Part shown: piece after piece, positions 1 to 46,787 of the stretch
Layout: every line of letters starts with the position of its first letter
How positions within the stretch are numbered: position 1 is the first letter of the stretch
Assembly (NCBI GenBank): GCA_902727895.1
Contig: CACVAP010000015.1
Coordinates: forward strand, 1 to 46,787
DNA length: 46,787 nucleotides
Reading direction: 5' to 3'
From: an uncultured Sulfurovum sp.
GTDB lineage: Bacteria; Campylobacterota; Campylobacteria; Campylobacterales; Sulfurovaceae
The notes under the pieces: generated by a model
Database searches by the model: none
Told to the model about the DNA's origin: nothing
The model's input: only the letters and a program-made list of their open reading frames with translations
Translations under genes and position numbers: made by a program

Positions 1-79
1 CTCTATATTTCGGATGATTCTTTTTTATATCGTTTAAATTAGCTTCTTCTAACTTATTTATTTTCTCTACTCTTTTCAT
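1..79 (-). CDS. Start of an unknown protein, cut by the window edge
   Basis: An open reading frame begins with ATG at 77-79 and runs left off the window, giving 26 residues that start MKRVEKINKLEEANLNDI. The visible part is Lys/Glu-rich and probably helical. It is too short to name. The leader has no clear ribosome binding site, so the start is uncertain. It lies just downstream, on the same strand, of a truncated DsbA-family gene, so it may be the gene at the junction of an old deletion or insertion. Confidence 0.35.
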   Translation of the reverse strand, partial: MKRVEKINKLEEANLNDIKKNHPKYR

Positions 80-146
80 TCTGATATTTTATCTTATTTT
101 GAATTTAATTTTAGGTAGGTACTTATAACCTAGCTGTGCTGCTGTT

Positions 147-284
147 CTACGTAATATGAAGTCCACCGACTAGCAATGAAAATTTATAGTTTTCAGAGTG
201 CTGTTCTCTTAGCTCTTTTATAATAGGGTGAAAACCCCAACACCATGAACACATTGGGTCGATTACGAAGATTAGGTGGGGCAT
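147..284 (-). pseudogene. 5' fragment of a DsbA-family (CSWC thioredoxin-like) gene
   Basis: The 45 codons from ATG at 282-284 to TAG at 147-149 include MPHLIFVIDPMCSWCWGF near the N-terminus and a later LLVGGLHIT. The pair DPMCSWCWGF and LLVGGL is the start of DsbA-family disulfide isomerase-like proteins, which are normally about 200 residues. The reading frame then stops, and nothing that continues the thioredoxin/DsbA fold follows before the next ATG at 79. An AAAGGA ribosome binding site sits 8 nt before the start, so the gene's own promoter end is intact and its 3' three quarters are lost. I infer a truncated, probably dead gene. Confidence 0.6.
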
Positions 285-386
285 GATGGTTTTCCTTTAA
301 TGTAATTATAAAAGGGAGTATATCAAAAATGCTAAAGTAAACTTTAACATTTTTAGTTTTAGATATTATTCATTCAAAGGCAAAAG

Positions 387-644
387 CTATTTTATAGAAC
401 AGTTTTCTTTCATAGCATCTCTAAAGATACTAAAAAAACTATACATTGGTCCATCTTTTTGAAAACAATTTAGTTCACTAAGACAGTTACCATCTTCACA
501 GGTCTCTCCCGATTCGGTTTTAATCTCTGAGAGATTCCAACTAGATTTAGGGGTATCATTTGTAGTGTCAGGATTGATTGTACTCGAATCAGCATAAGCG
601 ATACCGAATAAAAATAGACTTAGAAATAAGATTTTTTTCATCAT
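387..644 (-). CDS. Small secreted hypothetical protein, four cysteines
   Basis: An 85-residue protein of unknown function. Residues 1-18 (MMKKILFLSLFLFGIAYA) form a clear Sec signal peptide with an A-Y-A cleavage site, so the mature product is a periplasmic or secreted peptide of about 67 residues. It carries four cysteines (CEDGNC, then C, then one near the C-terminus), enough for two disulfides, and is otherwise Ser/Thr/Glu-rich. GGAG lies 6 nt before the first of two adjacent ATG codons; either could be used. No family was recognised. Confidence 0.6.
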   Translation of the reverse strand: MMKKILFLSLFLFGIAYADSSTINPDTTNDTPKSSWNLSEIKTESGETCEDGNCLSELNCFQKDGPMYSFFSIFRDAMKENCSIK

Positions 645-992
645 TTAAGACTCCATATTTTTGATTCTATAATATATGAATATCGAAGAATAAAATAGAG
701 TGATTTTGTTTATTGATAGTATTTAAATGTTAATATGATGTGCTAATTTAAATTTATACAACTAGTATCAAGAAGGATAAGTTAAAATAGAAGTATGAAA
801 AATATAATTTAGTATTGTTTGAGAGCTTTACTTTTCAGCTTATGCTTTGGGTGAGGAAGAGATAAGAGTGGTAGAGGGAAAGTAATACTCTAACAAGCTT
901 TTAGACTATAGGAATGTTGAATAAATTCATCAAGAATTAACATTTAAAGAGTTGAAATAATTTTACTCGTTAAAGTGTAATTATTATAAGCC
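645..992. other. Intergenic stretch with a possible decayed secreted-protein gene
   Basis: This 348-nt gap separates the divergently arranged small secreted protein and hicA. No intact gene is seen. From about 795 to 924 on the plus strand there are open pieces in shifted frames: an ATG-AAA start, a piece reading FSAYALGEEEIRVVEGK (like the end of a signal peptide plus a mature start), and after one stop YSNKLLDYRNVE. This resembles a broken small secreted-protein gene, but the evidence is weak. The rest is AT-rich promoter-like DNA. Confidence 0.25.
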
Positions 993-1199
993 ATGAAAAA
1001 TAATCCAAAAGATGTACGATTTGAAGACTTGAAAAAGTTACTAGTCTCTCATGGGTATGAACCCAATAATACAGGTGGTAGCCATTGGGTTTTTAGAAAA
1101 GATGGCTGTAGTGATGAAGTAGTACCATATAAAAAACCTGTCAAGGCATATTATGTCATTCGGGCATTAAAATCTTTAGGAGTTTACGATGAAGAATAA
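993..1199 (+). CDS. hicA: HicA-family mRNA interferase toxin
   Basis: A 68-residue double-stranded-RNA-binding-fold toxin. The family cleaves mRNA during translation inhibition and is neutralised by HicB. The features seen are the short length, the DLKKLLVSHGYE helix, the GGSHWVFRK strand with the catalytic-position His31, and VVPYKKPVKAYYVIRALK at the C-terminus, all typical of HicA/YcfA. It precedes and overlaps hicB by 11 bp, the usual toxin-first order. No Shine-Dalgarno sequence precedes the ATG; a TATTAT box at 982-987 would place transcription start at or next to the ATG, so the message may be leaderless. Confidence 0.85.
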   Translation: MKNNPKDVRFEDLKKLLVSHGYEPNNTGGSHWVFRKDGCSDEVVPYKKPVKAYYVIRALKSLGVYDEE

Positions 1200-1545
1200 A
1201 GCTTATTATTTAAATTTAGAGTATGGTATAGCGACTCGAAATCTTTCAGAAGAGGAAGGTGGAGGTATTTTGGCATATTATACAGATTTACCATTTGTAG
1301 CAGGAGATGGAGAGAATATTGAGGAAGCAATTACTGATGCAAAATCTGCGTTTGCTTGTTATGTAGAGGTGGCACTAGAGAAGGGTGATGTTATAAAGGA
1401 GCCTTCGCATCTTATGAAAAGTAAAAGAATCAACATAACCGTACCTCTTTATGCCCTTGAACAAATCGACAAGTATGCGAAACATCATAACATGAATAGA
1501 AGTACTTTTTTAGTAGAAAGTGCGTTACAGAGGGTTGGGATATAG
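1189..1545 (+). CDS. hicB: HicB-family antitoxin with RHH DNA-binding tail
   Basis: A 118-residue antitoxin. Residues 1 to about 70 form the partially degraded RNase H-like HicB fold (LNLEYG...GGILAYYTDLPFVAGDGENIEEAITDAKSAF), which binds and blocks HicA. Residues from about 85 to the end (KRINITVPLYALEQIDKYA, then MNRSTFLVESALQR) form a ribbon-helix-helix domain, used in this family for autorepression of the operon. The start ATG lies within the last codons of hicA, so translation is coupled. Downstream is a convergent iron-sulfur subunit gene. The pair sits next to gene debris, consistent with horizontal gain. Confidence 0.87.
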   Translation: MKNKAYYLNLEYGIATRNLSEEEGGGILAYYTDLPFVAGDGENIEEAITDAKSAFACYVEVALEKGDVIKEPSHLMKSKRINITVPLYALEQIDKYAKHHNMNRSTFLVESALQRVGI

Positions 1546-1563
1546 GTTAAACTATACTTTAAC

Positions 1564-1601
1564 AAATTCCAAATATATACAAAACTATACTTTTGGAATT
1601 T
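1564..1601. terminator. Inverted repeat between convergent hicB and iron-sulfur subunit gene
   Basis: AAATTCCAAA at 1564-1573 is perfectly complementary to TTTGGAATTT at 1592-1601, with an 18-nt loop. It lies between two convergent genes, where a bidirectional terminator is expected. The stem is AT-rich and the loop is long, so it would be a weak one. The motif AACTATACTT occurs twice here, just before the hairpin and within its loop. Confidence 0.4.
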
Positions 1602-1616
1602 TCTAGAATAGAACGA

Positions 1617-2297
1617 TTAAAATCCACCAAAATCCATAGCCTGATAATTCGGATCCATATAACCCAATTGTGAGGCAGTCATTCGTAACATATTAATATC
1701 CATCTTTGGGTCAATATCTTGTGGACATACGGCTGTACACTCTCCACATAAAGTACAATCCCAAATACCATTTGACTGAACATTTGCAATGGTTGTAGCT
1801 ATGTCTGATTCTCTAGCATCTGCTGTGTAACGGTAAACACGGGTTAAAGCAAAAGGTCCCATGAAGTCTGGGTTAACAGCTAAGACGGGACAAGCAGAGT
1901 AACAGGCATCACAAAGTATGCAGTCTGTTTGTTTCTCTATTGCAGAGACATTTTCTTGCGTTATGGCTACTTCTTGTGATGCTTGTAACCATGCTGTTGA
2001 AGCTTTGAGTGTTTCTTTTGCTTTTTCTTTGTTTACTTTTAAGTCGCGTTGTACTTCATGGTAGTTTAGAGGCTCTATAAGGTCGCCATCTTGTACTTTG
2101 TAAGAACAAGCTAGGACTTCTTTTCCATTTACTCTCATGGCACACGTTCCACAAACACCTGAACGACAATTTGAGGAGAAAGTTAAAGAGTTGTCAATGT
2201 TGTTTTTGATGTGGAAGAGGGACTTTAGTAAGGTACTGTTTTCTGATGGGATTTCAAATTCTTCTGTTTCATTGGTTCTTTTGATTCTTATTTGCAT
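1617..2297 (-). CDS. Fumarate reductase/succinate dehydrogenase iron-sulfur subunit
   Basis: A 226-residue electron-transfer subunit of the FrdB/SdhB family. The N-terminal ferredoxin-like part has the 2Fe-2S ligands in SSNCRSGVCGTCAMRVNG plus a later Cys (EVLAC). The C-terminal part has two cysteine clusters, DCILCDACYSACP and DCTLCGECTAVCP, for the 4Fe-4S and 3Fe-4S centres. Its start overlaps the end of the flavoprotein gene by 10 bp, so the two are translated together. No membrane anchor or CCG-domain third subunit follows: the next gene, hicB, is convergent. How electrons reach the membrane quinone pool is therefore not visible here. Confidence 0.88.
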   Translation of the reverse strand: MQIRIKRTNETEEFEIPSENSTLLKSLFHIKNNIDNSLTFSSNCRSGVCGTCAMRVNGKEVLACSYKVQDGDLIEPLNYHEVQRDLKVNKEKAKETLKASTAWLQASQEVAITQENVSAIEKQTDCILCDACYSACPVLAVNPDFMGPFALTRVYRYTADARESDIATTIANVQSNGIWDCTLCGECTAVCPQDIDPKMDINMLRMTASQLGYMDPNYQAMDFGGF

Positions 2298-3910
2298 TCG
2301 TTTATTACCTTTACCAATTTGTTTTGTAAAACGTTCTCTTCTATCCAGTAGACTGAATGGGCTTTGTAAAGCTTGTCATCTTTGCTTGGAAAGGCTGTTT
2401 TAAAGTGTGCTCCACGGCTTTCGTCTCTAACTAGGGCTGCGTCTAAAACTACTTCACCGATTTCTAACATGTTTTGAAACTGTAAAAACTCTACTAGATT
2501 TGTGTTGTTTTCTTTGTTCTTGTCACCTATGCCCATGTTGTCTAGGTCTGCTTTTATGACTCTTAGTTCATTGAGTAGGTTGTTTAGTTGGGTGTTGTCT
2601 CGGACTATTCCAGCGTGTTGGTAGAATTTTTTACCCAGTTCATCTTGGATTTGATAGAAGTTCTGTTCCCATGGGTATTCTTCGAGTAATCCTTGGATGT
2701 ATTCTTGGTTGTTGGTTAGTTGGTTTTGGTTTTCAATGTCGGTGCGATGGCAATCGCACCCTACGGCGTTGGTTCCTGCTTTTCTTCCTAGGCTTACAAT
2801 TTCTAAGAGAGAGTTTCCTCCTAGTCTGTTGGCTCCGTGAACTTTGGCATTTGAGCATTCACCCACAGCGTAACAGTTTTTTAAACCTGTTACTTCTAGG
2901 TTTTCATTGACATCTATCCCACCCATACTGTAATGGGCTACAGGTTTTATGGGAACTAGTTCTTTAGCTGGATCTACATTTTCATGAAGTTTACAGAGTC
3001 GGACTTCTTGTGGCATGAGTTTTAAGAGTTTTTCTTCACCTAAGTGTCTTAAGTCTAAAAATACTTCTTCGCCATTTGTTATTTGTTCTGCAATGGCTCT
3101 GGCTACTACATCTCTAGGTAGAAGTTCATCTATGAAGCGTTCTTCTTTAGCGTTTACTAAGTATCCACCTTCACCTCTGGCACTTTCACTTATAAGGGTA
3201 GAAGAACCTTTTAGGGCTGTTGGGTGGAACTGTACAAACTCCATGTCGCTTAGGCTTCCACCAGCACGGAGTACAGCAGCTATGCCATCTCCTGTTGCTC
3301 CTTCAGAGTTGGTGGTGTAGTTCTTGTAAAGACTTGCGTAACCACCTGTGGCGATGATGGTGGCTTTTGCTCTTATCTCTTTCACTTCTCCTGTGACAAT
3401 GTCTAAGAAAATTGCACCGAGTACAGTTTTTTCTTCTACGATGAGGTTAAGAAGAAAATATTCTTCTCTCATTTCAATGCCTTCTTTTAAACAGTTGTCA
3501 TAAAGGGTGTGGAGTATTTTAAGTCCTGTGTAGTCTTGGGCATAACACGCACGTTTTGAAGAAGCACCACCCAGTTGTCTTTGGGCTACTTTAGATTCTT
3601 CTGTTCTGTCAAAAGAAACTCCCAACTTGTCTAACCATGCAATACTTTTGGGTGCGTCTTCACAAAGTTGTTTTACCATGTTTTGGTTAGAGAGTGAATG
3701 AGCAGATTTAAGAGTGTCTTCCATGTGGGCTTGTGTTGAGTCGGGAGTTACATTTCCAAGAGCAGCATTCATACCACCTTGTGCCATGCTGGTTTGTGAA
3801 GCTGTAGGGTAGCTTTTACCTACTACTAAGAGGTTTGCACCTTCTTGTTTGGCAGAAAGGGCAGCAGAGAGTCCTGCACCACCTGAGCCAATGATTAATA
3901 TATCTAACAT
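2288..3910 (-). CDS. Fumarate reductase/succinate dehydrogenase flavoprotein subunit
   Basis: A 540-residue FAD-dependent subunit that would interconvert fumarate and succinate. Visible motifs are the dinucleotide-binding GSGGAG at 8-13, QFHPTAL, the catalytic-arginine region ESARGEGGYLVN, HYSMGGIDVN, and GECSNAKVHGANRLGGNSLLE near residue 370. It is about 50 residues shorter than typical SdhA. The position of the histidine that carries covalent FAD in E. coli FrdA is Gln39 here (PTASQTSMAQGG), so FAD is probably bound non-covalently, as in L-aspartate oxidase. The partner iron-sulfur gene overlaps its end, which argues against L-aspartate oxidase. There is no Tat or Sec signal, so it should act on the cytoplasmic side. 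GGAG precedes the ATG. Confidence 0.85.
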   Translation of the reverse strand: MLDILIIGSGGAGLSAALSAKQEGANLLVVGKSYPTASQTSMAQGGMNAALGNVTPDSTQAHMEDTLKSAHSLSNQNMVKQLCEDAPKSIAWLDKLGVSFDRTEESKVAQRQLGGASSKRACYAQDYTGLKILHTLYDNCLKEGIEMREEYFLLNLIVEEKTVLGAIFLDIVTGEVKEIRAKATIIATGGYASLYKNYTTNSEGATGDGIAAVLRAGGSLSDMEFVQFHPTALKGSSTLISESARGEGGYLVNAKEERFIDELLPRDVVARAIAEQITNGEEVFLDLRHLGEEKLLKLMPQEVRLCKLHENVDPAKELVPIKPVAHYSMGGIDVNENLEVTGLKNCYAVGECSNAKVHGANRLGGNSLLEIVSLGRKAGTNAVGCDCHRTDIENQNQLTNNQEYIQGLLEEYPWEQNFYQIQDELGKKFYQHAGIVRDNTQLNNLLNELRVIKADLDNMGIGDKNKENNTNLVEFLQFQNMLEIGEVVLDAALVRDESRGAHFKTAFPSKDDKLYKAHSVYWIEENVLQNKLVKVINECK

Positions 3911-4257
3911 AAATTCTCCAAAAGAGGTTTTAGGTAAAATATCTTATATGTGCTTTGATTTTGGTTGAGGGGATGAGATGTTCAAGCTTTTAATCATAAA
4001 AGGAGGGAGGGATGAAAAAAAATGTTTGTTACTATGGCTTGAACACCTCAACAGAATATAAATATTTAGTTATTTATCAAAAGGAGTCTGTATTTAAAGT
4101 TATATCCTGTTAAGAAAATTATAGCACATAAAATTAAAATAAATACTAGTTTTAGATAAAAAATTTAAGTTTATTTTAATATTATAGTATTATAAAATAC
4201 AGTGTATTTATTATTGTTAACTTAAAAATCATATCTGTTCTATTCTATTTTTTATGG
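3911..4257. other. Intergenic region with long imperfect inverted repeat and mini-ORF
   Basis: This 347-nt gap lies between the flavoprotein gene and the 2-hydroxyacid dehydrogenase gene, both on the minus strand. The right arm GCTTGAACACCTCAAC at 4037-4052 pairs with the left arm 3964-3987, which is its reverse complement interrupted by an 8-nt insertion (3971-3978). Inside the loop is a very strong ribosome binding site (AGGAGGGAGG, 4001-4010) followed by a plus-strand 33-codon ORF at 4012-4113 beginning MKKNVCYYGLNTSTEYKY. The rest is very AT-rich. Whether the small ORF is expressed is unknown. Confidence 0.4.
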
Positions 4258-5193
4258 CTAATTATCTTCTAAATATGACTCAATGTTTTGAATAATCCCC
4301 TCTAAAAGTCTCTGTCTTGCCTCTAAACTTGCCCAAGCCAAATGAGGAGTAATGAGTAAGTGGTCAAGGTTATCTATGGCTAATAAAGGATTGTTTTCTT
4401 CTATAGGCTCTTTAGTCAGTACATCTAGTCCAGCATAAAGAGGACGTTTGTTAAGTTCAGCAGCTAAGTCATCTTCGTTAATGATTCCACCTCTACCAAG
4501 GTTTAGTAAAATACTATTGTCTTTTAAGTATGCTAGATTAGAGGCATTGAGGAGGTTGTTAGTTTGTTCATTAAGTGGACAATGAATAGAAATAATGTCA
4601 CAAGTAGCCAATAGGTCATCAAGTTCGCAGTGGTGGTAGTCATTGATGAGGTTCTTTCCTGAAGTCGAATGGTAGTGAACCTTTACGCCAAAGTTTTCAG
4701 CCATTTTGGCAACTTCTTTACCAATGGTTCCAAGACCAATAATCCCCCATGTTTTAGTTGAGAGTTCAGAGAAAGGCTGAGAAACATCCGTAAATAGACC
4801 AGATTCAGACCAAGCTTTACTTTTAACCTGTCGGTTGTAGTACTCTAGTTTCTCAAGTAGATAAAACATCATGGAAAAGGTATGTTGGACTACAGAAGGT
4901 GTTGAGTATCCTGTAACATTTTTTACAGGGATATTTAATGCTTTAGCAGCTTCTAAATCTACATTGTTCATACCTGTAGCTGCAATACAAATGAGTTTTA
5001 AGTTAGCTGATTGTTCCATCATCTCTTTTGTAATCACAACTTTGTTGGTGATGATGACTTGAGCATCTTGTATACGTTCTAAAGTTTCGTCTTTACTCGT
5101 AGTAGGAAAGCTTGTTACTTCTCCAAAGTTAGACAAAGCACTTAAGTCTATGTCATCTCCCAATGTTTTTTGGTCTAGTAGTACAATGTTCAT
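4258..5193 (-). CDS. D-isomer-specific 2-hydroxyacid dehydrogenase (HprA-like)
   Basis: A 311-residue NAD(P)H-dependent oxidoreductase of the glycerate/hydroxypyruvate/lactate dehydrogenase family. The Rossmann motif GLGTIGKEVAKMAENFG lies near residue 152. The catalytic residues are Arg in NLGRGGIINE, Glu in LTKEPIEENNPLL and His in TPHLAWAS. The overall pattern is closest to glycerate dehydrogenase (HprA), which reduces hydroxypyruvate, but substrate cannot be fixed by eye. It starts 14 nt after the DUF4153 membrane-protein gene on the same strand, so they are probably co-transcribed. AAGGGG precedes the start. Confidence 0.85.
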   Translation of the reverse strand: MNIVLLDQKTLGDDIDLSALSNFGEVTSFPTTSKDETLERIQDAQVIITNKVVITKEMMEQSANLKLICIAATGMNNVDLEAAKALNIPVKNVTGYSTPSVVQHTFSMMFYLLEKLEYYNRQVKSKAWSESGLFTDVSQPFSELSTKTWGIIGLGTIGKEVAKMAENFGVKVHYHSTSGKNLINDYHHCELDDLLATCDIISIHCPLNEQTNNLLNASNLAYLKDNSILLNLGRGGIINEDDLAAELNKRPLYAGLDVLTKEPIEENNPLLAIDNLDHLLITPHLAWASLEARQRLLEGIIQNIESYLEDN

Positions 5194-5207
5194 TTTAAAT
5201 TTACCCC

Positions 5208-7013
5208 TTATGGTTTTAATAATATTTGGCTTGAGAAATCAGTAATGTTTCCTTCAGGTGAAAGAATAAGTCGCTGAAAGAGTATTTTGATGTTTGTGTG
5301 GTTGTTGTCAACATTTTCATAAGTTAAAGTACTTTGATCTATGTTGGTTAAAGATTTTTTGCTTTTTATGAGCATTTTTACATAGTCAGTTAAGTCATAA
5401 GTTTTCATGTTTTGCTCATCTTGTTTGAGTGTTAGTTTGTTTTGTTTAAATGAAATGCTTAGATTTAAGTCATTAGCTTCAGTCTGTTCATCTCTGAAGG
5501 GAGGGTGTTTCCTCATGTGTTGATTGTAGTCATAGTTAATAAGACGTTCATAGCCTTTTATATCTATGCTGTTTACTTTTCTCTCAGTATAGAAGTGATG
5601 ATCTTCTTCTAAAGGTAGCCCCTTGTTACTTTGGAAACTTTTCCAGTCCCATTTATTGATGAATTTAAAGCCTAGCTCTTTGGTTGCAAAGTATGAAAAG
5701 TTGTAATGAAGATAAGGATTAGCTTTCATATTGTCTTCTGTTTTCATCTTTTTATACTTTTTTAAAATATCAGGAATAATGTTTTCAAAAGTATCTAGAC
5801 TATAATGTTTTTCAATGTATTCTAAGCCATCAGAGATTTCATACTTGTGTTTCATGTCAAGTTCTTCTGAACGTGGGTCAGCAGTTTCTATGAGTTTAAT
5901 TAGTCGTGCTGTTTGGCTTTGTTTTGTAATAGTATGTGCTGAGTATGGACCAAACTGAGAGAAAAGAATGAAAAGTGATGCAAAAAAGAAGAGCCACTTT
6001 TGTTGTGCTTTTCCAAAGAGCATAAAGTAAAGTGACATTAACGCTAACCAAAGTCCAAAGAGGGCAAGTAGATAACGGTTATAAGTAATGCCATACTCTT
6101 CAACACGCATCCAAAGTGCCATACCTAACATAATAGTTTGTAAGAAAATTGCTAACCAAATTAGACGCTGTGTTAGTGTAGACTTTTTAAGATAGGGTGT
6201 TAAAAATAAAAAACTAACAATGGCAACAAATGAAAAAGCCACAATAATCCAAGAAAGCGTTCCTGTCGGCCAAGTCATGTTTATCAAAATTTTAGCTGTG
6301 TAGGTAAAAAGAATAACAAAATAAACAATGGCAATGGGTGCTAAGATATTTTTAGAAAATAACCTTTTGAATTTTGAATAAGGACGAACTTCTAAAAAGA
6401 GTGGGTATTTTGGAATTTGAGAAAGAAAAAAGTTAACACCAAAAATACCAAAAACAATGATTGCTAATTGTTCATAGCGTATAGATTGAACATTGATATG
6501 GAAAAGTTTTTCTATGGCATAAAGGGCAGCAGCTAAACCTCCATGAACAATGATGGAAAAGAAAATGGCTGTTAAGAGTCCAAATATAACGCTTTGTGCG
6601 TACTGCCAAAAGGTGTCATTGTCACTTTTTCTAAAGATAAAAGGTGCCCAGAGAATCATACAAAAGAGCGCTGTACCTAAGAGAACATGTCTTATGCTAA
6701 TGATTAGATCTGTGTTATGTAGGTCTTGGGGTAAGATGTAGTAGTAAATCCCTAGTAAAATAAAAGCAGCTATAGGAAAGACAATAGAACGCCCTATAAG
6801 TTGGAATGCTGGAAATAAAAGCACCCCTAATGTAGCTACAAATGCAATCTTAGAAGCCATAATAGCATTTGGATTACGGTAGTCATGGTAGTCAACTAAA
6901 ACGAGCATGATAATGGTGATAAGAAATGCTGAAAAACTGGCTAAAGGAAAGCGTTTCAGGGTGCTTAAAAAAGTTTCAAGTCGGTTGTCAATTTTTTCAT
7001 AAATACTACTCAT
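5208..7013 (-). CDS. DUF4153-type polytopic membrane protein
   Basis: A 601-residue inner-membrane protein of unknown function. The first two thirds hold about a dozen hydrophobic segments, including the AALYAIEKLFHI and YNRYLLALFGLWLALMSLYF stretches typical of DUF4153. The C-terminal third, from about residue 370, is soluble, charged and rich in Tyr/Asp/Lys, and likely faces one side of the membrane. Start: AAGGAAAAAGAGC precedes the ATG. The downstream 2-hydroxyacid dehydrogenase follows after 14 nt. The family assignment is by pattern; a wider membrane-protein family is the alternative. Confidence 0.7.
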   Translation of the reverse strand: MSSIYEKIDNRLETFLSTLKRFPLASFSAFLITIIMLVLVDYHDYRNPNAIMASKIAFVATLGVLLFPAFQLIGRSIVFPIAAFILLGIYYYILPQDLHNTDLIISIRHVLLGTALFCMILWAPFIFRKSDNDTFWQYAQSVIFGLLTAIFFSIIVHGGLAAALYAIEKLFHINVQSIRYEQLAIIVFGIFGVNFFLSQIPKYPLFLEVRPYSKFKRLFSKNILAPIAIVYFVILFTYTAKILINMTWPTGTLSWIIVAFSFVAIVSFLFLTPYLKKSTLTQRLIWLAIFLQTIMLGMALWMRVEEYGITYNRYLLALFGLWLALMSLYFMLFGKAQQKWLFFFASLFILFSQFGPYSAHTITKQSQTARLIKLIETADPRSEELDMKHKYEISDGLEYIEKHYSLDTFENIIPDILKKYKKMKTEDNMKANPYLHYNFSYFATKELGFKFINKWDWKSFQSNKGLPLEEDHHFYTERKVNSIDIKGYERLINYDYNQHMRKHPPFRDEQTEANDLNLSISFKQNKLTLKQDEQNMKTYDLTDYVKMLIKSKKSLTNIDQSTLTYENVDNNHTNIKILFQRLILSPEGNITDFSSQILLKP

Positions 7014-7150
7014 GCTCTTTTTCCTTTTTTCTAATGTTTTTTATTCTTATATATGATACAAAAAATAATTAAAAATCATACTATATATTAGATATTAATT
7101 TGTAGACTTTTTAGAAAAGCTAAGTTATTAGGTCTGAAAAGGCTTTTCGC

Positions 7151-7156
7151 TATAAT
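7151..7156 (+). promoter_or_regulatory. -10 box of addB, probable leaderless promoter
   Basis: TATAAT ends 6 nt before the A of the addB ATG at 7162. Standard spacing puts transcription start on the start codon itself, and no Shine-Dalgarno sequence is present. I infer a leaderless transcript. Confidence 0.6.
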
Positions 7157-7161
7157 CTTTT

Positions 7162-9483
7162 ATGAAAATTCTAAAAATTTACCCAACTTCCAGAGCCATT
7201 CGTAATGAGCGTTTAAAACAAAAAGAACATGACACCTTATTGCCAACACTTATGCGTGTGGATGAGTTTGAAAAACGGGCTATTATTTTACCTGAGCTTG
7301 CTATGGTTGATCCACTTCAAAGAACATTGTTTTTACAAGAAGCATCGCAGTTTGATTCTTTTGCGTCTTTGAAAATTAACCGTGAGCTGATTCGATTTTT
7401 TACTAAGAGTGATGCGATTTTTAAGTTTTTTGAGGAGCTTAGCCATGAAGACGTAAGTTTTGATGCTTTGGTTGATGGAGATGCTTATGTTGAGTTTACT
7501 GAACATATTGAAGTTTTGGAACAGTTACTTTTAAACTACAAACAGCTTTTAGCTTCAAAAGGTTTAACTGACCGAGCTTTTGTTCCTAGTTCCTATAGGT
7601 TAAACAGAGGATTTGTTGAGAGTTATGATGGTTTTGAATTTTTCTTAGAGGGGTATTTGAGTTATTTTGAGCTTAGACTAATGGAACAGATAGCAGAACA
7701 TAAATCTTTTGTGATTCACATGCATACCTCAAAGTTTAACTTAAAAGCACAGGAGCGTTTTGTAGAGCTTGGTATTGAGTTAGAAAATGATGCCTATGTA
7801 GTGTTTGACTTACAAAGTAAAACGGTTTTAAGGTCTGTCAAAAATGAACAAGTTATTAAAGCCGAAGTTTTAGCAGTAGAAGAGCGTTTAGCACAAGTAC
7901 CACTTTTATTAGAAGCTGTACAAAAGATGGTAAATTCTGGAATCTCAGCAGATGACATAGTGGTTATTCTTCCTGATGAGAGTTTTAAAGAGACGGTAAA
8001 ACTCTATGACAAACTTAACAACTTCAACTTTGCGATGGGTTCAGATTTTAATAAAATGAAAGCTTATAAACAGTTAGAGAGTATTTATAAACATTGGCAA
8101 GTTTTTTCTGATGAGTCTCAGTTCTTGTTGAAGAAATATGAAATAAATGTAGAAGATGTTAATAAAATAAACTTGACTGAAAAGCAGAATGTCGAACAAT
8201 TTTTTCAAATTTTAGAGACATTGAAATTAGCGAAAAAACGTCCTGAAGTTGTAGAAAACATGGCACAGTTCAAACAAGTGTTTTCTACAGACTACATGAC
8301 TATGAAATCATGGATGTTTCTCTGGCTTAAAAAGCTTTCAAAACTAACGCTTGATGATGTTAGAGGGGGTAAAGTAACGGTTATGGGAGCATTGGAGACT
8401 AGGGGAGTAAGCTTTAAAGGTGTTGTGGTTGTAGATTTTAACGATGGTATTGTTCCAAGTATTCCAGCCAAAGATAACTTCTTGAACTCTGGACTTAGAA
8501 AGTTTGCAAAACTACCTACTAAAAATGACCGTGAAGCTTTACAAAAACAGCTTTATAAACGTATTTTAGAACAGGCTGAAACTTCTACCATTATCTATTC
8601 AAAGTCAAATAACAAAGCACCAGCTTCCTACTTATACGAGCTAGGACTTGGTTTAGGAAAAGATGCTGTAGCGAACATGGAACTACTTTATAATGAACCC
8701 AATATGGTGGTAGAGATAGAAGATCCTGTTATGAAAAACTTTGATGCCTCAGCCATTACGTGGTCAGCTACAAGACTAAAGACATTTCTGACTTGTAAAA
8801 GAAAATACTACTATAACTACATTTTAAATTTAAAGCCTAAAGAGGAAGATGAGTTAAATGAAGGACGCTTTTTACATAAGCTTCTAGAACACCTCTTTAA
8901 AGAGAAAACGTTCTTTGAGAGTAGAGAACAAATGAAAAGTGACATCGACCGATTGTTAGACCAGTTACTAGAAACTAATAGTCCTAAAATTGCTTATAGT
9001 AAACTACTGTGGAAAGCCAAATTAGAAAAATTTATTGATGCACAGCTTTATCATTTTAAAGCAGGGTGGCGAGTGGCTGCTAGGGAAGAGCAGATTATTG
9101 GTGCTATTGGGGGTATTAACTTCAAAGGGGTAGTAGACCGAATAGACCAAGACAGTACAGGAACATTTGTTCTTGACTATAAAAGTGGCTCTCTTACCGA
9201 AGCGAATAGAACAAAAAACTTAGAGAAGCTAACAGATTTTCAAATGAGCATTTATTCTGAAATACTGAAAGAGAAATTTCAAAACCTAAACTTGGCTTTT
9301 GTGGAGATATTTACAGGAAAAATTGTAGAAGTAACTGTTTTAGAAGAAAAGACAGCGTTGTTACATGAAATCATTGCTGAGTTGAAAAGTACACGAGAAG
9401 TTGTGGCTGAGCGTTGTGATGATGTTTCTAAGTGTCAGTATTGTCACTATACTTTGCTTTGTGGACGTGGGGTTTATTTGTAA
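7162..9483 (+). CDS. addB: AddB-like exonuclease subunit, PD-(D/E)XK with Fe-S cysteines
   Basis: A 773-residue protein. AddB joins AddA to process double-strand breaks and load RecA. The N-terminal two thirds form a degenerate helicase-like region. The C-terminal nuclease domain (about 530-773) has TWSATRLKTFLTCKRKYYY with Cys545, GRFLHKLLEHLF, the catalytic GTFVLDYKSGS, and a terminal cysteine group C758-x2-C761-x5-C767. Cys545 plus these three match the four ligands of the AddB iron-sulfur cluster. It is shorter than Bacillus AddB (about 1160 residues), as usual in Campylobacterota. The helicase partner addA lies about 28 kb away at 37978, unlike the adjacent addBA of Firmicutes. Promoter spacing suggests a leaderless message. 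Confidence 0.85.
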   Translation: MKILKIYPTSRAIRNERLKQKEHDTLLPTLMRVDEFEKRAIILPELAMVDPLQRTLFLQEASQFDSFASLKINRELIRFFTKSDAIFKFFEELSHEDVSFDALVDGDAYVEFTEHIEVLEQLLLNYKQLLASKGLTDRAFVPSSYRLNRGFVESYDGFEFFLEGYLSYFELRLMEQIAEHKSFVIHMHTSKFNLKAQERFVELGIELENDAYVVFDLQSKTVLRSVKNEQVIKAEVLAVEERLAQVPLLLEAVQKMVNSGISADDIVVILPDESFKETVKLYDKLNNFNFAMGSDFNKMKAYKQLESIYKHWQVFSDESQFLLKKYEINVEDVNKINLTEKQNVEQFFQILETLKLAKKRPEVVENMAQFKQVFSTDYMTMKSWMFLWLKKLSKLTLDDVRGGKVTVMGALETRGVSFKGVVVVDFNDGIVPSIPAKDNFLNSGLRKFAKLPTKNDREALQKQLYKRILEQAETSTIIYSKSNNKAPASYLYELGLGLGKDAVANMELLYNEPNMVVEIEDPVMKNFDASAITWSATRLKTFLTCKRKYYYNYILNLKPKEEDELNEGRFLHKLLEHLFKEKTFFESREQMKSDIDRLLDQLLETNSPKIAYSKLLWKAKLEKFIDAQLYHFKAGWRVAAREEQIIGAIGGINFKGVVDRIDQDSTGTFVLDYKSGSLTEANRTKNLEKLTDFQMSIYSEILKEKFQNLNLAFVEIFTGKIVEVTVLEEKTALLHEIIAELKSTREVVAERCDDVSKCQYCHYTLLCGRGVYL

Positions 9484-9491
9484 AGTTCAAT

Positions 9492-9536
9492 GCCAACCTT
9501 TATGTAGTTTATTTTTAATCTTCACAAAAGGTTAGC
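9492..9536. terminator. Weak hairpin after addB
   Basis: GCCAACCTTT at 9492-9501 pairs with AAAGGTTAGC at 9527-9536 with one mismatch and a 25-nt loop. It starts 9 nt after the addB stop and lies between convergent genes. There is no U-tract, so efficiency is doubtful. Confidence 0.3.
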
Positions 9537-9579
9537 AAGTAACGACAAAGGAACCCAATGGCTTTTTGAAAGAGCAGGG

Positions 9580-9936
9580 TTACACACAATACTCTAAAAG
9601 TATCGCTTTATCTACATATTTTGTCGTTAGATTTGAAGTGGCTTCGGCGATGATTTTAGGGGCACAACCAGCATCATAAGCTTCTTTCCATCTTAAGGCA
9701 CAGAGACACCATTTGTTACCTTCTTTTAGACCAGGAAAATTAAAGTGTGGGGCAGGGGTGATGAGGTTGTTTCCTTGACTTTTAGAATACTCTAAAAACT
9801 TTGTGCTCACAATGGCACAGACGGTATGTGTTCCTGTATCTTCTTCAGACGTTCTACAAACACCATCTCTGTAATATCCTGTCATGGGGTTGGTACAACA
9901 GGTTTCTAAGTTTGTTCCCAATATATTCGTTTGCAT
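9580..9936 (-). CDS. DUF2237 family protein
   Basis: A 118-residue small cytosolic protein of the conserved DUF2237 family, whose function is not established. The family pattern is clear: NILGTNLETCCTNPMTGYYRDG at the N-terminus, GTHTVCAIVSTKFLEYSKSQGNNL, then FPGLKEGNKWCLCALRWKEA and the C-terminal AYDAGCAPKIIAEATS with a final VLLEY-like end. It has seven cysteines, several at family-conserved places. AAGGATCGCT precedes the ATG. It is divergent from the DUF2071 gene and convergent with addB. Confidence 0.85.
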   Translation of the reverse strand: MQTNILGTNLETCCTNPMTGYYRDGVCRTSEEDTGTHTVCAIVSTKFLEYSKSQGNNLITPAPHFNFPGLKEGNKWCLCALRWKEAYDAGCAPKIIAEATSNLTTKYVDKAILLEYCV

Positions 9937-10051
9937 AGCGATCCTTTTTTAGAGGATAATACTCTTTTAAGCTTTAAGAGACAAATTTACCCTACTAAAT
10001 TTTTGGAATCTTGTTTATAGTACTTCTTTAAAAATCACCTAAGGAGGCATT

Positions 10052-10714
10052 GTGAAAAAAGGTTGGAAGCAAACATGGAAAAACCTTCTCTTTCAACATT
10101 TTGAGATAGAAGAGATGACAGCTTTAGCAAAGTATCTTCCGAAAAATTGTACCTTTGATAGTTTTGAGGGGAAGTATTACTTGGGGTTGGTCTCTATGAG
10201 TATGACCAATGTCAAGCATAAAGCAACAGGCAATATTCGGTGGTTTGAACACTACGATGAGCTAAACGTAAGAACCTATATTTTACATGGTAATCGACCA
10301 GGAATACTCTTTTTAAGTTTAGACGTAGACAGTTTAATCTCCATCTTAGGGGCAAGGATACTTTATGGCTTACCTTATAGAGTGAGCAATTATGAAAGCA
10401 GAGCAAATGAAGTGACCTCTTGGAGAAAAGGTAAAATCCAATTTCAAACCGAGTATCAAGTCACCTCTGAACCAAAAGTATACGATGAAAAGAGTTTTGC
10501 TTTTTGGTCGACACAGCGATATTTTTTTGCGAATAACTATTTAGGTATTAGTTTTAAAGGTGAAATATCCCATAAGCCTTGGGAACTCTCTACGGCAAGT
10601 GTCAAAAACAAAAATCTATCGGTATTGGATCAGTATGCGATATTAAGACAGCACCCTGATATTTTCTTTTGTCAGGAGATTCAGGTGGAGACGAATCCAT
10701 TGAGTAGGATTTGA
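10052..10714 (+). CDS. DUF2071 (YqjF-like) family protein
   Basis: A 220-residue protein matching the DUF2071 pattern: WKNLLFQHFEIEEMTALAKYLPK at the N-terminus (the family's first helix after a conserved W), FEGKYYLGLVSMSM, FEHYDELNVRTYIL, and FLSLDVDSLISILGAR. DUF2071 proteins have a beta-rich acetoacetate decarboxylase-like fold; their role is unknown. Translation begins at GTG (10052) 4 nt after a perfect AAGGAGG at 10041-10047. No operon partner: DUF2237 is divergent, and a restriction-methylase remnant follows. Confidence 0.75.
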   Translation: MKKGWKQTWKNLLFQHFEIEEMTALAKYLPKNCTFDSFEGKYYLGLVSMSMTNVKHKATGNIRWFEHYDELNVRTYILHGNRPGILFLSLDVDSLISILGARILYGLPYRVSNYESRANEVTSWRKGKIQFQTEYQVTSEPKVYDEKSFAFWSTQRYFFANNYLGISFKGEISHKPWELSTASVKNKNLSVLDQYAILRQHPDIFFCQEIQVETNPLSRI

Positions 10715-10756
10715 GTTTTGTAGCACTATCTCTTTTTAATTTCGATACCTAGTTAG

Positions 10757-10870
10757 TACTTTAACTTAAATGTTCCAAGATATGTCAGCACGGCTAAACT
10801 TGAATCAATCATTGATTTAGATAAGGTACATATTGAATTAAGTAATCTTGATGATGATAAAAGTTTTTAG
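10757..10870 (+). pseudogene. C-terminal remnant of a type I restriction DNA methylase (hsdM)
   Basis: The frame closed by TAG at 10868-10870 reads YFNLNVPRYVSTAKLESI then IDLDKVHIELSNLD. The NLNVPRYV...IDLDKV pattern is the HsdM C-terminal signature that follows the N6-adenine methylase core. An in-frame TAG stands just upstream (10754-10756), and the NPPY-containing catalytic domain is absent. The piece ends soon after with DDDKSF. I infer debris of a type I restriction-modification locus, a frequent neighbour of toxin-antitoxin genes. No hsdS or hsdR is left in the window. Confidence 0.6.
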
Positions 10871-10918
10871 GGATGAAGAATCGTGTGACAAACACAAAGT
10901 AATTTATAACTCCTTATC

Positions 10919-11257
10919 TCATAACCCTAAAATCTCATTTAAGCCCTCAATAACTTTAACAATTTCATTATTTGTTACTTCAGAAATTTTATCACCAATG
11001 CGTTTTGTAGAGAGTGTACGTATTTGAGAAATCTTAACCCAAGACTCTTTTGGTAAATTTTTAGAATCTAATTTCAAAGTCAATGGAAATTCGGCTTTCT
11101 GTTTTTGGCTAGTGAGTGCAACAGCTATAATCGTTCCTGAATATTTATTGAATGTATTATCACTAAGGATTAAAACAGGTCTTAGCCCTCGTTGTTCACG
11201 ACCAACTGTGGGGTTCAGTTCTGCCCATCTTACTTCTCCCCTTAATATTTGTCCCAT
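10919..11257 (-). CDS. MazF/PemK-family endoribonuclease toxin
   Basis: A 112-residue toxin of the CcdB/PemK fold, which in this family cleaves mRNA at short sequence sites. The N-terminus GQILRGEVRWAELNPTVGREQRGLRPVLILSDN carries the conserved G-[DE]-[IV] strand, the catalytic-position Arg in EQRGLRPVLIL and the typical RP-V motif. The SQIRTLSTKRI segment holds the conserved Ser/Thr-Lys-R pair near the C-terminus. The antitoxin gene lies upstream and overlaps the toxin start by 16 bp. Confidence 0.88.
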   Translation of the reverse strand: MGQILRGEVRWAELNPTVGREQRGLRPVLILSDNTFNKYSGTIIAVALTSQKQKAEFPLTLKLDSKNLPKESWVKISQIRTLSTKRIGDKISEVTNNEIVKVIEGLNEILGL

Positions 11258-11484
11258 TCTCTAAAGTCCTCCTCTATCCCTATATCTGCAAGTTCTCTTT
11301 CATCTTCCATTACTAGTTTTTGACACTCTAACTCAAGTCTCGTTTTTTGAATACGCGATAGTTTTTCTTTTAACGCAGCATTAATGGCTTGACTTCTATT
11401 GTTAAAAGTTTTATTTTGAACTAAACTATCTAGTAATTCAAGTAACACTTGATCTATGGTTATTGCTATTTTTGCTCTTGTCAT
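11242..11484 (-). CDS. RHH antitoxin partner of the MazF-like toxin
   Basis: An 80-residue antitoxin. Residues 1 to about 45 (RAKIAITIDQVLLELLDSL then NNRSQAINAALKEKL) form a ribbon-helix-helix DNA-binding unit. The acidic C-terminal tail (EDERELADIGIEEDFREW) is the likely toxin-wrapping segment. AAGGAG precedes the ATG. The gene is first in the operon and overlaps the toxin, the usual mazEF order. The promoter carries a palindrome over its -10 box, consistent with autorepression by this protein. Confidence 0.82.
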   Translation of the reverse strand: MTRAKIAITIDQVLLELLDSLVQNKTFNNRSQAINAALKEKLSRIQKTRLELECQKLVMEDERELADIGIEEDFREWDKY

Positions 11485-11506
11485 GATGAACTCCTTATAA
11501 GTAGAT

Positions 11507-11527
11507 AGTATGATTATACATCATACT
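11507..11527 (-). promoter_or_regulatory. Palindromic operator over the -10 box of the mazEF-like operon
   Basis: AGTATGAT at 11507-11514 and ATCATACT at 11520-11527 form a perfect 8-bp inverted repeat with a 5-nt centre. On the minus strand the centre reads TATAAT (11518-11513), the -10 box. Transcription would start near 11506, just before the AAGGAG ribosome site. A dimeric RHH repressor bound here would block RNA polymerase. Confidence 0.65.
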
Positions 11528-11560
11528 TTTAAAGAAGTCAAGAACTTTTTAGTAGGAGTA

Positions 11561-11818
11561 TTACGAATAATGATACCGACACTGAGCAACCAGCAAGTTA
11601 TCATCAACAACTTTATAAACAAGTCGATGTTCAATGGTAATTCGTCTTGACCAATAACCCGACCAATTATATTTTAAAGGTTCGGGTTCACCTATGCCTT
11701 CAAAAGGTTCTTTTTGAATCTCTTTTATGAGTCTGTTGATTTTTTTTAAAATCTTTTTATCTTGTTGTTGCCAGTAGAGATAGTCATCCCATGCATCATC
11801 TGCAAAAGTTAATATCAT
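11561..11818 (-). CDS. yoeB: YoeB/Txe-family ribosome-dependent mRNA interferase toxin, no antitoxin beside it
   Basis: An 85-residue RelE-fold toxin. I chose the internal ATG at 11818 over an upstream ATG at 11854 because the protein then begins MILTFADDAWDDYLYWQ, exactly as in YoeB. With this start the catalytic residues fall at the E. coli numbers: Glu46, Arg65, His83 and Tyr84 (RYHYS end), so the enzyme looks intact. YoeB is normally preceded by the yefM antitoxin. The 180 nt upstream contain no such gene, only AT-rich DNA, and the next gene on this strand downstream is the RHH antitoxin of the MazF-like pair. It is therefore an orphan, or is held in check from elsewhere. Confidence 0.85.
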   Translation of the reverse strand: MILTFADDAWDDYLYWQQQDKKILKKINRLIKEIQKEPFEGIGEPEPLKYNWSGYWSRRITIEHRLVYKVVDDNLLVAQCRYHYS

Positions 11819-12001
11819 TCTTCTATTAGTTTTTTCTTTGCTATTAAAAAACAAAAAAAGTTGAAAAGAGTTTTGAAAACTTTAATTTTTTAAGAAATGA
11901 GTTACAAAGATTAGAATTAATGATATATTTTTTATATTTTTTTAAAATTTTCTTATTTTTTTGATATAGTTTTTAAGTAAAACTATAATCAAGGAATAAA
12001 A

Positions 12002-12406
12002 ATGTCAAAAATTAAAAGAATACTAGCTGTTATATTTGAAAAAAAAGAGGTAATGGTTAAGTCAATAGATGAGAGCCATAAAAGTAAAGAAGAAGTGATA
12101 CCTAATAAAAAGAATAAAGAAAACTATTTAACAGTTACCGAATTGTCAAAATACTTTCACCTAACACCTAATGAGTTAAATAATATATTTCAAAAATTAA
12201 ACTGGTCAAATAAAGAAAATAGATGGCTCTTGATGACAAGGTTAGGTGAATACTATGGTGCAAAAGAATGTTATGATAATAGAACTAAAACGAAATATCT
12301 CAAATGGCATAAATCAGTTAAAAATAGTACGCAACTACTAAAGGCTATAGAAGAATTCAAAAAAACAAAACTTGAAGAACGTGAAGTTACTATGGCAGAG
12401 TATTAG
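12002..12406 (+). CDS. KilAC/antirepressor-like DNA-binding hypothetical protein
   Basis: A 134-residue basic protein. The segment from about 40 to 75, YLTVTELSKYFHLTPNELN followed by IFQKLNWSNKENRWLLMTRLG, looks like the helix-turn-helix of phage antirepressor KilAC domains: test for a motif, choose a helix, then a W-LLT strand. The next part (TKTKYLKWHKSV) also fits. The first 40 residues are Lys/Glu-rich linker. A TATAAT box at 11984-11989 and AAGGA at 11991-11995 give a good promoter and ribosome site. Phage or plasmid origin is likely; the exact role is unknown. Confidence 0.5.
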   Translation: MSKIKRILAVIFEKKEVMVKSIDESHKSKEEVIPNKKNKENYLTVTELSKYFHLTPNELNNIFQKLNWSNKENRWLLMTRLGEYYGAKECYDNRTKTKYLKWHKSVKNSTQLLKAIEEFKKTKLEEREVTMAEY

Positions 12407-12455
12407 GAAAATAGCTTATACTTACTCATAATTAACGCATAAAAATGAGAAGTAC

Positions 12456-12962
12456 ATGAGAAAAAGATACCTAATCCCCATAATATTTACCATACTCTTT
12501 AGCTATTGGTGGACGCATCGTTGGAAATACATTGTCATTCATCATTCTGCTGGAGGGTATGGAAATATTGAGTTTTTACAGAAGGTTCATAGAGAGCGTC
12601 AGGGGAAAGACCCTATTGATGCTATTCCTTATCATTACATTGTAGGCAATGGGAATGGTTTGGGTATTGGGGTTGTGAAGAGTGACTTTCGGCAGGGCTG
12701 GAACCTTTGGGGTATGCATGTTTCAAAAAACAATGTTGACCGTAACTTTCGAGGTTTAGGTATTTGTCTTATTGGGAACTTTGAACAAAAACATATTGCT
12801 GAAAAACAGTATGTAGCTTTGGTGAAACTGACCAAAGAACTTATGAAAAAACACAACATTCCTGTAGCCAATGTGTCTGGACATGGTTATACTAAGGGTG
12901 AGTCTACAAAATGTCCAGGAAAACATTTCCCTATGCAGAGGTTTTTACAAGACATTAGATAA
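12456..12962 (+). CDS. Membrane-anchored N-acetylmuramoyl-L-alanine amidase (Amidase_2/PGRP fold)
   Basis: A 168-residue peptidoglycan hydrolase. Residues 6-20 form a single hydrophobic anchor or signal. The catalytic domain has the zinc ligands of the T7 lysozyme/PGRP family: His29 or His30 in YIVIHHSA, His143 in VSGHGYTKG, and Cys153 in CPGKHFP. A conserved Tyr lies in IPYHYIVGNG. It should cut the bond between MurNAc and the stem peptide in the periplasm. The endonuclease I-like gene starts 29 nt downstream on the same strand, so the two may form a unit that attacks cell wall and DNA. A phage-type endolysin that was domesticated is an alternative. Confidence 0.85.
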   Translation: MRKRYLIPIIFTILFSYWWTHRWKYIVIHHSAGGYGNIEFLQKVHRERQGKDPIDAIPYHYIVGNGNGLGIGVVKSDFRQGWNLWGMHVSKNNVDRNFRGLGICLIGNFEQKHIAEKQYVALVKLTKELMKKHNIPVANVSGHGYTKGESTKCPGKHFPMQRFLQDIR

Positions 12963-12991
12963 AATGTTTTCAAGAAAACTAGGAAATATAA

Positions 12992-14518
12992 ATGCAATCT
13001 ATTAAAAAAATGTTTAGTCTACTACTTTTGAGTACCATACTCCTTTTTCCTCAAAATAATTATGAAAACTACGAAGCTCAAAAGTTTTTTTCTCCCAATG
13101 ATATTGATGCTTTTTTTAGCTCTGAAAAAGGGGTAATGTTAAAAAAGTTGCTTGTTGATGGGAAAGAATATTTCATGCAAGAAGATGGAGATTTATTTGA
13201 AGAAGATGTTGCGACGATTGATGATGTGATTTTTGGTGCAAAAGGGGATCTCTTTTCTTTTGGAAAATCTAAACGTCTTTTAGCTACTAAAGTTTACCCT
13301 TCTCATCAAAAAGCTTTTTATTCTAATTGTGACTATGTAGTAAAAGAAAAAAAACTTATTCCTATTCATAAAACATGTGGATTTAAATACCGTAAGAACA
13401 AAAACCGTTCAGAGCGTATAGAGTGGGAGCATGTGGTTCCTGCTTGGCATTTTGGGCATCAGTTACGTTGTTGGCAAAATGGTGGGCGTATGACCTGTCG
13501 ACAAACCAATACCAAGTTCAAACAGATGGAAGCTGACATGCACAACCTTGTGCCAGCCATTGGTGAAATCAATGGAGACAGAAGTAACTTTAAATATGCC
13601 ATGATAGAGGGTGAAGCGCGTCTTTATGGAAAAGTTGATGTAGAGATTTTATTTTCAGGGAAAAAGGCTGAACCTCAAAAAAATATTTATGGGGATATTG
13701 CGCGAACGTACTTCTATATGCGAGACCGTTATGGTTTACGAATTTCAAAAACACAAGAAAAGATGTTGATAGCATGGAATAACCTTGATCCTGTGTCAAG
13801 ATGGGAAAAGAAAAGAAATAAACTCATTGCTGAATTACAAGGTGATGACAATAAATATGTTTCTGAGTATAAGAAGATAGAACAACTTGGAAAAATGACT
13901 AAAGACATCACCACAGATTTTGATGAGGTTAAAGAGGAACTTTCTAGTGAGTATGCTGATATTTTAGCGAAGTTCTCTCCTGTTGTAGGAGGTATTGTTC
14001 TACTCATAATGACACTTTTTACTGTTTACAAAAGAAAACGACAAAAAGATGAAGTTAAAGAAGAGGCTAAAGCAGAAGTGACAAAAAGTAAAAGTTTTAT
14101 GTTTGTTTCAAAACTTGGTGATGTTGCCATTAGTCATAATGATAAAGATGAAGTGACTATTGAAAAATCAGATGAAAAAAACACTAGGCAACTATGGATA
14201 TTGACAAAAGCAAATCAGAAAAAAGAGTACTTCTTTATAGAGAACGTTGCTTCTGGAAAAGTAATAGAGATTAAAGATGCAGATAGCAATGATGGTGCGA
14301 AGATTATTTTGAATAAAAAGAAAAAAAGTAAAAATGATCATCAAGAATGGAAGTTTGAAAGTTCAAAAGAGAAAGGTTATGTTTTTGTTTTTAGTAAATG
14401 GTCTTTGAATGTTTTAGATGTAAAATATAAGAAGACGACAGATGGGACAAAATTACAAAGCTTTCATAAAAAAGTACGTGGGACTGAGAACCAAGAGTGG
14501 GAAGTGAAAAAGATTTAA
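12992..14518 (+). CDS. Endonuclease I-like nuclease fused through a TM helix to a ricin-B-like domain
   Basis: A 508-residue multidomain protein. Residues 1-20 are a Sec signal peptide. About 90-270 is an endonuclease I/NucM domain with the His-Me finger motif RIEWEHVVPAWHFG near 145 and DMHNLVPAIGEINGDRSN near 188, so it should cut DNA without sequence preference outside the cytoplasm. A charged stretch follows, then a hydrophobic helix at about 327-346 followed by KRKRQKDE. The C-terminal 140 residues have two trefoil-like repeats (NVASGKVIEIKDADSNDGAK...HQEWKF and NVLDVKYKKTTDGTKL...NQEWEV), as in ricin-B lectins. By the positive-inside rule the lectin part would be cytoplasmic, which is odd. 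AGGAA precedes the ATG. Confidence 0.75.
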   Translation: MQSIKKMFSLLLLSTILLFPQNNYENYEAQKFFSPNDIDAFFSSEKGVMLKKLLVDGKEYFMQEDGDLFEEDVATIDDVIFGAKGDLFSFGKSKRLLATKVYPSHQKAFYSNCDYVVKEKKLIPIHKTCGFKYRKNKNRSERIEWEHVVPAWHFGHQLRCWQNGGRMTCRQTNTKFKQMEADMHNLVPAIGEINGDRSNFKYAMIEGEARLYGKVDVEILFSGKKAEPQKNIYGDIARTYFYMRDRYGLRISKTQEKMLIAWNNLDPVSRWEKKRNKLIAELQGDDNKYVSEYKKIEQLGKMTKDITTDFDEVKEELSSEYADILAKFSPVVGGIVLLIMTLFTVYKRKRQKDEVKEEAKAEVTKSKSFMFVSKLGDVAISHNDKDEVTIEKSDEKNTRQLWILTKANQKKEYFFIENVASGKVIEIKDADSNDGAKIILNKKKKSKNDHQEWKFESSKEKGYVFVFSKWSLNVLDVKYKKTTDGTKLQSFHKKVRGTENQEWEVKKI

Positions 14519-14546
14519 TTACTCGCTTTTCACTGTCAGTTTGGGT

Positions 14547-14552
14547 TATAAT
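14547..14552 (+). promoter_or_regulatory. -10 box of the VWA lipoprotein operon
   Basis: TATAAT sits 35 nt before the ATG at 14588, and an AAAAGGG ribosome site lies just before the start. It follows the EndoI-ricin gene, so a new transcription unit begins here. Confidence 0.5.
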
Positions 14553-14587
14553 ACTTATATACCTAAAACTTAAGAAAAGGGATTCTC

Positions 14588-16189
14588 ATGAATAATAAAT
14601 CACTCATAGCACTTTCTACGCTAATACTTTTTACAGCTTGTGGCTCTAAAAATACTTTAGGACAAAGAGAGGGGGATGTTTCTCCTGTTACTGTATTTGA
14701 ACAGGAAGCAATGTCAATGCCTAGTCCAGTACTTGCACCAGTAATAGTGGGTATGCCTCCTCCTATGCCTGTACCCATGCCTCAGATGGAAATGCCTAAT
14801 ACTGAAGAGTACAACAGTATTAAAGAGAATAAATTTAAAGAAGTTGCCTCTTCTCCTCTTTCCACATTTAGTACGGATGTTGATACAGCTTCTTACGCTA
14901 ATGTACGGCGTTATCTAAACGATAGAAGTGCTGCCTTACCTCCTAAAAATGCTGTGAGAATTGAAGAGCTGATTAACTATTTTTCTTATGACTATAAAGA
15001 ACCTCAAACAGAAGATCCTTTTTACATTAACACCCGTGTGGGTAATACTATCTGGAACAATGAGACAAAAATAATGGAGATAGCACTTCAGACTAAAAAG
15101 CCAAATATTGAAAAATTACCTGCAAGTAACTTGGTCTTTTTGTTAGATGTTTCAGGTTCAATGGGCAATCCAAATAAGTTGCCATTACTCAAAAAGTCGT
15201 TGAAACTTTTGGTGAAACAGTTAAGAGCTAAAGACAGTGTTTCCATAGTCGTTTATGCTGGTAACTCTGGATTGGTACTGGACAAAGCCAGAGGAGATGA
15301 AGAAGAGGAAATTGTTGAAGCCTTAGACAAGCTCAATGCTGGAGGAAGTACAGCAGGGGGTGCTGGTATTAAACTGGCTTATAAAGTGGCTGAGGAAGCG
15401 TTTATAGAAGGTGGAAACAACCGAGTCATTTTAGCCACAGATGGCGACTTTAATGTGGGGCAAAGTAGCCAAGATGAGTTGGTGAAACTTATCGAAGAAA
15501 AACGAGAAAATGGTGTTTTCTTAACTGTGCTAGGTTTTGGTATGGGGAACTATAAAGATGGACGTATGGAGCAATTGGCTGATAAAGGAAATGGAAACTA
15601 TGCTTATATTGACAATCTTTTAGAAGCTAAGAAAGTCTTGGTGACACAAATGAGTGGAACGCTTTATACCGTGGCAAAAGATGTGAAAGTACAAGTTGAA
15701 TTTAACCCAAATAGGGTGCATTCTTACCGATTGATTGGGTATGAGAATCGAGCCTTGGCAGATAGAGATTTTAACGATGACACAAAAGATGCAGCAGAGA
15801 TTGGCATGGGGCATTCGGTGACAGCCCTTTATGAAGTGATGCTGGCTTCTGATAAAGTTAAATCACAAGTGGATGATTTGAAATATCAACGCAGTGTTGG
15901 AAGTTCCAATGAGTTGGCAACGGTCAAGATTCGTTATAAAAAACCTGATGGAGATGTTTCGACGAAGATGAGTAAAGTTATTATGGATGTAGATGCTGAC
16001 ATTAGCCAAACGGATTTTGACTTTACTCAAACGGTTGCTGGTTTTGGAATGTTGTTACGTGACTCTGAATATAAAAAGTCTTTAACCTTTAATCAACTTA
16101 TTGAGCTAGTAAAGAATTCAAAAGGTGAAGATAGAGAAGGATATAGAGCTGAATTTATCAAGATGATGGAAAAAGCTGAGTTGTTATAA
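14588..16189 (+). CDS. VWA-domain lipoprotein (YfbK-like)
   Basis: A 533-residue lipoprotein. The signal peptide ends in the lipobox LFTAC at 15-19. A Pro/Met-rich linker (residues 37-70) follows. An N-terminal VWA-associated domain has FSTDVDTASYANVRRYLNDR. The VWA domain begins at about 180 with the MIDAS motif DVSGSM; GGSTAGGAGI and ATDGDFNVG supply the other metal contacts. A C-terminal YfbK-type region ends with a helix (AEFIKMMEKAELL). VWA domains bind proteins through a divalent metal, so this is probably a surface or periplasmic scaffold. The next gene starts 3 nt after its stop. Confidence 0.85.
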   Translation: MNNKSLIALSTLILFTACGSKNTLGQREGDVSPVTVFEQEAMSMPSPVLAPVIVGMPPPMPVPMPQMEMPNTEEYNSIKENKFKEVASSPLSTFSTDVDTASYANVRRYLNDRSAALPPKNAVRIEELINYFSYDYKEPQTEDPFYINTRVGNTIWNNETKIMEIALQTKKPNIEKLPASNLVFLLDVSGSMGNPNKLPLLKKSLKLLVKQLRAKDSVSIVVYAGNSGLVLDKARGDEEEEIVEALDKLNAGGSTAGGAGIKLAYKVAEEAFIEGGNNRVILATDGDFNVGQSSQDELVKLIEEKRENGVFLTVLGFGMGNYKDGRMEQLADKGNGNYAYIDNLLEAKKVLVTQMSGTLYTVAKDVKVQVEFNPNRVHSYRLIGYENRALADRDFNDDTKDAAEIGMGHSVTALYEVMLASDKVKSQVDDLKYQRSVGSSNELATVKIRYKKPDGDVSTKMSKVIMDVDADISQTDFDFTQTVAGFGMLLRDSEYKKSLTFNQLIELVKNSKGEDREGYRAEFIKMMEKAELL

Positions 16190-16191
16190 TA

Positions 16192-18306
16192 GTGCAACTT
16201 ATTAAACAACTATTACTTATCACAATATTATCGTTGACGAGCCTTTTGGCTTGTGGACCAGGAAATTACTATTCCAGTTTTTCAAAAGAGAATTATTATA
16301 ACTTTTTAGATGCTTCTTTAGTAGGTATTGAAGAGGAAAATCCTTTGTATGCTTTGACTTCTTCGGGAAAGATTTATACTTATGATAAACGGGTTGAGTA
16401 TTACAAAGAGGTAAAGCAACAACTCAATATTGAGGAGTGGCATACTTATTTAGACGGTAAATTGAGTCAGAAAGAGTTAGCTGAACTTCTATACAGTGAC
16501 AAAGGTTCACTGATGGAGCGTTATAAGAAGTATGAAAAAAGTGTTGGGAGTGATGCTTTTAAAAACTATTTGGCTTTTATTGGTAAATATGATGTAGATG
16601 TTATGGAAAAAGAGCAAGATGAATTTTTAAAACTTCGTTACCTTTTTTTAAACATGAGAAAGCAACATTACGCTGGAAAATATAAAGAAGCATTGGCATT
16701 GTATGCGAAATATCAGGCTTCTGTGTCAGGAGTAGAAAGTATTGTCCATGAGTGGATAGATGCTTTAAGAGCAGGGGCATTGCAACACTTGGGACAAGAT
16801 GTGGAGTCCAACCTTTTGTATGGAAAAGTTTTAGAAAACAAAACGAATGCTCATTTGGGTTATTATGATTTTAAAATAGAAAATGATGCACAGTGGAATG
16901 CATTGTTGGCGAAAACAACGACTGATGAGGTGAAAGCCAAGTTCTATTTTTTACGTGCTTTAAAATGGGAAGGGTCACCTCTTTTAGAACATGAATCTAT
17001 GGCAAAGATAGCCCCAAACTCAGTTTGGTTTGAGCGTTTAACTTACATGCTTATGCAAGACTTTCAAGAAGAGGCATACTCTTATGAAGTAGCAGGAAAT
17101 AAGAATGATAAATATCTAAAAAAAGCTCGAAAAATTTATTTGTTAAAAGAGAAACGATTTTTACAGACGTTAGCATCTTTACAAAATCCTAGTTTCTTTT
17201 CACTTTATGCTCAAACTTATTTGACGTTTTTACGAGAGGGTGAGCTTGATAAAAAGAAGATGAGTAGCTTAAGTAAAATAGCCAATAAAAAAGAGAAAAA
17301 GTTTATAGATATTTTGAACTATCTTGAAAAAAGCATTCATGTTAATAAAAGTAAACAAAAAGCTTTACATGCTTCTTTAGAAGAGCTTTCAAAAGAAGTC
17401 TCTCCTGCATTAAAAGCTTCATTATTTAATTACACAGCACTGCATAATGTAGATCTTTATCCTAGTATGTCGGCAAAGCGTGTTTACTCTAAAATCTTTA
17501 CGGATAATAGTTATTATAGTCAAGTGATGATTAGTAGAGATGCTATTTCGGCTGATTCATTTGAAGCTTATGTAGAAGAAAAAAATAGAAATTTTTATGA
17601 ACAAAAACTTTTCAAAAAAAGTATGAGTGTTTTACACAAGGATGCTGTGGCAGAGACTTTGGCTATTTTAAACATAAAAGATGGGAACTTTAAAAAGGCT
17701 CAAAAGTACTTAGAGCAAGTACCTAAGTTAAATAGAAGAACAGAGTTTAACCCTTTTAACGTTTCTTTTTCTGGAAACAACCGAAAGAAAAAAGGAAAAG
17801 GATACGACCAGCGTAAGTTTGTTAAAACCATGCTCAAACTAGAAGAAGCTTTAGAGAAGAATCCAACGTCAGCGATCGATCATTTTCTTTATGCAACAGG
17901 ACGTTACAATACTTCTTGGTTTGGTAACTTTACCGAAAGTGCTTCTATTTATCGTACGCTAAATGGCTTTGATGAAGAAGAGGCTACTCATATATTACAT
18001 AATTATAAAGCCATTGAAAAAGAGTATGAATTGGCATTAAAGTATGCAAAAAAAGAGGAGTTTAAAGCAAAAATTTCCTATCAACTTCTCAAAATAAAGT
18101 TGAATAAAGAAGCACTTGTCCCTAGTTTGGGCTCTCCTTGGATTTCCTTTGGTAGTGATGGATGGAATGGTGAAAATTTAAAAAACAAAGTACGTAACTC
18201 ACAAGTTTTAAAAGAGGCTTATGGAGAGTATAAGAAGGAATATGAAGATACAGCTTACGGTAGAGAGATTATTACTCAGTGCCTTACCTTTTCATATTTT
18301 CATTAG
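16192..18306 (+). CDS. Large lipoprotein with TPR-like helical repeats, unknown function
   Basis: A 704-residue protein not recognised as a named family. Translation begins at GTG 2 nt after the VWA lipoprotein's TAA, with no separate ribosome site, so expression is coupled. The signal peptide ends in LLAC (residues 18-21, CGPGNYYSSF), giving a lipid anchor. The rest is helical and Lys/Glu/Tyr/Leu-rich, with TPR-like pairs such as EALALYAKYQASVSG and FKKAQKYLEQVPKLN, and one IDHFLYATGRYNTSWFGN stretch. It most likely forms a complex with the VWA protein in the same membrane. There is no catalytic motif that I can identify. Confidence 0.7.
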   Translation: MQLIKQLLLITILSLTSLLACGPGNYYSSFSKENYYNFLDASLVGIEEENPLYALTSSGKIYTYDKRVEYYKEVKQQLNIEEWHTYLDGKLSQKELAELLYSDKGSLMERYKKYEKSVGSDAFKNYLAFIGKYDVDVMEKEQDEFLKLRYLFLNMRKQHYAGKYKEALALYAKYQASVSGVESIVHEWIDALRAGALQHLGQDVESNLLYGKVLENKTNAHLGYYDFKIENDAQWNALLAKTTTDEVKAKFYFLRALKWEGSPLLEHESMAKIAPNSVWFERLTYMLMQDFQEEAYSYEVAGNKNDKYLKKARKIYLLKEKRFLQTLASLQNPSFFSLYAQTYLTFLREGELDKKKMSSLSKIANKKEKKFIDILNYLEKSIHVNKSKQKALHASLEELSKEVSPALKASLFNYTALHNVDLYPSMSAKRVYSKIFTDNSYYSQVMISRDAISADSFEAYVEEKNRNFYEQKLFKKSMSVLHKDAVAETLAILNIKDGNFKKAQKYLEQVPKLNRRTEFNPFNVSFSGNNRKKKGKGYDQRKFVKTMLKLEEALEKNPTSAIDHFLYATGRYNTSWFGNFTESASIYRTLNGFDEEEATHILHNYKAIEKEYELALKYAKKEEFKAKISYQLLKIKLNKEALVPSLGSPWISFGSDGWNGENLKNKVRNSQVLKEAYGEYKKEYEDTAYGREIITQCLTFSYFH

Positions 18307-18311
18307 GCTAG

Positions 18312-19007
18312 ATGGCTATGTCATGGATTGAGCTGTTAAAAGACCCGTATTCCTTTTTTATGCTCTTAAGTTTGATAAATATAGGTTTTTATCTGCTTAA
18401 TTATCTTTTTTCTTCATACTGGGGATCTTCTCGTAAACAGACTTTGAAAAGAAAAACATTGTTTGATTTTGGGATATCACTTGTGATTTTAATGAGCAAT
18501 ATTCTTGTGGCAATTCCAGGGTATTGGTTGTTTTATTATGATTATATTAGCTTCGATATGACAAGTAACTTTTTTATTAGTATTTTACATTTATGCATAC
18601 TTGTACTGCTTGTTGATTTTATCATGTATATGGGGCATAAGATGTCTCATTACCTTGAACCTTTCAAGTCATTTCATGACAAATATCATACACATAAAGA
18701 GTTTAATGAACTTAGTCTGTATGTCATGCATCCAGCTGAAGTTCTTGGATTGGGCATGATTTTTACCTTAGTATTTTATGGTTATAGTTTTAGTTTTTAT
18801 GCTGTGGTACTCTTTTTGATTATTAACTGGTTTTGGGGTGTCATAGCACATTTTAATGTAGATAAAATCTCTGTTCCTTTTTTCTTTAGTAATAATCTTT
18901 TTCATGCAATTCATCATAGGGATGGCAGGTACAATTTGGGGTTTTATACAGTGTTTTGGGATAAAGTTTTTGGGACATTTAGTAGTATTTTGATTGATGA
19001 GAAATAA
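18312..19007 (+). CDS. Sterol desaturase/fatty acid hydroxylase-family membrane enzyme
   Basis: A 231-residue integral membrane protein with four or five hydrophobic segments. The three histidine clusters of the diiron hydroxylase superfamily are present: HKMSH, HDKYHTHKE and HAIHHRDG, together holding eight or more His ligands. Such enzymes hydroxylate or desaturate lipids, carotenoids or similar alkyl chains; the substrate here is unknown. It starts 5 nt after the large lipoprotein ends. The alternative ATG at 18318 has no better ribosome site. A signalling system follows 80 nt downstream. Confidence 0.8.
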   Translation: MAMSWIELLKDPYSFFMLLSLINIGFYLLNYLFSSYWGSSRKQTLKRKTLFDFGISLVILMSNILVAIPGYWLFYYDYISFDMTSNFFISILHLCILVLLVDFIMYMGHKMSHYLEPFKSFHDKYHTHKEFNELSLYVMHPAEVLGLGMIFTLVFYGYSFSFYAVVLFLIINWFWGVIAHFNVDKISVPFFFSNNLFHAIHHRDGRYNLGFYTVFWDKVFGTFSSILIDEK

Positions 19008-19081
19008 GAGAGGTAGCGAATAAGAATTTTATTAAAAGTAAGACTTTTCGCTGTTGTTACTGACTGTTTACTCTATTTACG

Positions 19082-19087
19082 TACAAT
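19082..19087 (+). promoter_or_regulatory. -10 box of the ArsR-type regulator gene
   Basis: TACAAT ends 7 nt before the A of the ATG at 19094, so that ATG would be the first nucleotide of the transcript. No ribosome binding site is seen. This favours the 19094 start over the in-frame ATG at 19088. Confidence 0.5.
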
Positions 19088-19093
19088 ATGTTT

Positions 19094-19768
19094 ATGATTA
19101 AAATACTAATGATAGAAGATGACAGAGAAATGGCAGAGTTGATTTCTGAGTTTTTAGCACGACATAATATTTCTGTTAAAAACTACGAGAATCCAGAGTT
19201 AGGTCTCTCAGAGCTTAACATAAAGATGTATGATTTACTTATTTTAGACCTGTCTTTACCCAATATAGATGGTTTGGAAGTATGTCGTTTGGTACGTGAG
19301 AAATGGGATATTCCTATTATTATTTCTTCTGCACGGTCTGATATTGCTGATAAAACAGCTTGTTTTTATATGGGTGCTGATGATTATTTACCTAAACCTT
19401 ATGAGCCACAAGAACTTTTACTTCGTATTCATTCAGTGCTTCGCCGTACTAATAAAGCGTCTGTTGAAGAAGAGGTGAAGGGTGTTTTTACGCAAGATGA
19501 AAATCGTCATGAAATTAAGAAAAATGGGGAACTTATTTATTTTACGAATGCTGAGTTTGAGATTATGGCATATTTTATTAAGAAACAGAGTTTTGTAATA
19601 AGTAGGGAAGAACTTTTGACCAATGTAGGGTCAATTAACTATGAGAGTTCTCTAAAAAGTATTGATGTGATGATAGGACGCTTACGTGCAAAAATAGAGG
19701 AGAATCCTAAACAGCCTAGATATATTATTTCGGTTAGAGGATTGGGATATAAATTAATCAATGAATAG
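19094..19768 (+). CDS. OmpR/ArsR-type DNA-binding response regulator
   Basis: A 224-residue regulator. The receiver domain has the acidic pair in MIEDD, the phospho-acceptor Asp in LLILDLSLPNIDG, and Lys in ADDYLPKPYEP. The C-terminal winged helix (about 125-224) ends with the family's SLKSIDVMIGRLRAKIEENP and ISVRGLGYKLINE. I chose ATG 19094 (MIKILMIEDD) because a -10 box at 19082-19087 would make it the transcript's first codon; an in-frame ATG at 19088 would add MF. It overlaps the kinase gene by 8 bp. The pair resembles the ArsRS acid-responsive system of Helicobacter. Confidence 0.85.
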   Translation: MIKILMIEDDREMAELISEFLARHNISVKNYENPELGLSELNIKMYDLLILDLSLPNIDGLEVCRLVREKWDIPIIISSARSDIADKTACFYMGADDYLPKPYEPQELLLRIHSVLRRTNKASVEEEVKGVFTQDENRHEIKKNGELIYFTNAEFEIMAYFIKKQSFVISREELLTNVGSINYESSLKSIDVMIGRLRAKIEENPKQPRYIISVRGLGYKLINE

Positions 19769-20954
19769 ACACTCGCTTATTTTTCATATTTCACTCTTTT
19801 TTGTTTTTTTAATGCTTATTATTAATACTTTGTTTTATTTACAATATGAGTTAGAGCGTCAGCAGAAGAAAGAAGAGGTGGTTGAAAGATTTTATAATGT
19901 TGAACGTCTGTTACATAGGGAACATAGAGATCATGTACCTCCACATGAAATAGATAAAAAGATTTCAAGACTTTTTCAACTGGATGTTTTACATGACTTA
20001 GAGAACATAGAAGCTATGAAACTTATTTATGAAAAAGATGCTTTGAGTATTTATAAAGAAAAAGATTATATATATTATGTTGATGAAAAGAGGGAACATG
20101 GTCACGAACTTGTTTTACGTTATAAACTAGAGAAAGAAGAAGGTGTAAGCCCTTTAGTTTTTATTTTTTTAATCAATGTGTTGTTGTTGAGTTTTTATCT
20201 TTATATTTTTAAAAAAATACAACCTTTACAAAAATTAAAAAAGCAAATTGTTCGTTTTTCAGATGGTGAACTTGAAGTTTCTTCAGCATTGAAAGGGAAA
20301 GATGAAATTAGTGAAGTTTCCAATGAATTTAACAATGCCATTGCTAAAATAAAAACCTTAGAAGAGTCGCGAAACCTTTTTTTACGAAACATTATGCATG
20401 AACTTAAAACACCAATTGCTAAGGGGAAATTGATTAGTGATTTAATTGATGACAGAAAAAATCAAGAACGGTTACAACGTATCTTTTCTCGTTTTGAATA
20501 CCTTTTAGGAGAATTTACGAAGATTGAACAGGTGACTTCTAATTCAATGATATTAGATAAAAAAACTTTTAGAGTAGTTGATATTTTAGACAATGCTTTC
20601 GATATTTTACTTATGGAAAGTAGTGATGTTGAGATTGAAATTAATGCCAACTTAGAAATGTTAGCAGATTATGAACTGATGTCTACGGCTTTTAAAAACT
20701 TAATAGATAATGCCTTAAAATATGGTTCTAAAGAGGTGAAAATTATTATTGATGAAAGTAGCGTAAGTATTGACTCTTATGGGGATGTTTTAGAAAATAC
20801 TTCATTTGAGACAGCGTTTAATCGTGCTTTTGAAGACAGTTCTAAGGGTTTAGGACTTGGACTGTACATTACCCATCATATTGTTAAGAAGCATGGTTAT
20901 AACTTGGAGTATGAGCATGTTAAGGGTATTAATAAATTTATCATTCATAGATAA
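19761..20954 (+). CDS. ArsS-type sensor histidine kinase
   Basis: A 397-residue membrane kinase. One transmembrane helix lies near the N-terminus (residues 8-26) and a second near 133-152, enclosing a periplasmic sensor of about 105 residues with a His-rich part (LLHREHRDHVPPHEID) that could detect pH. A HAMP-like linker leads to the H-box IMHELKTPIAK. The ATP-binding part has NLIDNALKYGS and GLGLGLYITHHIVKKHG. It overlaps the regulator gene by 8 bp, so they are one operon. The pattern matches Campylobacterota ArsS kinases. Confidence 0.83.
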   Translation: MNRHSLIFHISLFFVFLMLIINTLFYLQYELERQQKKEEVVERFYNVERLLHREHRDHVPPHEIDKKISRLFQLDVLHDLENIEAMKLIYEKDALSIYKEKDYIYYVDEKREHGHELVLRYKLEKEEGVSPLVFIFLINVLLLSFYLYIFKKIQPLQKLKKQIVRFSDGELEVSSALKGKDEISEVSNEFNNAIAKIKTLEESRNLFLRNIMHELKTPIAKGKLISDLIDDRKNQERLQRIFSRFEYLLGEFTKIEQVTSNSMILDKKTFRVVDILDNAFDILLMESSDVEIEINANLEMLADYELMSTAFKNLIDNALKYGSKEVKIIIDESSVSIDSYGDVLENTSFETAFNRAFEDSSKGLGLGLYITHHIVKKHGYNLEYEHVKGINKFIIHR

Positions 20955-21003
20955 GCTTATTACGCATAAAATGGACAATGGTCAAGAGGAAATTAATTTT
21001 CTT

Positions 21004-21681
21004 TTAAAGTTCCCAGTTTATCATTGATTTATTATGATTTTTTAAATACTCATTAGCTTTAGAAAAAGGTTTAGAACCCCAGAATCCACGATAGGCTGAA
21101 AGAGGTGAGGGGTGTGGGTCTTTGATGATGAGATGTTTTGAGTCATCTATAAACTTAGCCTTTTTTTGAGCATAAGCACCCCAAAGTATGAAGACTACAT
21201 TGTCACAGTTATCATTGACTAAGTGTATTATTTTGTCTGTGAACTTTTCCCAACCTTTGTTTTTATGAGCATTGGCTTTTCCTTCTTCGACTGTTAATAC
21301 AGCATTTAAGAGTAAAACACCTTGCTCTGCCCATGGTTGTAAGTTGGCTGTATCTTGGTTGTCTATATTGAGATCGGACTTTAGTTCTTTATAGATGTTT
21401 TGTAATGATTTTGGTAAAGGATGTATGGGATCAAGAGCAGAAAATGAAAGACCATATGCATGACCTAAAGTAGGGTAGGGATCTTGTCCTAAAATGACAA
21501 CTTTTACTTGTGTTAAAGGAGTAGAATTTAGTGCATTGAACCATAGAGACTCTTGGGGTAAAATATTTTTACCTAAGGCTTTTTCTTCTGCTAAAAATGT
21601 TTCTAGGGTTTTTAGATAGCTTTGGTTAAATTCATTTTTTAAAGCTGATTTCCAAGAGCTTTCTTTAATAGTATTATACAT
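21004..21681 (-). CDS. ung: Uracil-DNA glycosylase, family 1
   Basis: A 225-residue DNA repair enzyme that removes uracil. Family motifs are ILGQDPYPTLGHAYGLSFS (water-activating Asp in GQDPY), LLNAVLTVEEGKANAHKNKGW, FILWGAYAQKK and the HPSPLSAYRGFWGSKPF loop with the catalytic His. Length equals that of typical Ung. The ATG is the first nucleotide after a -10 box at 21688-21693 on the minus strand with no ribosome site, so the message is probably leaderless. Upstream is the divergently oriented twin RNA element. Confidence 0.95.
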   Translation of the reverse strand: MYNTIKESSWKSALKNEFNQSYLKTLETFLAEEKALGKNILPQESLWFNALNSTPLTQVKVVILGQDPYPTLGHAYGLSFSALDPIHPLPKSLQNIYKELKSDLNIDNQDTANLQPWAEQGVLLLNAVLTVEEGKANAHKNKGWEKFTDKIIHLVNDNCDNVVFILWGAYAQKKAKFIDDSKHLIIKDPHPSPLSAYRGFWGSKPFSKANEYLKNHNKSMINWEL

Positions 21682-21702
21682 TTTAAAAGTATATCGTATA
21701 AC
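21678..21702. promoter_or_regulatory. Bidirectional promoter module, copy 1
   Basis: The plus strand has TATAAC at 21697-21702 aimed at the first RNA element. The minus strand has TATACT at 21693-21688 aimed at ung, with +1 on its ATG. Nearly the same 24-nt sequence (ACATTTTAAAAG then TATATCGTATAA) recurs at 33596-33620 and, less well, at 21940-21964. Confidence 0.5.
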
Positions 21703-21708
21703 TTGAAA

Positions 21709-21865
21709 AATTCTCTTTTAGCTGTCCACTCTCTTTAAACTAGTATATTAAAACTATCTATCAAGGAGGTAACGTGTACAATGTTTATCTATGTCAAAAT
21801 ATGTCATGAACGTTAAGGTGCATACACTAGCAAAATGACTAATGGACAGTTAAAAAAGAATAAAA
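21709..21865 (+). ncRNA. Predicted structured small RNA, copy 1 (6S-like architecture)
   Basis: The plus-strand segment starts about 7 nt after a TATAAC box. Its ends pair: 21710-21728 with 21843-21861, 18 of 19 positions (one C/A mismatch, one G/U). Inside, CTAGT with TAT (21739-21747) pairs with ATA and ACTAG (21822-21830), leaving about 11 unpaired nt on each side between the stems, like a central bubble. A Shine-Dalgarno sequence (AAGGAGG) and a GTG start of an 11-codon ORF lie in the loop. The neighbouring second copy is about 86% identical, and at one pair T-A is replaced by C-G. Long closing stem, bubble and length of about 155 nt recall 6S RNA. No terminator is evident. Confidence 0.5.
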
Positions 21866-21939
21866 ATCTAAGTCTCTATATCTTGTGTAAAATTGTCTTT
21901 CAAAGTTAATTCTAAATGATTTCTTTTAAGTATAGCTAT

Positions 21940-21964
21940 ACATTTAAAAACTATATCGTATAAT
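21940..21964. promoter_or_regulatory. Promoter module, copy 2
   Basis: A variant of the module upstream of copy 1, with TATAAT at 21959-21964 on the plus strand. Spacing places transcription start at 21971, exactly at the foot of the second RNA element's closing stem. Confidence 0.5.
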
Positions 21965-21970
21965 TTAGAA

Positions 21971-22125
21971 ATTCTCTTTCAGCTGCCCACTTTATTTAAA
22001 CTAGTCTATTAAAACTATCTATCAAGGAGATTAAAGTGTACAAAGTCTATCTATGTCGGAATATTCCATGAACACTGTGGTGCATACACTAGCAAAATTA
22101 CTAATGGACAGTTGAAAAAGAATAG
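21971..22125 (+). ncRNA. Predicted structured small RNA, copy 2 (6S-like architecture)
   Basis: Second member of the tandem pair, offset 262 nt from copy 1 and about 86% identical including promoter. 21971-21989 pairs with 22105-22123 at 17 of 19 positions. The T-A pair of copy 1 (21719/21852) is C-G here (21980/22114), a compensatory change that supports a real stem. The second stem (CTAGT...TAT with ATA...ACTAG) is also kept. The loop has AAGGAG and a GTG-started ORF of 11 codons (VYKVYLCRNIP) differing from copy 1 by a few residues. Which of the two readings, non-coding RNA or small-peptide mRNA, is right cannot be settled from sequence. Confidence 0.5.
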
Positions 22126-22137
22126 CTAAGTTAAGAT

Positions 22138-22165
22138 TTTTTGAGAGTCTAATGACTCTCAAAAA
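22138..22165 (-). terminator. Hairpin 12 nt after the acs stop
   Basis: GAGAGTC and GACTCTC form a 7-bp stem around a TAAT loop, extended by five A/T pairs. The T-run precedes and the A-run follows on both strands, opposite to a classical intrinsic terminator, so it may protect the 3' end of the acs message rather than terminate efficiently. Confidence 0.45.
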
Positions 22166-22177
22166 GATATTAACAAA

Positions 22178-24118
22178 CTATCCGTTAACGATATTTTCTA
22201 TCGTACCTACGATACTTGGGTCTTCTAATGTTGAAGTATCTTGAGTGATTTTCTCACCTTTTACAATACTTCTTAGAATTCTTCTCATAATTTTACCTGA
22301 ACGTGTTTTTGGTAAATCAGGAACAAATGACATTGCATCACAAAGAGCAATGGCACCAATTTCCTTTTTAATGATTTTATTAATTTCTATTTTCAGTTCT
22401 TCACTTGCTTGACTAGCATCTTTTAATACTAGATAAGCAAAGATTCCTTCACCTTTAATTTCGTGAGGTTTACCAACAACAGCTACAGAAGCTACATTAT
22501 CATGCTTTTTAATTGCAGCTTCTACTTCTGCTGTACCCATTCTGTGACCTGAAACGTTAATAACATCATCAGTTCTTCCAGTAATGGTAATGTACCCATC
22601 TTCGTCAATCATTGCCCCATCACCTGAGAAGTAGACTGGTTGTCCATCTTTTTTACAGTCACCAAAGTATGATTTTTTGAATCTTTCTGGGTCACCCCAA
22701 ACAGTTCTAATCATAGATGGCCAAGGTTTAGTAATACACATAAAACCTTTTTCACCTACTGGTGTTGGTGTTCCATCTTCTTCCATAACTTCTGCAATAA
22801 TTCCAGGTAAAGGGAAGGTTGCACAAGCTGGTTTAATTGGTGTTGCTGCTGGTAGTGGAGAAATAACATGTCCACCTGTTTCTGTTTGCCAGTAAGTATC
22901 AACAATTGAACAGTTAGAATTACCTACTTGCTCGTAATACCATTTCCATGCTGGAGGATCAATAGGTTCACCAACCGTTCCAAGAACTCTTAATGAAGAT
23001 AAGTCATATTTACTTGGCTCATCTTCACCCATTTTGTGAAGTAGTCTAATAGCTGTTGGCGCTGTATAGAATTGGTTAATTTTATAATCTTCAACCATTT
23101 TCCAACATCGACCTGCATCGGGGAAGGTTGGTACACCTTCGAACATTACCGTAGTAGCTCCTGCTGCAAGTGGTCCGTAAACAATGTAAGTATGTCCTGT
23201 AATCCAACCAATATCAGCAGTACACCAGTAAGTGTCACTGTCTTTAATGTCAAATACCCATTCCATAGTCATTTGAGCCCAAAGAATGTAACCAGCAGAT
23301 GAGTGTTGTACTCCTTTTGGTTTTCCTGTTGAACCTGATGTGTAAAGTAAGAATAATGGGTCTTCTGATTCCATTGCTTCAGCTTCACAAGTAGTTGATT
23401 GATTTTGAATCAATTCATTATACTTGTGATCTCTTCCTTCTTCCCAGTGAATTTCTTGATTATTTCTTTGAACAACACAAACATTTTTAACACATTCACA
23501 ACCTTCTTCTAAAGCTGTGTCAACCACTGGCTTTAACATGTAAGGTTTACCTTTTCTAAAGGCTCCATCAGCTGTAACTACAAGTTTAGCTTCTGCATCT
23601 CTAATTCTATCTCTTAGTGCATCTGCTGAAAATCCACCAAACACAATAGAGTGAATAGCACCAATTTTTGCACAAGCTAACATGGTTACGGCAGCTTCAA
23701 GAATCATTGGCATGTAGACAACAACTCTGTCACCTTTTTTTATACCAAAGTCATTTTTAAACATGTTAGCTGTTTTATTTACTTCTTCAGCTAACTGACC
23801 ATATGTTAATGTTTTTTTATCTCCATTGTCACCTTCAAAGATAATAGCTACTTTATCTTTTTTAGTTTCTAAATGTCTATCAACACATTGATGAGCAACA
23901 TTCATTTCTCCACCCGAGAACCATTTATAGAATGGTGCATCGCTTTCATCTAAGACATTGTCATAAGATTTAAACCAATCAATTTTTTCATCAGCAAATT
24001 TTGCCCAAGTACCCTCATAGTCTTTGTCAAACTCATTTACAAGTGTTCGATAAGTCTCCATATCTGGAATTGGTGAGTTCTGAAATTGCTCTTCTTTTGG
24101 GTGAAAAATATTGTTCAT
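22178..24118 (-). CDS. acs: Acetyl-CoA synthetase (AMP-forming)
   Basis: A 646-residue enzyme that activates acetate to acetyl-AMP and then acetyl-CoA. Motifs seen: the adenylation loop [17 protein letters not shown] near 265, [15 protein letters not shown] near 410, the hinge region [20 protein letters not shown], and the acetylation-controlled Lys in [15 protein letters not shown] near 610. Length is that of a normal Acs. AAGGAG precedes the ATG. Upstream is a 17-bp operator (24165-24181) shared with the porin operon, so acs is probably activated by the regulator at 31333. This gives acetate uptake and activation under one control. Confidence 0.96.
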
Positions 24119-24164
24119 ATTTGCTGCTCCTTCTTTTTCTTATTTTTATTATGAAACATAAATA

Positions 24165-24181
24165 TAGCATTGGCGTAGCAT
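24165..24181 (-). promoter_or_regulatory. Direct-repeat operator upstream of acs
   Basis: On the minus strand this reads ATGCTACGCCAATGCTA: two ATGCTA half-sites 11 bp apart, one helical turn, the usual layout for OmpR-type regulators. A CATAAT -10 box begins 11 nt further down and the acs ATG 47 nt away. The porin operon has the same motif with the same 11-nt gap to CATAAT. It sits where a -35 box would be, as for a class II activator site. Confidence 0.7.
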
Positions 24182-24352
24182 CAATACTTTAGCTTAAGAG
24201 ATACGGATTAAAAAGTTAGAATTGTGTGTTTTTGTAACATTAAATTATAATAAATGAGAAGATTTTTTTATAATTGAAGGAATTATAGCCTTATTTGATG
24301 GTCAAATTTTAAATATTCTTATTAAGAAGTAGCATGATTTAATGGGATTAAT

Positions 24353-24389
24353 ATCTCTCTTCATTTCTTTATAAAAAATGAAGAGAGAT
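24353..24389. terminator. Strong hairpin between acs promoter and HdeD-like gene
   Basis: ATCTCTCTTCATTT at 24353-24366 pairs perfectly with AAATGAAGAGAGAT at 24376-24389 around a 9-nt loop. It lies 55 nt after the stop of the HdeD-like gene (minus strand) and upstream of acs, so it should end that transcript and insulate acs. The remainder of the 24119-24443 gap holds the acs promoter and operator. Confidence 0.6.
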
Positions 24390-24443
24390 AGAGGGGGTGA
24401 AATAATAAACCTAGACTTTAGTCACTAAGACAAGTATCCAAAT

Positions 24444-24980
24444 TTACATTGTTTCAAAAACTTGAGCAGTTTTATACAAGGCAAGTGCATTAAAGAAATA
24501 AGTCACACTGATAAATGTTCCCAGTAAGAATACCATGTGATGTGGTAAAAATGCCAATACAAAGATACCTATAAGTAAGGCTACTAGGGCAGCTATTAAC
24601 CAATATTTACTAGCATCATGTTTAATATGTTTAGAGAGCTGAGTATTGATAATAGCTTCACCAAAGAAGTAAATTCCTAATAATGCACCTAATGTCAGAA
24701 TACCTATAAGTCCAGAAAGATTCATCATAAATGCGAGGAGTATTAATAGAATACTTTTACGAATAACTACGACATCTTTACTTTTTGTAATATAGGTAAA
24801 GTAACCTAATGCCAATCCACTGGCTAAAAATAATAAAGACAAAAATGTTATTGTTAGTTTACCCATCATTAGTGGGTAAGCAATTCCAATGATTCCTATA
24901 CCTACTTGGAACATTGCTGCTTTCTTAGCATTTTTAGCATACACACCTAAACGGCTCTTATCTTCGGGAATAGTCCACAT
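24444..24980 (-). CDS. HdeD/DUF308-like membrane protein
   Basis: A 178-residue inner-membrane protein with six hydrophobic segments in three pairs, each with Gly/Ala-rich turns (GIGIIGIAYPLMMGKLT, LTLGALLGIYFFGEAI, LLIGIFVLAFLPHHMVFLLG). This matches the HdeD acid-resistance family. I start at ATG 24980, preceded by AAGGAAAAC; an in-frame ATG 36 nt upstream at 25016 would add 12 residues but has no ribosome site. It is flanked by acs and the DnaQ-like gene on the same strand. Role unknown here. Confidence 0.6.
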   Translation of the reverse strand: MWTIPEDKSRLGVYAKNAKKAAMFQVGIGIIGIAYPLMMGKLTITFLSLLFLASGLALGYFTYITKSKDVVVIRKSILLILLAFMMNLSGLIGILTLGALLGIYFFGEAIINTQLSKHIKHDASKYWLIAALVALLIGIFVLAFLPHHMVFLLGTFISVTYFFNALALYKTAQVFETM

Positions 24981-25099
24981 AGTTTTCCTTAAAAATTTAT
25001 GCTTGTAGTGTATCATAATTTAAAAGAAAATATAGGAATGGCGATAAATTCTTTTTAAGTTATATCATTTACTATAACGGGGATACTCAAAACGATTTA

Positions 25100-25726
25100 T
25101 TAGCTATATGCACCTTTATATTCAGGCATATTTTTAAGCTTTAAGTACATCATAGCCGACATGACGGCATCATTTACTGCATCATGTTGTCCTAGTTGTG
25201 GTAAGTCTAATTTTTCCATTATTGTATTGAATTTCAAATCGACAAATTCATGTGATGATTTTTTATGATGACGCTTATAATACATACTTGAAAGTTCTAT
25301 ACTCTTATTAGGAATGGTGGTTCCTATAAGTGCTTTAGCATATTTGTTTATCATCGCAATATCAAATTTAATGTAATAACCAATTAGTGTACGATTTCCA
25401 ATAAAGTGTAAGAATTCTTCTATGGCTATTTTTGTTTCTACAGTATTTTCAAGGTCGCAAGGTCGAATATAATGAATCTTAATAGTCTCTTCCGGGATCT
25501 CTTGTATGCTCTTAAGAAAACGTTCAAATGAGTTATTGAGTTCTATTTTATTGTCTTTTATCTTAACAGCACCAATGGAGAGTATTTCATCTTTTTTGGG
25601 ATTGAGTCCTGTTGTTTCACAATCAAAAGAGACAAATTCTTCCTCTTGATCTTCATCAAATAGAAATGAAAATTCATCACGTTTTAATTGTGATTTTTTA
25701 TAATTCTTTTTTAACTTTTCAAGCAT
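25100..25726 (-). CDS. DnaQ/PolC-like DEDDh 3'-5' exonuclease
   Basis: A 208-residue exonuclease. The DEDDh residues are in FVSFDCETTGLNP (Asp and Glu), TLIGYYIKFDIAMI (Asp) and QHDAVNDAVMSAM (His and Asp). Its start ATG shares the A of the upstream gene's stop (TAATG), so it is translated with the DUF294 protein. The same exonuclease-DUF294 pair stands beside actP-acs in many proteobacteria, and is thought to belong to the acetate module although its substrate there is not known. Confidence 0.85.
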   Translation of the reverse strand: MLEKLKKNYKKSQLKRDEFSFLFDEDQEEEFVSFDCETTGLNPKKDEILSIGAVKIKDNKIELNNSFERFLKSIQEIPEETIKIHYIRPCDLENTVETKIAIEEFLHFIGNRTLIGYYIKFDIAMINKYAKALIGTTIPNKSIELSSMYYKRHHKKSSHEFVDLKFNTIMEKLDLPQLGQHDAVNDAVMSAMMYLKLKNMPEYKGAYS

Positions 25727-27531
25727 TAGTTAAGTCCATCTAAGTGAAAATGATGCGATATAAACTTCTTAAACTTGTTCACAATAATAAAACTGTCCTT
25801 AAGCATATCTCTTTCTATTTTACTGAGACTCGATACATCCACAAGGTTATCAATTGGCTTATCTTCTTTTAATCTATTAATATGTGTTTGTAAACGTAGA
25901 CGAGAAAGTACCCCACAAACTTCTACAAGTTCACATGCTAATTCTTCTTCTATGACATTTAATTTCTTCAATGCCTTAATCCGATCCATCGTTCTATTTT
26001 CTTGAATATTGTTTTCTAAAGCCAATGATCGGACACCTTGAACAATGGCAAAAATACCACCTTTTTTAATGTCAATAATATCTTCTAAAGAGGAGAAAAT
26101 ACCAATAGGTGTTTTAAATGCCAATGTTGCCTTTGCGAAAAAGGCGAGAAATACATCTCTTTGTCCAACTGTTTCAAAAAGCTTATTTTCAACCTTTGTA
26201 AATAAACTACAGTCACCAGCAACACATTTAGCATCAAAGAAGATGGCTAAATTCATATAGTCTTCCATATTAGAACCAGCTGACCATTTTTCAACTTGTT
26301 GCTCAAATTCTTTTTCTGTTTTACACCAGTAAGGGTTACTTACCATAATGTTTCCCTCACATCTTGGAAAACCAAATGAAATGAGTTTCTCAGTAAAAAT
26401 TTCTGCATAAGGGTAGAATGTCGCTGGATCTTCAGTATTAGAAATAATAAGCGCGTTATCTTGATCGGTTTTAATTATTTGCTCATCTCTACCTTCACTT
26501 CCCATAACTAAGAGTGCACACTTATCTTGTAACTCTTTAGGGAAAACAAAGTCAAATAGTTTGGTATAGATTTTTGAATTTAATTCAGCTACCATTTGTG
26601 CGATATACTCTGTTTTTAAACTTTTAGAGTAAAGTAGTTTAATGGTTTTATTCATGTCTTTACTGGCATGCATTAACTCTTCTATGGTTGTGGCTCTGGC
26701 TATTTTCATTGCTACAATATGTGAATGGTTAGAAAAATAACTTAAGATATCTGCTTGTTTTAATAAACCAATGATTTCACCATTTTCCATAACACCAACA
26801 CGTTTGATGTTATGTTTTACAATGGTTAATAAAACGGAAAAGAGAAAATCATCTTTTTTGACAGAGATAAATGGAAATTTAGCAATTTCAAGAATTGGAA
26901 GATCTAATCTTTTTTTAGAAAGGAGTAGCTCTTTCTTTAAAATAGTATCCGTTACAACACCATACTCGTCGCCATTCTTCACGATAATTGTAGAGGTAGT
27001 GTCTTCCATACTTTTTCTAACAGCATCTTCTATACTGGTTGTTGGCTCAACGATACAAGGTTTATGTATATAAAGGTCACTTACTTTTGCAAACATAAAA
27101 GAAGATATGTCTGAACCATATTCTTTATTTTTTAAAGTTTGTAAGCGTTCAGATAGAGTTTTTAAAAAGAATTTTCCAAAAGCTTTATTTTCTTTCATTA
27201 ATTGTAAAAAAATTTCTTTCTTTAATTCATAACAAATTAGGTCTTCAGTCACTTCAAATCTACTTTTTGTCTTATGATAAATTAATGAATCAGCATCAAA
27301 TGTATCTTGCTTGTGATAAGTAAAGGTCAACTCATCGTTGTTATATTCGTTAACTTCACCTTTAATTATCATGAAAAATGAATCACTAATTTTTGTTTCA
27401 GATATCAGAATAGATTCTTTAGGATAGTAAGCAATGGCTATATTTTTAATTACGCTATTTAGCTCATTTTTTGTAAGTTTATCAAATGGATGGATTTCTT
27501 TTATGAAAGCTTCTTGAGAATGAAGGCTCAT
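25726..27531 (-). CDS. cNMP-binding, CBS-pair and DUF294 nucleotidyltransferase-like regulator
   Basis: A 601-residue signalling protein. Residues about 15-130 form a cyclic-nucleotide-binding domain (DSFFMIIKGEVNEY). About 150-270 form a CBS pair (VSDLYIHKPCIVEPTTSIEDAV and IGLLKQADILSYF). From about 330 comes a DUF294 GlnD-like nucleotidyltransferase domain with VMGSEGRDEQIIKTDQDNAL, carrying the G-S...D-x-D motif. Its cNMP and CBS domains would sense nucleotides, and the last domain may modify a partner. Neighbouring actP and exonuclease genes give the same layout as in Pseudomonas and Vibrio acetate clusters. The leader has a hairpin at 27557-27594. Confidence 0.86.
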   Translation of the reverse strand: MSLHSQEAFIKEIHPFDKLTKNELNSVIKNIAIAYYPKESILISETKISDSFFMIIKGEVNEYNNDELTFTYHKQDTFDADSLIYHKTKSRFEVTEDLICYELKKEIFLQLMKENKAFGKFFLKTLSERLQTLKNKEYGSDISSFMFAKVSDLYIHKPCIVEPTTSIEDAVRKSMEDTTSTIIVKNGDEYGVVTDTILKKELLLSKKRLDLPILEIAKFPFISVKKDDFLFSVLLTIVKHNIKRVGVMENGEIIGLLKQADILSYFSNHSHIVAMKIARATTIEELMHASKDMNKTIKLLYSKSLKTEYIAQMVAELNSKIYTKLFDFVFPKELQDKCALLVMGSEGRDEQIIKTDQDNALIISNTEDPATFYPYAEIFTEKLISFGFPRCEGNIMVSNPYWCKTEKEFEQQVEKWSAGSNMEDYMNLAIFFDAKCVAGDCSLFTKVENKLFETVGQRDVFLAFFAKATLAFKTPIGIFSSLEDIIDIKKGGIFAIVQGVRSLALENNIQENRTMDRIKALKKLNVIEEELACELVEVCGVLSRLRLQTHINRLKEDKPIDNLVDVSSLSKIERDMLKDSFIIVNKFKKFISHHFHLDGLN

Positions 27532-27556
27532 TTTGTGTTACCTCTTAAGTAGTTTT

Positions 27557-27594
27557 AACTACTCTCCTAAAGGAGATTCTAAAAAAGAGTAGTT
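27557..27594 (-). promoter_or_regulatory. Hairpin in the DUF294 leader
   Basis: AACTACTCT at 27557-27565 pairs with AGAGTAGTT at 27586-27594; a nested CTCC/GGAG lies inside (27564-27575). It sits between the terminator after actP and the DUF294 start and could attenuate expression or stabilise the RNA. Confidence 0.3.
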
Positions 27595-27616
27595 AATTAA
27601 AATTTTAATCAAAGTC

Positions 27617-27642
27617 TTCTTCCTTCCAAGAGGAAGGAAGAA
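27617..27642 (-). terminator. Hairpin after the actP-type gene
   Basis: TTCTTCCTTCC at 27617-27627 and GGAAGGAAGAA at 27632-27642 form a perfect 11-bp stem with an AAGA loop, 14 nt after the symporter stop. The tail on the minus strand is only moderately T-rich, so some read-through into DUF294 is likely. Confidence 0.55.
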
Positions 27643-27655
27643 AGAATTTTTGTTC

Positions 27656-29542
27656 TTAGTGATCTACAGCGTCACCTGCACCTGAAGGAATACGGATACT
27701 TTCTACTAGATCCTGAATCTCTTGTGGTGGTGGTGGTGTAGCACGTGATACAAAGTAAGCCACAACAAAGTGAATAATCATACCAATTGTACCAATACCT
27801 GTTGGCGCAATACCGAAGAGGTAATCTTCTTTTGCTCCACCCATGAATACAAAGTATACAATGTATACGAATGTAAATGTAAGACCAACTGACATACCTG
27901 CAATTGCACCTTCTTTGTTCATACGCTTATCAAATACACCCAAGATAATAACTGGGAAGAATGATGCTGCTGCTAAACCAAATGCAAATGCAACAACCTG
28001 AGCAACAAAACCTGGAGGGTTTATTCCTAGATAACCGGCTACAAGGATGGCTACAACAGCTGCCCCTCTCGCTAATCTCAATTCTGATTTCTCAGTAAGT
28101 GTTGATTTACCAGTTGCTTTATCTTTAAAGATTACTTGACCAAATAAGTCATGTGAAATTGATGCTGAAATAACAAGTAATAATCCTGCTGCTGTTGAAA
28201 GTGCTGCTGCAAGTCCACCGGCTGCCATAAGAGCAATTACCCAGTTAGGTAAGTTAGCAATTTCAGGGTTAGCAAGTACCATAATATCTCTATCAACGTA
28301 AATCTCATTTGCTATACCATTGTTAGCTTTAAGTTCTGCCTCTGTTGGAGCACCTGCACCATTTGTAGTAAGTCTATGTCCATCTTCAGCTGTTTTAGTA
28401 CCATCAAATGCTGGTTTACCTGCAAATGCTGCACCGTTAGCATATTGGATTTTACCATCGCCATTTCTATCATTCCAAGCAAGAAGTCCACCTTGTTCCC
28501 AAGTTTTGAACCAGTTACCATCATTAGTTGTACCATCTGCTTTTTTAAGCTCACCGTTAACAAATTGCTTATAATCAACGTTTTGAACGTTAGCAATAAG
28601 GTTTACTCTTGAGAATGCTGCTACTGATGCAATAGTTGTATACATAATTGCAATAAATACTAGAGCCCAACCAGCAGAGATTCTTGCATCTTTAACAGTT
28701 GGAACTGTAAAGAATCTAACAATAACGTGTGGAAGACCAGCTGTACCAGCCATAAGTACGATAGTTAACATGAACATGTTAAATACTGAACCTGGTTCTG
28801 TATAGTTGTTGAAACCTAAATCATTAACCGATTGATCAAGTGCATGTAATAAGAATGTACCTTTCTCTATGGTCTGGACCCCATTACTAAACTCGAAGGC
28901 CGTTTGTCCAAACATACCTACTTGTGGTAAGAATGTATCAGTTACTTGTAATGAAAGGAAAATAGCTGGAACAGTAAATGCAAAAATCATAACTACATAC
29001 TGAGCAACTTGAGTATAAGTAATACCCTTCATACCACCAAGTACAGAGTAAATAAATACGATACCCATACCAAGCATAACACCTGTGTTTACATCAACTT
29101 GTAAGAAACGTGAGAATACAATACCAACACCACGCATTTGACCAGCAACATATGTAAATGAAATAAAGATTACACAAACAACAGCAATAGTACGTGCTAC
29201 GTCTGAGTAATATCTATCACCAACAAAGTCAGGAACTGTAAACTTACCAAACTTTCTCAAGTAAGGAGCAAGTAACATAGCTAGTAGTACATAACCACCA
29301 GTCCAACCCATAAGGTAAGCACCACCATCACTACCTTTAAAGGCAATAATACCAGCAAGTGAAATAAATGAAGCTGCTGACATCCAGTCAGCTGCTGTTG
29401 CCATACCGTTTGCTACTGGTGGAACACCACCACCTGCTACGTAAAACTCTTTCGTTGAACCTGCTCTAGCCCATACTGCAATAGCAATATATATACTAAA
29501 AGAAATTCCTACAAATATATAAATTAATGCTTGTAATTCCAT
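27656..29542 (-). CDS. Sodium:solute symporter, ActP/VC_2705-type
   Basis: A 628-residue transporter of the SSS family with about 13 membrane segments, most likely importing acetate or a related monocarboxylate with Na+. It shows FYVAGGGVPPVANGMATAADWMSAASFISLAG at the N-terminus, the family's signature around the first two helices, and GYLGINPPGFVAQVVAFAFGLAA later. A long loop of about 100 residues (about 320-425) holds DRNGDGKIQ, a calcium-type EF loop that this subfamily often has. It follows DUF4212 by 9 nt. The neighbourhood of acs and the kinase fits acetate. Confidence 0.85.
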   Translation of the reverse strand: MELQALIYIFVGISFSIYIAIAVWARAGSTKEFYVAGGGVPPVANGMATAADWMSAASFISLAGIIAFKGSDGGAYLMGWTGGYVLLAMLLAPYLRKFGKFTVPDFVGDRYYSDVARTIAVVCVIFISFTYVAGQMRGVGIVFSRFLQVDVNTGVMLGMGIVFIYSVLGGMKGITYTQVAQYVVMIFAFTVPAIFLSLQVTDTFLPQVGMFGQTAFEFSNGVQTIEKGTFLLHALDQSVNDLGFNNYTEPGSVFNMFMLTIVLMAGTAGLPHVIVRFFTVPTVKDARISAGWALVFIAIMYTTIASVAAFSRVNLIANVQNVDYKQFVNGELKKADGTTNDGNWFKTWEQGGLLAWNDRNGDGKIQYANGAAFAGKPAFDGTKTAEDGHRLTTNGAGAPTEAELKANNGIANEIYVDRDIMVLANPEIANLPNWVIALMAAGGLAAALSTAAGLLLVISASISHDLFGQVIFKDKATGKSTLTEKSELRLARGAAVVAILVAGYLGINPPGFVAQVVAFAFGLAAASFFPVIILGVFDKRMNKEGAIAGMSVGLTFTFVYIVYFVFMGGAKEDYLFGIAPTGIGTIGMIIHFVVAYFVSRATPPPPQEIQDLVESIRIPSGAGDAVDH

Positions 29543-29551
29543 ATCGACTCC

Positions 29552-29806
29552 CTATTCGCTAACGCCGTATTTTTCGTCAATTTTTCCCATTTTATATACA
29601 TATACAAAGATAAGTACTACAAATGCGTAAATTGAACCCTGTTGAGCAAACCAAAAACCTAGTTTAACTCCTGAAATCTCGATAGCATTGAGTTGATTAA
29701 TAAATAATACCCCTGCTCCTAAAGAAACAATAAACCATACTACCAATAATGATAATATAGTTCTAATGTTTTCTTTCCAATATGCCTGTGCTTTTTCTTC
29801 AGTCAT
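29552..29806 (-). CDS. DUF4212 small subunit of the symporter
   Basis: An 84-residue protein with two transmembrane helices (about 15-37 and 50-70) and the AYWKENIRTILSLLVVWF start that marks DUF4212. The family is nearly always encoded just before a VC_2705-type symporter, as here, and is viewed as its small partner. It follows the porin by 14 nt and precedes the symporter by 9 nt, so the three genes form one transcript. Confidence 0.88.
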   Translation of the reverse strand: MTEEKAQAYWKENIRTILSLLVVWFIVSLGAGVLFINQLNAIEISGVKLGFWFAQQGSIYAFVVLIFVYVYKMGKIDEKYGVSE

Positions 29807-29820
29807 TTTAACTCTCCTTT

Positions 29821-31164
29821 TTAAAAGTTGTAATTTGCGATTATACGATACTCATCCCAATCTAATCCTGGAACAAAATCTCTTGGATAATTAGCTCTAA
29901 GTCTTAGATTTAGATTTTTAACGCCTGCTGGGTTATATTGAATGTCAAAACCAGATTCTGTTGCTGTACTATTTGCACCAACAGTTGAGCCTGAACCAAC
30001 ATCAAAAGATGCATAGTATCCAGTTGCTTTTACATCAGCTCCAGTGTTTTTAAAGTTGTACGTTGCAGCTACTTTTGTAGTGTCTGTATCAGCAAAGAAC
30101 ATGTGACGTGTTACCATTCCTTGTGTAAATGCTGGAATTCCACCCCATGCAGCTACAATACCACCATTTGTACTAAGTCTAGTACCTGTCGGAGTACCAT
30201 CTCTCGTGTCATCTGAACCCTTATGAGTACCTGTTTGAGAGTAAGCTACATATCCACTTAAGGCTCCTGAACTAGCTCCTAGTTTTGCAGCAACATATTT
30301 ACTGTCAACCTTACCAAGCAGCTTATCACCCATGTCATTTTGCTTAATTCCCTGTGCAGATACTTTCATTTTAACACTTCCTGCATCAAAACCATAGTCA
30401 CCTTGAAGGTAAATGGTGTTTAAAATGTCATGTGCTACATAGTCCCATGCTTGTAGTTTAAGACCAGGTATACCTGTATAGGTTGCTGATATGATAGATA
30501 CACCAGCTGTATCATCACTATCTGCAGTAAGGTTTCCAATATTTATAAACTTATTACTAGTATTGTTTAAACCATAACCTCCTTGAATCCCTAATTGACT
30601 AGTTGAACCATAAGCGTTAGAGAATGTACCATATGCCATTTTTGTTACGTGACCGGCAAAAAGTTTTGTGTTTGCAATATCACCATTGGTTACAACTAGT
30701 GCTTCAGAAAGGTTTGGAAGCATTCTTGCATCGTCTGTTCCAAGGAACGGAGTGTTTAGCTTTTGACGACCAATTTTAGCAGATGATTTTCCTTCCTTAT
30801 ATTGTAGGTAAGCTTCACCTAAAATACTATATCCTTGTGAACCCTCACCGAATAATGTAGGATTTCTCTCACTACTTTCACTAGAACGATTTAGTCCTAA
30901 GATACCATTTGTTGTATATAGAGCTGTACCAAGGCTAAAACCATTAATATCTGCTGTTTCAAACTTAAGATGTCCACCAGCTGCTAATGCTTTTCTATGA
31001 AGAGTACTACTAGAATGAGTACCAGCTCTTTCTCTATCAATGTAGAACGATCTAATCTGTCCAGATGTTTTACCATCTTTAAAGGCGTCAGCCAATGTAT
31101 CTGCTGCTACTGCACTGCTCGATAATAAAGCGATGGTTAGCATACTGTATGTTACTTGTTTCAT
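29821..31164 (-). CDS. Outer-membrane porin (OprD/MOMP-like)
   Basis: A 447-residue beta-barrel protein. Residues 1-21 form a signal peptide (AVAA cut). The body has alternating hydrophobic strands, YLQYKEGKSSAKIGRQKLNTPF (a typical porin strand), and a C-terminal YRIIANYNF that ends in Phe, the BAM recognition residue. It is first in the porin-DUF4212-symporter operon and so should pass acetate across the outer membrane. The promoter holds the operator at 31213-31229. Confidence 0.83.
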   Translation of the reverse strand: MKQVTYSMLTIALLSSSAVAADTLADAFKDGKTSGQIRSFYIDRERAGTHSSSTLHRKALAAGGHLKFETADINGFSLGTALYTTNGILGLNRSSESSERNPTLFGEGSQGYSILGEAYLQYKEGKSSAKIGRQKLNTPFLGTDDARMLPNLSEALVVTNGDIANTKLFAGHVTKMAYGTFSNAYGSTSQLGIQGGYGLNNTSNKFINIGNLTADSDDTAGVSIISATYTGIPGLKLQAWDYVAHDILNTIYLQGDYGFDAGSVKMKVSAQGIKQNDMGDKLLGKVDSKYVAAKLGASSGALSGYVAYSQTGTHKGSDDTRDGTPTGTRLSTNGGIVAAWGGIPAFTQGMVTRHMFFADTDTTKVAATYNFKNTGADVKATGYYASFDVGSGSTVGANSTATESGFDIQYNPAGVKNLNLRLRANYPRDFVPGLDWDEYRIIANYNF

Positions 31165-31212
31165 TATTTCTCCTTATATATAACGACTCATTCTAATTAT
31201 GTAAGAATAGAA

Positions 31213-31229
31213 TAGCATTAACGTAGCAT
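31213..31229 (-). promoter_or_regulatory. Direct-repeat operator upstream of the porin operon
   Basis: On the minus strand this reads ATGCTACGTTAATGCTA, identical to the acs site except in two centre bases. The gap to the CATAAT -10 box is again 11 nt, and the porin ATG is 49 nt away. It is the best candidate site for the adjacent response regulator. Confidence 0.7.
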
Positions 31230-31332
31230 TAACTATTTTGTTACATATTTGTAAAATAAAGAGTTTAATGTGAGTGATTTGGTTACTATTTAAAAGTGTT
31301 GGAGGAGGGTAGAAAAAAATATTTACTTTTTC

Positions 31333-31995
31333 CTACTTTTTTCTATGTAGAATATACCCAATCCCCTTTATATTCTCAATTAGGTCTTCTTTGAGTATTT
31401 GACGAACACGATGCATTTCAGCTCTAATAGTGGCATTATCTACATGGCTATCTGCCCAAACATAGTGTCGAAGCATTTTAAAATCAACAACTTTATCTAT
31501 GTTTACAATCAATAGGTTGATAATCTGTGCTTGCTTTAACGTTAAGATTTGTTCTTCATTGTCAAAGAGTAGTCGTCTCTTTTTTAGATTATAGGTATAT
31601 ATTTTACTGATTTTTACAATTTCTTTAGATTGGATGTCACCCATTTTTAATAACCTATCTATATGAAGGGTTAACTCTTTTAAGTGAAATGGTTTTTTAA
31701 GATAATCATAACAGCCCAATTCATATGCTTTAGAAATCTGTTCAATCTGTGTAATAGCTGATATAAATATAGTAGGTACAAAAACTTTGTTTTTTTGTAA
31801 TTTTTCTAATAATGACAGTCCATCAATACTTGGTGTATTGATATCAAATATAAAAAGGTCATAAGAATTTTCAAGACTAGCATTGTACGCCTCTTCTCCA
31901 TCCTCATAAGCATCTACAATATAATCCATATCTACTAAATATTCAGCAATAGCACTTTGTAACATCATCTCATCTTCAAGCAATAATATTCTCAT
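31333..31995 (-). CDS. OmpR-type response regulator of the acetate region
   Basis: A 220-residue regulator. The receiver domain has LLLEDEMM, phospho-acceptor Asp in DLFIFDINTPSIDG and Lys in YDYLKKPFHL. The C-terminal winged helix includes LTLKQAQIINLL and ATIRAEMHRVRQILKEDL. AAAAGGAGAG precedes the ATG. It overlaps the kinase by 20 bp and lies directly upstream of the porin operon. Two ATGCTA direct repeats in the neighbouring promoters fit binding by a dimer of this type. I infer it activates acs and the porin operon, as CrbR does in Vibrio by another regulator family. Confidence 0.85.
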   Translation of the reverse strand: MRILLLEDEMMLQSAIAEYLVDMDYIVDAYEDGEEAYNASLENSYDLFIFDINTPSIDGLSLLEKLQKNKVFVPTIFISAITQIEQISKAYELGCYDYLKKPFHLKELTLHIDRLLKMGDIQSKEIVKISKIYTYNLKKRRLLFDNEEQILTLKQAQIINLLIVNIDKVVDFKMLRHYVWADSHVDNATIRAEMHRVRQILKEDLIENIKGIGYILHRKK

Positions 31996-33574
31996 TGTTC
32001 TCTCCTTTTATAAATAAATAAGAAAATACAGTAAATTCTTCATTTGACTGAACCTCTATTTTTACGTCATGTTTACTACAAATAGAACCAACTATTTCTA
32101 GTCCTAATCCAAAACCACCTTTTAAATCCTCTTCTTGATGAAAAGCTTCAAAAATACGCTTAGTATCTTCTATCTTTGTAGAGTATGTTTTAAACTGTAG
32201 TTTTGTTTGATTTGACTCTTTACTAACCTCTACCATTATTTCGGTACCTTTTTTCGCATATTTGATGGCATTGGAGAGGTTATTGTCTATAATTCTTTGT
32301 AATTCTATCTTATTAAAATAACAGATCATATTATGATCCATCTTAGATACTATTGTATGTTTATTTCCTAAGGCAATTTCTTCAAAGAAAGAAATGCGAC
32401 TTTCTAGGAACTCACTAAAATCTATGGTCTCTTTTTCATAAACGAAACGGTCTCTTTTAACCATATAAGAAAGATCATCATAAATATTGGCAATCATTTT
32501 TGTTCCTGCTTCTATTTTAGAAAGGTATCGGTTGTCACCAAACTTCATTTTAAAAATGTCTAGGTGGGTTATGATAACAGCTAAGGGTGTATTTATCTCA
32601 TGGATAGAATGTTTAATAAAACTGTCTTGCTTTTCAAGTAAGTGATTTAAGTCTTCTGTTTTTTGTTCAACTTTTTTTTCTAATAAAAGATTCATCTCTT
32701 CGAGCTTATCTTTTCTATTATGTATTTCTTCTACCATACTATTGATATAAGTAACCATTTCTTTAAATCTTTGAAGATAAATTTCATTGTCATTAATAAG
32801 TACATAACTTTTTGATGCTTTTTGAAAAAACTTACTAAAGACATTAAGTTCTCGCGAAATAATACGGTTAATTACTATTATACCTATTAAGCTAATACCA
32901 AAAAGTATGATACTTAATGAAAGAATCTCCATAATATGTTTACTAAGACGTTTTTGTAAAGTCTCTTGATCTTCATCAATGAATTTTTCAACTTCATCAA
33001 GATAGATACCTGTTCCAATCATCCATTTCCATGGTTTAAATGCTTTTGCATGTGAAACTTTTAAACTATCGTAGGCACTTCCTGGTTTTCTCCAAGTGTA
33101 TTCAACAAAGTTGTCATCATTTGTTTTGGCTACTGTAATTAACTCTTTAATAACTTGAACGCCATTGACATCTGTTAAGTCATATAAGTTTTTTCCCACA
33201 TCATAAGGCCAAATGGGGTCTGAAATTTTAACACCAGAAAAATCATAAATAAAAATGTAACCTGTACCATCTTCTCTACCATAAAGGTTTTCTATGGTTT
33301 CTATAATGGTACGTTTTAAAGTCTCTTCATCTATACTTAGATCTCGATTTTCATATTTATGTTTAATAAAATTTAAAACACGATTAGTATCAAAGCTAAC
33401 CGTCTTTTTTTGCTTTTTTATATAAAACTCTCTCAACAAAGAAGCTTCTCTGTCAAATTCATTATATTCTTCGTAAATAACATAAGTTATAAAACTAAGT
33501 ACAGAAATAAGCATAATGGACATTACCACAGTATGAATATACGTAATTGTTTTGTTCTGGAAGAGCTTCATCAT
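31976..33574 (-). CDS. Cache-domain sensor histidine kinase of the acetate region
   Basis: A 532-residue membrane kinase. One helix at about 10-30 and a second near 220-240 enclose a periplasmic single-Cache sensor with DGTGYIFIYDFSG, YDVGKNLYDL and FKPWKWMIGTGIYLDEVE, a fold that binds small organic acids. A coiled-coil (NRKDKLEEMNLLLEKKVEQK) leads to the H-box KHSIHEINTPLAVI. ATP-binding motifs are NNLSNAIKYAKK and GFGLGLEIVGSICSKH. I choose ATG 33574 (MMKLF) because AAGGAA lies 6 nt upstream; an in-frame ATG at 33595 adds 7 residues but has no ribosome site. It is the likely acetate or short-chain acid sensor. Confidence 0.84.
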   Translation of the reverse strand: MMKLFQNKTITYIHTVVMSIMLISVLSFITYVIYEEYNEFDREASLLREFYIKKQKKTVSFDTNRVLNFIKHKYENRDLSIDEETLKRTIIETIENLYGREDGTGYIFIYDFSGVKISDPIWPYDVGKNLYDLTDVNGVQVIKELITVAKTNDDNFVEYTWRKPGSAYDSLKVSHAKAFKPWKWMIGTGIYLDEVEKFIDEDQETLQKRLSKHIMEILSLSIILFGISLIGIIVINRIISRELNVFSKFFQKASKSYVLINDNEIYLQRFKEMVTYINSMVEEIHNRKDKLEEMNLLLEKKVEQKTEDLNHLLEKQDSFIKHSIHEINTPLAVIITHLDIFKMKFGDNRYLSKIEAGTKMIANIYDDLSYMVKRDRFVYEKETIDFSEFLESRISFFEEIALGNKHTIVSKMDHNMICYFNKIELQRIIDNNLSNAIKYAKKGTEIMVEVSKESNQTKLQFKTYSTKIEDTKRIFEAFHQEEDLKGGFGLGLEIVGSICSKHDVKIEVQSNEEFTVFSYLFIKGENNENIIA

Positions 33575-33595
33575 CTTTATTTCCTTAATTGTCAT

Positions 33596-33620
33596 ACATT
33601 TTAAAAGTATATCGTATAAT
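33596..33620. promoter_or_regulatory. Bidirectional promoter module, copy 3
   Basis: The plus strand has TATAAT at 33615-33620, putting +1 on or next to the hydrolase ATG at 33626. The minus strand has TATACT at 33611-33606 for the kinase, giving +1 at 33599, the A of a 4-codon leaderless ORF (MYDN) ahead of the real start. The sequence is nearly the same as the ung module. Confidence 0.5.
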
Positions 33621-33625
33621 TTTGT

Positions 33626-34582
33626 ATGAAAAAAATTCTCTTTATTTTGTTATTTATTTTAGTACTTTTAAAAACCATTATTCTTGTTAATCAAGAACGT
33701 ATTATGCATCCTGAAAAACGACCATTACAAGCTTATCATTATGAATGGTTAAATCATCCTTTAGAACATGGAGTAAAAATTGAAAAATATATAAGTGAGA
33801 AGAAAACACCTTATTTAATTGTTCGTCAAGAGATGAGTAAAGGACTTTCTAAACGGCAAAAACTTTTAACTAAACAGTTGGGTGAGTATAAAGTAAAAAA
33901 AGATGCTGGCGTATTGGTGCTACTCCATGGTAAGAACGGTCGGAAAGAAGACCTTTTGCCTGTAGCTGAACGTTATGTTGCCTTGGGTTTTACTTGTTTG
34001 TTGCTTGATTTGCCTCATCATGGAGAGAGTGAACGTAAGCATTTGTACTATACAAATAAAGTGTATGAGAAGTTTTATGTGGATGAAGTGTTAGAGGATT
34101 TTTCAAAACATATAAGCATAGAAGATAAAGCTCTCTATATGTGGGGGATGTCTTTAGGTGGTGCTTTTGCCATTAGTAATGTTTTAAATTCTAAACATAC
34201 ATTTAAAGGTATGGTTTTAGTTTCTACATTTGATCGCTTTGATAGGGTTTTAAAAAGAAAGTCTCAAGCAATTTTTGGAGATGTATTTGGAACACTTCTA
34301 TACAAAGGTTTAGAAAAAAGTTTAACACTCTTTTATGATTTTAATCCCAGTTTAGTAAATCCTGCCAAATTAGCCAAAGAATTAAAGTTGCCACTCTATA
34401 TGATACATGGTAAAAAAGATGAATTGATTGCATATACACAAGGTGAAAAGCTTTTTAATAGTTTTGCTTCAACGCAGAAGAAGCTTTATTTAGATGAAGA
34501 GGGTGACCACCATAATATTTTAGTGACGAAACATAAGTTTTATAAAGAAAGTGGGCTGTTTTTGTTGGGAGCGAGAGAATAA
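33626..34582 (+). CDS. Alpha/beta hydrolase family protein
   Basis: A 318-residue hydrolase with an N-terminal hydrophobic anchor (residues 4-20). The oxyanion region is LLHGKNGRKEDLLP, the nucleophile elbow MWGMSLGGAFAI (Ser), the acid MIHGKKDELI (Asp) and the base GDHHNILV (His), a full catalytic triad. The fold resembles serine aminopeptidase-like or BAAT-like membrane hydrolases; substrate unknown. The -10 box ends 6 nt before the ATG, so the transcript is probably leaderless. It is divergent from the kinase. Confidence 0.82.
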   Translation: MKKILFILLFILVLLKTIILVNQERIMHPEKRPLQAYHYEWLNHPLEHGVKIEKYISEKKTPYLIVRQEMSKGLSKRQKLLTKQLGEYKVKKDAGVLVLLHGKNGRKEDLLPVAERYVALGFTCLLLDLPHHGESERKHLYYTNKVYEKFYVDEVLEDFSKHISIEDKALYMWGMSLGGAFAISNVLNSKHTFKGMVLVSTFDRFDRVLKRKSQAIFGDVFGTLLYKGLEKSLTLFYDFNPSLVNPAKLAKELKLPLYMIHGKKDELIAYTQGEKLFNSFASTQKKLYLDEEGDHHNILVTKHKFYKESGLFLLGARE

Positions 34583-34623
34583 AAAGACTCTTGGTATATA
34601 ATATTAGTTAGAAAGGATAAATC

Positions 34624-34968
34624 ATGACACTCATAAGCCTAGAAGAAGATAAAAAAACCATTGCGAGCCGTTTTCGAAAAGCTACTAATTTTGCTTTTTT
34701 AGATGAAGGACAGATTTTTATAAAAGAGAATCCTCATAAAACATCAAAGTCAAAAGAATTTTTTGAATATTTTAATACTTTAAATATAAAGACAATTTAT
34801 TTAAAAGAATTAGGATATAAGACATTTTTAAAATTAGAATCTTTAGGTGTAGAGGTTTACTTTGTACAAGAAGCAACGCGCTATAATAAAATCAAGCCCA
34901 ATGAGTTACTCCGTATTGATGCTTCAAATGCTGAAGAATTTTGCTCTTTGGGACATCATAAAAAGTAG
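34624..34968 (+). CDS. NifX/NifB-like cofactor-binding domain protein
   Basis: A 114-residue protein with the dinitrogenase iron-molybdenum cofactor-binding fold pattern: FLDEGQIFIKENPHK near the start, then FFEYFNTLNIKTIYLKELG and YKTFLKLESLGVEVYFV. Such domains bind metal clusters and occur widely outside nitrogen fixation. No other nif gene is present. AAAGGA precedes the ATG, and a TATAAT box lies about 20 nt upstream. The EEP gene is convergent. Confidence 0.6.
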   Translation: MTLISLEEDKKTIASRFRKATNFAFLDEGQIFIKENPHKTSKSKEFFEYFNTLNIKTIYLKELGYKTFLKLESLGVEVYFVQEATRYNKIKPNELLRIDASNAEEFCSLGHHKK

Positions 34969-34980
34969 AAAAATTATATT

Positions 34981-35979
34981 TTAATAGTTTAAGACTGTAA
35001 CAACAGGAAGGTGGTCAGACCCTAATTCTTTGTCTACAAATATATTTTTGACTTGAAACTCTTTAGAAACTAAAATATGGTCAATGGCGAGTTTGAAATT
35101 TGGGATGAAAGGTACTTGCTTTTTTAGGCTAATTGTCCATCTTAACCCGTCGATAACTTTTGTATCTGAATGCTTCTCAATTTCCTTTACTGTATGACTC
35201 CATGAAGCAGCATTAAAGTCTCCAGAAATAATCATTGGAGAGCTTATATGTTTAAAAATGGGTTTAATATATTGTATTTGTTCTGCTTGTGCATAAGGGT
35301 AAGGCCAATGAGTATGTATGGAGACGATATTAACGGGTTCTTTTTTAACAAATATTTGTGACCACTGGAGTCCTTCTCCTTGTAGGCAGACAGATTTCTC
35401 ATCATTAAATGGATGCTTAGAAAGTATAGCCACAGCACCTACTATAGAGTGAAACTCACAATAGGCTTGGTAAGGGTAAGCGCCTTCTTTCCATGAGAGG
35501 TAAGGAAATTCTCCTTGTAACTCTACTGAGTATAACTCCCTAGTAAGTTCTTCAAGTCTTTCTCGATGCTCCTCCGTTACTTCTTGTAAAGTAATCACAT
35601 CAGCTTGACTTTCTTTAAAATAGTTTATGACCTTGTCCATTTTAGAGTTACTAAAAAGTAAATTAAATTGTATATGCTTAATGGTGTTATTTTTATCTTG
35701 GTCTATCAGTTGAGGTTTAAATGGTTGATTTAAATAGTAAAGATAGAGAGAAGCTAACAGAACCAGTAGCAGATAAATAAGTAGATTTTTAATTTCGTGA
35801 AAAAATGCTAACAACAGCATGGTTGGAATGAGCAGTAACAGTAGGTGTATACGAAAATGACTGTATGAGTCAAAAAGGGGATGTAAAAAGTTTAAAAAAC
35901 TTAATAGAAAAGGAACAGCTATGGAGATAAAAACGACATAGATTAGTTGTTTTATGATATTTTTAGGATGTTGGCTCAT
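34981..35979 (-). CDS. Endonuclease/exonuclease/phosphatase (EEP) family membrane protein
   Basis: A 332-residue protein. Two or three hydrophobic helices fill residues 12-85, so it is anchored. The catalytic domain has ITLQEVTEEHRERL (Glu), SIHTHWPYPYAQ, IISGDFNAASWSH (Asp-x-Asn), AIDHILVS and GSDHLPVVTVL (His), the complete EEP set. Related anchored enzymes are phospholipase- or nuclease-like; the substrate is not known. It is convergent with the NifX-like gene and divergent from the AAA ATPase. Confidence 0.85.
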   Translation of the reverse strand: MSQHPKNIIKQLIYVVFISIAVPFLLSFLNFLHPLFDSYSHFRIHLLLLLIPTMLLLAFFHEIKNLLIYLLLVLLASLYLYYLNQPFKPQLIDQDKNNTIKHIQFNLLFSNSKMDKVINYFKESQADVITLQEVTEEHRERLEELTRELYSVELQGEFPYLSWKEGAYPYQAYCEFHSIVGAVAILSKHPFNDEKSVCLQGEGLQWSQIFVKKEPVNIVSIHTHWPYPYAQAEQIQYIKPIFKHISSPMIISGDFNAASWSHTVKEIEKHSDTKVIDGLRWTISLKKQVPFIPNFKLAIDHILVSKEFQVKNIFVDKELGSDHLPVVTVLNY

Positions 35980-36068
35980 GGTTTTATTTTTTCTGAATTA
36001 TAACGAGTTAATTAAAAAGTGTTATAATAGTAACTAATAAAATTAAAGAGAATAGAGAATGAAAAACC

Positions 36069-37298
36069 ATGGCATTTATAACTAGTTTACGTATTAAAAA
36101 CTTTTTTTCCATAAAAGATGAAGTGACTATTGATTTTAAAGCTTCACCTTACAATATTGAAAATAATCCAGATAGGTTATTTGAGTTTAATGGTGAGTTT
36201 TATAATAAAATTATTTCGCTTTATGGAGCTAATGCTTCGGGGAAGACTACAGTTTTGAAAGCAATTAGTACATTGTCAAAAGTTATTTTTAATGAGCAAA
36301 GTGATTATTTTTATTCTTCTTTTAAAAATAAATTTTCTAATTTAGAAGTGGCTAGTGAATTGGAAGTGTCTTTTGTTTTAAACATTGAAAATAAATTAGA
36401 AGAGTTTAATTATAAACTTGTTTTTAAATCTAAAAAATATGAAAATATAGGAATTGAGAATGAAGAGTTAACTCATATAAAAGAAGACAAGAATGAAGTT
36501 TTGTTTAATAGAGAAAAAGAGCAAGTGGTTAATGTAGACGGTAATATTATTGAGAGTATATTTAAAAAATTAAGTGAGAAAAAATCTTTAATTCAAGATT
36601 TTTTTATTTTTGAAAAAACAAAAAAACTAGAAGGAATTAGAAGTTTATTTTTAATGATAAATGTATCTTCTAATATAGACCCTTTAAGTACAAGATTAAG
36701 TGCAACAATCACTGATGAGCAAAATATAGCAGATATGTTAGATAAAAGGTATTCAGAGTTTGAGAACTATGAATTAGAAAAATTTTTTGTATCTTTTTTT
36801 AATTCTATAGGACATGATATTGTTCAAATAAAATCTAATTTTAAAGAAGAAGATGGGAAAGAGAGAGAGTTTTTAGGTATTGAATTATATCATGACATTA
36901 ACCAGCAAGTACCTTTAGAATTTTCTTTTGAGTCTGATGGCACACAAATGTTAATGAAAATACTACTTGATATCTTTTTATCTAAAATGATGAAAGCCCC
37001 CTTAATTATAGATGAATTAGATTCAATTATTCACCCAATGTTAGTACCTATAATTATTAACTTATTAATAGAAAATGACATACAAATAATTTACTCAACT
37101 CATAATATTTATAATATGCAATTTTTACAAAATGATGAAATATTTTTAATAGAAAAAAATAGTGAACATGAAACTAAGATTGAGTCGGTAAAAGATAATC
37201 CAAATATTAAGGGTTATGAAAATCTTTTAACTCATTATGAAAATGGTGATTTAGGTGGAATACCCAAAGTAGAAGATTTAATTACAAAGATATTTTAG
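36069..37298 (+). CDS. AAA/ABC-type ATPase (RloA/AriA/AbiL-like), likely defence ATPase
   Basis: A 409-residue SMC-like ATPase. Walker A is GANASGKTT at 53-61, the signature-like ESDGTQMLMKI lies near 290, Walker B is APLIIDELDSIIHPML near 315, and the H-loop is IIYSTHN. This is the AAA_15/AAA_21 layout of abortive-infection ATPases such as PARIS AriA and RloA. Its TAG stop shares the G with the next gene's GTG start, so the two are tightly coupled. DNA is more AT-rich than that of addA, suggesting separate origin. No clear ribosome site precedes the ATG, but a TATAAT box stands about 40 nt upstream. Confidence 0.82.
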   Translation: MAFITSLRIKNFFSIKDEVTIDFKASPYNIENNPDRLFEFNGEFYNKIISLYGANASGKTTVLKAISTLSKVIFNEQSDYFYSSFKNKFSNLEVASELEVSFVLNIENKLEEFNYKLVFKSKKYENIGIENEELTHIKEDKNEVLFNREKEQVVNVDGNIIESIFKKLSEKKSLIQDFFIFEKTKKLEGIRSLFLMINVSSNIDPLSTRLSATITDEQNIADMLDKRYSEFENYELEKFFVSFFNSIGHDIVQIKSNFKEEDGKEREFLGIELYHDINQQVPLEFSFESDGTQMLMKILLDIFLSKMMKAPLIIDELDSIIHPMLVPIIINLLIENDIQIIYSTHNIYNMQFLQNDEIFLIEKNSEHETKIESVKDNPNIKGYENLLTHYENGDLGGIPKVEDLITKIF

Positions 37299-37981
37299 TG
37301 CTAACCCAATTAAATGATTTAAAACCGAATAGACCTAAAGCAACGAGTAAAGCTAAAAAAAGAATTTTATGTATTTTAGAGGGAAGTTTAGAGCTTGAGT
37401 ATGTGGTGAAAGTATTTAAACTTTTTGGCTATGGTGAAGATTGTTTTGAGCTGACAGAAGAATATATTCGCGTTGCATGGGGAAAGAAATTAGCTAAACA
37501 TCAAAATATTGTTAAGCAAACAAAAAAAGGCTGTACTTTTGAAGGAGGGAGTCATAAAGGAAGTAAAGTTCCTTTTCCTGCCATTAGTGCTTTTGAGCTT
37601 TATAATAGAGACATAGAATTTTTTGATTCTGTAATTATATTTTTTGATGCTGATAAAGATATAGATAATGAAGTAGAAAATTATTTTAAAGAAAAGCTTG
37701 AAAGTTTAGAGATAGAAAATACTCTTTTAGTTTCACTACCTTGTTTTGAAAGTACTTTAATTGACTTTTGTACATGTGGTAACTGTAGAGAAGAAGTGGA
37801 AAAACTAGATAACACACAATACCCTTGTGATAAATACAAAAATAATTTTTCTTCTTTAACATGTTTTACTGGTAGCAAACATTTGATTGTAAATTTAAAG
37901 CAAGAATCTATCACTAATTTAAAAACTTCTAAATTAGTACAAGTTAATAAAATAATTCAAAACTATATGAGTAAACAATGA
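37298..37981 (+). CDS. TOPRIM/RloB-like effector paired with the AAA ATPase
   Basis: A 227-residue protein with a TOPRIM-like plan: Glu28 in RILCILEGSLELEY, Asp117-x-Asp119 in IFFDADKDID, and PCFESTLIDF at 148-157, like the P-x-FE motif of RloB/DUF4276 proteins. It adds a cysteine group (C158, C160, C163, C177) that may bind zinc. TOPRIM partners of AAA ATPases in defence are nucleases set free by the ATPase. Its GTG start overlaps the ATPase stop by 1 nt, and its TGA overlaps the addA start (ATGA). That is uncommon: the pair is welded to addA. The exact subfamily is unsure. Confidence 0.65.
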   Translation: MLTQLNDLKPNRPKATSKAKKRILCILEGSLELEYVVKVFKLFGYGEDCFELTEEYIRVAWGKKLAKHQNIVKQTKKGCTFEGGSHKGSKVPFPAISAFELYNRDIEFFDSVIIFFDADKDIDNEVENYFKEKLESLEIENTLLVSLPCFESTLIDFCTCGNCREEVEKLDNTQYPCDKYKNNFSSLTCFTGSKHLIVNLKQESITNLKTSKLVQVNKIIQNYMSKQ

Positions 37982-40701
37982 CTTTTCAAAACCAATTAGC
38001 CTATTCAGCATCAGCAGGTTCAGGTAAAACATTTGCCCTTTCAGTTCGTTACCTTTCTTTACTTTTTATGGGCGAAGAACCTTCTAACATATTGGCTGCA
38101 ACCTTTACAAACAAGGCAGCTGCTGAAATGAAACAGAGGGTTATTTCATTGTTGATTAACCTTGAAGAGAAAACAGCAGAGTTGGGAAAGATTTCTGAAG
38201 AGACTGGGTTTACTACAGAAGAACTTTTATCTAAACAGCCTGCTGTTCTTGAAAACTTCTTGTCTTCTTCTAACTTTATTGTCACCCTTGACAGCTTTTT
38301 TACTTCCATTTTACGTTCAGCTTCACTTTACATTGACATAGAACCAGACTTTGTGACCAAAGAGATAGATGCTACGACTAAAGAAGAGAATTTTCTTGAA
38401 GAAGTACAAGCCAATTCACTCTTACATCAGTTGGTAAAGCTTGCTATGAACATTGAAGATAAACGCTTTTTAAAAATGTTTGAGTTGATGCAGAACTTTT
38501 ATAAGATTGACCCTTTACTTCCTGCTGTGGAGTATGAGTTAAATTCTACTGTTGAACTTGAAGTGAAGATAGATGCTAAAAGGGAATCACTACATAAATT
38601 GGTTGTTGAGTCAGGTGCTTCTAAAACAGCTGTGAAGAACTTTGAGCCTATGGAAGTAAAAGCATTGTTTAAAAAGTCTGTATTTGAAAAAGTTTCTTTA
38701 CTTGACCATAGAAACTATAAAAAGTATGTTGAAGCAAATCCAGCCATAGAAGCGTTGTTCTTAGAACTTAAAACACTTTTAGCACAATGGGCTAGGGTAA
38801 AAGAGCAAGTTGTGTTACATAATTTGTTTCAAGTTTATGACTACTATAAAAATGCGAATATCTCTACAGCACGCCAATTAGGAGTTTTGAGTTTTGATGA
38901 CCTTACTTACTTTACCCATCGACTTTTACATGAGAGTATTAACAAAGAGTTTTTGTACTTTAAAATAGATAGCCGATTTAGACATATATTACTCGATGAG
39001 TTTCAAGATACTTCGACTTTACAGTTTTTACTACTTAAGCCTCTTATTGATGAGGTAACAGCAGGGCATGGAACAGCTGAGTTTAGAAGTTTTTTTTATG
39101 TAGGAGATACCAAGCAGTCACTGTATCGTTTTAGAGGAGGAGTGGAAGAACTTTTTGATGCTGTGGCTGCTTCTTATGAGATTGAGATTTCTAATATGGA
39201 TACGAACTACCGTAGTTCTAGGGCTGTGGTAGAGCAGGTAAATTTTTGGTTTGAACCTTATATGAAAGATTATGTTCCTCAAAAAAGTAAAGATGCTGCG
39301 AGTGAAGGTTTTGTGGCTGTTGTTGAGGCTGAAGAGTTAGTAGATGAAGCTTTGGTTCAGTTAGAATTTTTATTGAGTAATCAGATTGCTTTACGTGATA
39401 TAGCTATTTTAGTAGCAACTAATAAAGATGGAGCAACCATTCAAGAGGCTTGTTATACTAAAGGATATGCTACTTCACTTAAGACATCGAGTTCATTAAA
39501 GCACACAGCTAAAGTTGCTGCTGTGGTAGTAATGGTTCAATATTTGTTTACAGGTATAAAGCTAGATGCTAAAGCCATGTTTCAAGCTGTAGAAAAAGAT
39601 TTAGAAGAGTTAGACTTATCTTGGTTTCATCCTTCAATGGAACCTTTGGCTGTAGTCCATAATCTCATTTCTATTTTTGGATACTTTGAGGAAGACATGA
39701 ACTTGTTAAAACTCTTAGAATTTTCTTCAGGTTTTTCAGATATTCCAACATTTTTAGAAGAGTTTGCATTGTCACAGATAGAAGTGGCAGGTTCAGCTAA
39801 AAATGGTGTACAGATTATGACCATACATGGTTCAAAAGGTTTGGAGTTTGAGCATGTGATTGTACTTGACCGTTTAAAAGGTGCTGCTCCTGACCGTTCA
39901 ACGCTTTTATATGAGTATGATGAACATTTACATATAGAGCAACTCTTCTACAAAATGTCTGGACGTGATAATTTTGATGAGCACTATGCGAATTTGTTAG
40001 CCAAACAAAAAGTGCTGAGTCAAAAAGACAAAATGAATGTTCTTTATGTAGCCCTGACAAGAGCTGTAGAGAGTATGATTGTAATTAGAAAAGAAAAAGC
40101 TTCTATCTTTGATGCGTTGGGAATGCGACCGATGTCAGTAGGAAGGTTAGAAACTGTAGGGTTGGCTTTAGCCGACGAAAAAGCAAAAGAAACCCCTTTA
40201 ACCATTACCCATTATGGAACACAAGAAGTCAACAAAGAAGATGAGGAAGACGAAAAAGATTATGATGCCATACTATTTGGTACAGCATTACACTACACCT
40301 TGGAAATGATTTCGTCTTTTTCTCTTATGGGCATGGCAGAAGCAATGGCTGCGACTAAGAACCGTTATGGTTTACTTTTAACTGAACAGAAATTAGAAGA
40401 GATTAAAAAACGTGTTTTAGAATTAGTAACAAATGCACACTTCCAAAAGCTACTAGAGGGTGCTACTGTAAACAGTGAACAGTCACTTTCTTTTGAAGAT
40501 GAATTAAAACAAGTGGACTTACTTTTAACGTATGAAGAGAAGTGTGTGGTCATTGACTATAAGAGTTCTAAGAAGTATCATTTGAAACATGTTAGTCAAG
40601 TTAAACATTATAAAAGAGCTATTCAGAGCATTATAAAGAAGCCTACTACAGGGATTATTCTTTACCTTTTGGAGGATGGGGTTGAGTTTGTTGGAGTTTA
40701 A
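37978..40701 (+). CDS. addA: AddA-like (RecB-like) helicase-nuclease
   Basis: A 907-residue UvrD-type helicase with C-terminal nuclease, the motor of AddAB double-strand-break repair. Motifs: Walker A SASAGSGKTFALS, ATFTNKAAAEMKQRV, HILLDEFQDTS, VGDTKQSLYRFRGG, MDTNYRSS, MTIHGSKGLEFEHVIV and NVLYVALTRAVE. The nuclease end has GTALHYTLEM, then CVVIDYKSSKK. It starts inside the last codons of the TOPRIM gene (ATGA overlap). Its partner AddB is at 7162. It is followed by rplM after 107 nt. Confidence 0.88.
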   Translation: MTFQNQLAYSASAGSGKTFALSVRYLSLLFMGEEPSNILAATFTNKAAAEMKQRVISLLINLEEKTAELGKISEETGFTTEELLSKQPAVLENFLSSSNFIVTLDSFFTSILRSASLYIDIEPDFVTKEIDATTKEENFLEEVQANSLLHQLVKLAMNIEDKRFLKMFELMQNFYKIDPLLPAVEYELNSTVELEVKIDAKRESLHKLVVESGASKTAVKNFEPMEVKALFKKSVFEKVSLLDHRNYKKYVEANPAIEALFLELKTLLAQWARVKEQVVLHNLFQVYDYYKNANISTARQLGVLSFDDLTYFTHRLLHESINKEFLYFKIDSRFRHILLDEFQDTSTLQFLLLKPLIDEVTAGHGTAEFRSFFYVGDTKQSLYRFRGGVEELFDAVAASYEIEISNMDTNYRSSRAVVEQVNFWFEPYMKDYVPQKSKDAASEGFVAVVEAEELVDEALVQLEFLLSNQIALRDIAILVATNKDGATIQEACYTKGYATSLKTSSSLKHTAKVAAVVVMVQYLFTGIKLDAKAMFQAVEKDLEELDLSWFHPSMEPLAVVHNLISIFGYFEEDMNLLKLLEFSSGFSDIPTFLEEFALSQIEVAGSAKNGVQIMTIHGSKGLEFEHVIVLDRLKGAAPDRSTLLYEYDEHLHIEQLFYKMSGRDNFDEHYANLLAKQKVLSQKDKMNVLYVALTRAVESMIVIRKEKASIFDALGMRPMSVGRLETVGLALADEKAKETPLTITHYGTQEVNKEDEEDEKDYDAILFGTALHYTLEMISSFSLMGMAEAMAATKNRYGLLLTEQKLEEIKKRVLELVTNAHFQKLLEGATVNSEQSLSFEDELKQVDLLLTYEEKCVVIDYKSSKKYHLKHVSQVKHYKRAIQSIIKKPTTGIILYLLEDGVEFVGV

Positions 40702-40762
40702 TCTTAAGTTAAACTTAATTTAAATAAATTTTAAGGTTAAGTGGTTATACTTCGCGCACTAA

Positions 40763-40787
40763 AGTTCATAGCGTAAGTTATGGAGCT
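40763..40787 (+). promoter_or_regulatory. Small hairpin in the rplM leader
   Basis: AGTTCATA and TATGGAGCT form an 8-bp stem with one bulge around an 8-nt loop. It lies in the leader between a GTTATAC -10-like box (40744-40750) and the start of rplM. L13 messages are autoregulated in some bacteria; whether this stem serves that here is not known. Confidence 0.25.
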
Positions 40788-40808
40788 TATTTTAAACAAG
40801 GATATTAC

Positions 40809-41234
40809 ATGAAATTAACATCTGTAATGAAGCCTCATGAAGTTCAAAGAGATTGGATTTTAATTGATGCTGAGGGAAAAACATTCGGTCGTATTTTAAC
40901 AGAAGTAGCTACTTTTTTAAGAGGTAAACACAAACCTTCATTTACTCCAAATGTTGACTGTGGAGATTACGTTGTAATTATTAATGCTGAAAAAGCAAAA
41001 TTTACAGGTAACAAACTTCAAGCTAAAGAATACTTTACTCACTCAGGTTACTTTGGTTCTACTAAAAGTAAAAAACTTGGTGAAATGTTAGATGATAACA
41101 CTGAAAAACTTTATAGACTTGCTGTAAGAGGTATGCTTCCTAAGACTACTCTTGGTAGAGCAATGTTGAAAAAACTTAAAGTATATGTAGGTGCTGAGCA
41201 TCCTCATACTGCACAAATTAACAAGGACGCGTAA
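40809..41234 (+). CDS. rplM: 50S ribosomal protein L13
   Basis: A 141-residue ribosomal protein of normal length. It shows [63 protein letters not shown] and the C-terminal [43 protein letters not shown] precedes the ATG. It is the first gene of the conserved rplM-rpsI operon, 2 nt from rpsI. Confidence 0.97.
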
Positions 41235-41236
41235 TT

Positions 41237-41626
41237 ATGGCAACTATCTATGCAACAGGAAAAAGAAAAGCAGCAATCGCTAAAGTTTGGTTAACTCCAG
41301 GTAAAGGTGAGATGACTATTAATGGTAAAACATTAGATGAGTGGTTAGGTGGACATGAGACACTTAAAATGAAAGTTAGACTTCCTTTAGAAGCAACTAA
41401 ACAATTAGAATCTATGGATATTAAAGCAACTACACTTGGTGGTGGTTATTCAGCTCAAGCTGATGCTCTTAAACATGGTATTACAAAAGCACTTGTAGCT
41501 TACGAAGAGTCTTTCAGAACTATTCTTAAGCCTATGGGACTTATGACTCGTGACTCTAGAGTTGTTGAGCGTAAAAAGCCAGGTAAGAAAAAAGCGAGAA
41601 GATCTCCACAATTCTCAAAAAGATAG
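41237..41626 (+). CDS. rpsI: 30S ribosomal protein S9
   Basis: A 129-residue ribosomal protein. It shows [42 protein letters not shown] and the conserved basic C-terminus [24 protein letters not shown], ending in the KR that reaches the P-site. It follows rplM by 2 nt. A strong hairpin 20 nt downstream ends the operon. Confidence 0.97.
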
Positions 41627-41646
41627 TCAGTACTATTTTTTACTTC

Positions 41647-41675
41647 TTTTACAAGAGATTTTTTCTCTTGTAAAA
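41647..41675 (+). terminator. Terminator after rpsI
   Basis: TTTTACAAGAGA at 41647-41658 pairs with TCTCTTGTAAAA at 41664-41675, a perfect 12-bp stem with a 5-nt T loop, followed by C-T-T-T and then a C7 tract (41680-41686). The A/T base of the stem makes it work on either strand. Confidence 0.75.
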
Positions 41676-41861
41676 CTTTCCCCCCCCTTTTCTTTATCTT
41701 TATTCTTAATTGTTTCAACACTAATTTTTCCCAAAGTTAATATTTAAATTAATCATTTTACGCTTTAAAACCCCACAGGTTCACAATCTTATCACTTTTC
41801 ATATTTATTTTTATAAACTTATTTAAAATTTCTATAAATTATAAAATAACATATTGTAATT

Positions 41862-41909
41862 AACTATTTAAACTAAATATATATAATATAATTTTAAGTT
41901 TAAATAGTT
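41862..41909. promoter_or_regulatory. 13-bp perfect inverted repeat around a -10-like box
   Basis: AACTATTTAAACT at 41862-41874 and AGTTTAAATAGTT at 41897-41909 are exact inverted copies separated by 22 nt that contain a TATAATAT box. This lies about 45 nt upstream of the riboswitch, so it may be the promoter of the surface-protein gene with a repressor site, or a hairpin. AT-rich composition makes chance pairing more likely. Confidence 0.35.
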
Positions 41910-41950
41910 TCTCCTCCGTTATTATCATATCATATAAATAAACTATTGAA

Positions 41951-42020
41951 AAAGCTAAACCCATTGTGAAGTGGGGACAGAAAGCAAAGGGTCTTTTTTT
42001 TAAGATAGCCTAGTTACCAA
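41951..42020 (+). promoter_or_regulatory. GEMM-type (c-di-GMP-I) riboswitch
   Basis: The aptamer folds as in GEMM-I RNAs. P2 is CCCATT (41960-41965) with AGTGGG (41970-41975) capped by a GTGA tetraloop. The joining strand GACAGAAAGC resembles GACGCAAAGCC. P3 is AGGGTCTT (41988-41995) with AAGAT and CCT (42002-42011), with the bulged AG of the tetraloop receptor. The closing P1 is GCTAA with TTACC. The joining strand and P1 differ at a few positions from the consensus, so the ligand (c-di-GMP or cGAMP) should be tested. It stands 75 nt before a giant adhesin-like gene, the classic target class. Confidence 0.75.
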
Positions 42021-42094
42021 TAAGTAATAGATTGTACTTGTTTTTCATGATATTTATTTTATGCGTGTACTTTAAATAGATAATAGGATGTTTC

Positions 42095-45000
42095 ATGAAA
42101 ATTAAGAGTTTTAGAGATGTAGGGGTGAATACGTCTAAAGGTTTTTCCTTAATGGAGATAGATAATAGTAAAAAAGGCTCTAATATAATTGAACACTTTT
42201 TACGCATGATGCTTGTACTAATGTTTATGGTTTTTATACCAGCACAGGTCTTAGCAATTGATACAGATAATGATAATGTTATTGATTCTCTTGACCTTGA
42301 TGATGATAATGATGGAATTCTAGATACAGTTGAATGTTCCGTTGCACCTGTACAAAGTGGAGCATGGACAATACCAAATACAACAGGCGATACTGCAAGT
42401 ACTGATCTAGGAAATGGTATCACTGTAGTTTGGGAAGTGACAAATGCAGGTTCAAGTATTTCGGAATTACCACTTAATACTGTGGGAGATGATGTAGCAT
42501 CAGAGCAATTTTGGTCAAATGGAAGTCTTGCAGGTGCAAACAGTCTGTCATATGAATATGACTTTGGCACGGTAGTAAAGATTTCTTTTATTGATACAGT
42601 TACAAGTAATCCAATTTCTGTATATAATCCAATAATGCATGTAGATAAATTAGGAGGAGAAGTTTCTGGAGACCCATTATCAGCAACCATGACACTCTTA
42701 GATGCAGGACTGACATGGACTAAATTAGCAGGAACACTTGATTTTAACACTACATCAACAACAGCTATTGATGCATCATTACCTTTAGGAGCAAATGGCA
42801 TCAACAATGGCTTTGAATCTAATTGGGGAATTGATGCTGGAACAGCTTCAGGGTCTTTAAGAATTGATGGGTTTGTATCAGAGTTTTCATTTAGTATGTC
42901 AAATGTTGGAAATGATGTGGGTGCATTAGCCGATGCAATCAAATTAGCATTTTCGGCAGCAATATGTAATGATGATGATAGTGACACTATTCCTAATAAT
43001 CTAGACTTAGACAGTGACAACGATGGTATTCCAGATAATGTAGAGGCACAAAAGACATTAGGATATATTGCTCCAAATGGTGTTGTAGATGCTAACGGTA
43101 CAGATACAGCGTATGTTGGTGGTTTGATACTAGAAGATACAGATGACGATAATATTTCAGATTATATTGATGCCGATTCAGATAATGATGGGATGAGTGA
43201 TGCAAGTGAAAGTGGTCTAGTACTTACAAATGTTGATGCAAATAGTGATGGTATTGATGATGGGGTAAATGCTTCTTATGCTGATGTTAATGGTGATGTA
43301 AATAATCCCTTAGTAAATTTAAAAGAGTTAGATGGTTCAACTGTAGATGTTGATTATCGATCTTTAAGAGATACCGATGGTGATGGTGTTATTGATGCTA
43401 TTGACCTTGATGATGATAACGATGGGATTTTGGATACGGATGAAGGTTATCTTTGTGAAGCGTTAACATTTGTGAAACCTACTTATGCCAATGTAACACA
43501 AGTAGCAGGTACAGGTACTAAAGATGATATGGATGTGAATGATATTTATGTTTGGTCAAATTCATTTCAGAGTGTTACTCAAAATTATGATTTGGTATTT
43601 CAACTAAAAAGTATGAGCCAAGTTGGAAAGGCTTATTTTAAGCAACCAGCTACAGTCACAGACTCAACTGGATTACAGTTAGATGATTTTATTGCGCTAA
43701 ATGACCCATATGTGTCTTTCAAAATTTGGGCAGTTCAAAGTAATTCTGCAACAGTTGCAAATCCCCAAGGTATTCCTGTAACAATAAAAAATGTTGATGC
43801 AATTATTAAAGATTTAGATTCTCAAAATGATGTTACACGAGACTACACTGACATAGGAGGTATATCTCAAGATGTTAGTACTTCTATGCAAGGTACAATA
43901 CTTTATGGAAGTGCATTGAGTAATGAAGGTTTTATGAATGGTGGAGGTTTAGGAAACTATGCTTATGCAAGGATGGCAGATGAAGCTGCTTTCCCTAATC
44001 ATAGTCAAAGTGATGCCGATGTAGATTATTGGATGACTGCACATTATGGTGAGTTTAAGGAAGAAGAATTTATATTTGGTGTAACTAGACCAGATGGAGC
44101 TAATAATTCCAATAGAGAAGGTAAGTTTGAATTTTCTTCATCAATGGCTTGTTTCTCAATAGATACAGATAGTGATGGAATCCCTGACCACTTAGACTTA
44201 GACAGTGATAATGACGGAATTCCTGATAATGTTGAAGCACAAACAACAAATGGATATATAGTATCAGCAGCAGATAGGAATGCAATGTATATTATAAATA
44301 ATGGAGTAAACTCTGCTTACTTGGGTGGACTTAGTTCCGTAGACACAGATGAAGACAATGTAACAGATATGTTAGATAGTGATTCTGATAATGATGGGGA
44401 GACAGATTGTGCAGAAAATAATGATGTCATTGCGTTTTGTCCAGTAAACAATGCTAATGTAGGAATTAATGGTTTAGTTGATTGGGCAGAGTTGGTAGAT
44501 GACTATAATGATACCAATGGAAAAGCTTATGAAGGAAATGTATTTACGTTAGATGATACAGATAATGATACAGCTTCTAATGGCTCAGATGCGAATGCGA
44601 CAACTAAAAATTTAGATTATAGAGATAATACAACACCTTCTAACATTCCACCAGTTGCTACGGATGTAACCCGTACGATTGATACAGGAAGTACAACAAT
44701 CATTGATTTACTTTCTTTAGTGAGTGATAGTGATGTAGGAGATACTTTAAGCATTACAAGAATTAATGGTGTAGTACTTACAGGGAGTGAACAAAATGTT
44801 ACTGTTCCTAATGGTGTGGTACAAGTAGCAATTGACGGTAATGTGACCTTTGTGCCAAATAGTGGTTATATAGGAGCTAGTACATTTGCGTATGAGGCAA
44901 CCGATGGAACTGAAACTGTAAGTGCTAATGTAAATATTGTAGTTACTCCTACACCATTTACATGTAATGATACTTTTTACTTTTCAAATAGAGATAGTAA

Positions 45001-46681
45001 TGATGATGTTATCTTTCAACGTATTAATCGTGATGTGATTCCGTATCCAAATGTAGCTATTGGTACACCATCTACGATTAAATATAATGCAATGGGTTAT
45101 AACGTACAAGATAACTTTATCTATGCAGTTGCGATGAATGAGTTAATTCAGATTGATAAAAATGGAAATGTTAGTAACCTTGGCGTTATTGGAGGAGGAT
45201 ATCCTAACAAACAAATTTATGCAGGTGAGTTTGATAGAAATGGAACGTATTATGTTTATGATGATGGTACAAACTTATTACATGGAATTGATGTTGCTAA
45301 TAAAACACAAGTTTCAGTTGTTACTTTAAGTGAAACCATAACCTTTTGGGATATGGCGATTGATACAACGGGAAATTATTTTTATGCAATGTCTGCTGAA
45401 GCAAATGCACCATGGACTAATTTAGGTCTTATTAAAATAGAAATAGCAACAGGTACGGTGACCCATATTGGTAGTGAAACACATGATGATAAAGGTGCTA
45501 CAGGTTCTACTTATTTAGCCTTTTCAGATGCAGATGGAAAAATCTATATGCAAGATGCTACGAATGGAATTTTTGAAGTTGATATAACAACAGGAACTTT
45601 AACCTTGGTATCTTCATCTAGTGACTTAGGTACTTTTAATGATGGTACGGTTTGTCCTAATAGTAAGATTACGCTCATTCCTGATACTGATGGGGATAAT
45701 GTTCGTGATGATATTGACCTTGATGATGATAATGATGGAGTTTTGGATACATTAGAAATGAATCTTGATGCAACAACATTTAGTTTTGAGACAGATACGG
45801 AAGGTTGGGAATCAGATAATGATAATGGAAATTCTCCACTTCCTTCTGTATCCAATTCAATAACAACAGTAGCACAAGCACCGAGTAGTTGTTCTATTTT
45901 ACCAGAGCTTCTTAATGCTGCTCCAAGTGGGAATTTTATAACCATGACAGATGATAGTATAGGATTGATTTATTTAGAAAAATCACTAGCTACTCCACTT
46001 GATTTAAGTTCTAAAGTATCTAATGGGCAATTGAGTTTCTATTGGGCAAATGGAAAGTATGATGACCTTAGCAGTTCACAAGGTTCAACAAGTTTACAAA
46101 TTGTTTTAACAAATAGTGCTGGAACTGTTGTTAGTGGAGAAATTAATGTAAGTAATGAACATGATGGTCAATGGAGATTAAAAACAATTAATCTTGATGA
46201 TGCCAGTTGGTCTTCAGATTTAAGTAGATTAACAACAGTCTTAAGTACTTTAGCTAAGATTGAAATACAAGTAGAGACTATTTCAGCTTTTGATTATAAT
46301 GTAGGTGCAGGATATGACTGTACTAATTCAGAATATTTTGCAATTGATGAGATTTCTTTTGCTGACTTCCCAGAAGACACAGATAACGATGGCATTCCAA
46401 ATCACTTAGACTTAGACAGTGATAACGACGGAATCCCAGACAACGTAGAAGCACAAAAAACAGCAGCATACATAGCCCCAAGTGGAGCTGTGGATGGAAA
46501 CGGTACTTATAGTGCTATTTATGGTTTAACAGGAATTACACCAGTAAATACTGATGGAAATGATACAGCTGATTATATTGATACTGATTCAGATAATGAT
46601 GGAATTTTTGATATTGTAGAGTCAGGTCAAGGGCTTAACGCAGATGTTAATGGTTCAACTACTCGTATAATACAAATGTAG
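42095..46681 (+). CDS. Giant TSP3-repeat surface protein, adhesin-like
   Basis: A 1528-residue exported protein. The N-terminus is long (about 54 residues, ending in VFIPAQVLA), as in extended signal peptides. At least nine calcium-binding thrombospondin type-3 blocks (DxDxDxx) begin near residues 56, 292, 348, 426, 690, 750, 1197, 1428 and about 1490, e.g. [12 protein letters not shown] and [16 protein letters not shown]. Between them lie beta-rich modules, a cadherin-like domain at about 853-954 ([20 protein letters not shown]), and a DUF6923-like beta-propeller module at about 955-1189. No membrane anchor or sorting domain is visible before the stop; see finding. A GEMM riboswitch controls the leader. 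AGGA precedes the ATG. Confidence 0.75.
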
Positions 46682-46787
46682 CAATTAGCTATCATACAAA
46701 AGAGAGTTTTGTTAAGAGTAATATATCGGTTTCAACGTCAAAGCAAGAGCTTTAGAAATAAAGAGATTAGCTTGAGGGTCAGTCAGA

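Follow-up and report, generated by a model that had tools for sequence, protein, structure and literature searches.

The closest described relatives of the element analyzed here are the Vc2 and Vc1 riboswitches of Vibrio cholerae (RF01051), the latter of which precedes gbpA, encoding a secreted colonization factor, and exerts positive control in response to c-di-GMP (PMC4744006). Our element shares with both the fold, the GNRA tetraloop, and the residues G20, A47, and C92 (Vc2 numbering, used throughout, follows PMC3764141), whereas it carries C-G at pair 21-46 and U-A at pair 22-45, and it precedes a gene for a giant calcium-repeat protein in a member of the Campylobacterota. The collagen-adhesion genes cap and cbpA of Bacillus thuringiensis are reported likewise to place a surface adhesin under a c-di-GMP riboswitch (PMC4933901, PMC7423583); this host is Gram-positive and the adhesin is a different one, and we liken the systems by arrangement. 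Riboswitch control of adhesins is thus already known elsewhere. The pilM riboswitch of Geobacter metallireducens, a cGAMP ON switch in which terminator and aptamer are mutually exclusive (PMC9262584), has a related aptamer and the same transcriptional ON arrangement that we propose below, but it differs in its ligand and in that its terminator sequesters the ligand-pairing C75.

Among known proteins, the CshA-type and TSP3-type cohesion proteins (TIGR04225; NF047638, MtsC) share CshA-type and TSP3-like repeats and a C-terminal membrane segment with the proteins found in relatives of our genome. However, these matches fall below the model cut-offs, and the proteins described here are much larger. 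The titles and abstracts examined contained no report of a riboswitch controlling such a giant gene in Campylobacterota.

The window (the whole stretch of DNA analyzed, 46,787 nucleotides, from an uncultured Sulfurovum sp.) contains the following features around the element:

40809..41626, plus strand: upstream neighbors rplM (L13) and rpsI (S9), by NCBIfam TIGR01066 and NF001099
41647..41675, plus strand: hairpin of 12 pairs that resembles a terminator, following rpsI and dividing the two units, read by eye
41892..41929, plus strand: promoter-like block, TTTTAAGTTTA at 41892-41902 and TATTATCATA at 41920-41929, from conservation; putative function
41945..42022, plus strand: c-di-GMP-I riboswitch aptamer (P1, P2, P3), by cmscan and covariation in 37 homologues
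42019..42046, plus strand: candidate intrinsic terminator, AAUAAGUA-(AUAGAUUG)-UACUUGUU and U-tract, overlapping the P1 3' strand; hairpin of -4.7 kcal/mol
42085..42088, plus strand: Shine-Dalgarno-like AGGA, from the sequence
42095..46661, plus strand: 5' part of a gene for a giant calcium-repeat (TSP3-like), Ig-like, and cadherin-like surface-type protein, from ORF, Pfam, and motifs
46662..46787, no strand assigned: multi-copy repeat at the contig edge, supplying the final residues and the stop at 46681, from matches to other contig ends

With a probability of about 0.72, we interpret this arrangement as a class I c-di-GMP riboswitch in the leader of a giant adhesin-type gene, acting as an ON switch by antitermination. 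It is an ordinary c-di-GMP-I riboswitch whose target is well supported and biologically sensible, and it provides a direct link from c-di-GMP to a giant protein of surface type in an uncultured member of the Campylobacterota. The original prediction had described a well-formed GEMM aptamer at 41951, 75 nt before the gene; the aptamer is real, but it starts at 41945 and lies 72 nt from the ATG at 42095.

Judged by its sequence, the aptamer is a genuine, canonical class I c-di-GMP riboswitch, with c-di-GMP as the predicted ligand. The top cmscan label in the window is RF03167 (c-di-GMP-I-GGC; 63.3 bits, E = 9.8e-13, cut-off 59), and comparison with RF01051 (c-di-GMP-I), the Infernal check proposed along with the original prediction, gives 61.2 bits, above the gathering score of 35. 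This is the sole match to either family across the 2.96-Mb draft genome. P2 is capped by GUGA (41966-41969), a GNRA tetraloop. The Rfam variant families reportedly originate from Weinberg et al. 2017. The present case shows that a variant label need not imply an altered pocket. In sister copies the winning model switches, with RF03167 and RF01051 scoring 63.0 and 64.8 bits in G032 (record JALVXD010000276.1) and 66.1 and 60.5 bits in G031 (record JAHZJZ010000134.1), so the RF03167 label is not diagnostic. The consensus read from the RF03167 model has G at position 47, from which we infer the meaning of "GGC" in its name, and the window instead has A (41981), as in ordinary c-di-GMP-I aptamers.

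Covariation was assessed in 37 whole aptamers of the order, taken from Rfam matches without a pattern filter. In this alignment 90.3% of cells are paired, compared with 79.2% in shuffles, with two-sided changes at 18 pairs and none of 500 shuffles as high; on each of five covariation measures the alignment outscores every one of the 500 shuffles and every slid control, the slid values being much lower. P1 is more weakly supported (59.5% of cells paired in the 37 aptamers). When the window leader is folded to minimum energy, the native aptamer does not appear, which we count against our interpretation.

The leader also contains a promoter-like block of the form TTTTAAGTTTA-N-TAATATCATA-N-TAGAAATAAAATATTG, which in an alignment of ~110 nt of upstream sequence is present in five of the six copies in the genus and in a partial seventh copy (L055), while it is not clear in L046. 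Its TTTAAGTTTA part is also found upstream of the giant gene in a sister genome that lacks the aptamer (G021). This conservation supports, but does not prove, a transcription start upstream of the aptamer. On the other side of the aptamer, a hairpin with a U-tract begins within 6 nt of C93 in four of the six genus copies (dinucleotide shuffles predict 0.43, and none of 500 reached the observed count), and outside the genus one adjoins P1 in 8 of 65 aptamers (1.5 expected), counts that are supportive rather than a blind test because the hairpin criteria were set after viewing the sequences. Stem sequences differ between the genus copies; L049 has no convincing terminator hairpin, and the one in L047 needs a loop above the size limit of the scan, both points against antitermination. 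As the AAUAAGUA stem overlaps the P1 3' strand, P1 and the hairpin are mutually exclusive, and an ON switch is predicted.

In this model, transcription would start just 5' of the aptamer. At high c-di-GMP, the ligand would bind around A47, with G20 on one side and C92 on the other, and would stabilize P1 (ACUAUUG with CAAUAAGU), so that the P1 3' strand would be withheld from the next hairpin (AAUAAGUA/UACUUGUU and U-tract); with the hairpin blocked, read-through would allow the putative adhesin to be made. At low c-di-GMP, the hairpin would form and transcription would stop. Taken together, the promoter-like block, the U-tract hairpin over P1, and the nature of the targets, which are of adhesin type, point to antitermination with ON polarity.

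Alternatively, the same riboswitch could regulate translation or have OFF polarity, in which case the hairpin would be no working terminator and the ligand would alter access to the start region. The window stem is weak and A-U rich with one G-C pair, a point we count against antitermination; it was not listed by a standard promoter and terminator scan, which was uninformative here and required at least three G-C pairs in a terminator stem, and the low frequency of adjoining hairpins outside the genus indicates that expression platforms vary. However, a hairpin and U-tract adjoining P1 recurs within the genus with differing stems, and no anti-Shine-Dalgarno strand is evident by eye, so we consider a translational or OFF mechanism rather unlikely.

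Returning to the antitermination switch, comparative evidence from sister genomes bears out the original prediction of a riboswitch before a giant calcium-repeat surface protein. The aptamer is present in 6 of 34 genomes of the genus, in exactly one copy each, and five of these copies precede giant genes rich in DxDxD[GN]. The predicted proteins measure 869 aa in G014 (open), 1528 aa in the window (to the stop in the repeat), 1749 aa in G013 (open), 2204 aa in G032 (interrupted by a run of N), and 4658 aa in one stretch in G009, the last becoming a complete protein of 7092 aa once two adjacent stretches are joined. The full-length G009 protein has a probable membrane segment at its C-terminus, with basic residues after it. 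The Pfam domains in the genus targets are Big_9, cadherin-like, and CshA_repeat, which point to a putative adhesive function. The sixth copy (G031) precedes a 352-aa secreted-type protein with no Pfam match and counts against our interpretation. The five giant-gene copies occupy three neighborhoods: beside rplM-rpsI (window and G032), beside a 390-aa protein (G013 and G014) that by eye is NagZ-like, and beside a 462-aa protein (G009) that by eye is NhaA-like.

The order rplM-rpsI followed by a giant gene is common to the window, G032, and G021. In the window, a RecB-like helicase gene (NF010485, 37978-40701), an ordinary neighbor, is directly upstream of rplM-rpsI. In G021, an orthologous gene encoding 2957 aa (L110:661-9531, on G021:C95) follows rplM-rpsI; its leader contains no aptamer sequence, and model searches of the whole G021 genome found none either. 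The N-terminus of the G021 protein differs from that of G032. We find it most interesting that a single locus carries the aptamer in some genomes and lacks it in another, which provides a natural setting for comparing one adhesin gene under RNA control with its counterpart free of it. We tentatively suggest, as a somewhat doubtful possibility, that the promoter, the riboswitch, and the giant adhesin gene constitute a unit that has been relocated among loci of the genus, and that at one orthologous locus (G021 versus G032 and the window) a gain or loss of the aptamer took place in the interval from promoter to start codon. If this suggestion is correct, RNA-based c-di-GMP control of one and the same adhesin is in place in some sister species and missing in others.

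The ORF in the window (42095-46681) encodes 1528 aa from an ATG at 42095 and contains 16 DxDxD[GN] motifs as well as the Pfam domains DUF6923, Big_9, and Cadherin_5. The best match to Pfam TSP_3 (PF02412) is 18.5 bits, below the cut-off of 25, which we count against our interpretation; given this score and the 16 motifs, we use "TSP3-like" descriptively and assign the protein to no family by it. The stop at 46681 is inside a multi-copy repeat at the contig edge, so the ORF is only a 5' fragment. Of the 4.6-kb TSP3 gene originally described, the ORF and its motifs stand, but neither its completeness nor a TSP_3 match above cut-off does. The repeat matches C12:9616-9742 (99%) and C1:10858-10982 (87%), both contig ends in unrelated contexts, and another ORF in the repeat also terminates with RIIQM before its stop. 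The repeat, which starts with CTCGTATAATACAAATGTAG, ends or nearly ends three contigs, provides ORF stops in two, and is possibly the end of a mobile element; an Rfam scan of the repeat-bearing ends of C12 and C1 found no RNA family.

At the edge of contig C45 is a 1975-aa open fragment 81% identical to the window protein over 165 aa. The final 300 residues of this fragment have matches in the gene under riboswitch control in G009 and in a stretch on the G032 contig that bears the riboswitch gene, and the gene order in G032, G021, G030, G033, G007, and C45 fits C45 as the other end of the window gene. By these sequence matches, the missing end of the gene is probably on C45, across an unbridged gap. 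A related-locus search with the giant protein in a set of genome contigs gave no match. The window's genome also encodes further large proteins rich in repeats (L108:8370-11519 and G000:C92), which have no c-di-GMP-I aptamer.

A broken gene preceded by a decaying aptamer, possibly functionless in this genome, would likewise end inside a multi-copy repeat, and one sister genome does dispense with the aptamer. However, conservation of the aptamer core is complete, C45 carries a matching 3' half, and assembly alone would give a contig break at a repeat, so a relic is unlikely.

Three segments of the aptamer bear on its predicted ligand:

41954..41956, plus strand: G20 (ligand contact) with C21 and U22 (partners of 46 and 45), Vc2 numbering from PMC3764141
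41978..41981, plus strand: joining strand C44, A45, G46, A47, with A47 a ligand contact, from sequence and alignment
42017..42025, plus strand: C92 (ligand contact) and the P1 3' strand C93-AAUAAGU, whose partner is ACUAUUG at 41942-41948 with one bulge, from the sequence

The original prediction held that the joining strand departs from consensus at or near ligand contacts. The change is present (GACAG for GACGC), but it falls at positions 45 and 46 and is half of two compensated pairs, with partners 22 and 21 changed as well (21-46 from G-C to C-G; 22-45 from C-G to U-A). Pair 21-46 of Vc2 is C46-G21. The adjacent Vc2 pair is G45-C22 (PMC3764141). Among the 37 aligned aptamers, pair 22-45 is C-G in 29 and U-A in 7, and pair 21-46 is C-G in 35 and G-C in one; the single unpaired cell in each pair comes from the misaligned row of L037. 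Among 41 Rfam-found aptamers of the order, the combinations at 21-46/22-45 are C-G/C-G (32), C-G/U-A (7), and G-C/C-G (2), with none broken; the extraction pattern permitted mismatches at these pairs, none of which were seen, while it fixed G20 and limited the letters at other sites, so the intact contacts among the 41 are partly by construction. Measured against the Vc2 sequence, the window has the same spacing, G14-(5 nt)-G20-N21-N22-AAAC, and the extra base proposed near the P1/AAACC boundary is absent.

The contacts G20 (41954), A47 (41981), and C92 (42017) are identical to those of Vc2 (PMC3764141, PMC4744006). Diguanylate cyclases, a search for which had also been proposed, are present: the genome encodes six GGDEF domains, all with the canonical aspartate and none with the serine that replaces it in the Hypr signature (PMC6456294), along with seven EAL domains. 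The pocket change G20A of cGAMP aptamers (GEMM-Ib) is absent, as position 41954, the one position tested for it, is G. A shift in specificity, as originally suggested, is not supported, given the intact contacts, the compensated joining-strand change, and the lack of Hypr-type enzymes among the six. Sensing of 3',3'-cGAMP or another dinucleotide is very improbable: cGAMP aptamers of Geobacter are close variants of the same fold (PMC8835794) and the top Rfam label is a variant family, but the ligand contacts are unchanged, the variable bases form compensated pairs, the GGDEF-type enzymes are all canonical, and which of RF03167 and RF01051 scores higher varies among the sister copies.

The element was also expected to be notable for its phylum, which it is not, since c-di-GMP-I matches occur in 76 of 399 genomes of the order, upstream of diverse genes. 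Scanning by pattern for the U-A/C-G version gave 38 stretches, mostly from records of Sulfurovum or other Epsilonproteobacteria; the others include some from Geobacter, Nitrospirae, and further groups, and a few that look like chance matches. In Sulfurovum and related records, aptamers also precede proteins that by eye are LysM-like and PAS-like (L053, L057, L064, L067, L080; L058, L066, L068, L077, L086). Elsewhere in the order, aptamers occur as tandem pairs in L016 and L024 and as a divergent pair in L013.
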